Source: Candidatus Methanomethylophilaceae archaeon
GTDB lineage: Archaea; Thermoplasmatota; Thermoplasmata; Methanomassiliicoccales; Methanomethylophilaceae
Assembly: GCA_017519045.1 (NCBI GenBank)
Contig: JAFWTC010000008.1
Location: 1-40,238 of the forward strand
DNA length: 40,238 nt
Direction: 5' to 3'
Numbering within the stretch: position 1 is the stretch's first letter; the number at the start of each line of letters is the position of its first letter. The position numbers were made by a program, and so were the translations under genes. Below are positions 1 to 40,238 of the stretch, piece by piece. The notes below the pieces were generated by a model. It worked only from the letters and a program-made list of their open reading frames with translations. It did not search any database and was not told the DNA's origin.

Positions 1-231
1 ACCCCCGCCGACGCCGCGCTGATGATGCACCTGGGCGCGGAAGGCGTGTTCGTAGGCTCCGGGATATTCGCGTCCGGGAACCCTGAGAAGAGGGCGGCGG
101 CGATCGTCCAGGCGGTCACCAACTACAACAATCCGCAGAAGCTCGCCGAACTCTCATACGACCTCGGGAAGGCCATGGTGGGGATCAACTCCGAGGAGAT
201 CAAGACAATAATGGCGGAGCGCGGACAATGA
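1..231 (+). CDS. pdxS: Pyridoxal 5'-phosphate synthase lyase subunit PdxS, C-terminal part (cut by window start)
   Basis: The frame is open from base 1, so only the last 76 residues are present. PdxS condenses ribose 5-phosphate, glyceraldehyde 3-phosphate and ammonia into PLP in the cytoplasm, using ammonia passed from PdxT. The visible part has the family's phosphate-binding stretch (GVFVGSGIF) and the conserved tail with [12 protein letters not shown] and the helix around LGKAMVGI. The stop overlaps the pdxT start by 4 bases (ATGA), the usual coupled order for the two subunits. Recognition rests on the C-terminal quarter plus the neighbour, which together are distinctive. Confidence 0.95.
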
Positions 232-794
232 TCGGCGTGTTCGCCTTGCAGGGGGCGTTCGCCGAGCACGAGGCATGCCTCGATAAGCTGGGCGTCCCCT
301 TCGCCGAAATCCGCAAGAAGGAGGATCTCGACCGCGGATTCGACGCCCTGATCATTCCCGGAGGAGAGAGCACGGTCATGGACAAGCTCCTCCGCGACAT
401 GGACATGCTAGACACGGTCCGCGGGATGATACTCGGCGGGACCCCCGTCTTCGGGACGTGCGCCGGACTGATCCTCCTGTCCTCCGAGGTGGAGGGTGGG
501 AGGACCTGCCTCGGAACCATGGACGTCAGGACCGTCCGCAACGCCTACGGGCGCCAGCTCGGCAGCTTCAGGACGGTCTCCTCCTTCGCGGACGAGGGGG
601 AGGTCCCCATGGTGTTCATCCGCGCCCCCTACATCGAGTCCGCGGGGCCCGATACGAGGGTCCTGGCCGAAGTGGATGGGCGCATAGTCGCGGCCAGATC
701 CGGCAGGCAGCTGGCCACGGCTTTCCATCCCGAGCTCACGGACGACCTCACCGTCCACAGGTACTTCCTGGAGAAGGTGGCGGGGATCCTCTGA
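228..794 (+). CDS. pdxT: Pyridoxal 5'-phosphate synthase glutaminase subunit PdxT
   Basis: A class I glutamine amidotransferase of 188 residues, the usual length for PdxT. It hydrolyses glutamine and channels ammonia to PdxS in the PLP synthase complex. Visible motifs are the oxyanion segment PGGES at 44-48, the nucleophile in GTCAG (Cys78) and the His167-x-Glu169 pair in FHPEL, completing the Cys-His-Glu triad. The ATG lies inside the end of pdxS (ATGA overlap), which fixes the start and implies translational coupling and fixed stoichiometry. No anomalies are seen. Confidence 0.97.
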
Positions 795-896
795 TCCATT
801 TGCCTGTTCTAGCAATCTTAAGACGCGTCCGCCCTCCTCAAATCGGGACCGGGCTTCGATCGCTCGCCGGCTATGGGGCCGGCTGAGGCATCGACC

Positions 897-1634
897 ATGG
901 GAAACAGAGCGGTCATCACCACCAGGAAGGACCTGGACGAGAACGGGCTGGGACTGTACATGCACTGGAACGGCGGATACGACTCGGTTCGTCCGATATT
1001 GGACTACTGCAGGATCAGAGGCTTCCGCGCTCCGGACGAGGACGATTACGGATACGCCAGGCTGGCGCAGATCGTATGCAATTTCATGGGAGGGGACGGC
1101 TACTCAGTAGGAGTCGGAAGGCTGGACGGGCTCGACATGAACAACGGCGACAACGGGACGTACGTCCTGGAAGGATGGAAGGTCGCGGAGAGGCTCCACT
1201 ATTCCGGCGTGGAGCAGGACGAATACGATTACGACGCATTCATAACGAACCTGGACGAGTGCCAGCCGGAGAGCCAGAAGATCGGCGACAAGATGATTCA
1301 CGGCCTGCTGAAGCATGGAAGGACCCTTCCGGAGGTCTCTTTCCAATACCATTTCAGCATCGAGCGCAGGGCGGGCCATGGAATCAGGACGAAGGGATTC
1401 CTGATCGGGCAGTCCTACGCGGTATTCGGCGCGGGAATCCACGGCGACATCGTGATCATGGAGAACTCCGAGGACAAGGTGATGGCCAGATTCCAGGGAG
1501 GCATATTGGAGACGCCGAAATACGTCTGGAGGGACGGGACGGAGTCGTGCGTGGTGGAATGCGCAGGGGGAAAGACCGGGATCGTGGATTCCATGACGCC
1601 GGCCAGGCGCCTCCAATGCGGAGACTGGCTCTGA
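897..1634 (+). CDS. Conserved hypothetical protein (MGNRAVI family), mobile-element associated type
   Basis: A 245-residue soluble protein of unknown function. The ATG at 897 was chosen over one 24 bases upstream because the family, as I know it, begins with MGNRAVI followed by a segment like LGLYMHWNGGYDSV. The first 100 residues contain this conserved core with GYARLAQIVCNFMGG and NGDNGTYVLEGW; the C-terminal half is unfamiliar. Relatives I recall are common in prophages, plasmids and integrative elements of gut Firmicutes, so horizontal acquisition is plausible but inferred. No integrase or att site is visible nearby. It stands alone between pdxT and a convergent small gene. Confidence 0.75.
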   Translation: MGNRAVITTRKDLDENGLGLYMHWNGGYDSVRPILDYCRIRGFRAPDEDDYGYARLAQIVCNFMGGDGYSVGVGRLDGLDMNNGDNGTYVLEGWKVAERLHYSGVEQDEYDYDAFITNLDECQPESQKIGDKMIHGLLKHGRTLPEVSFQYHFSIERRAGHGIRTKGFLIGQSYAVFGAGIHGDIVIMENSEDKVMARFQGGILETPKYVWRDGTESCVVECAGGKTGIVDSMTPARRLQCGDWL

Positions 1635-1675
1635 CATCCCCCGCGAGCGCCTGTATCGTCGCCCCCGGCGGCGGT

Positions 1676-2017
1676 TCACGCCCGCCTGGCCTCGTTCAAC
1701 GGCTTGTCCCAGAACACCTTCCCGCCGTTCTCGGAGGCCAGAGAATCCGCTACGTCGCGGAAGGTCTCCATGATCTCGGCCTCGCGCTTCTTGGACCGCC
1801 TTCCGGAGGCGTTATAGACGTTGCGCTCGAAATAGGCGTCGTATGTTATGCGGAAGTCTTCCGGATCCTCGTGGGGGAAGAAGCTCAGCGCCACGTCGTA
1901 CCTTATACGCCTGTCGTGGGAATCGGCTACGAGAAGGGCGCGGACCCCGTGGCGGGGGACGCCGTTGAACTCGCATTCGGCTTCGAAATACTGGTCGTAC
2001 ACGTTGATCGGTTCCAT
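1676..2017 (-). CDS. Hypothetical protein, 113 aa
   Basis: I do not recognise this protein. The frame stays open upstream to 2263, but the ATG at 2017 (MEPINVYDQYFEAE) is preferred because a TATA-like TTATAAT lies about 35 bases upstream and the extended N-terminus has proline-rich, low-quality composition. The protein is acidic with aromatic-rich strands (YDVALSFF, FRITYDAYFERNVY) and a lysine/arginine cluster near residue 80; no membrane segment or metal motif is seen. It is convergent with the upstream plus-strand gene, with about 40 bases between stops. A second small gene on the same strand lies just upstream (2086-2217). Confidence 0.55.
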   Translation of the reverse strand: MEPINVYDQYFEAECEFNGVPRHGVRALLVADSHDRRIRYDVALSFFPHEDPEDFRITYDAYFERNVYNASGRRSKKREAEIMETFRDVADSLASENGGKVFWDKPLNEARRA

Positions 2018-2085
2018 GAGATCGGAAGGGAATGTAGGTGGACGGACTTGATTATAACGATGGGAGGTGGGGGCGGGGCCCCCGT

Positions 2086-2217
2086 TTACTGCGAACGTGA
2101 CGATGTTCGCCTTCGATGTTTGGAATGCTTCTTGGAAGCTCCGGTATCGGGCACAGTGTCGCCACTGGAGGTCTTCAACTTGGACGCTTCTTTGCGCTCC
2201 TTGTTGTGTTTCCCCAT
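2086..2217 (-). CDS. Possible small basic protein, 43 aa
   Basis: An ATG-to-TAA frame of 43 codons beginning MGKHNKERKEASK and ending in an Arg/Ser-rich tail (KHRRRTSSRSQ). Composition is strongly basic and lacks hydrophobic segments, like a small nucleic-acid-binding or ribosome-associated peptide, but there is no family assignment. It sits directly downstream of an AT-rich intergenic region with promoter-like sequence and ends before the promoter-like element of the 113-aa gene. Another start is possible 9 bases upstream in a different frame. The existence of this gene is uncertain. Confidence 0.35.
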   Translation of the reverse strand: MGKHNKERKEASKLKTSSGDTVPDTGASKKHSKHRRRTSSRSQ

Positions 2218-2224
2218 GATTCGG

Positions 2225-2334
2225 ACATGATTGTACTTCTATATCTAAATACCTATTATACAAAATTTTAATTATATCAGTCCGTTGAAAAATCGGGCAA
2301 ATAATAAATACCGCATCTCGATGGGGAGCGCATC
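2225..2334. promoter_or_regulatory. Divergent AT-rich promoter region upstream of rpoK
   Basis: This stretch is sharply more AT-rich than its surroundings. On the plus strand a TATA-like ATAATAAATA at 2301-2310 is centred about 30 bases before the rpoK ATG, giving a very short leader. On the minus strand, TATA-like runs around 2240-2275 could serve the small gene starting at 2217. No operator repeats stand out. Confidence 0.55.
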
Positions 2335-2517
2335 ATGCCTAGAGTACGCGAGCACACTCGCTTCGAGAAGGCCAGGATCATCGGCGCGAGGGCCCTTCAG
2401 ATTTCTCTCGGAGCCCCCGTGTTCGTCGAGTATCCCGAGTCGTACATCGACTCCATAGACATCGCGATGCTGGAGTACGACGCCGGTCTCATCCCCATCA
2501 GCGTCATAAAGAACTGA
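2335..2517 (+). CDS. rpoK: DNA-directed RNA polymerase subunit Rpo6/K
   Basis: A 60-residue protein with the RpoK/omega core: [21 protein letters not shown] at residues 8-28, followed by acidic residues and the closing IPISVIKN. RpoK is the archaeal counterpart of eukaryotic RPB6 and bacterial omega and helps assemble the polymerase by clamping the large subunit. Length and motif order match the short archaeal forms. The last 14 bases overlap the 3' end of the convergent alcohol dehydrogenase gene. This is one of the clearest archaeal markers in the window. Confidence 0.95.
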
Positions 2518-3691
2518 GCCTTCCTCGGAAACTCCTCTCTAGAATCGACCTCACATCGTCTCTGGAGAGATTTCCGTAACCTCCTTTCGTTATCGTCGTC
2601 GCATCCGCCAGAGCGTCCAGCATGTCCTCGGTGACCCCCAGGTCGCGGACCCTCATCACAAGCCCCAGGCCCCTCATCCATTCCTCCATGCGGTCGAGGC
2701 CCTCCTCGGCTATGCGTTGCTCCGTCTTTCCTTCCGAATCGACCCTCCATACCTCCTGCGCGAAACGCGAGAACCTGTGCAATCCATGCGGCATGACGGC
2801 GCGGTAATATGCCATGGAGACTGCGGAGAGCGTCATCCCGTGGGTGGCGTCCGTGTAGCCCCCGATGGCCTTGCCGATCATGTGGACCATCCAATCCGTG
2901 GGCTTCCCGCGGGATATTAGCGTGTTCAAAGCCAGAGAGGCCGCCCACATAAGGTTGGAACGCGCCTCGTAGTCGGTAGGATCCGTGACGGCGGCCTCCG
3001 AGCTGTGGATGACGGACCTCATCAGCCCCTCCGCCAGATAATCGCTGACGCAGTCGTCGTCGCCCGAGAAGTACTGCTCGCAGATATGATTGAAGGTGTC
3101 GTATATCCCTGCGGACAGCTGATATCCGGACAGCGACATGGCCATCATCGGATCGAGTATCGAAAACCTCGGCATGACGGCGTCCCCGAAGATGTGGGCG
3201 ACCTTCCTCTTGGACGCCGTGTCGGTGATCACGGCCCCGCCGTTCATCTCCGATCCGGTCCCTGACATGGTCAGAACGCACCCTACAGGGATGATCTCGC
3301 AATCCGGCTCCTGGAACCTGACGAAATACCTGTCCCAAGGGTCCTCCTCGCAATGGACGGACACGGAAAGCGCCTTGGCGTAATCGCAGCAGGACCCACC
3401 TCCGACTGCCAGGATCAGATCGGGATCGCATCCACGGGCGACAGCGATTCCCTCCCTGAGCTTCTCGAGCGTGGGATTCGGCATCACCCCCGATATCTCC
3501 TCCACGCGCTTGCCGCGGCCCTTCAGAATCCCGACGACCTCGTCGTAGACCCCGTTCCTCTTGACGGAGCCTTGGCCATAGACCATCAGGACCGTTCCGC
3601 CGAACCGGTCCAGCTCCTCTCCGAGACGGGACAGCGACCCTTCCCCGAAGTGCACTCTGACGGGATTGCTGTACGTGAATAGGCCCTTCAT
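2504..3691 (-). CDS. Iron-containing alcohol dehydrogenase (BdhA/YqhD type)
   Basis: A 395-residue member of the Fe-dependent (type III) alcohol dehydrogenases, closest in layout to NADPH-dependent butanol dehydrogenase/YqhD aldehyde reductases. The nucleotide-binding GGGS is at 97-100, preceded by PNPT (71-74). The expected metal ligands are Asp198, His202, His270 and His284, in contexts YDTFNH, MVH and THGM. It probably reduces aldehydes to alcohols with NAD(P)H in the cytoplasm; the substrate cannot be read from sequence. It is monocistronic, convergent with rpoK (14-base overlap) and divergent from the micropeptide gene at 3781. Confidence 0.9.
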
Positions 3692-3780
3692 GCGTACCCG
3701 TCACGAGGTGGCAGGGATTAACTCTTCCGTCTGGACTTCGCCATGTTCCAAATACGGAAAGGCCCATAGCGGACGATGCT

Positions 3781-3918
3781 ATGGATTCGATATGGTACAT
3801 CGCGGGGGCGGCCGTGGTCGTCGTGATAATGTGCATAGGCCTGTACGGAATGGCTGTGGCGAAAAGGACCGGGCGCAAGCGCCGCCGAGGACGGACCGAT
3901 GAAGGCGCCACGGCATGA
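3781..3918 (+). CDS. Small single-pass membrane protein, 45 aa
   Basis: An ATG-to-TGA frame of 45 residues. Residues 4-24 form one hydrophobic helix (WYIAGAAVVVVIMCIGLYG), followed by a strongly basic cytoplasmic-type tail (AKRTGRKRRRGR). The last 20 bases overlap the start of the PemK-like gene, so the two are probably co-translated. A weak TATA-like CCAAATAC lies about 30 bases before the ATG. The helix-plus-basic-tail layout is typical of real membrane micropeptides, but no family is recognised. It might be a partner of the downstream toxin-like gene or an unrelated leader gene. Confidence 0.5.
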   Translation: MDSIWYIAGAAVVVVIMCIGLYGMAVAKRTGRKRRRGRTDEGATA

Positions 3919-4282
3919 GGACGTTCCCAAGCCCATGGAGGTATGGAACGCGAACGTGTACTTCGACGACATGTCCGGAGCGAAGAACCGCCCTGTCATA
4001 GTCCTGGAGAAGAGGGACGACGAGTACACGATCCTGATGATAACCAGCAGCGAGCGCATGCCGGGCCGCATGATCAAGCTTGACGACCCGTACGAGGTGA
4101 TGCTGGACAAGACGTCCTCCGTCCGCGTGGACCGCCTGTTCAGGATACCTCCGTCAAAGTTCAACTACAAGCTCGGGGATCTGTGCGAATCGGACGCCGA
4201 GACCGCTAGAAGCATATTGGAGGAGCACAAGGCGACCAAAGCCTACAAGAGGAAGGCGTACCGACGCACCCAAAACGTTTAA
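3899..4282 (+). CDS. PemK/MazF-like protein
   Basis: A 127-residue protein resembling the PemK/MazF fold: GxVW-like start (MEVWNANVYFDD), the KNRPVIVLEK strand with the conserved Arg-Pro, and ITSSERMPG where the family has its second active-site loop. MazF proteins are mRNA interferases of type II toxin-antitoxin pairs; some archaeal homologues are stand-alone and of unproven activity. The C-terminus is basic (KAYKRKAYRRTQ). The ATG at 3899 has GAGG at suitable spacing; an internal ATG at 3935 matches the family start better and remains possible. No classical antitoxin precedes it; the micropeptide gene overlaps it instead. Confidence 0.65.
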   Translation: MKAPRHEDVPKPMEVWNANVYFDDMSGAKNRPVIVLEKRDDEYTILMITSSERMPGRMIKLDDPYEVMLDKTSSVRVDRLFRIPPSKFNYKLGDLCESDAETARSILEEHKATKAYKRKAYRRTQNV

Positions 4283-4304
4283 CGGACATCCCCATGACCG
4301 GGGC

Positions 4305-5522
4305 ATGGTCCGTGGAGCGGCTTCGGTGATCAGGGCAAACCCTGTTCTGATTGTCTCTATTCTGCTTGCTCTGATCTCCATGGCCTTCGTGCCTCCTTCC
4401 GAGAAGTACATCGGATACATCGACGCGCCGATGCTGTGCATACTATTCTGCCTCATGGCGTCCGTCGCTGGTATGTCGGAATGCGGCCTCTTCAGAGCCT
4501 TGTCGGAAAAGATGGTCGGAAGGTCCGGCTCCGTACGCGGAATGTGTCTTGCGCTGGTAGCCGCCCCGTTCTTCGGATCCATGGCGATGACCAACGACGT
4601 CGCCCTGATCACGTTCGTCCCGCTGGCGATGGCCGCCCTGGTCGGAGCTGGAAGGAAGGATCTGATAATGCCGGTGCTGATCCTCCAGACGCTGGCCGCC
4701 AACCTAGGAAGCATGGCCACGCCCGTGGGAAGCCCGCAGAACCTCTTCATCTACTCCAAATACGGAGCGGACGCCGGGGACTTCCTGGCGAGGATGCTGC
4801 CCCTGGTGCTCGCCGGAGGGGCGGCGGTGTTCGGAGCCTGCGCCATGTTCTGCAAAGGTGAAGGCTCGAGGCAATCAGAGGCGCGCGAAGCCCCTCTCGA
4901 CAAAAAGACTTTGATTCCGATGGCCGCCCTGTTCGTCCTGGGGATCCTCGCCGTCTCGGGAACGGTGCCGTTCTGGCTGTCCCTGATCGTGACTTTGGCG
5001 ACCGTCCTCGCCGTGAACCCGTCCATACTGAGGAAGGTGGACTACGGGCTCATCCTGACGTTCGTCTTCCTGTTCGTCTTCACCGGCAACTTCTCCCATC
5101 TGGATCAGGTGGTGAACGTGCTCGGAGGTCTCATGGAGGATTTCCCGGTCCTTACGACGGCGCTTTCAAGCCAGGCAGTCAGCAACGTCCCTGCCGCCAT
5201 GATGCTGTCCAACTTCACCTCGGACTGGGGAAGCCTCCTTGCCGGAGCGAACATAGGCGGGTTCGGGACGCCCATCGCCTCCATGGCGAGCCTCATAACC
5301 TTCCGCATCTACTCCAGAGGAGAGCGCCACGACTCCAAGGGGTTCATGGTTCTTTTCCTGGCATCCAACCTCGCCATGCTCGGAATGCTCCTGGCGGTCG
5401 ACCGGGCGATCAATCCGTGGCGACGTGACGATTGCGGTGGACCCTCTCCGGCTTGTAGCGGCCGACTTTCGGGACCGGCTCCTCCGAAGGATATCCTACC
5501 GCTATCAGGCAGAACGGCTTGA
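4305..5522 (+). CDS. SLC13/CitMHS-like ion-transporter superfamily permease
   Basis: A polytopic membrane protein with about ten hydrophobic segments. Two re-entrant-loop motifs typical of the IT superfamily (SLC13, ArsB, NhaD, CitMHS) are visible: AANLGSMATPVGSPQNL near residue 145 and SQAVSNVPAAMM near 290, together with MTNDVALITF near 95. It likely moves an anion such as a di- or tricarboxylate, or exchanges Na+/H+; the substrate is not readable. The last 38 or so residues after AINPWRR are low-complexity and antisense to the convergent nitroreductase gene, so the true stop lies beyond the natural protein end. It follows the PemK-like gene by 22 bases. Confidence 0.8.
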   Translation: MVRGAASVIRANPVLIVSILLALISMAFVPPSEKYIGYIDAPMLCILFCLMASVAGMSECGLFRALSEKMVGRSGSVRGMCLALVAAPFFGSMAMTNDVALITFVPLAMAALVGAGRKDLIMPVLILQTLAANLGSMATPVGSPQNLFIYSKYGADAGDFLARMLPLVLAGGAAVFGACAMFCKGEGSRQSEAREAPLDKKTLIPMAALFVLGILAVSGTVPFWLSLIVTLATVLAVNPSILRKVDYGLILTFVFLFVFTGNFSHLDQVVNVLGGLMEDFPVLTTALSSQAVSNVPAAMMLSNFTSDWGSLLAGANIGGFGTPIASMASLITFRIYSRGERHDSKGFMVLFLASNLAMLGMLLAVDRAINPWRRDDCGGPSPACSGRLSGPAPPKDILPLSGRTA

Positions 5523-5931
5523 TCCGATCCGGCAGGCGCATGGTGGAGGAAACCTTGGCCATCCTGTCCTCATGCGGGGCGATCCCTATCCAGACCGTTC
5601 CTATCCCTCTGGACTTGGCCGCCAGGAGGATGTTCTGCGCCGAGGCCGCCAGGTCCTGCTGCCACATCAACGGCGCCTTCATCCTGCCCTCGTCCGCGGC
5701 CAGGACGATCGCAAGGGGCGCCCTGCCGACCGGTTCTGCGTAGGGTGCGGCCGAAGAAAGCTCCGACAGGACCCCCGGGTCGTCCACCACGAAGAACTCC
5801 CAGCACTGCTGGTTCATGGCGGAGGGCGCGTGCATGGCCGCCTTCAGCATCAGCTCGACGTCCTCCTCCGGAACCTGCCTCGGATCGAAGGACCTGACGC
5901 TGGTCCTGGTGAATATCTCGTCGACTGTCAT
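5410..5931 (-). CDS. Nitroreductase-family FMN-dependent protein
   Basis: A 173-residue nitroreductase. The N-terminal FMN-phosphate motif is RTSVRSFDPRQVPEEDV (9-25), followed by AMHAPSAMNQQCWEF (32-46), a central GIGTVWIG turn (109-116) and the C-terminal IAVGYPSEEPVPK. These enzymes reduce nitroaromatics, quinones, flavins or enones with NAD(P)H. The start overlaps the stop of the YqaJ-type gene (ATGA), so the two are translationally coupled, an unusual pairing. The 3' end overlaps the convergent permease gene by 113 bases, in that gene's non-conserved tail. Confidence 0.88.
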   Translation of the reverse strand: MTVDEIFTRTSVRSFDPRQVPEEDVELMLKAAMHAPSAMNQQCWEFFVVDDPGVLSELSSAAPYAEPVGRAPLAIVLAADEGRMKAPLMWQQDLAASAQNILLAAKSRGIGTVWIGIAPHEDRMAKVSSTMRLPDRIKPFCLIAVGYPSEEPVPKVGRYKPERVHRNRHVATD

Positions 5932-6716
5932 CTCTTCTTCCTCTTGAACGCCTTGAGATACTTCAGGACCTCCTGGTCGCATTCGGAGTCGGTCCACTCC
6001 GGAGTGTATCCGCCCTTCATGTACTCGTTGTACCATGCGGCGCACTTCTCCATCACCGGCTTCATGTCCAGCTTCTCCTTGACGATGACGAACGTGTTCT
6101 CGGCCGTGGGGGCCCACTGCTTGGGGCGGTCGTAGTCCTCCTCCTCCAGGAACCCGACCAGGAACACTATCCTGTCCAGGTTGGAGAGCTCCGCGTACAG
6201 CGACGCCTGGTACATGTAGGACAGAGGGACGTTGGCGTATCCTCCGTTCCCGTCCTCCCATTTCTCCTTCAGTCCGGAGGTCTTGATCTCAAGGATGGAG
6301 TCCCTGACGTTGTCGACCTTGATGTATCCGTCGACGAGGCCTCCGAACAGCTTCTCGTTATGGAAGTGGTCGTATCCGCACATCTCCATGGGGACGGGCT
6401 CCTCCACCGAGACTACCTGTCCGTCCTGTATCCCCAGGGCCTCCCTGAGCATGGGGCCGACGTTGGCGGCCAGATGATTCCTCAGGACCGGCTCAAGGAT
6501 GTTGCCGGCGTCGATGTACTTGTTGGCCTTGTCGCCGGGATACAGTCCGGCGAGCTCGCAGGCGACCTTGAACGGAGAAGAGAACTCGCTGGCGCCCATG
6601 ATGGGGCCTACGCGGGTCCCCGTGATCTTCTTGAGCTTGTAGGTGTCGAAGTAGACCGTCCTCTCCTCGTCGACGATGTCCTCGATGCCCATCCTTCCGT
6701 CATATGCCATGCCCAC
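5928..6716 (-). CDS. YqaJ-like PD-(D/E)XK exonuclease
   Basis: A 262-residue protein matching the YqaJ/lambda-exonuclease nuclease family. The signature TGTRVGPIMGASEF is at 33-46; the likely active site is Glu75, Asp129 (LVDGY) and Glu143-x-Lys145 (EIK), with Gln170 in the YQASLYAEL helix. Phage relatives resect double-stranded DNA for single-strand annealing and usually sit next to RecT or Bet; none is seen here. It is instead coupled to the downstream nitroreductase (ATGA). Starts at 6716, 6710 and 6692 are in frame; the TATA-like element at 6731-6741 is 26 bases from 6710, favouring a leaderless start there. Confidence 0.8.
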   Translation of the reverse strand: MGMAYDGRMGIEDIVDEERTVYFDTYKLKKITGTRVGPIMGASEFSSPFKVACELAGLYPGDKANKYIDAGNILEPVLRNHLAANVGPMLREALGIQDGQVVSVEEPVPMEMCGYDHFHNEKLFGGLVDGYIKVDNVRDSILEIKTSGLKEKWEDGNGGYANVPLSYMYQASLYAELSNLDRIVFLVGFLEEEDYDRPKQWAPTAENTFVIVKEKLDMKPVMEKCAAWYNEYMKGGYTPEWTDSECDQEVLKYLKAFKRKKR

Positions 6717-6730
6717 CGGATTGACGGCGA

Positions 6731-6741
6731 CGATTATTATG
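6731..6741 (-). promoter_or_regulatory. TATA-like element for the YqaJ-nitroreductase pair
   Basis: The minus-strand sequence CATAATAATCG is the only AT-rich stretch in the 87-base gap between the giant LRR gene and the YqaJ gene. Its centre is about 26 bases from the ATG at 6710, the spacing expected for a leaderless archaeal transcript. Confidence 0.45.
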
Positions 6742-6803
6742 TTGGCGTTGCACGCACCGTTACAAAGGAAGGGGTTTGGAAGAGGTTTGGGAAGGGTCCG
6801 GGA

Positions 6804-9800
6804 TCAGACGCGGTTCAGAACGCCGCCCGAACCACGGAAGGTCTTTCCGGCCAGGTCCGAGGCGGTCGCAGGCAATACCTGGCCGCCCTCGCGGAACTGG
6901 ACCTTGTAGAAGGCGTTGGTTCCCACGTCGGAAAGTTCCTCCGAGAACGATACCTCGGAGAGGCCGGTGCATCCGCTGAAGGCGCTGACGGATATCGTAC
7001 GTACGGTGGAGAGGTCGAGATTCTCCAAATCCGTGCAGCCGGCGAACGCGTAGGCGCCCATGGAGACCTGGCCTGACGCCGACACCGACCTAAGGCCGCC
7101 GCATCCGGCGAATGCCTTGGAGCCGATGTGCAGATCGCCTGATATCGACACCGTCTCCAGCGAACCGTTCCCGTAGAACGCCTTCGGAAGCACCTCCGTG
7201 ACGTCCCATTCGAATCCTAGGTACCTAACGCTTTCCGAGATTCTGACGTCCTTGGAGGAGGCGCCCTTGACCGCAACAGTCATGGGCCCCTCGTTCGAGG
7301 TGACGGCATACTTCACGCCGTCCGAAGCGAAGGAGCCGCCGACGCCCGGGACATAGGCGTTAAGGCGGGAGGCCGTCCCCAGGAACTTATGTCCGGCCAG
7401 ATTCTCAGCGGTCGCCCCGACCTTCACGCCGAGGACGTAGAACGAGCATCCATAGAACGCATTCACGCCGATGCTCTCCACCCCGTCGGAGACGTAGACG
7501 TTCCTAAGGCCTGAGCACCCGCTGAATGCGCTCTTTCCCAAGTCGACGGACTCCCCCTCTACCCTGAGGGTCTTTAAACCTGTGCACTTGTAGAACGCAT
7601 ATCCGCCGACGTCCGAGGCGATGGTCAATGAGGAAACGGAGGAACAGTATGCGAACGACTTCATCCCGACGGTCTTCAACGATTCGGGGAACTCGACCGA
7701 TTTCAGCGAGACGCACTTGTAGAAGGCGTTCTCCCCTATGCTTTCCAAGGTGTCAGGGAACGTGACGGCGACGAGGGCCCGGCACTCGCTGAAGGCGCTC
7801 TTCTGAATTGAGACGACGCCTTCGGCCAGAGTCGCCGACGTCAGTCCCGTGCATCCGTAGAACGCATACTGGCCGGGGTCCACATAGGTCACGAGGGTCT
7901 TGATTTCCTGACAGCGCGCGAACGCCTTGAGCCCGATTCCCGTGACCATGAAGGCATGGCCTCCCTCAACGACGTAGGCCGGAATCACCAGGTCCTCAGG
8001 CGCTTCCTCATACCCGACCGCAGAGACCTTCTGACCTGCGAAGTCCGTCACACGGTACTTGACTCCGTCCTGGACTATGACCGACCCGTTCACTAACCCG
8101 TACACGGAGATCACGCACGTCGCGACGAATTCCCCGTCTTCGACGCTGGCAGAGATCACCGCCGACCCGGCGCCTACTGCGGACACCGTGCCGTTTTCGG
8201 ACACCGTCGCCACGGACGTGTCGGAAGACGACCAAATCGGATTCTTGCACGAGGCGTTAGACGGATTGAAAACGACGCTCAGCCGCATCTCCTCCCCGAC
8301 GTCCAGATCGGCTTGGGCGATATCCATCGATACGCTCTCGACACCGCGAGCGGATTTTACGCAGTATAGCAGACCTGCGTCGTTGACGAAGACTATGCTG
8401 CCGTCCGAGAGGAAGCGTGGCTGCTGGGAGCAGTACTGCTGAAGGGAGACCTCGGACAGGAAGCCGACGGAGACCTTGTTCGACGCTATGTCATACTCTG
8501 CCACGGCGATGTGGGAGGTGTCGTTGTAGCTCGCCCTGTAGGCGTAGACCTTGCCTGGATGCCCTGTGGATATCGCCATGTCCCCGTGGGCGTAGAAGGT
8601 GTCCTCCCTCGCAGAGGCGAGGAGCTCCATGGTCGAAACGTCGTACACCTGGAACTGATTGTTGGAGAACACGTATCCGAGCCCGTCGTGGACGGCCATG
8701 GTGGACGAATGGGTGCCCCCGGTATGGGAGGAGGCGGTCTTCAAAGTGGCCTTGTCGAACCTGCCGTCCTCCATGATTCTGACTGAGGCGAGATTGACTA
8801 TGTCCTCGTCGGTGGACCCGAAGAGGCCGCCCTCGTATACCGTGAGAGTGGCGTAGCCCTCTCCGATGAAAGTGTAGCCGATGTTCACCATCATGCCCTG
8901 GAACTCGTCGATGTACAGCCTGTCCACGGGCTCCCCCGAGGCATACTTGTAGGTGGCTAGGAACACCGCACCGCTGTCATCCATCCCGACCACCATGACG
9001 ACGTCGTTGTGGAAAGCCATGTTGGTTCCGCCCTGGTAGGGAGTCACGGCGGAGCCGAGGCTGGCGGCCCACAAAGGCTGCTGAAGGTCCCCCGACAGAT
9101 CCGGGCGCTCGTCATCCGCGGGATAGCAATATGTGGTCGAGGCCTTGCTGACGAAGAAATACCCGTCATTGTAAAACGTCCTGGCGGAAGTGACTCCGAT
9201 GGTGAACAGGTGATTGAGGTCGGAGTCGTACACCTTCCCCGTGATGCTGTCCAGAATCAGCCCTCCGCCTACGGTCAGATACTCGTAGAACCCGCTGAAA
9301 GAATCCGCGGTCTTGACCCTCTTCACCTCGTTGCCGTCGTAATCTATCTTGACCAGGTAGTTGTCGTTCTTGCAGTAGATGTAGTCGCCTATCATCGACG
9401 GGGCGTAGACCATGTTGGTGAACGTCATGTTATTGGGGTCCCCTCCATCGCCGTATGTCCAGGCGGATACGTAGTCGTCAGGGGTGGGGGCGGGCAACGG
9501 CACGGAGACCACGGAGGAGCCGGACGAGTGATACGCCGTCTCCAGATGCAGCCTGACGTCGAAGACCGCCTCCGGAACTTCCAACGTCCATCCGCGGACC
9601 TGTGCCTCGACGCCGTTGATCTTCCACGAAAGGGGCTCATACCCGAAATCGGGGACGTACACGAACCTGATGAAGGAGCCGTCCGGAATCAGAGAACCGG
9701 ACGGAACCGGCTCAGGGCCCCCGTTGACGTAGGCCTCCACATGCCCTCCCGAAACGGTGAAGCTGACGGCATGGCATGAGGAGGAAAGCCAGCGCGCGAC

Positions 9801-12800
9801 CAGCTCCAGGGAGTCTTCAACGATTCCGAACCCGTAGGGCGCGTCTGACCCGGGCTCGTACCACCCGCCGAAGAGATATCCGCTCCTGACCGGATCCGCA
9901 GGCCTGGACGCCGGAGTGCCTATCACGACGTCTTGCGACTCCACATTGCTGCCTCCTGCGGAATCGAAGACCACCCTGACAGCATCGTTGACCTTGATTC
10001 CGTCCAAGGCGATCACGACATCGTCGAACACCGCCATGCGATACAGGAGATAGTCGTCCGATGCGAGATAAGGATCCAAAGGCAGGCCGTTGGCCGTTGC
10101 GACAAACCCGTCCGCGAACCCGTATCCTGGAAGGAGCATGACGGAGAACGCCACCTCCTGACCGTGGGTCACGACGTCCGAGGCGCTGGCCTTGAACACG
10201 AAGCCATCGCCGGAAGGCGCATCGATTTCGTAATGGTTGATGGCGTATCCCTCGATCCGAACGGTCATGTCCGCTGATATGCCGTCGACCAAGTACATTC
10301 CGGAGACTTCCACGTTTCCGACAAAAGTCCCCTCCGGGGCTTTTCCGACCGAGGCTCCACCCACGAAGACCGAGGGGACGGACCTGTCGTACCCCTCATT
10401 AGGCTCCATCGAGAACGCCACGGTATCGTCATCCGAAACGAATAGAAGCTCGCATGCCGTAGGAAGATTGATGTTGAACATGACACGAGAATCCCCTATG
10501 TCGACAAACTGCCCGGACATCGGCAGATCTGCACTGAGCGTCGGATCGTAGGTTCCGTACAGGTAGTATGTCTCGGTCGTTTCCGGCATCATGAACGCGT
10601 CGCGGAACACGGACGGAGAGGAATAGAGGAATATTTCCGAAAGGCCCACTTGGCTGGGCTTGGAGACGGCCATGGGAAGGACCACGGCCACAGAGGCGGG
10701 AATCACGAGAGTCGACGCGGCCGAGAATCCATCGAGAGCCCTAGGCGATATCGTGACCGTGCCGTCCCTGACGGCGACGGTCCCGGATGACGGCTTGGAA
10801 AACACCATGCGGTCCCCGACGTACATGGCGCCGCCCTCTAGTTCGAACACGGGATTGGAAGATACGAAAGACGAGGAGGCCTTGGACAAAACGCCCGAAA
10901 TGGCGCTTAAGGACGCACCGCAATAGCCCTCGCCGATTGTAAGAACGGTTTGGGTCGAACTGGCGGGCGAGATGACGACGCGGCTATCGGAATCCCCGTC
11001 AACGGTGCGATGGACGACGTCGACGTACTTGCAAGAGTTGACCGAATCCGTCTTGACCAGACTGTTGAGAGGGGTGGAGCTGAAGCCGTCCACCGCATCG
11101 AACGGAACGGCGCTATGGACTATGAACTGGTCAAGGGCGGAGCATTTGATGAATGCGGACGACGCTATGCTCACGGTGCCTGTCACCTCCAGCGTCTTGA
11201 GATCCACACATCCGTTGAAGCACTGGTTGGGAATCACCATATAAGGGGACTCCACGACGACCTTGACGAGATTCTTGGCCCCAGACAATGAATAGGCTTT
11301 CAACGCGTCATACGGCATGGATGCGGGAAGCGTCAACTGCGTGAGCCCTGAGCCCGAGAAGGCTTGTCCGCTGATGGACTGGACGCCGGACAGGTCTATC
11401 GAGGTCAACGACGTGCAGTTGGAAAACGCATTTCCAGAAACGGCTTCCAGCCCATCCGGAAGGGTCACGCGGGCCAAGGAGGCGCAGCCCTGGAACATCT
11501 TGGCGCCCATGACCGAACCGGGATTGATGGAGAACGATTCCAAGGAGGAACATCCGTAGAAGCATTCGTCCCCGTACATCTCGACCCCGCTGCACGACAC
11601 CTCTACAAGGGAGGTGCAGCCGGAGAACATCTTGGCGCCCAAGACCGTGACCGCATCCGGGATCCTCACGGACTCCAGGGCAATGCAGCCTTTGAACACC
11701 TCGTCCCCCACCTGTTCCACGCTTGCAGGGATCGTCACCTCGGTCAACTGCCGACAATTCAGAAAAGTCTGGTTGGCCAGAAAGTCTATTGAGGACGGAA
11801 TGACGATGCTGGTGATCCCGCTGTTCTGGAACGCTCCGCTTCCTATGGCGACCAAACTGTCGCTTAGAACGACTTTGGATATCTTGGAATTCATGAATCC
11901 CTTGTCGTGGATGTTCCCCACCCATTCCGGGACGACGATCTCATCCATTACGACGTTCTCAAACGCCCCGCCGCCGATGACTGAGACGGAGGAGGGAAAC
12001 TCGTAATGCGTATATGTGGCGGGCACGTAGATCAATGTGTTCCTCAGGTACATCGGATCGGGTATCGACGTCCCGGAGAAGGCCGAATAATCGATGCCTC
12101 TGACGCCCGCGAGGTCGAAGGCCGTCATAGACGAGCATCCGGAGAACGCCTCTGACTTTATGGCCTCCAAGCTTCCAAACTCGAAAGCATGAAGCGAAGA
12201 GCATCCGGAGAACGCCTTGGAACCGATGGTCTGCACCGACGGCATACTCACGGACTCCAACGAAGCACAACCGCTGAACGCCTGGCTGTCGACGGTCCTC
12301 ACGGCAGGCATCAACACGGTTGAAAGCGCTTCGGAATTCTGGAAGGCGTTGCTTCCTACCGCCATGACGTCAGGCATGGACACGAAGGTCAGACTGGAAC
12401 AGGATTTGAACGCCGAGGCTCCAACCGACACGACCCCCTCCATCGATATCGAGGAGAACGCCGTTCCAGTGAAACAGCTGGACGGTATCGCCGTGACGCC
12501 GCCGAGAACGATGGAATCCAAGGAGGAACAACCGCTGAAGCAGCTGGTCGGAAGGCCCCCCACCGTCCCTGGAAGGACGACCGACGTTATGCTCTTGTTC
12601 GACTTGAACGCGTTGGAGCCTATGGTTGTCACCGTGTACGTCTTTCCTGAATAGGTCACCGAGGACGGGACGACTATCTCCGACCCCGAAGGGCAGGACA
12701 CGTACGTGGCATCCATGGTATCCAGAAGATTATACGTGGCGCCGTCGACGACCGCGGTTTTCGTGGCGCCGTCGGACTCCGGAGCCTCCGCCATACAAAC

Positions 12801-12860
12801 GGCTGAGAACGTCATCAGGACGGCCAATGCTATGGCCGCAACGGATTCGATCTTTCTCAT
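6804..12860 (-). CDS. Giant secreted BspA-like leucine-rich-repeat surface protein, about 2018 aa
   Basis: The start at 12860 gives an immediate signal peptide (MRKIESVAAIALAVLMTFSAV) followed by EAPESDG; the frame is open 20 codons further upstream without merit. Approximate layout: residues 40-620, many LRR_5 units of the AFxGCxxLxxVxLP type; 740-950, beta-rich segments; 960-1010, an InlB/Flg_new-like repeat (FDSAGGSN, FGGWYEPG); 1130-1500, a propeller-like region with repeated strand patterns; 1505-1585, a BIG2-like domain (VATVSENGTVSAVGAGSA); 1600-2018, more LRR_5. There is no obvious C-terminal membrane anchor; the protein ends in a DLAGKTFRGSGG module. Relatives mediate adhesion or surface display. 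It follows the methyltransferase gene by 56 bases. Confidence 0.88.
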   Translation of the reverse strand: MRKIESVAAIALAVLMTFSAVCMAEAPESDGATKTAVVDGATYNLLDTMDATYVSCPSGSEIVVPSSVTYSGKTYTVTTIGSNAFKSNKSITSVVLPGTVGGLPTSCFSGCSSLDSIVLGGVTAIPSSCFTGTAFSSISMEGVVSVGASAFKSCSSLTFVSMPDVMAVGSNAFQNSEALSTVLMPAVRTVDSQAFSGCASLESVSMPSVQTIGSKAFSGCSSLHAFEFGSLEAIKSEAFSGCSSMTAFDLAGVRGIDYSAFSGTSIPDPMYLRNTLIYVPATYTHYEFPSSVSVIGGGAFENVVMDEIVVPEWVGNIHDKGFMNSKISKVVLSDSLVAIGSGAFQNSGITSIVIPSSIDFLANQTFLNCRQLTEVTIPASVEQVGDEVFKGCIALESVRIPDAVTVLGAKMFSGCTSLVEVSCSGVEMYGDECFYGCSSLESFSINPGSVMGAKMFQGCASLARVTLPDGLEAVSGNAFSNCTSLTSIDLSGVQSISGQAFSGSGLTQLTLPASMPYDALKAYSLSGAKNLVKVVVESPYMVIPNQCFNGCVDLKTLEVTGTVSIASSAFIKCSALDQFIVHSAVPFDAVDGFSSTPLNSLVKTDSVNSCKYVDVVHRTVDGDSDSRVVISPASSTQTVLTIGEGYCGASLSAISGVLSKASSSFVSSNPVFELEGGAMYVGDRMVFSKPSSGTVAVRDGTVTISPRALDGFSAASTLVIPASVAVVLPMAVSKPSQVGLSEIFLYSSPSVFRDAFMMPETTETYYLYGTYDPTLSADLPMSGQFVDIGDSRVMFNINLPTACELLFVSDDDTVAFSMEPNEGYDRSVPSVFVGGASVGKAPEGTFVGNVEVSGMYLVDGISADMTVRIEGYAINHYEIDAPSGDGFVFKASASDVVTHGQEVAFSVMLLPGYGFADGFVATANGLPLDPYLASDDYLLYRMAVFDDVVIALDGIKVNDAVRVVFDSAGGSNVESQDVVIGTPASRPADPVRSGYLFGGWYEPGSDAPYGFGIVEDSLELVARWLSSSCHAVSFTVSGGHVEAYVNGGPEPVPSGSLIPDGSFIRFVYVPDFGYEPLSWKINGVEAQVRGWTLEVPEAVFDVRLHLETAYHSSGSSVVSVPLPAPTPDDYVSAWTYGDGGDPNNMTFTNMVYAPSMIGDYIYCKNDNYLVKIDYDGNEVKRVKTADSFSGFYEYLTVGGGLILDSITGKVYDSDLNHLFTIGVTSARTFYNDGYFFVSKASTTYCYPADDERPDLSGDLQQPLWAASLGSAVTPYQGGTNMAFHNDVVMVVGMDDSGAVFLATYKYASGEPVDRLYIDEFQGMMVNIGYTFIGEGYATLTVYEGGLFGSTDEDIVNLASVRIMEDGRFDKATLKTASSHTGGTHSSTMAVHDGLGYVFSNNQFQVYDVSTMELLASAREDTFYAHGDMAISTGHPGKVYAYRASYNDTSHIAVAEYDIASNKVSVGFLSEVSLQQYCSQQPRFLSDGSIVFVNDAGLLYCVKSARGVESVSMDIAQADLDVGEEMRLSVVFNPSNASCKNPIWSSSDTSVATVSENGTVSAVGAGSAVISASVEDGEFVATCVISVYGLVNGSVIVQDGVKYRVTDFAGQKVSAVGYEEAPEDLVIPAYVVEGGHAFMVTGIGLKAFARCQEIKTLVTYVDPGQYAFYGCTGLTSATLAEGVVSIQKSAFSECRALVAVTFPDTLESIGENAFYKCVSLKSVEFPESLKTVGMKSFAYCSSVSSLTIASDVGGYAFYKCTGLKTLRVEGESVDLGKSAFSGCSGLRNVYVSDGVESIGVNAFYGCSFYVLGVKVGATAENLAGHKFLGTASRLNAYVPGVGGSFASDGVKYAVTSNEGPMTVAVKGASSKDVRISESVRYLGFEWDVTEVLPKAFYGNGSLETVSISGDLHIGSKAFAGCGGLRSVSASGQVSMGAYAFAGCTDLENLDLSTVRTISVSAFSGCTGLSEVSFSEELSDVGTNAFYKVQFREGGQVLPATASDLAGKTFRGSGGVLNRV

Positions 12861-12916
12861 TTGAACGCCTCTTAATCGCTGATTTGATGATTTGGAGGTA
12901 ATCTCCATCTGCAATG

Positions 12917-13558
12917 TCAAGAGGTTGCTTCAACAATATAATGGTGATATCCCGAAGATCGGAAACCGCTGAAAACATCGTTCGGCCGCTTCCGGAAAAG
13001 TCCGTTGCACCAACGCATTTCGCGACCTTTCTCCAAGCTCTCCCACGTGTCGATCACCTCGAACCCGGCGCAACCGAACAGATAAGACAACCTATCCGGA
13101 TTCAGATCGGTATAGTGGCGTCCGTCACGGTCGCCCTCGAAATCCCCGAGCCTGAAAGACGTGTGGATCACCCCTCCTGGCTTCAAAGACCTGCGTACCA
13201 ACGAGATCGTCGATGGAAGCTCGGACGACGGAACATGCAAAAGCGATGAGCATGCCCAGACGCCGTCGAACTCCTCCACGTAGTCCAGCTGCGAGAACAG
13301 GATCCTCCTGACCGGGATCCCGGTGTTCCTTGAAGCGATGCGGCACATCCCCGCCGACCCGTCTACGGCGACGACCTCGTATCCTGCGCCCAGAAAGAAT
13401 GCCGTGTCGCGCCCGGATCCGCAACCCAAATCCAAGATGCGCCCCCCGCCCGGAACGAGCGACAGGAACCTGTCCCTGAGCTCCGACACGTCCGCTCCGA
13501 GCGTCCTCTCCGAATACTCCTCGGAATTCTCATCGTAGTAATCCAGAGTACCGTCCAT
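12917..13558 (-). CDS. Class I SAM-dependent methyltransferase
   Basis: A 213-residue methyltransferase. Motif I is ILDLGCGSGRDTAFF, followed by VVAVDGSAGMC (acidic loop binding the SAM ribose), FDGVWACSSLLH (motif IV region) and LKPGGVIHTSF (post-motif strand). The substrate is unknown. The start at 13558 (MDGTLDYYDENSEEY) matches family N-termini and has TTCATTATT about 25 bases upstream. The frame is open to an ATG at 13684 that overlaps the stop of the upstream LRR gene (ATGA), so a 255-residue coupled form is possible. It lies between two giant LRR genes on the same strand. Confidence 0.85.
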   Translation of the reverse strand: MDGTLDYYDENSEEYSERTLGADVSELRDRFLSLVPGGGRILDLGCGSGRDTAFFLGAGYEVVAVDGSAGMCRIASRNTGIPVRRILFSQLDYVEEFDGVWACSSLLHVPSSELPSTISLVRRSLKPGGVIHTSFRLGDFEGDRDGRHYTDLNPDRLSYLFGCAGFEVIDTWESLEKGREMRWCNGLFRKRPNDVFSGFRSSGYHHYIVEATS

Positions 13559-13680
13559 GGACGGCGACCGCAGTCCGGAATAATGAACCATTGGGAAGCC
13601 CCCGGACCGCAACCGAGATAACCGCTCCCGGCATGACTGGTCCGAGGGGAAACCGAACGGATTCACCGCCGTTCGGCACC

Positions 13681-16600
13681 TCATGTCAGACGGACCATTT
13701 TCCCTCCGATGGCCTCATAGGTCGACCAGCTCAGCAAATCCTCCGTCACGCCCTGCCTCGCTCCCGCACTCCAGAACGTCAGCCCGCTGAACGCGTCTTT
13801 GGCTATTCCGGATATCTCTTGGAACGAGACGTGCGACAGCGAGAAACATCTGGCGAAGGCGCATGCCTTGATCGTGACCGAATGGCCAAAATCCAATCTC
13901 TCCAAGGAGGAGCACCCGTAGAACGCATATGATTCGATGACGCTGACGCCTTCCACGTCCACCGCCTGAAGGTCGGCGCATCTGGCGAAGGCCTTAGTCC
14001 CTACGACGGAAACGCTGCCTAGATCGACCTCGCGAAGCCCCGCACAGGAGTAGAAGGCCTTGGGGCCCACGGCGATGACATCGTAGACGAATCCAAGATG
14101 CTCCACCGATCCAGGAACGGTCAGGACGTCGCCTGCCCATCCGGAGCGCCCAGTCAGTACGACGGCGGAGGAGGACTTCACCTTGTAAGCCAAACCATCT
14201 AGGACGAAGGTCTCTCCTACGACAGGGGCATATTCGACGAGCCTTCCGGAGGACCCTATGAACCTATGGCCCGACAGGTCACTCCATTCCATCTCCTCCC
14301 CTTCGGCGGAAATGAAGGCGTTTCCATAGAACGCATTCTTTCCAACGACTATGTCGCGACCCATCACAAGCTCAGAGATCCCGGTGCATCCGCTGAACGC
14401 GCTGGTCTTCAGAACGGATCCGCTTCCGATTTCAACGGTCCTCAATCCAGAGCATCCGAAGAACGCGTATCCGCCCACTGAGCCGGCAACGACCAGCCTG
14501 TCGATCCCGGTGCAATAAGAGAAGGCCTTCACGCCTATTTCAGACACCGCAGACAGGTCCGCATCGCGTATTGCGGCCCTTCCGAAGAACGCCTTGGCGC
14601 CTATGTTCTCCACCACATAATCCACGCCGTTATAACGCACCGACGAGGGGACGATCAAATCCCCCTCGAAATCATCGAGGCAACCGACGAGGGACACCGT
14701 GCCGGTCCTGCCTTCAACAGACTTGACGGAATAGCGAAGACCGTCGGAGACGAATGCTGTGGCAGCGTTAGGAACCACATAGGTGGCGTAAAGCACCATT
14801 GACGAATCGGGACGCAGCAAGTCTCCGATCTCGTACTCGACACCGGTCCCGTCAAGGCGGGTGTTCCACGACTTGAACATCATGCCTTCAGGCACCGATA
14901 TCCCTCCAGGCAAATTTGGGAGTACTATAGGGCCACCAGTAATACATGGGAGGGCAACCACGACATGTGGGTCCAGCACCTTGAGCTTACCCGAGACCGT
15001 GGTCACCATAACCCCTTTTGTATTCATGAGATTGATAACGATTGAGAAGTCGTAGGTACCGACGTCATTCGAACCGGGATTTATCACTATAGTGATAATA
15101 TCATTTCCGGAGTTCTCGGCGTCGTACTCGAACACTTCGGGACCGGATATCGATTTGATTCCGAACATCTTCTGCGTACATCCGCGAGCTATAGTCAGCA
15201 CGGAATCCCTGCCCTTGTAGACCTCTATCTCTCCAGCATTCACGATCTTGCCCTGACCTCCTGTCTTCACCACTGCATTCGTGTCAGACCCGGATTCGAC
15301 CATTGTGTCCAAGAACACGTTGAATGATTCGGAGAGGAGCGGTTTATCGAATACTATCCTTCCGAAATCAGCGGATCTGTCGTCATATTCATAACCATCG
15401 GTCCAACGATGGGATCCAAATGCGGGACAGTGGCCATGGCACCGGACGATCAGCTCTATGTCGAGATAATCGCCCTCCGCGTCTTCAGGGATGATGATGT
15501 CTCTAAACGCGCCATCGCTGGACACGTACTCCTGACCATATAGCCTAAGCACCAACGACTCATCTGAACCGTAGAATTGAGACGATGCGGGAGACCCGAT
15601 TCCGAAAACAAAGACGTCTATCTCGTCACCGGCGGCGAATCCTGTGTAGGAACTTCTGGTGACGTTGTAAATGACGACGTCAGCCAGCCTTGCCTTGACG
15701 ACCTGATAGGATGTCACGCCTTCGTTGGAGGACACTATCAGATTGGGGCCGTTGACCAGCCTCACATGGCAGAACTGCTCCCCGGTGGTGTCGCTTGTCT
15801 CAAATCCGGCCAGACCGCGTTCGTCGTATACGGGATTGTACTGGATGGTGGTGCCGACATAGCTGGAATCCAGATACAGCTGGCTCCTCTTCATCTGCTC
15901 CGAGTAGAACACGACGTCCAGGTCATGGTCCCAGTGGCGGCCCGAGATTCTGTCGGAGGCCCCGTCTGCAGAAATGCGAACGTTCATGTCCGGCCCTGCA
16001 GAGCCTCCGACGGTGACGACGAAGAGGCCGGTGCTCTCCGGATAGGAGGCGCTGATCAGCCTGTCATCCATCCCATTGACGTTGCGGTATTCCACATGTA
16101 CCGCCTCGTAAGTCACCCGCACGAACGCGGTGCCTTCAGACAAGGCCGTCATCACGTTGCCGTCGAAGCCCACGACGTCCGATTCGGAGCCGTCCAGATT
16201 GATAGCACTATAGTGAAACTTAGGTTTGAGGAAAGGATAATACAAAGAATCATCGTCAGTCAAGGTCACCCTCCATGGCTCTATCGCCATGGAGTCTCCC
16301 AAGACCATCCTCATGTAACCCTCTGGGTTGATGTTCAGGATGACGTCAGAAATCCCGACCTCACGATCGACTTCCGTATCGGGATGGAGCATGAAGTCCT
16401 CCTCGGTCATATTGATCTTCATCCCGGGAATCATCTTGATGATGCAGCACCTGTCAGCGAAGCCGCCCATCGATGCACGTATGCCGTAAGTATAGCCCAC
16501 GGCGAGCTTGTACGTGCTCATGACAGAGCCGTCGGATTCAACCATGGAACACGGCAGGACCTCCGTCGGATTCATCCGATCGAAGCCCATCATGGTCACT

Positions 16601-17211
16601 GACAGACTGGCTTCCGAAGGCACCGTGACCTGGAAATCCGTGGCTGAAGGCATATACGTCTTGATGTTGGAAGTCGCCGTCGAGACAGTCATGGACTTGA
16701 ACACGGGACAATAGCCGGCACCCACCATAACATCTGAGGGCGTGACCAGAGTCTCTATTGTATCACCAATTAATAGAACTATAGTCTTACCTTTATCATC
16801 AATGACGACCGGCGAATACGAAACGGGACCGTCCGGCCCGGACAATCTCAGCTCCTGAACGTAATCCTCCCCGTATATCCAACCGGAGTTTCCTACTCCG
16901 AACTTGGCGGAGAAGAAGCTGAACGACTCATCCTTTTCTATGGCATGGACTATGCTATAGTACTCGTCCCCCTCTTCCGACACCACAGACATCCTGTAGA
17001 TCCCGGGAGACAGGAACGACGATGACCCTTTTTCCGAAAGAACCAGCGAGCACGACTCCCCACCGGATTCGAACACGACCGATACGGGGACGGACACGTC
17101 TCCCCTGACCGTGATGTGGCAATAGCCGTCCGAACCGTCGGATTCTGGAACGGCTACCGTCACTGCCAACAGCGCTAGAAACAACAGCGCTCCTATCACT
17201 CTCATTCTCAT
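13681..17211 (-). CDS. Large secreted LRR surface protein, about 1176 aa
   Basis: The start at 17211 (or 17205) puts a signal peptide first (MRVIGALLFLALLAVTVAV) followed by PESDG, as in the neighbouring giant protein. Residues 30-780 are beta-rich secreted sequence with no domain I can name; around 790-830 is an InlB/Flg_new-like segment (PEGMMFKSWNTRLDGTG); from about 840 to the end are LRR_5 units (GAKAFFGRAAI, SAFSGCTGI, KAFYSCAGL) interrupted by an SGHRFIGSSGRL module. There is no C-terminal anchor. The middle part is locally AT-richer with unusual codons. It probably acts at the cell surface; the upstream GNAT gene ends 100 bases before its start. Confidence 0.85.
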   Translation of the reverse strand: MRMRVIGALLFLALLAVTVAVPESDGSDGYCHITVRGDVSVPVSVVFESGGESCSLVLSEKGSSSFLSPGIYRMSVVSEEGDEYYSIVHAIEKDESFSFFSAKFGVGNSGWIYGEDYVQELRLSGPDGPVSYSPVVIDDKGKTIVLLIGDTIETLVTPSDVMVGAGYCPVFKSMTVSTATSNIKTYMPSATDFQVTVPSEASLSVTMMGFDRMNPTEVLPCSMVESDGSVMSTYKLAVGYTYGIRASMGGFADRCCIIKMIPGMKINMTEEDFMLHPDTEVDREVGISDVILNINPEGYMRMVLGDSMAIEPWRVTLTDDDSLYYPFLKPKFHYSAINLDGSESDVVGFDGNVMTALSEGTAFVRVTYEAVHVEYRNVNGMDDRLISASYPESTGLFVVTVGGSAGPDMNVRISADGASDRISGRHWDHDLDVVFYSEQMKRSQLYLDSSYVGTTIQYNPVYDERGLAGFETSDTTGEQFCHVRLVNGPNLIVSSNEGVTSYQVVKARLADVVIYNVTRSSYTGFAAGDEIDVFVFGIGSPASSQFYGSDESLVLRLYGQEYVSSDGAFRDIIIPEDAEGDYLDIELIVRCHGHCPAFGSHRWTDGYEYDDRSADFGRIVFDKPLLSESFNVFLDTMVESGSDTNAVVKTGGQGKIVNAGEIEVYKGRDSVLTIARGCTQKMFGIKSISGPEVFEYDAENSGNDIITIVINPGSNDVGTYDFSIVINLMNTKGVMVTTVSGKLKVLDPHVVVALPCITGGPIVLPNLPGGISVPEGMMFKSWNTRLDGTGVEYEIGDLLRPDSSMVLYATYVVPNAATAFVSDGLRYSVKSVEGRTGTVSLVGCLDDFEGDLIVPSSVRYNGVDYVVENIGAKAFFGRAAIRDADLSAVSEIGVKAFSYCTGIDRLVVAGSVGGYAFFGCSGLRTVEIGSGSVLKTSAFSGCTGISELVMGRDIVVGKNAFYGNAFISAEGEEMEWSDLSGHRFIGSSGRLVEYAPVVGETFVLDGLAYKVKSSSAVVLTGRSGWAGDVLTVPGSVEHLGFVYDVIAVGPKAFYSCAGLREVDLGSVSVVGTKAFARCADLQAVDVEGVSVIESYAFYGCSSLERLDFGHSVTIKACAFARCFSLSHVSFQEISGIAKDAFSGLTFWSAGARQGVTEDLLSWSTYEAIGGKMVRLT

Positions 17212-17311
17212 ATCTGACACTCTACCTCGGCTTCGAACGCGGACCATCCGCGAGCCTTGCCGAAACAGGGTTCGTCGAGATACGGTTAATAAAGAATGGA
17301 GTGCAGGCACG

Positions 17312-17878
17312 TTACAGGAGCTTGTACCAGAACACGCCGAAGCAATGGCAGGGCGCGCCGCACTCGGGACAGTGATGGCCTTCGGGCGAGGACACCATGC
17401 GGTTCCAGTATCCCTCTATCGACACCGTCTCCCGCATGCCGATCCTTGTCAGGATCCCGGCGATGTTGGTCCTGCCGCTCACGGACTTCCATGCCATCGC
17501 GCAGACCATGGTGCATCCGTTCCGCCTCATGTCTTCGACGGAGGCCTCGCACAGCAAGGTCCCCGCTCCCGTCCCCTTGGCCTCCTCGGAGACGGATACC
17601 GAGTCCAGGATCCCTATCTTCTTCTGAGAAAGCACCAGTTCCCTCTCAGGACCGTCAGGCAAGCCCAGGAATGCGCCCTCCTCCTCGGGGCCGAAAAGCT
17701 GGCAGACTGCGAATCCGACGGGATAGCCGTCGTCCGTAACGACGTTGCAGAAGCTGTGGCCGGTTTCGAACGCCTCCAGGAAATCCTTCTCGGACAGATA
17801 GTCGGAGCCCAGCTCGACAGCCGATATCTCCAGAAGGCGGGGGACGTCCTCCTCCCGGATCCTGCGTACCTCCCTCAT
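17312..17878 (-). CDS. GNAT-family N-acetyltransferase with C-terminal zinc-binding tail
   Basis: A 188-residue acetyltransferase. The GNAT core includes ILDSVSVSEEAKGTGAGTLL (strand 4 plus the acetyl-CoA pyrophosphate loop, here with a GTGAG variant of the Q/RxxGxG/A loop) and the following helix. Residues after about 165 add HHCPECGAPCHCFG, a Cys-rich knuckle not part of the usual fold, presumably binding zinc. The substrate is unknown; a protein or amino acid is possible. Its ATG overlaps the stop of the pseudouridine-synthase gene (ATGA), so the two are coupled and may both concern the translation apparatus. Confidence 0.8.
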   Translation of the reverse strand: MREVRRIREEDVPRLLEISAVELGSDYLSEKDFLEAFETGHSFCNVVTDDGYPVGFAVCQLFGPEEEGAFLGLPDGPERELVLSQKKIGILDSVSVSEEAKGTGAGTLLCEASVEDMRRNGCTMVCAMAWKSVSGRTNIAGILTRIGMRETVSIEGYWNRMVSSPEGHHCPECGAPCHCFGVFWYKLL

Positions 17879-18582
17879 AGGCCGAGCTCCCTGTACAGCT
17901 CCTTCCTCTCGTCGTCCCTGATGTCGCGGTATTCTCCGGGCGCGAGCCTTCCCAGGCGGATGTTGACCACCCTGACCCTCACCAGCCTGACGACGTCATA
18001 GCCGAAGTATTCGCACATCCTGCGGATCTGACGGTTGAGGCCCTGCCGCAGCACGATCCTGAAGCGGTCGTCCGACAGGCGCTCCAGAACGCATCTCTTG
18101 GTCACGACGTCGTCCATGATCGGCACCCCGTCGGACATCGCCTTCAGGAAGCGGTCGTCGAACGGCCTGTCCACGGTGACGATGTACTCCTTCTCGTGCT
18201 CACCCCTCGAGCGCATGATGCGGTTGGCGAGCTCCCCGTTGTTGGTCATGAGGAGCAGCCCCTCGGAATCCTTGTCCAGCCTCCCGACGGAATAGATCCT
18301 CTCCGGATACCCTATGAAGTCGATGACGTTGTCCTTGTCGTCGGGATTCGAGGTGCAGGTGATTCCGCGAGGCTTGTTGAAGACCAGCACGATGTCCTTC
18401 TCCACTTTGGAGACGGGCCTGCCGTCGACCTCGACGCGGTCCCCTTCCAGGACCACGTCCCCGAGCACGGCGGCCCTGCCGTTTATCCTGACCCTTCCCT
18501 CTTCTATCATCCGGTCCGCGGCCCTGCGGGAGGCCACGCCGGCCTCGCTGATGAACTTGTTGAGCCGCGTCCCCTCGGACAT
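17875..18582 (-). CDS. RsuA/RluB/RluF-family RNA pseudouridine synthase
   Basis: A 235-residue enzyme with an N-terminal S4 RNA-binding domain (LNKFISEAGVASRRAADRMI, 7-26) and the catalytic motif GRLDKDSEGLLL, where Asp103 is the nucleophile. Further family motifs are NKPRGITCTS (69-78) and LRQGLNRQIRRMCEYFGY. This family modifies rRNA (RluB, RluF, RsuA) or tRNA-Glu in bacteria; archaea usually rely on TruB/Cbf5, Pus10 and TruD types. The best subfamily guess is RluF-like, from overall length and the QGLNRQIRRMCE segment. A TATA-like TAGTTAAAG lies about 25 bases upstream. It is coupled to the GNAT gene. Confidence 0.9.
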   Translation of the reverse strand: MSEGTRLNKFISEAGVASRRAADRMIEEGRVRINGRAAVLGDVVLEGDRVEVDGRPVSKVEKDIVLVFNKPRGITCTSNPDDKDNVIDFIGYPERIYSVGRLDKDSEGLLLMTNNGELANRIMRSRGEHEKEYIVTVDRPFDDRFLKAMSDGVPIMDDVVTKRCVLERLSDDRFRIVLRQGLNRQIRRMCEYFGYDVVRLVRVRVVNIRLGRLAPGEYRDIRDDERKELYRELGL

Positions 18583-18665
18583 GGCCGCCGGATGGGCTTC
18601 CCCTCTTTAACTATGTTCCGAGCGGCCCTGCGAACATTCTTTATCCGACTCCTTGATTCATCGGC

Positions 18666-19700
18666 ATGGCATTCTTCTCCAGGAAGAGCAAAGGGCCTTT
18701 CATCCGCGTATCCGAGATGACCATGCACTGGGACACCGAGGACCCGTTCATATTCGTCTCCCATCACGAAGACGACTATCCTGCCGGAAACAGGCAGATG
18801 GCCCCTCCACTGGAGGAGATCTCCGGAAGGAACCTGGGCCGCGACTACAAGAAGATCATGGGGTTCAGGATGTTCAACGGGAAGGTCGTCCCGGGATTCC
18901 CGATGCATGCGCACTGGGGATACGAGACGGTGACCCTGGCCCAGACCGGCTATGTGGACCATTCCGACTGCGAGGGAACCACCGGCCGCTACGGATTCGG
19001 GGACGCCCAATGGGTGTCCGCGCCGGGATTCTACGAGCACTGCGAGATGTACCCGCTGGTGAACAAGGAGGGCAGGAACCCCAACGACATCACCCAGGTC
19101 ATGATCGCCCTGCCTCCGGAGAAGCGCAACCTCCTGGAAAACTCCGTGAACACCGTCTGGAAGGACGAGATCCCCCTGATTTCCTCCGAAGGATGCAGAA
19201 TACAGCTCATCTGCGGAAAGTACGGGGGATTCGAAATGAAGTCCCCCAGCCTCCACAGCTGGGCGGACGGCTCCCGCTGGGTCAGGATGATGAGGATCGA
19301 GCTCGACCCGGGCGCGTCCGTCACCATCGACAAGGCGGACCCTTCCGCCAACCGCAACCTCTACTTCGTGTCCGGGGAGAAGGGGAAGGTGCTGGGAGAG
19401 GAGGTCAACTGGGGCACCCAGATGAAGATCTCACCCGACGTCGAGGTCGACATATCCAACGGGGAGGCGCCGTCGGTGTTCTGGATCCTGGAGGGAGTCC
19501 CGATCGGGTGCAAGATGTCCATGTTCGGACCCGTACTGCTGGGATCTGACAAAGAGGTCAGGGAGGCCCTTCAGACCATCCGCAAAGAGGAGTTCTCACG
19601 CTGGCCGTGGGAGGTCATCGACAGGGTCAATCCGGCTGAATCCGGAAGGTTCATCCAGCGCAAGGACGGATCGAGGGAATCCCCAGACGTCGATACCTGA
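18666..19700 (+). CDS. Pirin-family cupin protein
   Basis: A 344-residue bicupin-like protein. The N-terminal cupin has the pirin signature: FPMHAHWGYETVT, then GFGDAQWVSAPGFYEHCE. By alignment with human pirin the metal ligands are His81, His83, His125 and Glu127. Pirins bind Fe or Ni; some are quercetin dioxygenases or transcription cofactors, and the role in archaea is unknown. Insertions make it longer than typical pirins (about 230-300). A CTTTATCC element lies about 25 bases before the ATG. The 3' end overlaps the convergent surface-protein gene by 50 bases. Confidence 0.85.
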   Translation: MAFFSRKSKGPFIRVSEMTMHWDTEDPFIFVSHHEDDYPAGNRQMAPPLEEISGRNLGRDYKKIMGFRMFNGKVVPGFPMHAHWGYETVTLAQTGYVDHSDCEGTTGRYGFGDAQWVSAPGFYEHCEMYPLVNKEGRNPNDITQVMIALPPEKRNLLENSVNTVWKDEIPLISSEGCRIQLICGKYGGFEMKSPSLHSWADGSRWVRMMRIELDPGASVTIDKADPSANRNLYFVSGEKGKVLGEEVNWGTQMKISPDVEVDISNGEAPSVFWILEGVPIGCKMSMFGPVLLGSDKEVREALQTIRKEEFSRWPWEVIDRVNPAESGRFIQRKDGSRESPDVDT

Positions 19701-20781
19701 ACATGCCCTCATGCATGCAGCGTATCGCTATGAAGATGAAGGCCAACGCGCCCAGCAGGCTCGCCACCGGGATCCAGATTCCCGCGGCCTCCCTTATCGG
19801 CTCCCTGAATGGGTCTAGGCCGTCATCGTTCAGACGGGTGTAGACCGTCTCCCCCCTGACGAACTCGCCTATCCCCTTCGACACGGCGTCGGAGTAATCG
19901 TCGATCCTGCCGTCCCTCGACGCGTCGAAGAAGAAGAGGCCGGAGACCGCGCCGTGGGAGGTCCCCGACTCGCAGTCCCCCACATCCCTGACGTACGTAC
20001 TGCTTTCTAGGCCCTCGAACTCCACATTGACGTCGGCGGAGTCCTCACGGCTGGTCCAGATGCAGAACACCTCGTCGCCGATCCTGACCTCGTCGGGCTC
20101 GGACCTGTAGATGTAGTCCACCACCGTCACGACCCCTACGTCCTTGTGTCCGACGATCTCGACCTCTCCCGGGATCCCGCCGTGAACCGTCTCGACCGCC
20201 ATGTGGAACACGCACGAGAACGTCCCGATCAGCGTCGTGGAGTCGACGGCGCACAGGTCCCGGTCGTATGATTGCCTGACCACGGTGTCGCGCATGTCCG
20301 TGTCGGCCGCGATGCTGACCTCCCCACGGATGCGGACGACGTCCCCTTCCATGTACTCCTCGAATCCGAACGCTCCCCCGCAGACGTCCTCATCGAAGGC
20401 GTCGAAGCCGCCGGAGCCTGCCACGCACGCCAGGGAGAAGGAATAGTCCAGATAGAACGAGTAATGCGCCGAGACCCCCATGCTCTTCCCGTCGTTCCCG
20501 TCACGGAACGACGAAGCATAGTCAAGGCCGTAGTCCGCATCGGAGAAGACGGTCTTGGAGACGTCGATGGGAGAATCTTCCGAAGCGTTGATCCCGGCCG
20601 TCTCCAGCACCTCGCGCGACACCATCCCGACATAGGTCTCCCCCAGAAGGGAGACGAGCTCCTCCTGCGAAAGGTCTTCGTAAGTGGCCCGGAACCCGGG
20701 AACGTCGGCGGCGTCGACGGCGGAAGGCGACAGTAGCAGGACGGCGACCAGCGCGACGGACAAGCAGATCGAGGCCTTCAT
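19651..20781 (-). CDS. Secreted, C-terminally membrane-anchored protein of unknown function
   Basis: A 376-residue protein with a signal peptide (ICLSVALVAVLLLSPSAVDA), a beta-rich acidic extracellular region and one transmembrane helix near the C-terminus (IWIPVASLLGALAFIFIAIRC) followed by a short basic cytoplasmic tail. Cysteines at VCGGAF, DLCAV, FSCVF, VFCIW and GDCESG could form disulfides. No domain is recognised. The ATG follows the stop of the LRR gene by one base, so the two are almost certainly co-translated; this protein may anchor or partner the LRR protein, which lacks its own anchor. Confidence 0.75.
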   Translation of the reverse strand: MKASICLSVALVAVLLLSPSAVDAADVPGFRATYEDLSQEELVSLLGETYVGMVSREVLETAGINASEDSPIDVSKTVFSDADYGLDYASSFRDGNDGKSMGVSAHYSFYLDYSFSLACVAGSGGFDAFDEDVCGGAFGFEEYMEGDVVRIRGEVSIAADTDMRDTVVRQSYDRDLCAVDSTTLIGTFSCVFHMAVETVHGGIPGEVEIVGHKDVGVVTVVDYIYRSEPDEVRIGDEVFCIWTSREDSADVNVEFEGLESSTYVRDVGDCESGTSHGAVSGLFFFDASRDGRIDDYSDAVSKGIGEFVRGETVYTRLNDDGLDPFREPIREAAGIWIPVASLLGALAFIFIAIRCMHEGMFRYRRLGIPSIRPCAG

Positions 20782-20782
20782 G

Positions 20783-22201
20783 TCAAGACGCCGTCCTGTG
20801 GTAGCCCTGGTCCTGCCCGTAGCGGTACACGAACTTGCCGAGCACGGAGTGGTTGGTGATCATCCTCGAGCCGTTCTCATAATAGAACGTCTCCGACAGG
20901 GACGCGCGCGCGGGGAACGCGTCCGACCCTATGGAAAGGACGGAGGCCCCTCCGAACTCGACCGTCTCCAGCGAGGAGCACCCGCTGAAGGCGTCCGCGC
21001 CAATGGAGGATACCGAGGCCGGGATGGACACCGACGTCAATGACGAGCATCCCGCGAACGCCCTGTACTCTATGGAGGACGTGCCTTCCTCAAGCGTGAG
21101 GGACGACAGCCCGCTGCAGCCCTCGAACGACTTCGGACCCACGACGGACACGGAGCCGGGGATGCTCACGGAGGACAGCGAAACGCATCTGTAGAACGCG
21201 GATGAGGCGATGGATTCCACGGAATCCGATATCTCTACATATTCGAGGGAGGAGCAGCCGTAGAACGCGGAGTCCCCTATCTCCGAAAGGCTGCGCGGAA
21301 GCGAGACGGTCTTCAAGGAGGAGCAGCCGTAGAATGCGCCGGATATGTCGGACACCCCGTCCGGGACGGACATGGACACCAGGGAGGAGCAGCCGTAGAA
21401 CGCGTTCCTGCCTATCGCCTTCAGCCCAGGCGGGAGATCTGGAGACGTCAGGGAGGAGCAGCCGTAGAACGCCTCCCTGCCGATGGAGGCCAGGGTGCGA
21501 GGAAGCTCCACGGACTGCAGGCGGTCGCAACCTGAGAACGCCTTCGCCCCTATGCTCCTCACGCCCTCGGGAATGGCCACGGATGTCACCCATGTCTTGT
21601 CGAAATCGAAGATCGGCCCGTTGTAGTCGTCGCTGATGGAGGAGGCCGTGGGGGGCATCGCCACCCTCCCCTTGTAATCGCCCGTCCTCGTGGCCTTTGA
21701 GACGGAATCTCCCTCGAAAGCGAGCCGGTAGGCCTCCTTCCAGACGCCGTGCGAGAAGACATAGACGGAGCCTGGCTGGGCCTTGGTGATCCCGCTCCCC
21801 CCTATCATGCCGGAGGAGATGGTGAGACGTCCGCCTTCGAGGGTGTTGATGACGGTCAGCCCCTCCAACGGCTCCAGGATCAGGGATTCCCCGTTCAAAG
21901 ACACGTCGCCGGATCCTGCGAACGCCAAGGCTATCAGCGAAGGACAGCCGAGGAAGGCGCCCGCCCCTATGGACGACACCCCGGAGTGCAACGTGACGAA
22001 CTCCAGGCTCCTGCATCCCTCGAAGGCCCTCTCGCCTATGGAGTCCGCGGACTCCGGGACTATCATCGACGTCATGCTCAGACGTCCGTCCATGATCGGC
22101 GTGTCCGCCTCCGAAGGCGTCTCCTGTCCGCCTGGCAGAAGCGAAAGCATGGAAACCGCCAGCACGGCCATTACGGGGATGACGACCGCTAGCTTGTTCA
22201 T
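20783..22201 (-). CDS. Secreted BspA-like LRR protein, 472 aa
   Basis: The signal peptide is at residues 3-22 (KLAVVIPVMAVLAVSMLSLL). Two LRR units follow (ERAFEGCRSLEFVTL, GAFLGCPSLIAL), then a spacer without repeats (about 95-205), then about ten regular 22-23-residue LRR_5 units of the form IGxxAFYGCSSLxxVxIPxSV to about residue 430. The C-terminal 40 residues (FYYENGSRMITNHSVLG) are unlike the repeats and carry no anchor. Such solenoids are surface-exposed binding modules in host-associated microbes. One base separates its stop from the next gene, which encodes an anchored protein; a zinc-ribbon membrane protein gene lies 12 bases upstream. Confidence 0.88.
   Translation of the reverse strand: MNKLAVVIPVMAVLAVSMLSLLPGGQETPSEADTPIMDGRLSMTSMIVPESADSIGERAFEGCRSLEFVTLHSGVSSIGAGAFLGCPSLIALAFAGSGDVSLNGESLILEPLEGLTVINTLEGGRLTISSGMIGGSGITKAQPGSVYVFSHGVWKEAYRLAFEGDSVSKATRTGDYKGRVAMPPTASSISDDYNGPIFDFDKTWVTSVAIPEGVRSIGAKAFSGCDRLQSVELPRTLASIGREAFYGCSSLTSPDLPPGLKAIGRNAFYGCSSLVSMSVPDGVSDISGAFYGCSSLKTVSLPRSLSEIGDSAFYGCSSLEYVEISDSVESIASSAFYRCVSLSSVSIPGSVSVVGPKSFEGCSGLSSLTLEEGTSSIEYRAFAGCSSLTSVSIPASVSSIGADAFSGCSSLETVEFGGASVLSIGSDAFPARASLSETFYYENGSRMITNHSVLGKFVYRYGQDQGYHRTAS
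21248..21472. repeat. Tandem near-identical DNA units inside the LRR gene
   Basis: The motif GGAGGAGCAGCCGTAGAA recurs at 21248, 21317, 21383 and 21452, spaced 69, 66 and 69 bases, encoding AFYGCSSL on the minus strand. Identity at DNA level between adjacent protein repeats suggests recent duplication or gene conversion within the array. Confidence 0.8.
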
Positions 22202-22213
22202 CTGCCCTCCCCA

Positions 22214-22471
22214 TTACCACCGGTTATTAAACAATGCCCTGATTCGCATCAGTTTTTTGAATACATATCCGCAATGAGGGCAGAAGGAATCGTCGATACC
22301 CGCCTCGTAGCCGCAGTCAGGGCACTTCGATTCGCGGTCGAACCGGCGGACGGTCCCCGGAGGGATGGCGTCCTCGGGACTCCCGTCCGACGACCTCCTC
22401 CTCAGGAGGACGCAACAAGCAGATGCCGCGACGACCAGGACGGCGACGGCTATCCACAGGAGCAAACTCAT
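22214..22471 (-). CDS. Small membrane protein with zinc ribbon, 85 aa
   Basis: Residues 3-23 form one hydrophobic helix (LLLWIAVAVLVVAASACCVLL), followed by a basic stretch and a zinc-ribbon (CPDCG and CPHCG, 12 residues apart) near residues 50-68. The layout is that of small archaeal double-Cys-pair membrane proteins of unknown role. A GGAAGG ribosome-binding site precedes the ATG. It lies 21 bases after the DMT transporter gene and 12 bases before the LRR gene, in one apparent operon. Confidence 0.75.
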   Translation of the reverse strand: MSLLLWIAVAVLVVAASACCVLLRRRSSDGSPEDAIPPGTVRRFDRESKCPDCGYEAGIDDSFCPHCGYVFKKLMRIRALFNNRW

Positions 22472-22492
22472 GGCCTTCCGTAAGTATTCCGT

Positions 22493-23371
22493 TTATTTCT
22501 TACTGACCCGCGGTTCACGCCCGCCCATGTTCAGGAGGACCACGGATGCCAGGATCAGTACGATTCCTGCGACGGCCGCCGCGGTCAGCGTCTCCCCGAA
22601 TATGAAGAACCCCGCCAGCGTGGCCACCATGGGCTCCACGAACGCGATGACAGCCGCCTTTCCCGCATCCATGCGGTTGAGACCGTACGTGTACAGGAAG
22701 TACGGCACGAGCGTGGACACCGTTCCGAGCGCCAAGGCGTCCAGAACTACGCCTCCTGACGAGGATACGGCCGACGCGATCCCTGGAACGTCCGATATGG
22801 GAAGAAGGCACAGGCAGGACACCATGAAGGTGTACAAGGTCACCGTGAACGGGTGGTATTTCCTCAAGGCGTACTTCCCGAAAATGCTGTAAAGCGCATA
22901 TCCGAACCCGGAACCTATTCCGGCGGCGATGCCGAGCACGTTGAGGGGCCCCGAACCGCCGATGATCCCCGCCGTCAGGATGCATCCCACGAATGCCAGG
23001 AAGAGGGCCGCCGCCTTCTTGCCGGTGAACGACTCCTTGAACAGGATCACCGACATCACCATCACGAAGCAGGGGGCGGTGTAAAGGAGGACCGCGGCCA
23101 TGGACAGCGTGACAAGGCTCGCCGCGGTGAAATAGAGGATGCTGAACATCGAGATGCTCAGAAGGCCTGTCCCGATGAACATCCATATGTCCCTGGCCTC
23201 TATCTTGAGAAGCTTGCGGTCGAAGACCGCCAGAAGAACAAGCAATATGGCGGCCGCCACCAAGCAACGGAGCTCCGTAGTCTGCACGGGGCTGAGGCCG
23301 GCCTCGCCCAATGAGCGGGAGAAAACGCCCAGTATGCCCCAAAGGGAGGCCGCCGCGACGACGCAGAGCAC
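22493..23371 (-). CDS. DMT-superfamily (EamA) transporter
   Basis: A polytopic protein of about 292 residues with ten predicted helices in two EamA halves; the first begins ASLWGILGVFSRSLGEAGLSP and the second near LNVLGIAAGIGSGFGYALYSIFGKYALRKY. Such proteins export amino acids or other metabolites; the substrate is unknown. There is no ATG near the expected N-terminus: the frame is open back to the stop of the upstream gene (23411), and GTG at 23371 is the only reasonable start, giving a slightly short first helix. Its end lies 21 bases before the zinc-ribbon gene. Confidence 0.85.
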   Translation of the reverse strand: MLCVVAAASLWGILGVFSRSLGEAGLSPVQTTELRCLVAAAILLVLLAVFDRKLLKIEARDIWMFIGTGLLSISMFSILYFTAASLVTLSMAAVLLYTAPCFVMVMSVILFKESFTGKKAAALFLAFVGCILTAGIIGGSGPLNVLGIAAGIGSGFGYALYSIFGKYALRKYHPFTVTLYTFMVSCLCLLPISDVPGIASAVSSSGGVVLDALALGTVSTLVPYFLYTYGLNRMDAGKAAVIAFVEPMVATLAGFFIFGETLTAAAVAGIVLILASVVLLNMGGREPRVSKK

Positions 23372-23410
23372 GGCAGTGCCGGATTCCTTGGCCGTAGGAA
23401 TCGCACCCTC

Positions 23411-23776
23411 TCAGATTTTCATGTAACCGTCGCCGTCCTTGACCTCGAACTTGATCTTGGCCTCGGTGAGAATATCGGTGAACTTGGCGACAATGGTCCT
23501 GAGGTCGTTGAACTTCTCGTAGGACTTAAGATAGAACTCCTTCCTCCCAATGGGGAACACGAGCCTTACCTTGCCCTTCCTGTTGTACCCCTCGGGCTTC
23601 CTGTTGGCCCTGATGTCGGTGAGGTTGAGCTCCTCGTACATCTTCAGTATCTCCTCCTCCTCAGGCATCTGGCCGATCTCCTCTAGGAGGACCCTCAGCA
23701 TCTGCGGGAAGACGGGCTCCAGATCCTTGTAGTCGGATTTGCCTTTGAGGATGAAATGAGTGCTGACGACCTTCAT
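23411..23776 (-). CDS. Hypothetical protein, 121 aa
   Basis: A soluble, charged protein that I do not recognise, beginning MKVVSTHFILKGKSDYKD. It has a long helical middle (LRVLLEEIGQMPEEEEILKMYEEL) and a basic patch (NRKPEGYNRKGKVRLVFPIGRKEFY). The start at 23776 is preferred over the upstream in-frame ATG at 23875 because of GGGGTT before it and a TTTAATATC element about 25 bases upstream. It is the first gene of the minus-strand run leading into the DMT and LRR genes and is divergent from thiDN. Confidence 0.65.
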   Translation of the reverse strand: MKVVSTHFILKGKSDYKDLEPVFPQMLRVLLEEIGQMPEEEEILKMYEELNLTDIRANRKPEGYNRKGKVRLVFPIGRKEFYLKSYEKFNDLRTIVAKFTDILTEAKIKFEVKDGDGYMKI

Positions 23777-23845
23777 CGTCAACCCCGATTGCTGAACGAT
23801 ATTAAACGATTTTCCAACGCCTCTCCCTATTCCGGCCTTTGATGA

Positions 23846-23860
23846 AATAATATATAAGTT
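23846..23860 (+). promoter_or_regulatory. TATA box of the thiD-thiN gene
   Basis: AATAATATATAAGTT, a strong archaeal TATA box, is centred about 23-26 bases before the ATG at 23878. Transcription should therefore start at or next to the start codon, giving a leaderless message. No thi-box riboswitch fits in so short a leader. Confidence 0.65.
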
Positions 23861-23877
23861 CAACATAAAGACCAACG

Positions 23878-25164
23878 ATGAGAACAGCTTTAACCGTAGC
23901 GGGTTCCGACTCGGTGGGAGGCGCCGGCGTACAGGCCGACGTCAAGGCCATGTCCGTCGTGGGCATACACGCGGCCTCGGTCATCACCGCCGTGACGGCC
24001 CAGAACACAGAGGGCGTCTCAGGGATATTCCCCATTTCGGAGGAATTCGTCAAATCACAGCTGGAAGCGGTCCTGAAGGACTGCGACATAAAGGCCGTCA
24101 AGACCGGGATGCTCTACAGTGCCGGGATAGCGGAGACGGTAGCGGACATCCTGGAGGACCATGAGATGCCCCTGATAGTGGACCCCGTCATGGTCTCCGG
24201 GACCGGATGCGACCTGACGGACGGAGATCTCGTCAGGGCCCTCAAGAACAAGGTCCTGCCGATATGCGAGCTGGTCACGCCCAACAGGCATGAGGCGGAG
24301 GTCCTGGCTAAGATGAAGATCGAGAACAAGGACGACCTCATGTTCGCCTGCGAGATCATCGGCAAGCAGGGGTCCTCGGTGTACATCAAAGGCGGGCACT
24401 TCAACACGCCTACCGTGGTCGACTACCTGTATCTGTCGTCCGAGTTCACCAAGCTCGAGTACCCCCGGCTCAAGAAGTCCGGACACGGGAGCGGATGCGT
24501 ACTCTCGTCCTTCATGACCGCCAACATGGCCAAGGGGCTGGACATCGTCAACGCCGTGATGAAATCCAGGGAGCTGATCCAGGAGTCCATCTCCACCCAG
24601 TACTCCATAGGGAAGGGCGACGTCGTCGTCAACCCAATGGTCAAGCTGAAGGGGGAGACGGACAGGTTCGCCGTCCTGGACGCCGTGGACTCGGCCGCAT
24701 CCAGAATTCTCGACGTCGTCCCCGACGAATTCGTCCCCAAAGGCGGAATGAACATCGCCATGGCCATGAAGGATGCCGCAGGACCCGAGGAGATAGCCGC
24801 GGTCGACAGGAGGCTGACCGTCCACAACGGGATGCTCAGGAAGAACGGGCCGGCGAAGTTCGGATCCGCGGAACATCTGTCATACGTCCTGCTGGCCGTG
24901 ATGAAGAAGGACCCCTCGATGAGATGCATAATGAACATAGCATACAGCCCGGACACCGTGTCGGTGATGGAGGAGGTCGGGCTCTCGACGGTCGTCGCCG
25001 AGATGAACAAGGACCGTCTATCCGAATCCACCGAGAAGGCCCTTGCGAAATCGAAGGCCGTGCCCGACGCCATCATCGACAAGGGCGGAAGAAAGGAGAG
25101 GACGATAAGGATGCTCGCCAAGAACCCCCAAGAGATGATGTCCAAACTGGAACAGATACTATAA
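23878..25164 (+). CDS. thiDN: Bifunctional HMP(-phosphate) kinase and thiamine-phosphate synthase (ThiD-ThiN fusion)
   Basis: A 428-residue fusion. Residues 1-255 are ThiD, which phosphorylates hydroxymethylpyrimidine twice: AGSDSVGGAGVQAD (8-21), VDPVMVSGTG (101-110), and HGSGC with Cys207 where the family places its active-site Cys. Residues 265-428 are ThiN, the archaeal thiamine-phosphate synthase unrelated to ThiE: GGMNIAMAM, DRR (310-312), FGSAEH (His333) and RCIMNIAYS; Arg and His at these sites are reported as important in the family. The fusion order is common in archaea. A leaderless promoter precedes it and a hairpin terminator follows. Confidence 0.92.
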   Translation: MRTALTVAGSDSVGGAGVQADVKAMSVVGIHAASVITAVTAQNTEGVSGIFPISEEFVKSQLEAVLKDCDIKAVKTGMLYSAGIAETVADILEDHEMPLIVDPVMVSGTGCDLTDGDLVRALKNKVLPICELVTPNRHEAEVLAKMKIENKDDLMFACEIIGKQGSSVYIKGGHFNTPTVVDYLYLSSEFTKLEYPRLKKSGHGSGCVLSSFMTANMAKGLDIVNAVMKSRELIQESISTQYSIGKGDVVVNPMVKLKGETDRFAVLDAVDSAASRILDVVPDEFVPKGGMNIAMAMKDAAGPEEIAAVDRRLTVHNGMLRKNGPAKFGSAEHLSYVLLAVMKKDPSMRCIMNIAYSPDTVSVMEEVGLSTVVAEMNKDRLSESTEKALAKSKAVPDAIIDKGGRKERTIRMLAKNPQEMMSKLEQIL

Positions 25165-25179
25165 GGCCAAGAAAATTAA

Positions 25180-25219
25180 CTTTTTTTAAATTCCCTCCCC
25201 CCGGAATCCGGGAGGAGGG
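25180..25219. terminator. T-tract and hairpin between convergent genes
   Basis: An inverted repeat at 25193-25219 has 12-base arms with one mismatch and an AAT loop (CCCTCCCCCCGG / CCGGGAGGAGGG). A T-run at 25180-25188 lies on the thiDN side, and T-rich sequence also follows on the minus strand, so the element can end transcription from both directions. Confidence 0.65.
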
Positions 25220-25246
25220 TCTGAAATTTAAGGCCGGAAATACGGC

Positions 25247-26143
25247 TCAGTTTATCGAGACGAGCTTGATCTCGAAGTAAAGATCCTCGTTGACCCTTTC
25301 CGATGCAACCTTGCGGGTGAAATCGGTGGACGAGATCTCCTTGACGTACCACTTCTCAGTGCCGAAGTCGAATCCCATCATCTCGACGACGTTGCCAGAC
25401 ACGAAGGTTGCATTGACGAAGGCGAAATCGCACTTAATGAAGCCATCCGCGATCCCAGTAACGGTGAACTTAAGCCTCTCGTCGCCAGATGCGGGAGCCT
25501 TCCCTCCGGGGGAGAACGTGTAGGTGCTTCCGACCGAGGGATGGTTAGTGATCTTGACTTCGTTCTTGTCGCTGACCTTCTGCGCATACGCGTCCCATCC
25601 GAAGACGGTCTTGAACGTAGACAAGTCCCCGGGAGTGAATCCATAGAGCTTCGTGAACGCACTGGTGGTCATTGTCTGCTCCACAGGTATCAGACGGTCC
25701 TTGAGCGGAGAAGTCTGCTCCACCTGCGCGCCAACGTAGGCCTCGGAGGCAGGAATCGTGACGCGGAACACGTCGCCGATCTTATGGCCGACCACCGCGC
25801 TCTCGAATCCCTTCAGGACCTCGCCGTCGCCGATCTTGAAATCCAGAGGGCTGTACGAAGACCTCTTGGTGAACTCGTTGGACTTCTTCACGCTGTCGTC
25901 GTTGGCGACCTTGCTGTAGCTGGTATCGAACACGACGGCGTGCTCCTCGCCTATGTACTCGTAATAGGTGCCAGTATAATCGACAGAAACGCTGTCGCCG
26001 TACGCAGCGACCCTGTCGTCGCTGGAAAAGTAATGATCCGCGATGAACACGCCGATGGCTGCCACCGCCGCGATCGTGAAAAGCGCGAGGCATATCATGA
26101 ATATCGGGTCGCGCTCTTTCCTCTTGTTGTCTTCACCGGCCAT
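25247..26143 (-). CDS. Membrane-anchored FKBP-type peptidyl-prolyl isomerase
   Basis: A 298-residue protein with a short charged cytoplasmic N-terminus, one transmembrane helix (about 14-37, PIFMICLALFTIAAVAAIGVFIA) and an extracytoplasmic FKBP domain: GDSVSVDYTGTY, VFDTS, FKIGDGEVLKGFESAVVGHKIGD and the VTIPASEAY strand. An insertion after this strand (about 140-190) sits where SlyD-like proteins have an insert-in-flap chaperone domain; the C-terminal 100 residues form additional beta-rich sequence. It likely catalyses proline isomerisation in folding of exported proteins, fitting an organism with many secreted beta-rich proteins. GGAGCGGCGG precedes the ATG. Confidence 0.88.
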   Translation of the reverse strand: MAGEDNKRKERDPIFMICLALFTIAAVAAIGVFIADHYFSSDDRVAAYGDSVSVDYTGTYYEYIGEEHAVVFDTSYSKVANDDSVKKSNEFTKRSSYSPLDFKIGDGEVLKGFESAVVGHKIGDVFRVTIPASEAYVGAQVEQTSPLKDRLIPVEQTMTTSAFTKLYGFTPGDLSTFKTVFGWDAYAQKVSDKNEVKITNHPSVGSTYTFSPGGKAPASGDERLKFTVTGIADGFIKCDFAFVNATFVSGNVVEMMGFDFGTEKWYVKEISSTDFTRKVASERVNEDLYFEIKLVSIN

Positions 26144-26170
26144 TATAACCGCCGCTCCATACTGATGGCC

Positions 26171-26809
26171 TTATAAAATGTTTGTTGCAATGACAATAAC
26201 GCGTGAAGTGCGGCGGCGTCGCCTGACCCTGAGCGGAACCCCCAGCTCCTCGGCGATACGGCGGCACCTCTCCTCCGACTCCGGAGGTATGGAGCCCCCC
26301 ACTATCGACACGGCGACCCCGGGAATGGTTTTTCTGCACTTGGTTATGAACGAAAGCACGGCTCCGTACGATTCGATGCCGAACCTGCTGCGGGTCACCT
26401 CCAGGTACTCCTCAGGAGACGAAGCGTTGAGACTGACGGAAACCCTGTCCACGCACTCCGCCAGCTCCGGGACGATATCGCGCCCGTTTATCAGGTCGCC
26501 CAGCCCGTTGGTGTCGAGCCTGACGTCCTTCCCCAGCCTGGCCTTGATCATCCTGGCCGTCTCCAGGAGGTCTTCTAGGCGCTCGGTGGGCTCCCCGTAG
26601 CCGCAGAACACGATCTCCCTCGACCCCGACAGGTCACGGGACGAGAGCTCGGAAAGTATCTCCTCCGGGGTCGGCTCCCTCTCGAGCCAGAGGCACTCCG
26701 CATCCCCCAGGGATCTGGTGCCGTTCCTGACGCAGAACACGCATTTGCATGGACAGCGGTTGGTCATGTTGATGTAGTACGTGCTGCCGTAGCGGTATAC
26801 GATGTCCAT
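26171..26809 (-). CDS. Radical SAM protein, TatD-associated type
   Basis: A 212-residue radical SAM enzyme. The 4Fe-4S motif CX3CX2C is Cys19, Cys23, Cys26 (in NRCPCKCVFC, with an extra Cys21), followed by a LWLEREPTPEEIL segment and the SAM-binding FCGYGEPTE. The opening YGSTYYINMTNRC is typical of the small family often encoded next to TatD nucleases; no tatD is adjacent here. The substrate is unknown. After LGVPLRVR the tail (RRRRTSRVIVIATNIL) looks like an unconserved extension. It is divergent from thiE. Confidence 0.82.
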   Translation of the reverse strand: MDIVYRYGSTYYINMTNRCPCKCVFCVRNGTRSLGDAECLWLEREPTPEEILSELSSRDLSGSREIVFCGYGEPTERLEDLLETARMIKARLGKDVRLDTNGLGDLINGRDIVPELAECVDRVSVSLNASSPEEYLEVTRSRFGIESYGAVLSFITKCRKTIPGVAVSIVGGSIPPESEERCRRIAEELGVPLRVRRRRRTSRVIVIATNIL

Positions 26810-26881
26810 GCATCCTGATTATGGATTCCCGTGATAACCGTTCCTACGAAACGCTATCTACCTTCGGTGCGATACCCGTCC

Positions 26882-27577
26882 ATGTTCGACCTGTACGTCG
26901 TGACCGACCGCTCGCTGTCAAGAGACCTCACCGATTCCCAAGTAGCCGAGCAGGCATACGCCGGCGGCGCGGATGCGGTGCAGCTGAGGATGAAGGAGGC
27001 CTGCGGGGGCGAGATGCTCGAACAGGCCAGGCTTATCAGGAAAGTTGCGGACGAGTACTGCCGCTTCTTCATAGTGAACGACAGGGTCGACGTCGCCATG
27101 GCTTCCGGGGCAGACGGGGTCCACCTCGGCCAGAAGGACATCCCTGTAAGCGTCGCGAGGGACATGATGGGCGAGGAAGCCCTGATAGGTGCGTCCGTCA
27201 GCACCTTGGAGGAGGCGCTGAAAGCCGTGGAGGACGGCGCGGACTACCTGGGGGTGGGAGCGGTTTTCAAGACCACCACGAAGCCTGATGCCAAACAGGG
27301 CATAGGCCTGGACGCAGTGTTCGAGATATCGAGGAACGTCAAGATCCCGGTGGTGGCCATCGGCGGCATCAACCGCGGGAACATACAGGACGTGATCAGG
27401 GCGGGAGCGGATGCTGCCGCGGTCGTCTCCGCAGCGGTTGACCAGGACGACGTCGCCGGAGCCGTCCACGAGCTGAGGGACCTGATATTGAAGGTGAGGC
27501 CTCATGTCGCCCCTGACGACATGGGGGACACGCTGAAGAAAAGACTGATGTTCCGATTATCATTTTCCATAAGTTAA
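26882..27577 (+). CDS. thiE: Thiamine-phosphate synthase ThiE
   Basis: A TIM-barrel enzyme that joins HMP-pyrophosphate with thiazole phosphate to give thiamine phosphate. Motifs from the ATG at 26882 (MFDLYVVTDR): DAVQLRMK (31-38, pyrimidine and diphosphate site), FIVNDRVDVAMASGADGVHLGQKD (63-86), GVGAVFKTTTKPDA and PVVAIGGI (156-163), then AAAVVSA. An in-frame ATG at 26831 would add 17 unconserved residues and is rejected. The tail after PHVAPDD is longer than usual. It duplicates the activity of the ThiN domain 1.7 kb upstream. Confidence 0.92.
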   Translation: MFDLYVVTDRSLSRDLTDSQVAEQAYAGGADAVQLRMKEACGGEMLEQARLIRKVADEYCRFFIVNDRVDVAMASGADGVHLGQKDIPVSVARDMMGEEALIGASVSTLEEALKAVEDGADYLGVGAVFKTTTKPDAKQGIGLDAVFEISRNVKIPVVAIGGINRGNIQDVIRAGADAAAVVSAAVDQDDVAGAVHELRDLILKVRPHVAPDDMGDTLKKRLMFRLSFSIS

Positions 27578-27601
27578 TAACTGTTAACGCTATGGGACCC
27601 C

Positions 27602-28999
27602 GTGATTCCAGATAGGAAGCAGGGTGTCATCCTCAGGATCCAGCTGGCACCGGGCGGCATAGTGGCCGTCACCGATCCCGTTCACATCAGCGTATGCGAG
27701 CTTCTAGACGGGGGCGGAATGAGGCCTTCCGACCTTTCTTCGGCTGTGGGCGTGGCTTCATCCTCCCTGCATTTCATCCTCGACAAGATGATGGAGAGCG
27801 GAGTCATATGCAGGCACAAGCCGGATCCGGAGAAGAAGAGCGTCGTGTACCGCCTCTCCTCAATCACGATTCTGAAGAAGACCGGAGACGCCCGGACGGA
27901 ATCCATGGACGAGATCGTCTCCGAAACGAAGGAAGACGAGCGCATATCCTGGGGAAGCCTCCTTGACGCCTATTTCGCGGACTCAGGGATCGAGTCGCCC
28001 TATCTCCAAGAGCGCTACGCCGACTTCCTCGCTGACTGCCTGACGAAGCAGAATAGGAGCTCCAGACTGGAGGATGCGGTATTCACATCCAAGAAGACCG
28101 TCGCGGAACTCACCGGATACACGGTCAACGTCTTCTCGCTGAATCCCCTGACGGTGATAGTCGACGGAGACTGGCATCTGCCGAGCCACGTCAGGCTGGT
28201 AGCATCTCTGTTCTGCAAACTGGTGCATCGCCTGTCCGGTTCCTACGGCTCCATCTCCTCCGTGACGGACATAGGCAACGGCCTGTCCAACAGGTTCAAG
28301 ATAACCATGTCGAACGATGACGGATGCGACGTCCCTTGCATACGCCCTGAGCACGATTCCGAAGACATAAGGTTCGCCGTCGTCGGCAGGGGGGCCCGGA
28401 CCGTCACCATCGCCAACGACGTCCAGATGGAGATATTGGATGCGGTCTACAACGGCTCCAGAAGCGTCACCGGCATCGTGGAGAGGTCGTCTTCTCCGAG
28501 GTCGACCGTCACATCCAACATACTCAAGATGGCCGAGGCCGGCATACTCCGGACCGTCCACCACGATTCCGAATCGGTCTCGTACTTCCTTTCGCTCCCG
28601 GTAGTTCTGAAGAAAGGGTCCCCCGTGTTTGAGAAAGGGCCAAGCCATGACGCTGACCTGACGTCTTCCAAATCCTTCATGGACGGCTATTTCAGATTCG
28701 TGATGGACGAGCTCCATGCCCTGGGATTCGACACGGACATGCTATCCGAGCAGATAGGCCGCTATTACGCCGAACGCTTCCCCGATGCGATGACGGCGCT
28801 GACCCGCCTCGCATCCGAGACCGGGACCCTGTTGAAATCAGTACAGGCGGACAGGATCGTCATGAAGCCTGGGCCAGGGCCGGAATCCGCTATAGTCAGA
28901 GGTGTGGCGAGGCGCGCCGTGGACCAAGAGATGGGCGGCAGGGTTGAACTCGGGGCCGAAGAGGTCGTCGTGGAAAGGAACGGAATCCGATTCCTCTGA
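27602..28999 (+). CDS. Transcriptional regulator with two tandem winged-helix units
   Basis: A 465-residue protein starting with GTG; there is no in-frame ATG before the first helix. A winged helix-turn-helix of ArsR-like type lies at about 25-92 (SDLSSAVGVASSSLHFILDKMMESGVI, YRLSS) and a second at about 270-336 (GIVERSSSPRSTVTSNILKMAEAGIL, YFLSL). Each is followed by a helical segment (LLDAYFADSGIES; FMDGYFRFVMDEL) and an alpha-beta module (VRLVASLFCKLVHRLSG; IVRGVARRAVDQEMGG), so the whole protein is two divergent copies of one unit. The effector is unknown. It sits 24 bases after thiE, with an AAGTTAATAACTGTTAAC stretch just upstream. Confidence 0.75.
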   Translation: MIPDRKQGVILRIQLAPGGIVAVTDPVHISVCELLDGGGMRPSDLSSAVGVASSSLHFILDKMMESGVICRHKPDPEKKSVVYRLSSITILKKTGDARTESMDEIVSETKEDERISWGSLLDAYFADSGIESPYLQERYADFLADCLTKQNRSSRLEDAVFTSKKTVAELTGYTVNVFSLNPLTVIVDGDWHLPSHVRLVASLFCKLVHRLSGSYGSISSVTDIGNGLSNRFKITMSNDDGCDVPCIRPEHDSEDIRFAVVGRGARTVTIANDVQMEILDAVYNGSRSVTGIVERSSSPRSTVTSNILKMAEAGILRTVHHDSESVSYFLSLPVVLKKGSPVFEKGPSHDADLTSSKSFMDGYFRFVMDELHALGFDTDMLSEQIGRYYAERFPDAMTALTRLASETGTLLKSVQADRIVMKPGPGPESAIVRGVARRAVDQEMGGRVELGAEEVVVERNGIRFL

Positions 29000-29098
29000 T
29001 CAGACGCGGAGAAGGCCGGCATTTTATAATGTGACGTTCGAGGCGCCGATTGCGCATCACCCGCAAAGGCCATTAACATGCCCGCCATGGGCCTTCCT

Positions 29099-29485
29099 AT
29101 GAGCGCCTCCGCTTTCAGATCTGACGAATACAAGCTCGTCGTGGTCGTCAGGAAGGACCTGAAGATGGGCAAGGGCAAGCTGGCCGCCCAAGTCGCCCAC
29201 GCCGCCGTCGAATGCGCCCTCTACTCCGAAAAGAAGGACAGGAGGTCGTTCGACAAATGGCACGACTCGGGGCAGGCCAAGGTGGTCCTCAAGGTGGATA
29301 CCTTGGAGGAACTCATGCGCGTGGTCGCGGAGGCCAAGAGCGTCGGCCTCCACACCTCGGTCATCACGGATGCGGGAAGGACCCAGATCGAGCCCGGAAG
29401 CGTCACCTGCGCCGGGATCGGGCCGGCGATCGCCGGGGACATAGACCGCGTCACCGGCGACCTGAAGATGTGCCGATCGCTCTAG
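29099..29485 (+). CDS. pth2: Peptidyl-tRNA hydrolase Pth2
   Basis: The archaeal/eukaryal type of peptidyl-tRNA hydrolase, releasing tRNA from stalled peptidyl-tRNA. The family core is clear: KLVVVVRKDLKMGKGKLAAQVAHAAV, then KVVLKV, TSVITDAGRTQIEPGS and the closing AGIGPAIAGDIDRVTGDLK. The start at 29099 gives 128 residues with a short N-terminal extension; an ATG at 29078 is also in frame. The stop is TAG, rare in this window; it falls at the natural protein end. ATTTTATAAT at 29021-29030 is the probable TATA box. Confidence 0.93.
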   Translation: MSASAFRSDEYKLVVVVRKDLKMGKGKLAAQVAHAAVECALYSEKKDRRSFDKWHDSGQAKVVLKVDTLEELMRVVAEAKSVGLHTSVITDAGRTQIEPGSVTCAGIGPAIAGDIDRVTGDLKMCRSL

Positions 29486-29499
29486 GACGAAGATGCTTC

Positions 29500-29756
29500 T
29501 CACGCTGCGAGGCGGGTGGCTGAAGCTGGACACGTCTCCGAGCCTGTACCCGTCGAGACCTTGTCGGCTATCCCGTCCTTAGTGGCAGAAGGCAGGCCTA
29601 CAATTTGCCGGGCTTGTACGAGCTGGGCGCATCCCCGGCCAGGTCTCCGCCGTTGAACTCATAGGCGACGGCGCATTCGCTATCCGGCTGATGCGACGAT
29701 CCAAGCATCGCGGCAAAGACCGCCAACATGATCGCCAGGTCCGCTCCTCTAGACAT
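29500..29756 (-). pseudogene. Remnant of a small secreted protein with InlB-like repeat
   Basis: A strong GGAGGT precedes ATG at 29756, which opens 52 codons ending at TAG 29600-29598. Residues 6-18 look like a signal peptide (DLAIMLAVFAAML), followed by YEFNGGDLAGDAPSSYKPGKL, which resembles the start of a Listeria-Bacteroides (InlB B/Flg_new) repeat. In another frame just after the TAG the sequence continues LPSATKDG, the usual next motif of that repeat; one added base would join them. It then runs to a stop at 29502-29500. It is probably a decayed surface-protein gene, though a genuine 52-residue secreted peptide is possible. It fills most of the gap between pth2 and the gene at 29863. Confidence 0.45.
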
Positions 29757-29862
29757 GGAACCTCCGATTGAATCTGTTCATTGATAACGCTGTCCCGACG
29801 GCCGCTCTGACGCCGGAAGCCGCTCCGTCAAGGTTTTATCGGCTTCCAAACATGCCGATGAC

Positions 29863-30267
29863 ATGGCCATGATAGACATCGAATACAGGCACGCCGACGC
29901 TCCGATCAGCGACCCCGAAGCCAGGAGGAAGTCATGCACCGCTATGGCGTCCTACCTCAAGGACCTCGTCTGCGAGATGCAGATGGCGGACATCTCCTGC
30001 AAATTCGTAGACACCGTCATAGACCAGGGCCCCAACACCGTCCTGATCAACGGAAGGACGGTCCCCCAGATCATCGAGGGGCTTCAGATCAAGCTCCTGG
30101 ATTCCGACGACGCATGCGACAGCGGACGCGGGAGCATGGTCTCCTTCGGACGCCCCGTCCTGGACTGGAGGAGGGAATGCATCGAGGACGTTCCGGACAC
30201 CATAATGAAGAACGCCATAGCCAAGGCCTACGCTGACGCCTGCAAGGACGAGATACCGGTGATGTGA
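29863..30267 (+). CDS. Hypothetical protein, 134 aa
   Basis: A soluble protein of 134 residues (or 132 from the ATG at 29869), with no certain family. The segment VDTVIDQGPNTVLINGRTVPQIIEGLQIKLL, with helices and cysteines on either side (SCTAM, LVCEM, ISCKF, DDACDSG, ECIED, DACKDE), loosely resembles thioredoxin-like DUF2703 proteins, which contain a similar ING element; this is weak. GTTTTATCGG, about 30 bases upstream, is a likely TATA box, overlapping a small inverted repeat (29838-29859). It is convergent with tgtA. Confidence 0.65.
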   Translation: MAMIDIEYRHADAPISDPEARRKSCTAMASYLKDLVCEMQMADISCKFVDTVIDQGPNTVLINGRTVPQIIEGLQIKLLDSDDACDSGRGSMVSFGRPVLDWRRECIEDVPDTIMKNAIAKAYADACKDEIPVM

Positions 30268-30283
30268 GAGGGGTCGCCCCCTC
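30268..30283. terminator. GC hairpin between convergent genes
   Basis: GAGGGG-TCGC-CCCCTC forms a perfect 6-base stem starting just after the plus-strand stop at 30267 and touching the tgtA stop. There is no T-run on the plus strand, so its terminator role is tentative. Confidence 0.35.
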
Positions 30284-32207
30284 AATCATCTGAAGACCCG
30301 GACCTGACCTTTACGGCCATCCCCTTCTTCATGAAGGGCATCTCCGCAGGAGTCAGGAACAGGCGTCCCGTCGCGACGGGATTGTCGTCGACGTCGACTA
30401 TTATCGTCTCCTCCATCGGCCTGAGGCCGGGATCGCAAGAGACCACGAACTGGGCGAACACGTTGCGGCCGTCGGATACGAACGGCACAGCGTCGTCCAT
30501 CACCTTCACGCGCATGTACGGCGCTGGCACCGCGGAGACTATCCTCCTGGCTCCTTCCATCTTTAACGTGTAGAGGCCGTCGCCTGCGCGCATGGAAAGC
30601 ACGTGCTCCCCGTCGGAGATGACGTTCCTTATCTTGCCGGTGTTCTTGCTCTTGACCAGCTTGACCTCCCCCCTGAACAGGGCGTCGGCCGCCTCGCATC
30701 CGAACTGGTGCCTGGCCACCGCCTTGGCCCTGAGCAGGTCGCCGTCGTACTCCTCCGTCCCTCCCTCCGGGATCCTGTCGAACGGGACGGCCTCCTTGAA
30801 GCCGGCCAGGCTTAGGAACTGGAAGGTGAGCCTGTCCGATTCGGTCTCGGTCTCCGAGTCTGGAATCGAGGGGAACAGGGACTGCGCGATGGGATACATC
30901 TCGTCCAATTCGGCCGGGACCGGGCCGAACGGGGAGGCCACGACGGGGGTGTAGCCCGCCTTGCGGGCCTTGTCGAATTCCTCGGCATACGCCCTGCCGT
31001 ACGGCTTCCCCTGGGAATCGGGGAACAGGGCCGCCTTGTCCGTGGGGGCCCTGTATCTGGCGAGCCTGTCCAGATAGCGCTTGTAGGCCGGCCTGCCCCT
31101 GGACTCGGGCCCGGTATAGAAGATCGCCCCGTCCCTGCTGACGGGATCGAACTCCTCCATCTGGGCCTGATGCTCCTTCAGCCTGCGAAGGGCGTCGAGG
31201 AGGGCGGGATGGGCCCTGCAGCGGATCTCCGCCAGCTCCCAGAGGCGGCCCTCCCTGAGATAGCGCTTCACGAGGGCGAGCTCCCTCGTTATCTGATAGA
31301 GGTTGTGCTCGGCGATCGTCTTGGTGCGGGAGCTCTTGTCCATCCTGCGGAGCTCGTCCAGGGAGCACCCCCTGCATGCGGGGCAGTCGCAATCGAGGGA
31401 CTGCATGTCGGACAGCCTGAAGGTCCCGTCGATGAACATCATCCTGTCGTCGCGGGCGAACTTTGCGTAGCCGGCGGAGTCGAACAGGTCGCATCCCATC
31501 AGCGTGGCCAGAGCCAGGATCATGGGGTGGCCGGCGCCGAACAGGTGCACGGGGCGGCCGTGGTTTATCCCCCTCTTGGTAGACATGACTACGTCGACGA
31601 GCTCCGAGTAGCGGTACTGCTCCATCAGCGGGACGACGCCCCCGATCGGATGCACGTCTATGTCCATCCCGGCCATCCTCCTCGCGCAGTCCTCCCTGAG
31701 GTCCTGGTACACCGAGCCCTGGATGACGCCATTTATCAGCATGTCGCCCTTCATAGCGCATGCGACCTCCGTCCTCTCCAGCGTGACCTCGATGGAGGCG
31801 GCGGTCTGCTCCTTGGTCCAGAACGGCTCCGTGAATATGTCGAGGACCGTGCCTATGTCTGTGCCGATGTCCTTCTGGAACTGGACTATCTCCTCGTTCT
31901 TAAGGTCCACCTCGCCATACATGTGTGACTGGAAGGTGCCGGAATCGGTCATTATGACGCCGGGATAGTCCAGCATCTCGTGGAGGCCGACCTCGAGGGC
32001 GCGGTCCCTGAGGGCGGGGGTGCCGCGGATGATGTAGGAATTGGTGATCAGAGCCTTGAACCCGAACCTTTCGTAGAGCTCCCTGGGGGGAACGGTGCAG
32101 ATCTTCGGGTTGACGACGGGCAGAAGGGCAGGGGTCTCCACGACCTTTCCATGGACCTCGAACCTGCCCATGCGCGCCATCCCGTCGCGCCTCGTTATCT
32201 CGAACAT
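30282..32207 (-). CDS. tgtA: Archaeosine tRNA-guanine transglycosylase TgtA
   Basis: A full-length 641-residue archaeal TGT, which exchanges guanine-15 of tRNA for preQ0 as the first step to archaeosine. The N-terminal TIM barrel has MTDSGTFQ (Asp88) and the predicted nucleophile Asp243 in LFDSAGYAKF; the zinc site is Cys273, Cys275, Cys278, His301 (CDCPACRGC and AEHNLY). A middle region with GPESRGRPAYKRYLDR (near 380) precedes the C-terminal PUA RNA-binding domain (VLSMRAGDGLYTLKMEGARRI onward). It starts 8 bases after the pcc1 stop, a tRNA-modification operon. Confidence 0.95.
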   Translation of the reverse strand: MFEITRRDGMARMGRFEVHGKVVETPALLPVVNPKICTVPPRELYERFGFKALITNSYIIRGTPALRDRALEVGLHEMLDYPGVIMTDSGTFQSHMYGEVDLKNEEIVQFQKDIGTDIGTVLDIFTEPFWTKEQTAASIEVTLERTEVACAMKGDMLINGVIQGSVYQDLREDCARRMAGMDIDVHPIGGVVPLMEQYRYSELVDVVMSTKRGINHGRPVHLFGAGHPMILALATLMGCDLFDSAGYAKFARDDRMMFIDGTFRLSDMQSLDCDCPACRGCSLDELRRMDKSSRTKTIAEHNLYQITRELALVKRYLREGRLWELAEIRCRAHPALLDALRRLKEHQAQMEEFDPVSRDGAIFYTGPESRGRPAYKRYLDRLARYRAPTDKAALFPDSQGKPYGRAYAEEFDKARKAGYTPVVASPFGPVPAELDEMYPIAQSLFPSIPDSETETESDRLTFQFLSLAGFKEAVPFDRIPEGGTEEYDGDLLRAKAVARHQFGCEAADALFRGEVKLVKSKNTGKIRNVISDGEHVLSMRAGDGLYTLKMEGARRIVSAVPAPYMRVKVMDDAVPFVSDGRNVFAQFVVSCDPGLRPMEETIIVDVDDNPVATGRLFLTPAEMPFMKKGMAVKVRSGSSDD

Positions 32208-32215
32208 GGGACCGG

Positions 32216-32470
32216 TTAAAGGCTCTGCGTATTAATTGGATAAGGTCGCAGGCCGGCGTCTATGGCGTCCTCGGCCGCCTTGATGCACGCCATGAGGTCG
32301 TCCATCGTGTTCCTAAGGGTCCCGGCGGACGAGGCCTCCATGCGGAGCACGAGGGCGCGCCCCTCCAGCGACGACTCTACGAACGACCCGTTGTCGGGGC
32401 GGACCGCCTCCATGACGGAACGGGCGGCATGCTCGTCCGAAAATTCGGCGCGAATGATCAAGGATATCAT
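32216..32470 (-). CDS. pcc1: KEOPS complex subunit Pcc1
   Basis: A small protein of 84 residues from the ATG at 32470 (MISLIIRAEFSDEHAAR); an in-frame ATG at 32503 would add 11 residues outside the fold. Family features are the opening strand, VMEAVRPDNGSFVESSLEGRALVLRMEA and the last helix TLRNTMDDLMACIKAAEDAI. Pcc1 dimerises and contacts Kae1 in the KEOPS complex, which makes t6A37 in tRNA. It is followed after 8 bases by tgtA, so two tRNA-modification genes share a transcript. Confidence 0.85.
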   Translation of the reverse strand: MISLIIRAEFSDEHAARSVMEAVRPDNGSFVESSLEGRALVLRMEASSAGTLRNTMDDLMACIKAAEDAIDAGLRPYPINTQSL

Positions 32471-32503
32471 GGAGGGGCGATGCACGAACCTCGGAAAATA
32501 CAT

Positions 32504-32590
32504 TGCGGAGCCCTAGTATCGATATTTAATCACTTTCCGAATCTTTTTATAGGGATTGTTTTAAATCCGACTTTATTATAACGACGGCCC
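32504..32590. promoter_or_regulatory. Divergent promoter region pcc1/mgtA
   Basis: An 87-base AT-rich gap. On the plus strand TTTATTATAA lies just before the mgtA GTG and TTTTTATAG about 40 bases upstream; on the minus strand GATTAAATATCG near 32520-32532 can serve pcc1. The space is too short for a magnesium riboswitch. Confidence 0.5.
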
Positions 32591-35287
32591 GTGGTAAATG
32601 GTTCGCTCTCGTCAGAAGAAAGAATGAAATCCGCCGCGTCCCTCGACGAGGAGACCGTGGTAAAACTCCTTAAAAGCAGAACGGACGGCCTCTACAACGA
32701 GGAGGTGACGACCTCGCGCATCCAGTACGGAAAGAACGAGGTCACCAACCATAACAAGCACATCGTCCTGAAAAGGCTGTATCACGCGTTCGTCAACGTC
32801 TTCATCGTCACGCTTGCGATCATCGACATCCTCTGGATGGTCCTTGATCCCGACATCATCTACTTCGTCATCCTGACCACGCTCATCCTGGTCAGCGGAA
32901 CCATGACGTTCATCCAGGAGACCCGGAGCAGCAAGGCCGCGGCCAAGCTGGTCAGCATGGTCACCACCATAATCACAGTCCGCCGCGAGGGCGTGGAAGT
33001 CGAGATGGACTCCAAGGAGCTGGTCGTCGGGGACATAATCATACTGGACACCGGGGACGTCATCCCCGCCGACGTGAGAATTCTGAAATCCAACCATCTG
33101 CAGGTCGACCAGTCGTCCCTGACCGGGGAGTCCGGGCCCATCACCAAGACGTCGGAGGTCTACCAGGGCGGAGGAAACATCCTCGGCTCAAACAACATAG
33201 CGTTCATGGGGACCAACGTCACCGGGGGGTCCGCCGAGGCCATCGTCGTCGCCGTGGGGGACGACACCATATTCGGCTCCATGGCCGAGAAGCTCTCCCG
33301 CAAGAAGACCGCGACCACCTACGACAAGGGAAGCAACGCTATCGCCGGCGTCCTGATCAAGATCATGCTGTTCATGGTCCCTCCCGTCTTCATCATCATG
33401 CTCGCCAAGGGTTACATGAACTCCGGCGGATTCGTGTTCGAGGACGTCATGGAGGCGGTGATATTCTCGCTGACGCTGGCGATAGGGCTCATGCCCGAGA
33501 TGCTGGCGACCATCGTGTCCACCAACCTGGCCAAGGGCGCCATCGACATGTCGAAGAACAAGGTCATCGTGAAGGACGTGACGGCCATCCAGAACTTCGG
33601 AGCCATGGACGTCCTCTGCTCCGACAAGACCGGGACCCTCACCCAGAACAGGATCTCGATGCTTTCCTGCAACGACGTCTACGGCAACCCCAGCCACACC
33701 GTCGAGCTCTACACCTGCCTCAACAGCAGGAACCTCACGTCGTCCACCAACCAGATCGACTGGGCCATCGACGAGTACGCCGAGGAGAACGACCTGGAGG
33801 AGGAGCTGGACTCCTACAAGTTCGTCGCCGACATACCCTTCGACTTCATCAGGAGGAGGGCCACCGTCGTGGTCGAGAAGAACGACGACGTGGACATGAT
33901 GGTCGTCAAGGGAGCTGTGGCCGAGATACTCGGCATATCCTCCGGATACATTGACGAGAACAGGGACATCCAGGTCCTCGACGAGAAGACCGCCAACGAC
34001 ATCATGGGGCTCGTGGAATGGTACAGCAGCAAGGGGATGCGCGTGCTGGCCGTCGCCCACAAGTTCATGCCGGACGGCACCGGGGTTACCGGGAAGGACG
34101 AGTCCGACCTCATATTCGACGGGTTCGTGGTGTTCACCGATCCCGTGAAGCCCACCGCCGCCAACGCCATCAGCGACCTCAGGGACTACGGGATAGCCGT
34201 CAAGGTCCTGACGGGGGACAACGAGTACGTCTCCGAGCACGTCAGCAACGAGATCGGCATAGCGTGCGACACCGTCCTCGTCGGAGACATGATCGACGCC
34301 ATGTCCGACGCCGAGTTGAAGGAAGCCGTCGAGACCTGCAACGTGTTCGCCAGGCTCACCCCCGAGAACAAGTCTCGCATAGTCACCGCTCTCCGCGACA
34401 ATGGCCATACCGTCGGACTGATGGGGGACGGGATAAACGACGTCGTCGCCATGAAGAACGCCGACGTCAGCATCTCCGTCGACACCGGAACCGACATCGC
34501 GAAGGAGACCGCCAGCATGATCCTCCTGGAGAAGGACCTGGGGATCCTGAAGAACGGGGCCATCGAAGGCAGGAAGGTCTATGTCAACAGCATAAAGTAC
34601 GTCAAGATGATCGGATCGATCAACTACGGCTACATGTTCTCCCTGATAATAGCCACGCTGCTGTTCAACTTCGAGCCGATGGGCGCCATAATGATCCTGA
34701 TCTTCAACCTGATCAACGACTTCGCCTGCATGGTCATCCCGTGGGACAAGGTCGAGGACGAGTTCGTCAGGGCCCCGCGGAAATGGGATCCAGTCAACCT
34801 CAAGTCCGTCATGTTCAGATACGGATGGATGTGTCCCATCACGGACCTCATGACGTGGACCTTCATGATCTTCGTCGTCTTCGCCGCCATACCATACGAG
34901 GGATACGACAGCGCCATGGCCGCCATACTCGCGAGGGAAGACCTGGGCGGAACCCAGATAGAGCTGCTGTTCGAGACCATCTGGTGCATAGAGCAGTACT
35001 GGATGCAGGTCTGGGCGATACACATAGTTCGCACCAACAAGCTGCCGTTCTTCAAGAGCTGGCCTTCCAACATCCTCGTGGTCACGACCATACTGGCGCT
35101 GACGGCGGGAACCCTGCTTCCGTTCACGGGAGACCTGTGGCTGGCGATCGCCGACTTCGAGGGAACCGCTCTGCCCATACCCATGATCTCGCTGATCTGG
35201 ATGCCGTTCATCGCGGTGGTGTACTTCACCGGGTCCCACCTGGTCAAGAAGCGCATGCTCAAGACCCACGGGTACTTCGCCTGTTGA
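32591..35287 (+). CDS. mgtA: Magnesium-importing P-type ATPase (MgtA/MgtB type)
   Basis: An 898-residue P3B-type ATPase. In order: N-terminal actuator approach, helices at about 65-105, the actuator LTGES (177-181), helices near 250-310 with the MgtA-typical GLMPEML (299-305), phosphorylation site DKTGT with Asp345 in FGAMDVLCSDKTGTLT, nucleotide-binding domain, the hinge GDGINDVVAMKNADVSISV, then C-terminal helices. It should import Mg2+ at the cytoplasmic membrane. The start codon is GTG; the next in-frame ATG (residue 12) is possible. It is monocistronic, with a GGCCGG-ATT-CCGGCC hairpin at 35293-35307 after the stop. Confidence 0.93.
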   Translation: MVNGSLSSEERMKSAASLDEETVVKLLKSRTDGLYNEEVTTSRIQYGKNEVTNHNKHIVLKRLYHAFVNVFIVTLAIIDILWMVLDPDIIYFVILTTLILVSGTMTFIQETRSSKAAAKLVSMVTTIITVRREGVEVEMDSKELVVGDIIILDTGDVIPADVRILKSNHLQVDQSSLTGESGPITKTSEVYQGGGNILGSNNIAFMGTNVTGGSAEAIVVAVGDDTIFGSMAEKLSRKKTATTYDKGSNAIAGVLIKIMLFMVPPVFIIMLAKGYMNSGGFVFEDVMEAVIFSLTLAIGLMPEMLATIVSTNLAKGAIDMSKNKVIVKDVTAIQNFGAMDVLCSDKTGTLTQNRISMLSCNDVYGNPSHTVELYTCLNSRNLTSSTNQIDWAIDEYAEENDLEEELDSYKFVADIPFDFIRRRATVVVEKNDDVDMMVVKGAVAEILGISSGYIDENRDIQVLDEKTANDIMGLVEWYSSKGMRVLAVAHKFMPDGTGVTGKDESDLIFDGFVVFTDPVKPTAANAISDLRDYGIAVKVLTGDNEYVSEHVSNEIGIACDTVLVGDMIDAMSDAELKEAVETCNVFARLTPENKSRIVTALRDNGHTVGLMGDGINDVVAMKNADVSISVDTGTDIAKETASMILLEKDLGILKNGAIEGRKVYVNSIKYVKMIGSINYGYMFSLIIATLLFNFEPMGAIMILIFNLINDFACMVIPWDKVEDEFVRAPRKWDPVNLKSVMFRYGWMCPITDLMTWTFMIFVVFAAIPYEGYDSAMAAILAREDLGGTQIELLFETIWCIEQYWMQVWAIHIVRTNKLPFFKSWPSNILVVTTILALTAGTLLPFTGDLWLAIADFEGTALPIPMISLIWMPFIAVVYFTGSHLVKKRMLKTHGYFAC

Positions 35288-35393
35288 GCCGGGGCCGGAT
35301 TCCGGCCTTGCCAAACCCCTTAATCCATCATTATCGTCATGCGCCGATCGCGGACCGTCGAACGCCATGCTTATGTACGTATCCGCCAATTCT

Positions 35394-35413
35394 CGCATCA
35401 CTAATCTGATGCG
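35394..35413. promoter_or_regulatory. Perfect inverted repeat before a membrane-peptide gene
   Basis: CGCATCA-CTAATC-TGATGCG, a perfect 7-base stem with 6-base loop, ends 8 bases before the ATG at 35422, next to GGTGAG. It could be an operator or an RNA hairpin controlling translation; the function is inferred from position only. Confidence 0.4.
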
Positions 35414-35421
35414 GTGAGCCC

Positions 35422-35682
35422 ATGGACGCCAAGAAGAAGGACAAGACGATTACAGCCATAGCCGTTCTGGCGGTCGCCGGCCTCATGGCGGTGCTGGCTT
35501 GGGTGGTCTACTCCTATACGAGCGGCGGCATCGACGAGACTGCTATGATGGCCGTCAGCTCCGCCTTGTCCGGGGCGCTGATGGTCACCGTCCTGCTTTA
35601 CGGGCTCTACGTCTACAGGGCGCCTTCGGCCGCCGAGCAGTACAAGAGGATGCTCGAAGAAAAAGAGAAGAAGAACGAATGA
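35422..35682 (+). CDS. Small two-helix membrane protein, 86 aa
   Basis: A short Lys-rich cytoplasmic N-terminus (MDAKKKDK) is followed by two hydrophobic helices (about 9-30 and 41-63) and a charged, helical C-terminus (EQYKRMLEEKEKKNE). No family is recognised. Both ends are predicted to be cytoplasmic. GGTGAG serves as ribosome-binding site and a perfect inverted repeat lies just upstream. A strong hairpin-T terminator follows directly after the stop. Confidence 0.7.
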   Translation: MDAKKKDKTITAIAVLAVAGLMAVLAWVVYSYTSGGIDETAMMAVSSALSGALMVTVLLYGLYVYRAPSAAEQYKRMLEEKEKKNE

Positions 35683-35684
35683 AT

Positions 35685-35709
35685 GGGGGGGGGTTCCCCC
35701 CTCGTTTTT
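35685..35709 (+). terminator. Hairpin-T terminator
   Basis: A G-run and a C-run separated by GTT form a GC stem at about 35685-35701, followed by TCGTTTTT. It begins 3 bases after the stop of the membrane-peptide gene and ends at the stop of the convergent desulfoferrodoxin gene. Confidence 0.7.
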
Positions 35710-36083
35710 CACTGGTTGGACTTCCAGAGCCCGTGCTTGTTGCAGTACTCCCAGGCGACGACCTTCTCGGCGTCGGTCTTGAAGAACGCCTCGGGAGCGT
35801 CTCCGGGCTTGAGGTACTTCCTCATCAGGACGCCGTCGGCGCAGATCTGGATGTAGACGATGTAATGGTCGTCGGCCATGGGGTGCGCGGCCTCCTTTCC
35901 GACCTTGACAAGGAACCCGCCGTCGACCTTCTCGATGTAGGGGACGTGCTTCTCCTTGGCGAAATCGTCAGTCCTGGGCTCCTTCATCTCCATGGGCATC
36001 CCGCAGCAGCTGGGCTTGCATCCGCCCTTGTAGACGAGCTCGACGGCCGTCCCGCATTTCGAACAAACGTAGATTCTGCTCAT
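35709..36083 (-). CDS. dfx: Desulfoferrodoxin (two-iron superoxide reductase)
   Basis: A 124-residue protein that reduces superoxide to peroxide without making oxygen, typical of anaerobes. The N-terminal desulforedoxin domain has Cys7, Cys10, Cys26, Cys27 for the Fe(Cys)4 centre; the catalytic Fe(His)4Cys centre is His46 (EKHVPYIE), His67 and His73 (HPMADDHY), Cys114 and His117 (CNKHGLWK). All ligands are present. TTATATATCC about 40 bases upstream is the probable TATA box, with GAGG before the ATG. It is divergent from the gene at 36198. Confidence 0.95.
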   Translation of the reverse strand: MSRIYVCSKCGTAVELVYKGGCKPSCCGMPMEMKEPRTDDFAKEKHVPYIEKVDGGFLVKVGKEAAHPMADDHYIVYIQICADGVLMRKYLKPGDAPEAFFKTDAEKVVAWEYCNKHGLWKSNQ

Positions 36084-36197
36084 TTCTGAACCTCGTCGGA
36101 AAAACCGCTGTATCGGATATATAACCTACCGAGACGGAGAGCCCTCCGGCAGGCAACCCCTCGACACGTCCAAATACCATCTGCGGAATGGACGGGC

Positions 36198-36950
36198 ATG
36201 GACATCCCGGCGGTCTTCGCCAGATTCGCCGATGACGGCGTCACCCTGTCGGAAGGGCACTTCAAGAGGACGGTACCGGTTCTGGACGGCCCCCCGCTGC
36301 CGGTCTCCGCCGTATCGGAGAAGATCAACAAGGAGAATCGCAATCCCGTGCTCATAGCCGATTACAACAGCCTGTACGGGAGGTATTTCTGCGAGAAGAT
36401 CATGAAGCACGTCAGGGTGAGAGGCGCCTCCATGTGGCTCATGACGTACATCGAGACCACCGAGGACCTCTTCGACGCGTTCAACTACAACGCCGACGTC
36501 GTGGTTTCCCCTTATCATGCGTCTGAATCGGATGCCGTCCTCAGAGACGTCTACGATGTCTCGGACAGCTTCATCCCCGCCGTGTACGTGTACAGGGGGA
36601 AAGGCGTCTCCAGGAAAGGGAAGCCGGAGGACCTCCGCAGGATGCTCGACCACCTGTACGACGTGGGCTTCCGCAGGGTATCCGTCCTGGACGCCGACAT
36701 GTCCCTCTCCGAGGAGGAATGGGCGGCCATAGCCGACAGATACCCCTCCGCCATTCCCTTCCCCGGGTGGGTCGGAGGAATGGCCCCTGAAACGGGATTC
36801 GAAGCCAGGGTCGTTCCCGTCCGCTTCCGAAGATCCTCCCCAAGAACTCCGCGACGGCCTCCTCGGACCCCTCCGCCCCCCTTCTGTCGGTTCCGGGGAA
36901 CTCCAGATGCCCGCGCCACCTCATGCCGGCGGTTATCGAGAAGGCCCTGA
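36198..36950 (+). CDS. Hypothetical protein, 250 aa, with antisense-derived tail
   Basis: The first 205 or so residues look like a real soluble alpha/beta protein: PVLIADYNSLYGRYF, ADVVVSPYHAS, FIPAVYVYRGK, GFRRVSVLDADMS. The alternation of strands and helices suggests a TIM-barrel-like fold, with a loose HisA-like feel, but I cannot assign a family. After VRFRRSS the sequence becomes Arg/Pro-rich and is antisense to the conserved C-terminus of the flavoprotein gene, so the natural end is near 36815 and the stop only at 36950. A CCAAATACC element about 28 bases upstream resembles the one before 3781. Confidence 0.6.
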   Translation: MDIPAVFARFADDGVTLSEGHFKRTVPVLDGPPLPVSAVSEKINKENRNPVLIADYNSLYGRYFCEKIMKHVRVRGASMWLMTYIETTEDLFDAFNYNADVVVSPYHASESDAVLRDVYDVSDSFIPAVYVYRGKGVSRKGKPEDLRRMLDHLYDVGFRRVSVLDADMSLSEEEWAAIADRYPSAIPFPGWVGGMAPETGFEARVVPVRFRRSSPRTPRRPPRTPPPPFCRFRGTPDARATSCRRLSRRP

Positions 36951-37350
36951 GGATGCTTACCGAGGGCTGGAACCTGGGCTCCGGGCTTCCACCGCATATC
37001 AGCGCCACGGACTCCGCGGGATGCGGAAGCCCCTTGCAAAGCCAGAAAGGCTGGAAGCGGTCCATCACCGTCTTCATGAGGGACGAGGGACCGCTGAAAT
37101 GAACAGGGAAGGAGAAGACGAGGACGTCGGCCTCCTAAACCTTCCGCATGATCCTCCCCATGTCGTCATCTATGACGCAATGCCCGTCGGAACAGCCTCC
37201 GCATCCGGTGCAATGGGCTATGCGCATCACCGCCGGATGGACGACCTCCGCATCGTATCCCAAGGACCTGAGGCGGCGCTCGGCGCTCGAAGCCATCGAG
37301 GCTGACACACCCGACTGGTTTGCGCTCCCGCATACGATGAGGGCCTTCAT
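36571..37350 (-). CDS. Iron-sulfur flavoprotein-like NADPH-dependent FMN reductase family protein with internal TAG
   Basis: From ATG 37350: MKALIVCGSANQSGVS (flavodoxin-like FMN loop), then Cys47, Cys50, Cys53 and Cys58 in the compact CX2CX2CX4C arrangement used by iron-sulfur flavoproteins for a 4Fe-4S cluster, then DDDMGRIMRKV. Codon 72 is TAG (37137-37135). The same frame continues directly with EADVLVFSFPVHFSGPSSLMKTVMDR, exactly the next family segment, and runs on through EEAVAEFLGRIFGSG. Read-through would yield up to 259 residues with pyrrolysine at 72; otherwise the product is a 71-residue fragment. The last 80 residues or so beyond GSGRE are antisense to the convergent gene and unconserved. 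No frameshift is needed. Confidence 0.75.
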
Positions 37351-37370
37351 GCCGTCGTGAATGCCGTGTG

Positions 37371-37380
37371 CATTTATAAT
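37371..37380. promoter_or_regulatory. Shared palindromic TATA box between divergent genes
   Basis: CATTTATAAT contains palindromic TTATAA at 37374-37379, centred at 37376.5. The A of the two divergent start codons is at 37403 (plus) and 37350 (minus), each 26.5 bases from that centre. This spacing would make both transcripts leaderless from one TATA element. Confidence 0.6.
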
Positions 37381-37402
37381 ACCGAAACGCGTTCCAGACG
37401 CC

Positions 37403-37858
37403 ATGAAGCTCGCTGAAGCCCTCAAAATGAGGTCTGACCTGGACATCAGGCTCAGGCAGCTCGAGACAAGGCTGACCAACAACTCCAAGGTCCAGGAGGG
37501 CGACGCCCCCAGCGAGGACCCCGCCTCCCTTCTGATAGAATTGGATGAGATGACCAAGGATCTGGAGAACCTCATCCGCAGGATCAACGACACAAACAGC
37601 CGCACTTCGGCCAAGGACGGCACCTCCCTCACCGGACTCCTGGCGAAAAGGGACGTCCTGACCAGGAAATGCGAAATCCTCCAGTCGCTGCTCAACGCCG
37701 CCAGCAACAGGACCGAGCGCAGGCTGTCTTCCGACATCAGGATAATGAGCACCGTCGACGTCAAGGAGCTGAGGAAGAAGGTGGACGCGATATCGAAGGA
37801 GATAAGGCTGACCGACAACACCATCCAGGAGCTGAACTGGACCACCGAGCTCATCTGA
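37403..37858 (+). CDS. DIP1984-family protein
   Basis: A 151-residue helical protein of the DIP1984 family (DUF6847), function unknown. Family landmarks are visible throughout: MKLAEALKMRSDLDIRLRQLE at the start, NNSKVQEGDAPSEDP, LIRRINDTNS, GLLAKRDVL, IMSTVDVKELRKKVDAISKEIR and the closing TIQELNWTTEL. The protein is largely coiled-coil. The start at 37403 was chosen over an open frame from 37361 because of the family N-terminus and TATA spacing. The family is mainly bacterial, so transfer is plausible. Confidence 0.88.
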   Translation: MKLAEALKMRSDLDIRLRQLETRLTNNSKVQEGDAPSEDPASLLIELDEMTKDLENLIRRINDTNSRTSAKDGTSLTGLLAKRDVLTRKCEILQSLLNAASNRTERRLSSDIRIMSTVDVKELRKKVDAISKEIRLTDNTIQELNWTTELI

Positions 37859-38036
37859 CGCGGGATGGTAACCGTCTCCGGAGCGAGTGCAGCCCCGCCG
37901 CGGGCTTAATGCGGCAATATGATCCGGAAGGGCCGGAGGGTACGCATACGCCCCTACGGACACATCCGACGGTCATAGTGCATCGTCACTACCGCGCACT
38001 GGCCGGATACGGCGAGGGCGGGTACGGGGAACCGCG

Positions 38037-38327
38037 TCAGATCTTCTTTCCGCATACGGGGCAGAACCTCGCCCCGGGCTCGAGCTTGGCATAGCACTGC
38101 TGGCAGTGGCTCTCCCTCATCGTCTTGGCGGCGAGGTACTTGAGCAGCCTCTTCCCCAGGATGGCTCCGATCAGCACCAGCCCGCCGACAAGAACGATGT
38201 TCACCACGGCCATGAACGTCCTTCCCTGGGGAGTGGACATGTAGGGGACAGCGGCCAGGATGAGCCTGAGCACGAGGACGGCAAGCCATGCGACCGAGAT
38301 CGTCCTGGACAGGGAATCCAAGTTCAT
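38037..38327 (-). CDS. Membrane protein with C-terminal zinc ribbon, 96 aa
   Basis: From ATG 38327 (MNLDSLSRTISVAWL): two hydrophobic helices (about 9-27 and 36-60) followed by a cytoplasmic zinc ribbon with CQQC and CPVC pairs 14 residues apart. The frame is open to an ATG at 38366, but the added residues are unremarkable. Function unknown; it resembles in layout the small zinc-ribbon membrane protein at 22214. It is divergent from egsA. Confidence 0.72.
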   Translation of the reverse strand: MNLDSLSRTISVAWLAVLVLRLILAAVPYMSTPQGRTFMAVVNIVLVGGLVLIGAILGKRLLKYLAAKTMRESHCQQCYAKLEPGARFCPVCGKKI

Positions 38328-38421
38328 GATACCGCCAACGCGACCCTGCGGATAAACGATTCGCATAAATGCAACGTCTTTAAGTCATATCCGCCATATG
38401 GGGGCGAGAAAGGGGTGCGCC

Positions 38422-39480
38422 ATGAACGAGGACTTCATGAAATGGAAAGTCGCAGAGTTCCCTCGCAACGTGATCGCTGGACACAACGTCCTAAGCTCGG
38501 TCAGGGAGATGTGCGACGGACTACAGGTAGGCAAGGTGGCGACCATAATCTCCGGCGAAAAGACCATGCGGGCGGCCGGAAAGGAGGTCCTGGGCTACAT
38601 GGACGGCTACGACATCGACACCTGCCTGGTGGGCGACGCCTCCATGGAGAACGTCGCCGAGGCCCAGCGGCGCATCGAGGACTTCGGCTCGAAGTTCATA
38701 CTCGCAGTCGGAGGCGGAAGCAAGATCGACATAGCGAAGGTCGTGTCCAAGAGCCTCAAGATACCTTTCATCAGCATCCCCACCTCCGCATCCCACGACG
38801 GCATAGCGTCCAACCGGGCGTCGCTGAAGATGCCGACGGGGTCCAGGTCCGTGGAATCCGGATCCCCCATGGGGATAATCGCGGACACGGCGGTGATAGC
38901 CAAGGCCCCGTACAGGCTCCTGGCCTCCGGGTGCGCCGACGTGGTCTCCAATCTGACCGCGCTGATGGACTGGGACTTCGCCGTGAGGCTCAAGAACGAG
39001 GACTTCAGCGGAACGGCACATACCCTTTCGCAGTACGCCGCGCAATCCATAATCTATGCGGCCGACAAGATCAGACCCGGGCTCGAGACGAGCGTTTGGT
39101 TCGCCATCAAGCCCATCATAGTCTCGGGGATGTCGATGAGCATAGCCGGGAGCTCCAGGCCCACCAGCGGCGCGGAGCACATGATCTCCCACATGCTCGA
39201 CCTGACGTGCCCCGGCCGCGCGCTGCACGGAGAACAGTGCGGAGTGGCCTCGATAATGACCATGTTCCTCCACGGAGGCGACTGGATGAAGATCAGGGAC
39301 ACGCTCCGCAAGATAGGCGCCCCCACCACAGCCAAAGGCCTGGGGGTGACGGACGAGGAACTCATCGACGCCATGATCCACGCCCACGAGATAAGGTCGG
39401 ACAGATTCACGATACTCGGAACCACCGGAATCAGCAAGGAGGTAGCCGAGATCGCAGCCAGGACCACAGGCGTCATATGA
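38422..39480 (+). CDS. egsA: sn-Glycerol-1-phosphate dehydrogenase
   Basis: A 352-residue enzyme making the archaeal lipid backbone G1P from dihydroxyacetone phosphate with NAD(P)H. Motifs are AVGGGSKIDIAK (GGGS at 97-100), ISIPTSASHDGIASNRAS (118-134), PMGIIADT and GCADVVSN; zinc ligands by alignment are Asp173, His253 and His269 (GAEH, LHGEQCG). The start at 38422 is preferred for GGGGTG just upstream; an in-frame ATG at 38398 would add 8 residues. Seven bases separate its stop from the UPF0179 gene. It is a hallmark archaeal gene. Confidence 0.95.
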   Translation: MNEDFMKWKVAEFPRNVIAGHNVLSSVREMCDGLQVGKVATIISGEKTMRAAGKEVLGYMDGYDIDTCLVGDASMENVAEAQRRIEDFGSKFILAVGGGSKIDIAKVVSKSLKIPFISIPTSASHDGIASNRASLKMPTGSRSVESGSPMGIIADTAVIAKAPYRLLASGCADVVSNLTALMDWDFAVRLKNEDFSGTAHTLSQYAAQSIIYAADKIRPGLETSVWFAIKPIIVSGMSMSIAGSSRPTSGAEHMISHMLDLTCPGRALHGEQCGVASIMTMFLHGGDWMKIRDTLRKIGAPTTAKGLGVTDEELIDAMIHAHEIRSDRFTILGTTGISKEVAEIAARTTGVI

Positions 39481-39487
39481 GGGACAC

Positions 39488-39991
39488 ATGGTGCTAATTA
39501 CGCTTCTGGGAGAGCCGCAGGCAGAGGCCGGGAAGGAGTTCTACTTCATCGGCCCTATGAACGACTGCAAAGAGTGCAAGCTGAAAGGAGTGTGCTTCAA
39601 TCTGGAGCCGGGCTCCAGATACAGGGTGGTGGAGATCCGGCCCCAGTCCCACGAATGCCACGAATACCTGGACGACAAGGTGGTGGCGGCGGTGGTCGAG
39701 AAGATCCCCACGCCGGCGGCCGTGCCTAAGAAGCAGGCCATCGAGGGAAGCATGATCACCTATCAGGAATCGAAATGCGAGCAAATGGACTGCCCCAACT
39801 ACTGGCTCTGCCATGCCCCCGGGAAGGTCGCTGGAGCGAAGTATTCGGTCCAGGCCGTAAGCGGCGACCTCGACTGCCCCAGAGGGGAGAAAATGGTCGG
39901 AGTGGACCTCTTCCGAGGCCGCTCCGCCCCAAACGTTTTCAGAACTTCTCCCCGGTTATCCTCTCGTACATGTCCACGTACAGCTTGCTGA
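39488..39991 (+). CDS. UPF0179 family protein
   Basis: An archaeal conserved protein of unknown function, 167 residues. Family pattern: ITLLGEPQAEAGKEFYFIGP, CKECKLKGVCFNLEPG, YRVVEIRPQSHECHEY, AIEGSMI, then Cys97, Cys102, Cys108 and Cys130. Eight cysteines (27, 30, 36, 57, 97, 102, 108, 130) suggest two metal sites, perhaps Fe-S or zinc. GAGGGACAC precedes the ATG and egsA ends 7 bases upstream, so they are co-transcribed. The final 25 residues after VGVDLF are unconserved and overlap the convergent purC 3' end. Confidence 0.88.
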   Translation: MVLITLLGEPQAEAGKEFYFIGPMNDCKECKLKGVCFNLEPGSRYRVVEIRPQSHECHEYLDDKVVAAVVEKIPTPAAVPKKQAIEGSMITYQESKCEQMDCPNYWLCHAPGKVAGAKYSVQAVSGDLDCPRGEKMVGVDLFRGRSAPNVFRTSPRLSSRTCPRTAC

Positions 39992-40238
39992 CGCGGTCTA
40001 TGATGTCCTGAGGAAGAGGGGGTATGTCCGGCTCGGGCTTGCCGGCGTCGCGCGCGGCGTAAAGGGCCGCGTGATATCCGGTCTCGCGGTAGTACTGGCG
40101 GACGAACTCCTTGGAAAGCTCCACGATGTTGCCCTTGGCGTACTCCTCGGCGTCCCACCAGCGGTCCTCGTCGAGGGTGCCGAAGGTGTCCACGACCATG
40201 AGCCTCCTCTCCTTGTCGTAGGCGAACTCCTTCTTCCC
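39939..40238 (-). CDS. purC: Phosphoribosylaminoimidazole-succinocarboxamide synthase PurC, C-terminal part (cut by window end)
   Basis: The frame is open from the window edge and contains the last 99 residues. SAICAR synthase ligates aspartate to CAIR in purine synthesis. The C-terminal signature is clear: VVDTFGTLDEDRWW, SKEFVRQYYRETGYH and the closing LYVDMYERITGEKF. The ATG at 40199 is internal, since conserved residues (AYDKERRL) precede it up to the edge. It overlaps the 3' end of the UPF0179 gene by 53 bases. Confidence 0.9.
   Translation of the reverse strand, partial: GKKEFAYDKERRLMVVDTFGTLDEDRWWDAEEYAKGNIVELSKEFVRQYYRETGYHAALYAARDAGKPEPDIPPLPQDIIDRVSKLYVDMYERITGEKF

Follow-up and report, generated by a model that had tools for sequence, protein, structure and literature searches.

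In work of Heinemann et al. from 2009, a codon for pyrrolysine (Pyl), the 22nd amino acid, is reportedly present in the tRNA-His guanylyltransferase Thg1 of the Methanosarcinales and is said to have arisen by neutral evolution, and Kivenson and others are said to have described in 2025 the whole-genome recoding of TAG to pyrrolysine in some archaea. For the order to which the present host belongs, Borrel et al. (2014) predicted 16 non-methyltransferase Pyl proteins in 'Ca. Methanomethylophilus alvus', in which TAG makes up 1.6% of stops, and one in 'Ca. Methanomassiliicoccus intestinalis', a putative Fe-S binding protein (AGY50215; PMC4153887). Half of their in-frame-TAG genes have homologues without the TAG, and these authors argue that in cells of this kind a newly arisen in-frame amber is a stable mutation (PMC4153887).

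The gene described here likewise carries an in-frame TAG in an ordinary coding sequence. We consider it likely, on the basis of sequence comparisons, that a recent and roughly neutral change from a sense codon to TAG has been tolerated in a small FMN/iron-sulfur flavoprotein since UAG is decoded as pyrrolysine in this cell.

A single TAG within a flavoprotein frame

The window, meaning the whole stretch of 40,238 nucleotides that was analysed, is contig 60 of a MAG-like genome (1.906 Mb, 86 contigs, 91% complete). Named orthologues of the flavoprotein belong to MAGs that carry the labels Methanomethylophilaceae, Methanomassiliicoccaceae or Thermoplasmata, and several of these are from ruminant gut; the host is a methane-making archaeon, probably of gut origin, and is best explained as a Pyl-decoding methanogen related to the Methanomethylophilaceae. 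The features at and around the gene are as follows.

36198 to 36950, plus strand: convergent neighbour, function unassigned, overlapping the 3' end of the flavoprotein frame
36571 to 36825, minus strand: run-on of the flavoprotein frame to TGA, poorly conserved, overlapping the convergent gene
36826 to 37350, minus strand: codons 1-175, the conserved portion of the gene for the FMN/Fe-S flavoprotein, from Pfam FMN_red, orthologues and a structural model
37110 to 37136, minus strand: predicted hairpin starting inside the UAG (z -3.66 for the 100-nt fold)
37135 to 37137, minus strand: in-frame TAG, codon 72 counted from ATG 37350, probably Pyl
37177 to 37212, minus strand: CX2CX2CX4C motif (C47, C50, C53, C58), probable [4Fe-4S] ligands
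37372 to 37381, minus strand: TATA-box-like TATTATAAAT, ~22-31 nt upstream of the flavoprotein ATG
37403 to 37858, plus strand: divergent neighbour, DUF6847 protein (Pfam PF20935, E 8.3e-50)

The first-pass annotation had described an in-frame TAG within this gene without any indel, and this description holds: codons 1-185 contain one stop only, the TAG at codon 72, and the alignment with orthologues has no frame break. The frame encodes in order the FMN loop, the CX2CX2CX4C motif, the TAG and then EADVLVFSFPVHFSGPSS, and all four cysteines of the motif are invariant among 28 aligned sequences. Read through the TAG, the protein is 259 aa long and ends at a TGA at codon 260, with codons 186-259 having a codon-usage score of -81. 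Orthologues mostly end at about codon 175-195, and a similar run-on is present in the nearest relative, G001. The read-through protein matches Pfam FMN_red (PF03358) with E 1.7e-16, as against 6.7e-05 and 1.5e-04 for the separate halves, and because it beats either half we conclude that one protein spans both. Reinitiation 3' of the TAG as a separate second protein is unlikely, since the next ATG in frame comes at codon 92, past PVHFSGPSS. The closest paralogue in the same genome, among the matches listed, is only 33% identical.

The predicted structure has a mean pLDDT of 93, with alternating strands and helices, and places residue 72 near the end of a helix (64-73) just ahead of a strand (76-84). 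The small, polar or charged residues found there in relatives fit a tolerant surface position in this model. The position of the TATA-box-like TATTATAAAT suggests a transcript with a short leader, and TTATAAA is seen at about the equivalent place in L007, L011, L013, L017 and L019. The 3' ends of the flavoprotein frame and of its convergent neighbour share 380 bases (36571-36950); the neighbour has no Pfam or NCBIfam match and is 70% identical over its full 250 aa in G001, the overlap included. A tRNA-like string at ~36780-36805 was ruled out, as ARAGORN reports no tRNA in the window.

Codon 72 in relatives and constraint on either side

Alignment of orthologues at codon 72, a check proposed with the first-pass annotation, finds no TAG in 29 orthologues, which have Ser, Ala, Glu, Gly, Arg, Gln or Asp; the earlier description of this residue as usually hydrophobic or basic does not hold. 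G001 (69% identity) has TCC, and several orthologues have TCG, one base from TAG. A codon was obtained for 24 of 25 named loci and none is TAG, although many of these loci are on contigs that, judging by their lengths, already supply some of the 29 orthologues, and are not independent of them. In a search of 100 relatives, 99 had a match, and TAG was present solely in the window's copy among the matches listed. A survey of 102 family genomes for stops inside the match, made with a stricter cut-off, found one only in the genome studied here (1 of the 68 that had a close match). The TAG is thus absent from relatives, and is therefore private to this genome and probably young, as judged from these comparisons. 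It is not conserved among orthologues of the flavoprotein; such conservation marks functional pyrrolysine, as in the methylamine methyltransferases, and is not required of neutral pyrrolysine.

Sequence constraint extends across the TAG. Of the columns conserved at 90% or more among the other sequences, the flavoprotein keeps 22 of 22 after the TAG and 14 of 15 before it. Compared with G001 by the NG86 method, dN is 0.170 and dS 1.226 after the TAG, and dN is 0.304 and dS 1.405 before it, with dS near saturation. When residue changes are polarised with six outgroups, the part after the TAG has one change on the branch of this genome, nine on the G001 branch and 16 ambiguous, and the part before it has eight, nine and 11 respectively. 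A decayed pseudogene is not favoured, as further stops, frame breaks and losses of conserved columns are all absent after the TAG. These data argue against an old dead gene, while a very recent nonsense mutation would look alike.

Probable UAG decoding and TAG usage in the genome

A search for pyl genes had been proposed as a check, their absence to count against pyrrolysine, and all five were found: pylS (258 bits) and pylB, pylC and pylD score above their cut-offs (NCBIfam for the last three), tRNA-Pyl (pylT) has the anticodon CTA (CUA), and pylS, pylT, pylB, pylC and pylD lie in a row in contig 8. As a positive control, two mtmB genes, mtbB and mttB each contain one in-frame TAG. Given the full pyl set and the TAGs of these methyltransferases, the genome should decode UAG as pyrrolysine.

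TAG usage was examined in five contigs totalling 368,399 bases (19% of the genome; contig 8 only to base 80,000), with ORFs called by our own codon-usage caller. The stops of the 331 ORFs in this sample are TGA in 272, TAA in 34 and TAG in 25. Within the window, 35 of the 37 called ORFs end in TGA or TAA and two in TAG, in agreement with the earlier remark that nearly all other genes here end in TGA or TAA. A read-on test asked which called ORFs of at least 99 aa remain open and coding-like for 30 codons past the stop; 9 of 18 TAG-ended ORFs do so versus 13 of 284 for TAA and TGA (Fisher p 3e-7), three of the nine being methyltransferases and two being one gene.

A scan for genes with coding-like flanks around a TAG flagged 15, and five were set aside by eye; the flavoprotein itself was missed, its tail scoring -81. 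Repeated with TAA as sense the scan flagged one gene, and with TGA as sense it flagged 18, so that flagging by itself lacks specificity for frequent stops, and the read-on test is the fairer one. Two genes, C10:3438 and C21:10258, were set aside as short, and C21:82093 because its TAGs lie upstream of the likely start of a ligase. At C4:45132 an Lrp-like regulator and AspRS are run together and the TAG looks like a terminator, and C60:5540 was left out as well. The accepted genes in the sample are three methyltransferases and seven others, with 11 TAGs in total. These seven are an archaeal UMP kinase, three Sel1-repeat proteins, the DNA polymerase D (PolD) large subunit, a BspA-type leucine-rich repeat protein and an ABC transporter, and addition of the flavoprotein gives eight in-frame-TAG genes outside the methyltransferases. 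The UMP kinase TAG is found in this genome only among the matches listed, G001 having no match there. The three Sel1-repeat genes lie in contig 10 at 33310-58990 and carry four in-frame TAGs, two of them in one gene.

TAG also ends real genes, for example one with a Pfam PTH2 domain, so there are two uses of the codon in this genome, and the gene ends suggest that some genes here still rely on TAG for termination. The PTH2 (peptidyl-tRNA hydrolase) gene (29078-29485, plus strand), one of the two TAG-ended ORFs of the window, ends in TAG, and read-through would add 56 codons before a TGA. In contig 4 (45132-47492) the Lrp-like regulator ends in a TAG in frame with the AspRS that comes next (both identities were assigned by eye), and read-through would fuse them.

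The PolD large subunit, part of the replicative polymerase and essential in that role, is the stronger companion of the flavoprotein and merits more attention. Codon 536 of its gene (contig 10, 79784-83164; L048/L049) is an in-frame TAG, and G001 has a TAG at the same codon (G001:C209, L081) in a segment that is 85% identical. The corresponding codon in eleven other relatives is AAG in four, AAA in two, an Arg codon in three and GTG (Val) in two; that is, Lys or Arg in 9 of 11, with one of the AAG codons belonging to G010. The segment was matched in 59 of 60 genomes and contains a TAG in three of them, namely this genome, G001 and G010, the last at another codon. PylS scores over the cut-off in G010 and was not found over it in G001, a genome that is 61% complete. 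In G001, pylB scores over the cut-off and reaches the edge of a contig of 4026 bases, and mtmB and mttB contain a single in-frame TAG apiece. The missing pylS may reflect an assembly gap, as it would follow pylB if the gene order were that of the genome studied here. With a TAG in PolD in two species, UAG decoding in this lineage would seem efficient enough for the cells to depend on. A search of the literature, in which few subscription journals were covered, found nothing on pyrrolysine in archaeal PolD.

These findings bear on two other explanations of the flavoprotein TAG. The first is that it is a nonsense mutation in a fresh pseudogene, with ribosomes stopping at the UAG to leave a useless 71-residue fragment. 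The TAG is indeed private to this genome, TAG terminates some other genes here, and a very recent mutation would likewise leave no decay; but the cell has a complete Pyl kit, the PolD large subunit needs UAG to be decoded, and decay after the TAG is absent, making this explanation improbable. The methyltransferase controls and the other in-frame-TAG genes make decoding far likelier than plain termination. The second is a sequencing or assembly error, in which the true codon is a sense codon one base off. The species is represented here by a single MAG-like genome in 86 contigs, yet such an error needs one exact substitution, with 29 of the 185 codons being one base from TAG, and other in-frame TAGs recur in the genome, one of them common to the nearest relative. 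As such, an error appears highly improbable.

The hairpin predicted after the UAG pairs AGGAGG with UCUCCU around GACG/CGUC. The first-pass annotation had noted a GAGG/CCTC pairing directly after the TAG; the predicted hairpin is larger than was described. The z of -3.66 for the 100 nt from the UAG lies beyond all 300 of 300 random in-gene windows from the sampled contigs, and the same test on 29 orthologues gives z from -1.99 to +1.20, all weaker. These two comparisons favour a regulated read-through, in which the UAG and hairpin would yield full flavoprotein only when pyrrolysine is plentiful, so that the gene would sense the methylamine-dependent Pyl supply. Against this, the TAG sites of mtmB (z +1.16), mtbB (+0.75) and mttB (-0.51) have no such fold, and the mean z of 11 other TAG sites, the three methyltransferases included, is -0.71 versus -0.24 (sd 1.02) for controls; we regard such regulation as very unlikely. 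A general PYLIS element is not favoured either, as the mtmB, mtbB and mttB TAG sites in contig 8 are without such a fold. A similarly low value, z -3.63, was obtained for the TAG site of the Sel1 gene at C10:33310.

Interpretation and comparison with described Pyl proteins

The favoured explanation, a recent sense-to-TAG change tolerated through decoding, would proceed as follows. At a position that tolerates substitution, a sense codon, with TCG (Ser) as the simplest candidate, would have mutated to TAG. Pyl-tRNA(CUA) would then insert pyrrolysine at codon 72 in competition with release factor, at some efficiency, and with the full-length FMN/iron-sulfur flavoprotein being made the mutation would be nearly neutral. 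The pyrrolysine would presumably have no special role in this protein. The first-pass annotation had offered a choice between a Pyl protein outside the methyltransferases and a nonsense mutation of one base, an alternative that the pyl genes and the other in-frame-TAG genes support; the TAG probably arose by a one-base change from sense, and both halves of that alternative may be true at once. The flavoprotein is not a new mechanism. It is a clear case of pyrrolysine probably spreading by mutation beyond the methylamine methyltransferases.

On balance, we also lean towards a broader view in which UAG is in practice a Pyl sense codon throughout the lineage, in dozens of ordinary proteins, with core functions (PolD, in two species) depending on it. 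If so, the Pyl kit could be neither lost nor silenced, even when methylamines are absent, and the flavoprotein would be among the newest captures in the spread of the Pyl codon. Together, the flavoprotein and PolD TAGs suggest how a recoded stop codon becomes entrenched. The set of in-frame-TAG genes described here could be used for measuring read-through efficiency, and is a warning that standard gene calling truncates such genes.

Our literature search, covering few subscription journals, also found nothing on pyrrolysine in a flavoprotein of this kind. Mentions of 'flavoprotein' in the available portions of PMC1242214 and PMC9723677 are unrelated, and 'DNA polymerase' is absent from those portions of both. 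In the table of 20 proteins given by Borrel et al., no entry is named as a flavoprotein, a DNA polymerase or a UMP kinase, although several rows read just 'hypothetical protein' (PMC4153887).

As a protein, the flavoprotein resembles Isf of Methanosarcina thermophila and Archaeoglobus fulgidus, which similarly combine an FMN_red-type protein with a compact cysteine motif. The available part of PMC3164229 gives the compact motif of amoebal Isf proteins as CX2CX2CX5-7C, and the spacing before the last cysteine is X4 in the flavoprotein described here versus the X5-7 stated there. The FMN_red/flavodoxin-like fold of Isf is present and the CX2CX2CX5-7C motif is not. PDB sequence searches with the flavoprotein returned no chain labelled Isf, the best match being 7d38, labelled Cd1. 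As a Pyl-codon gene, it is like Thg1 of the Methanosarcinales in being a non-methyltransferase, although that is another protein in another order, and it joins the class of putative Pyl non-methyltransferase proteins described by Borrel et al.
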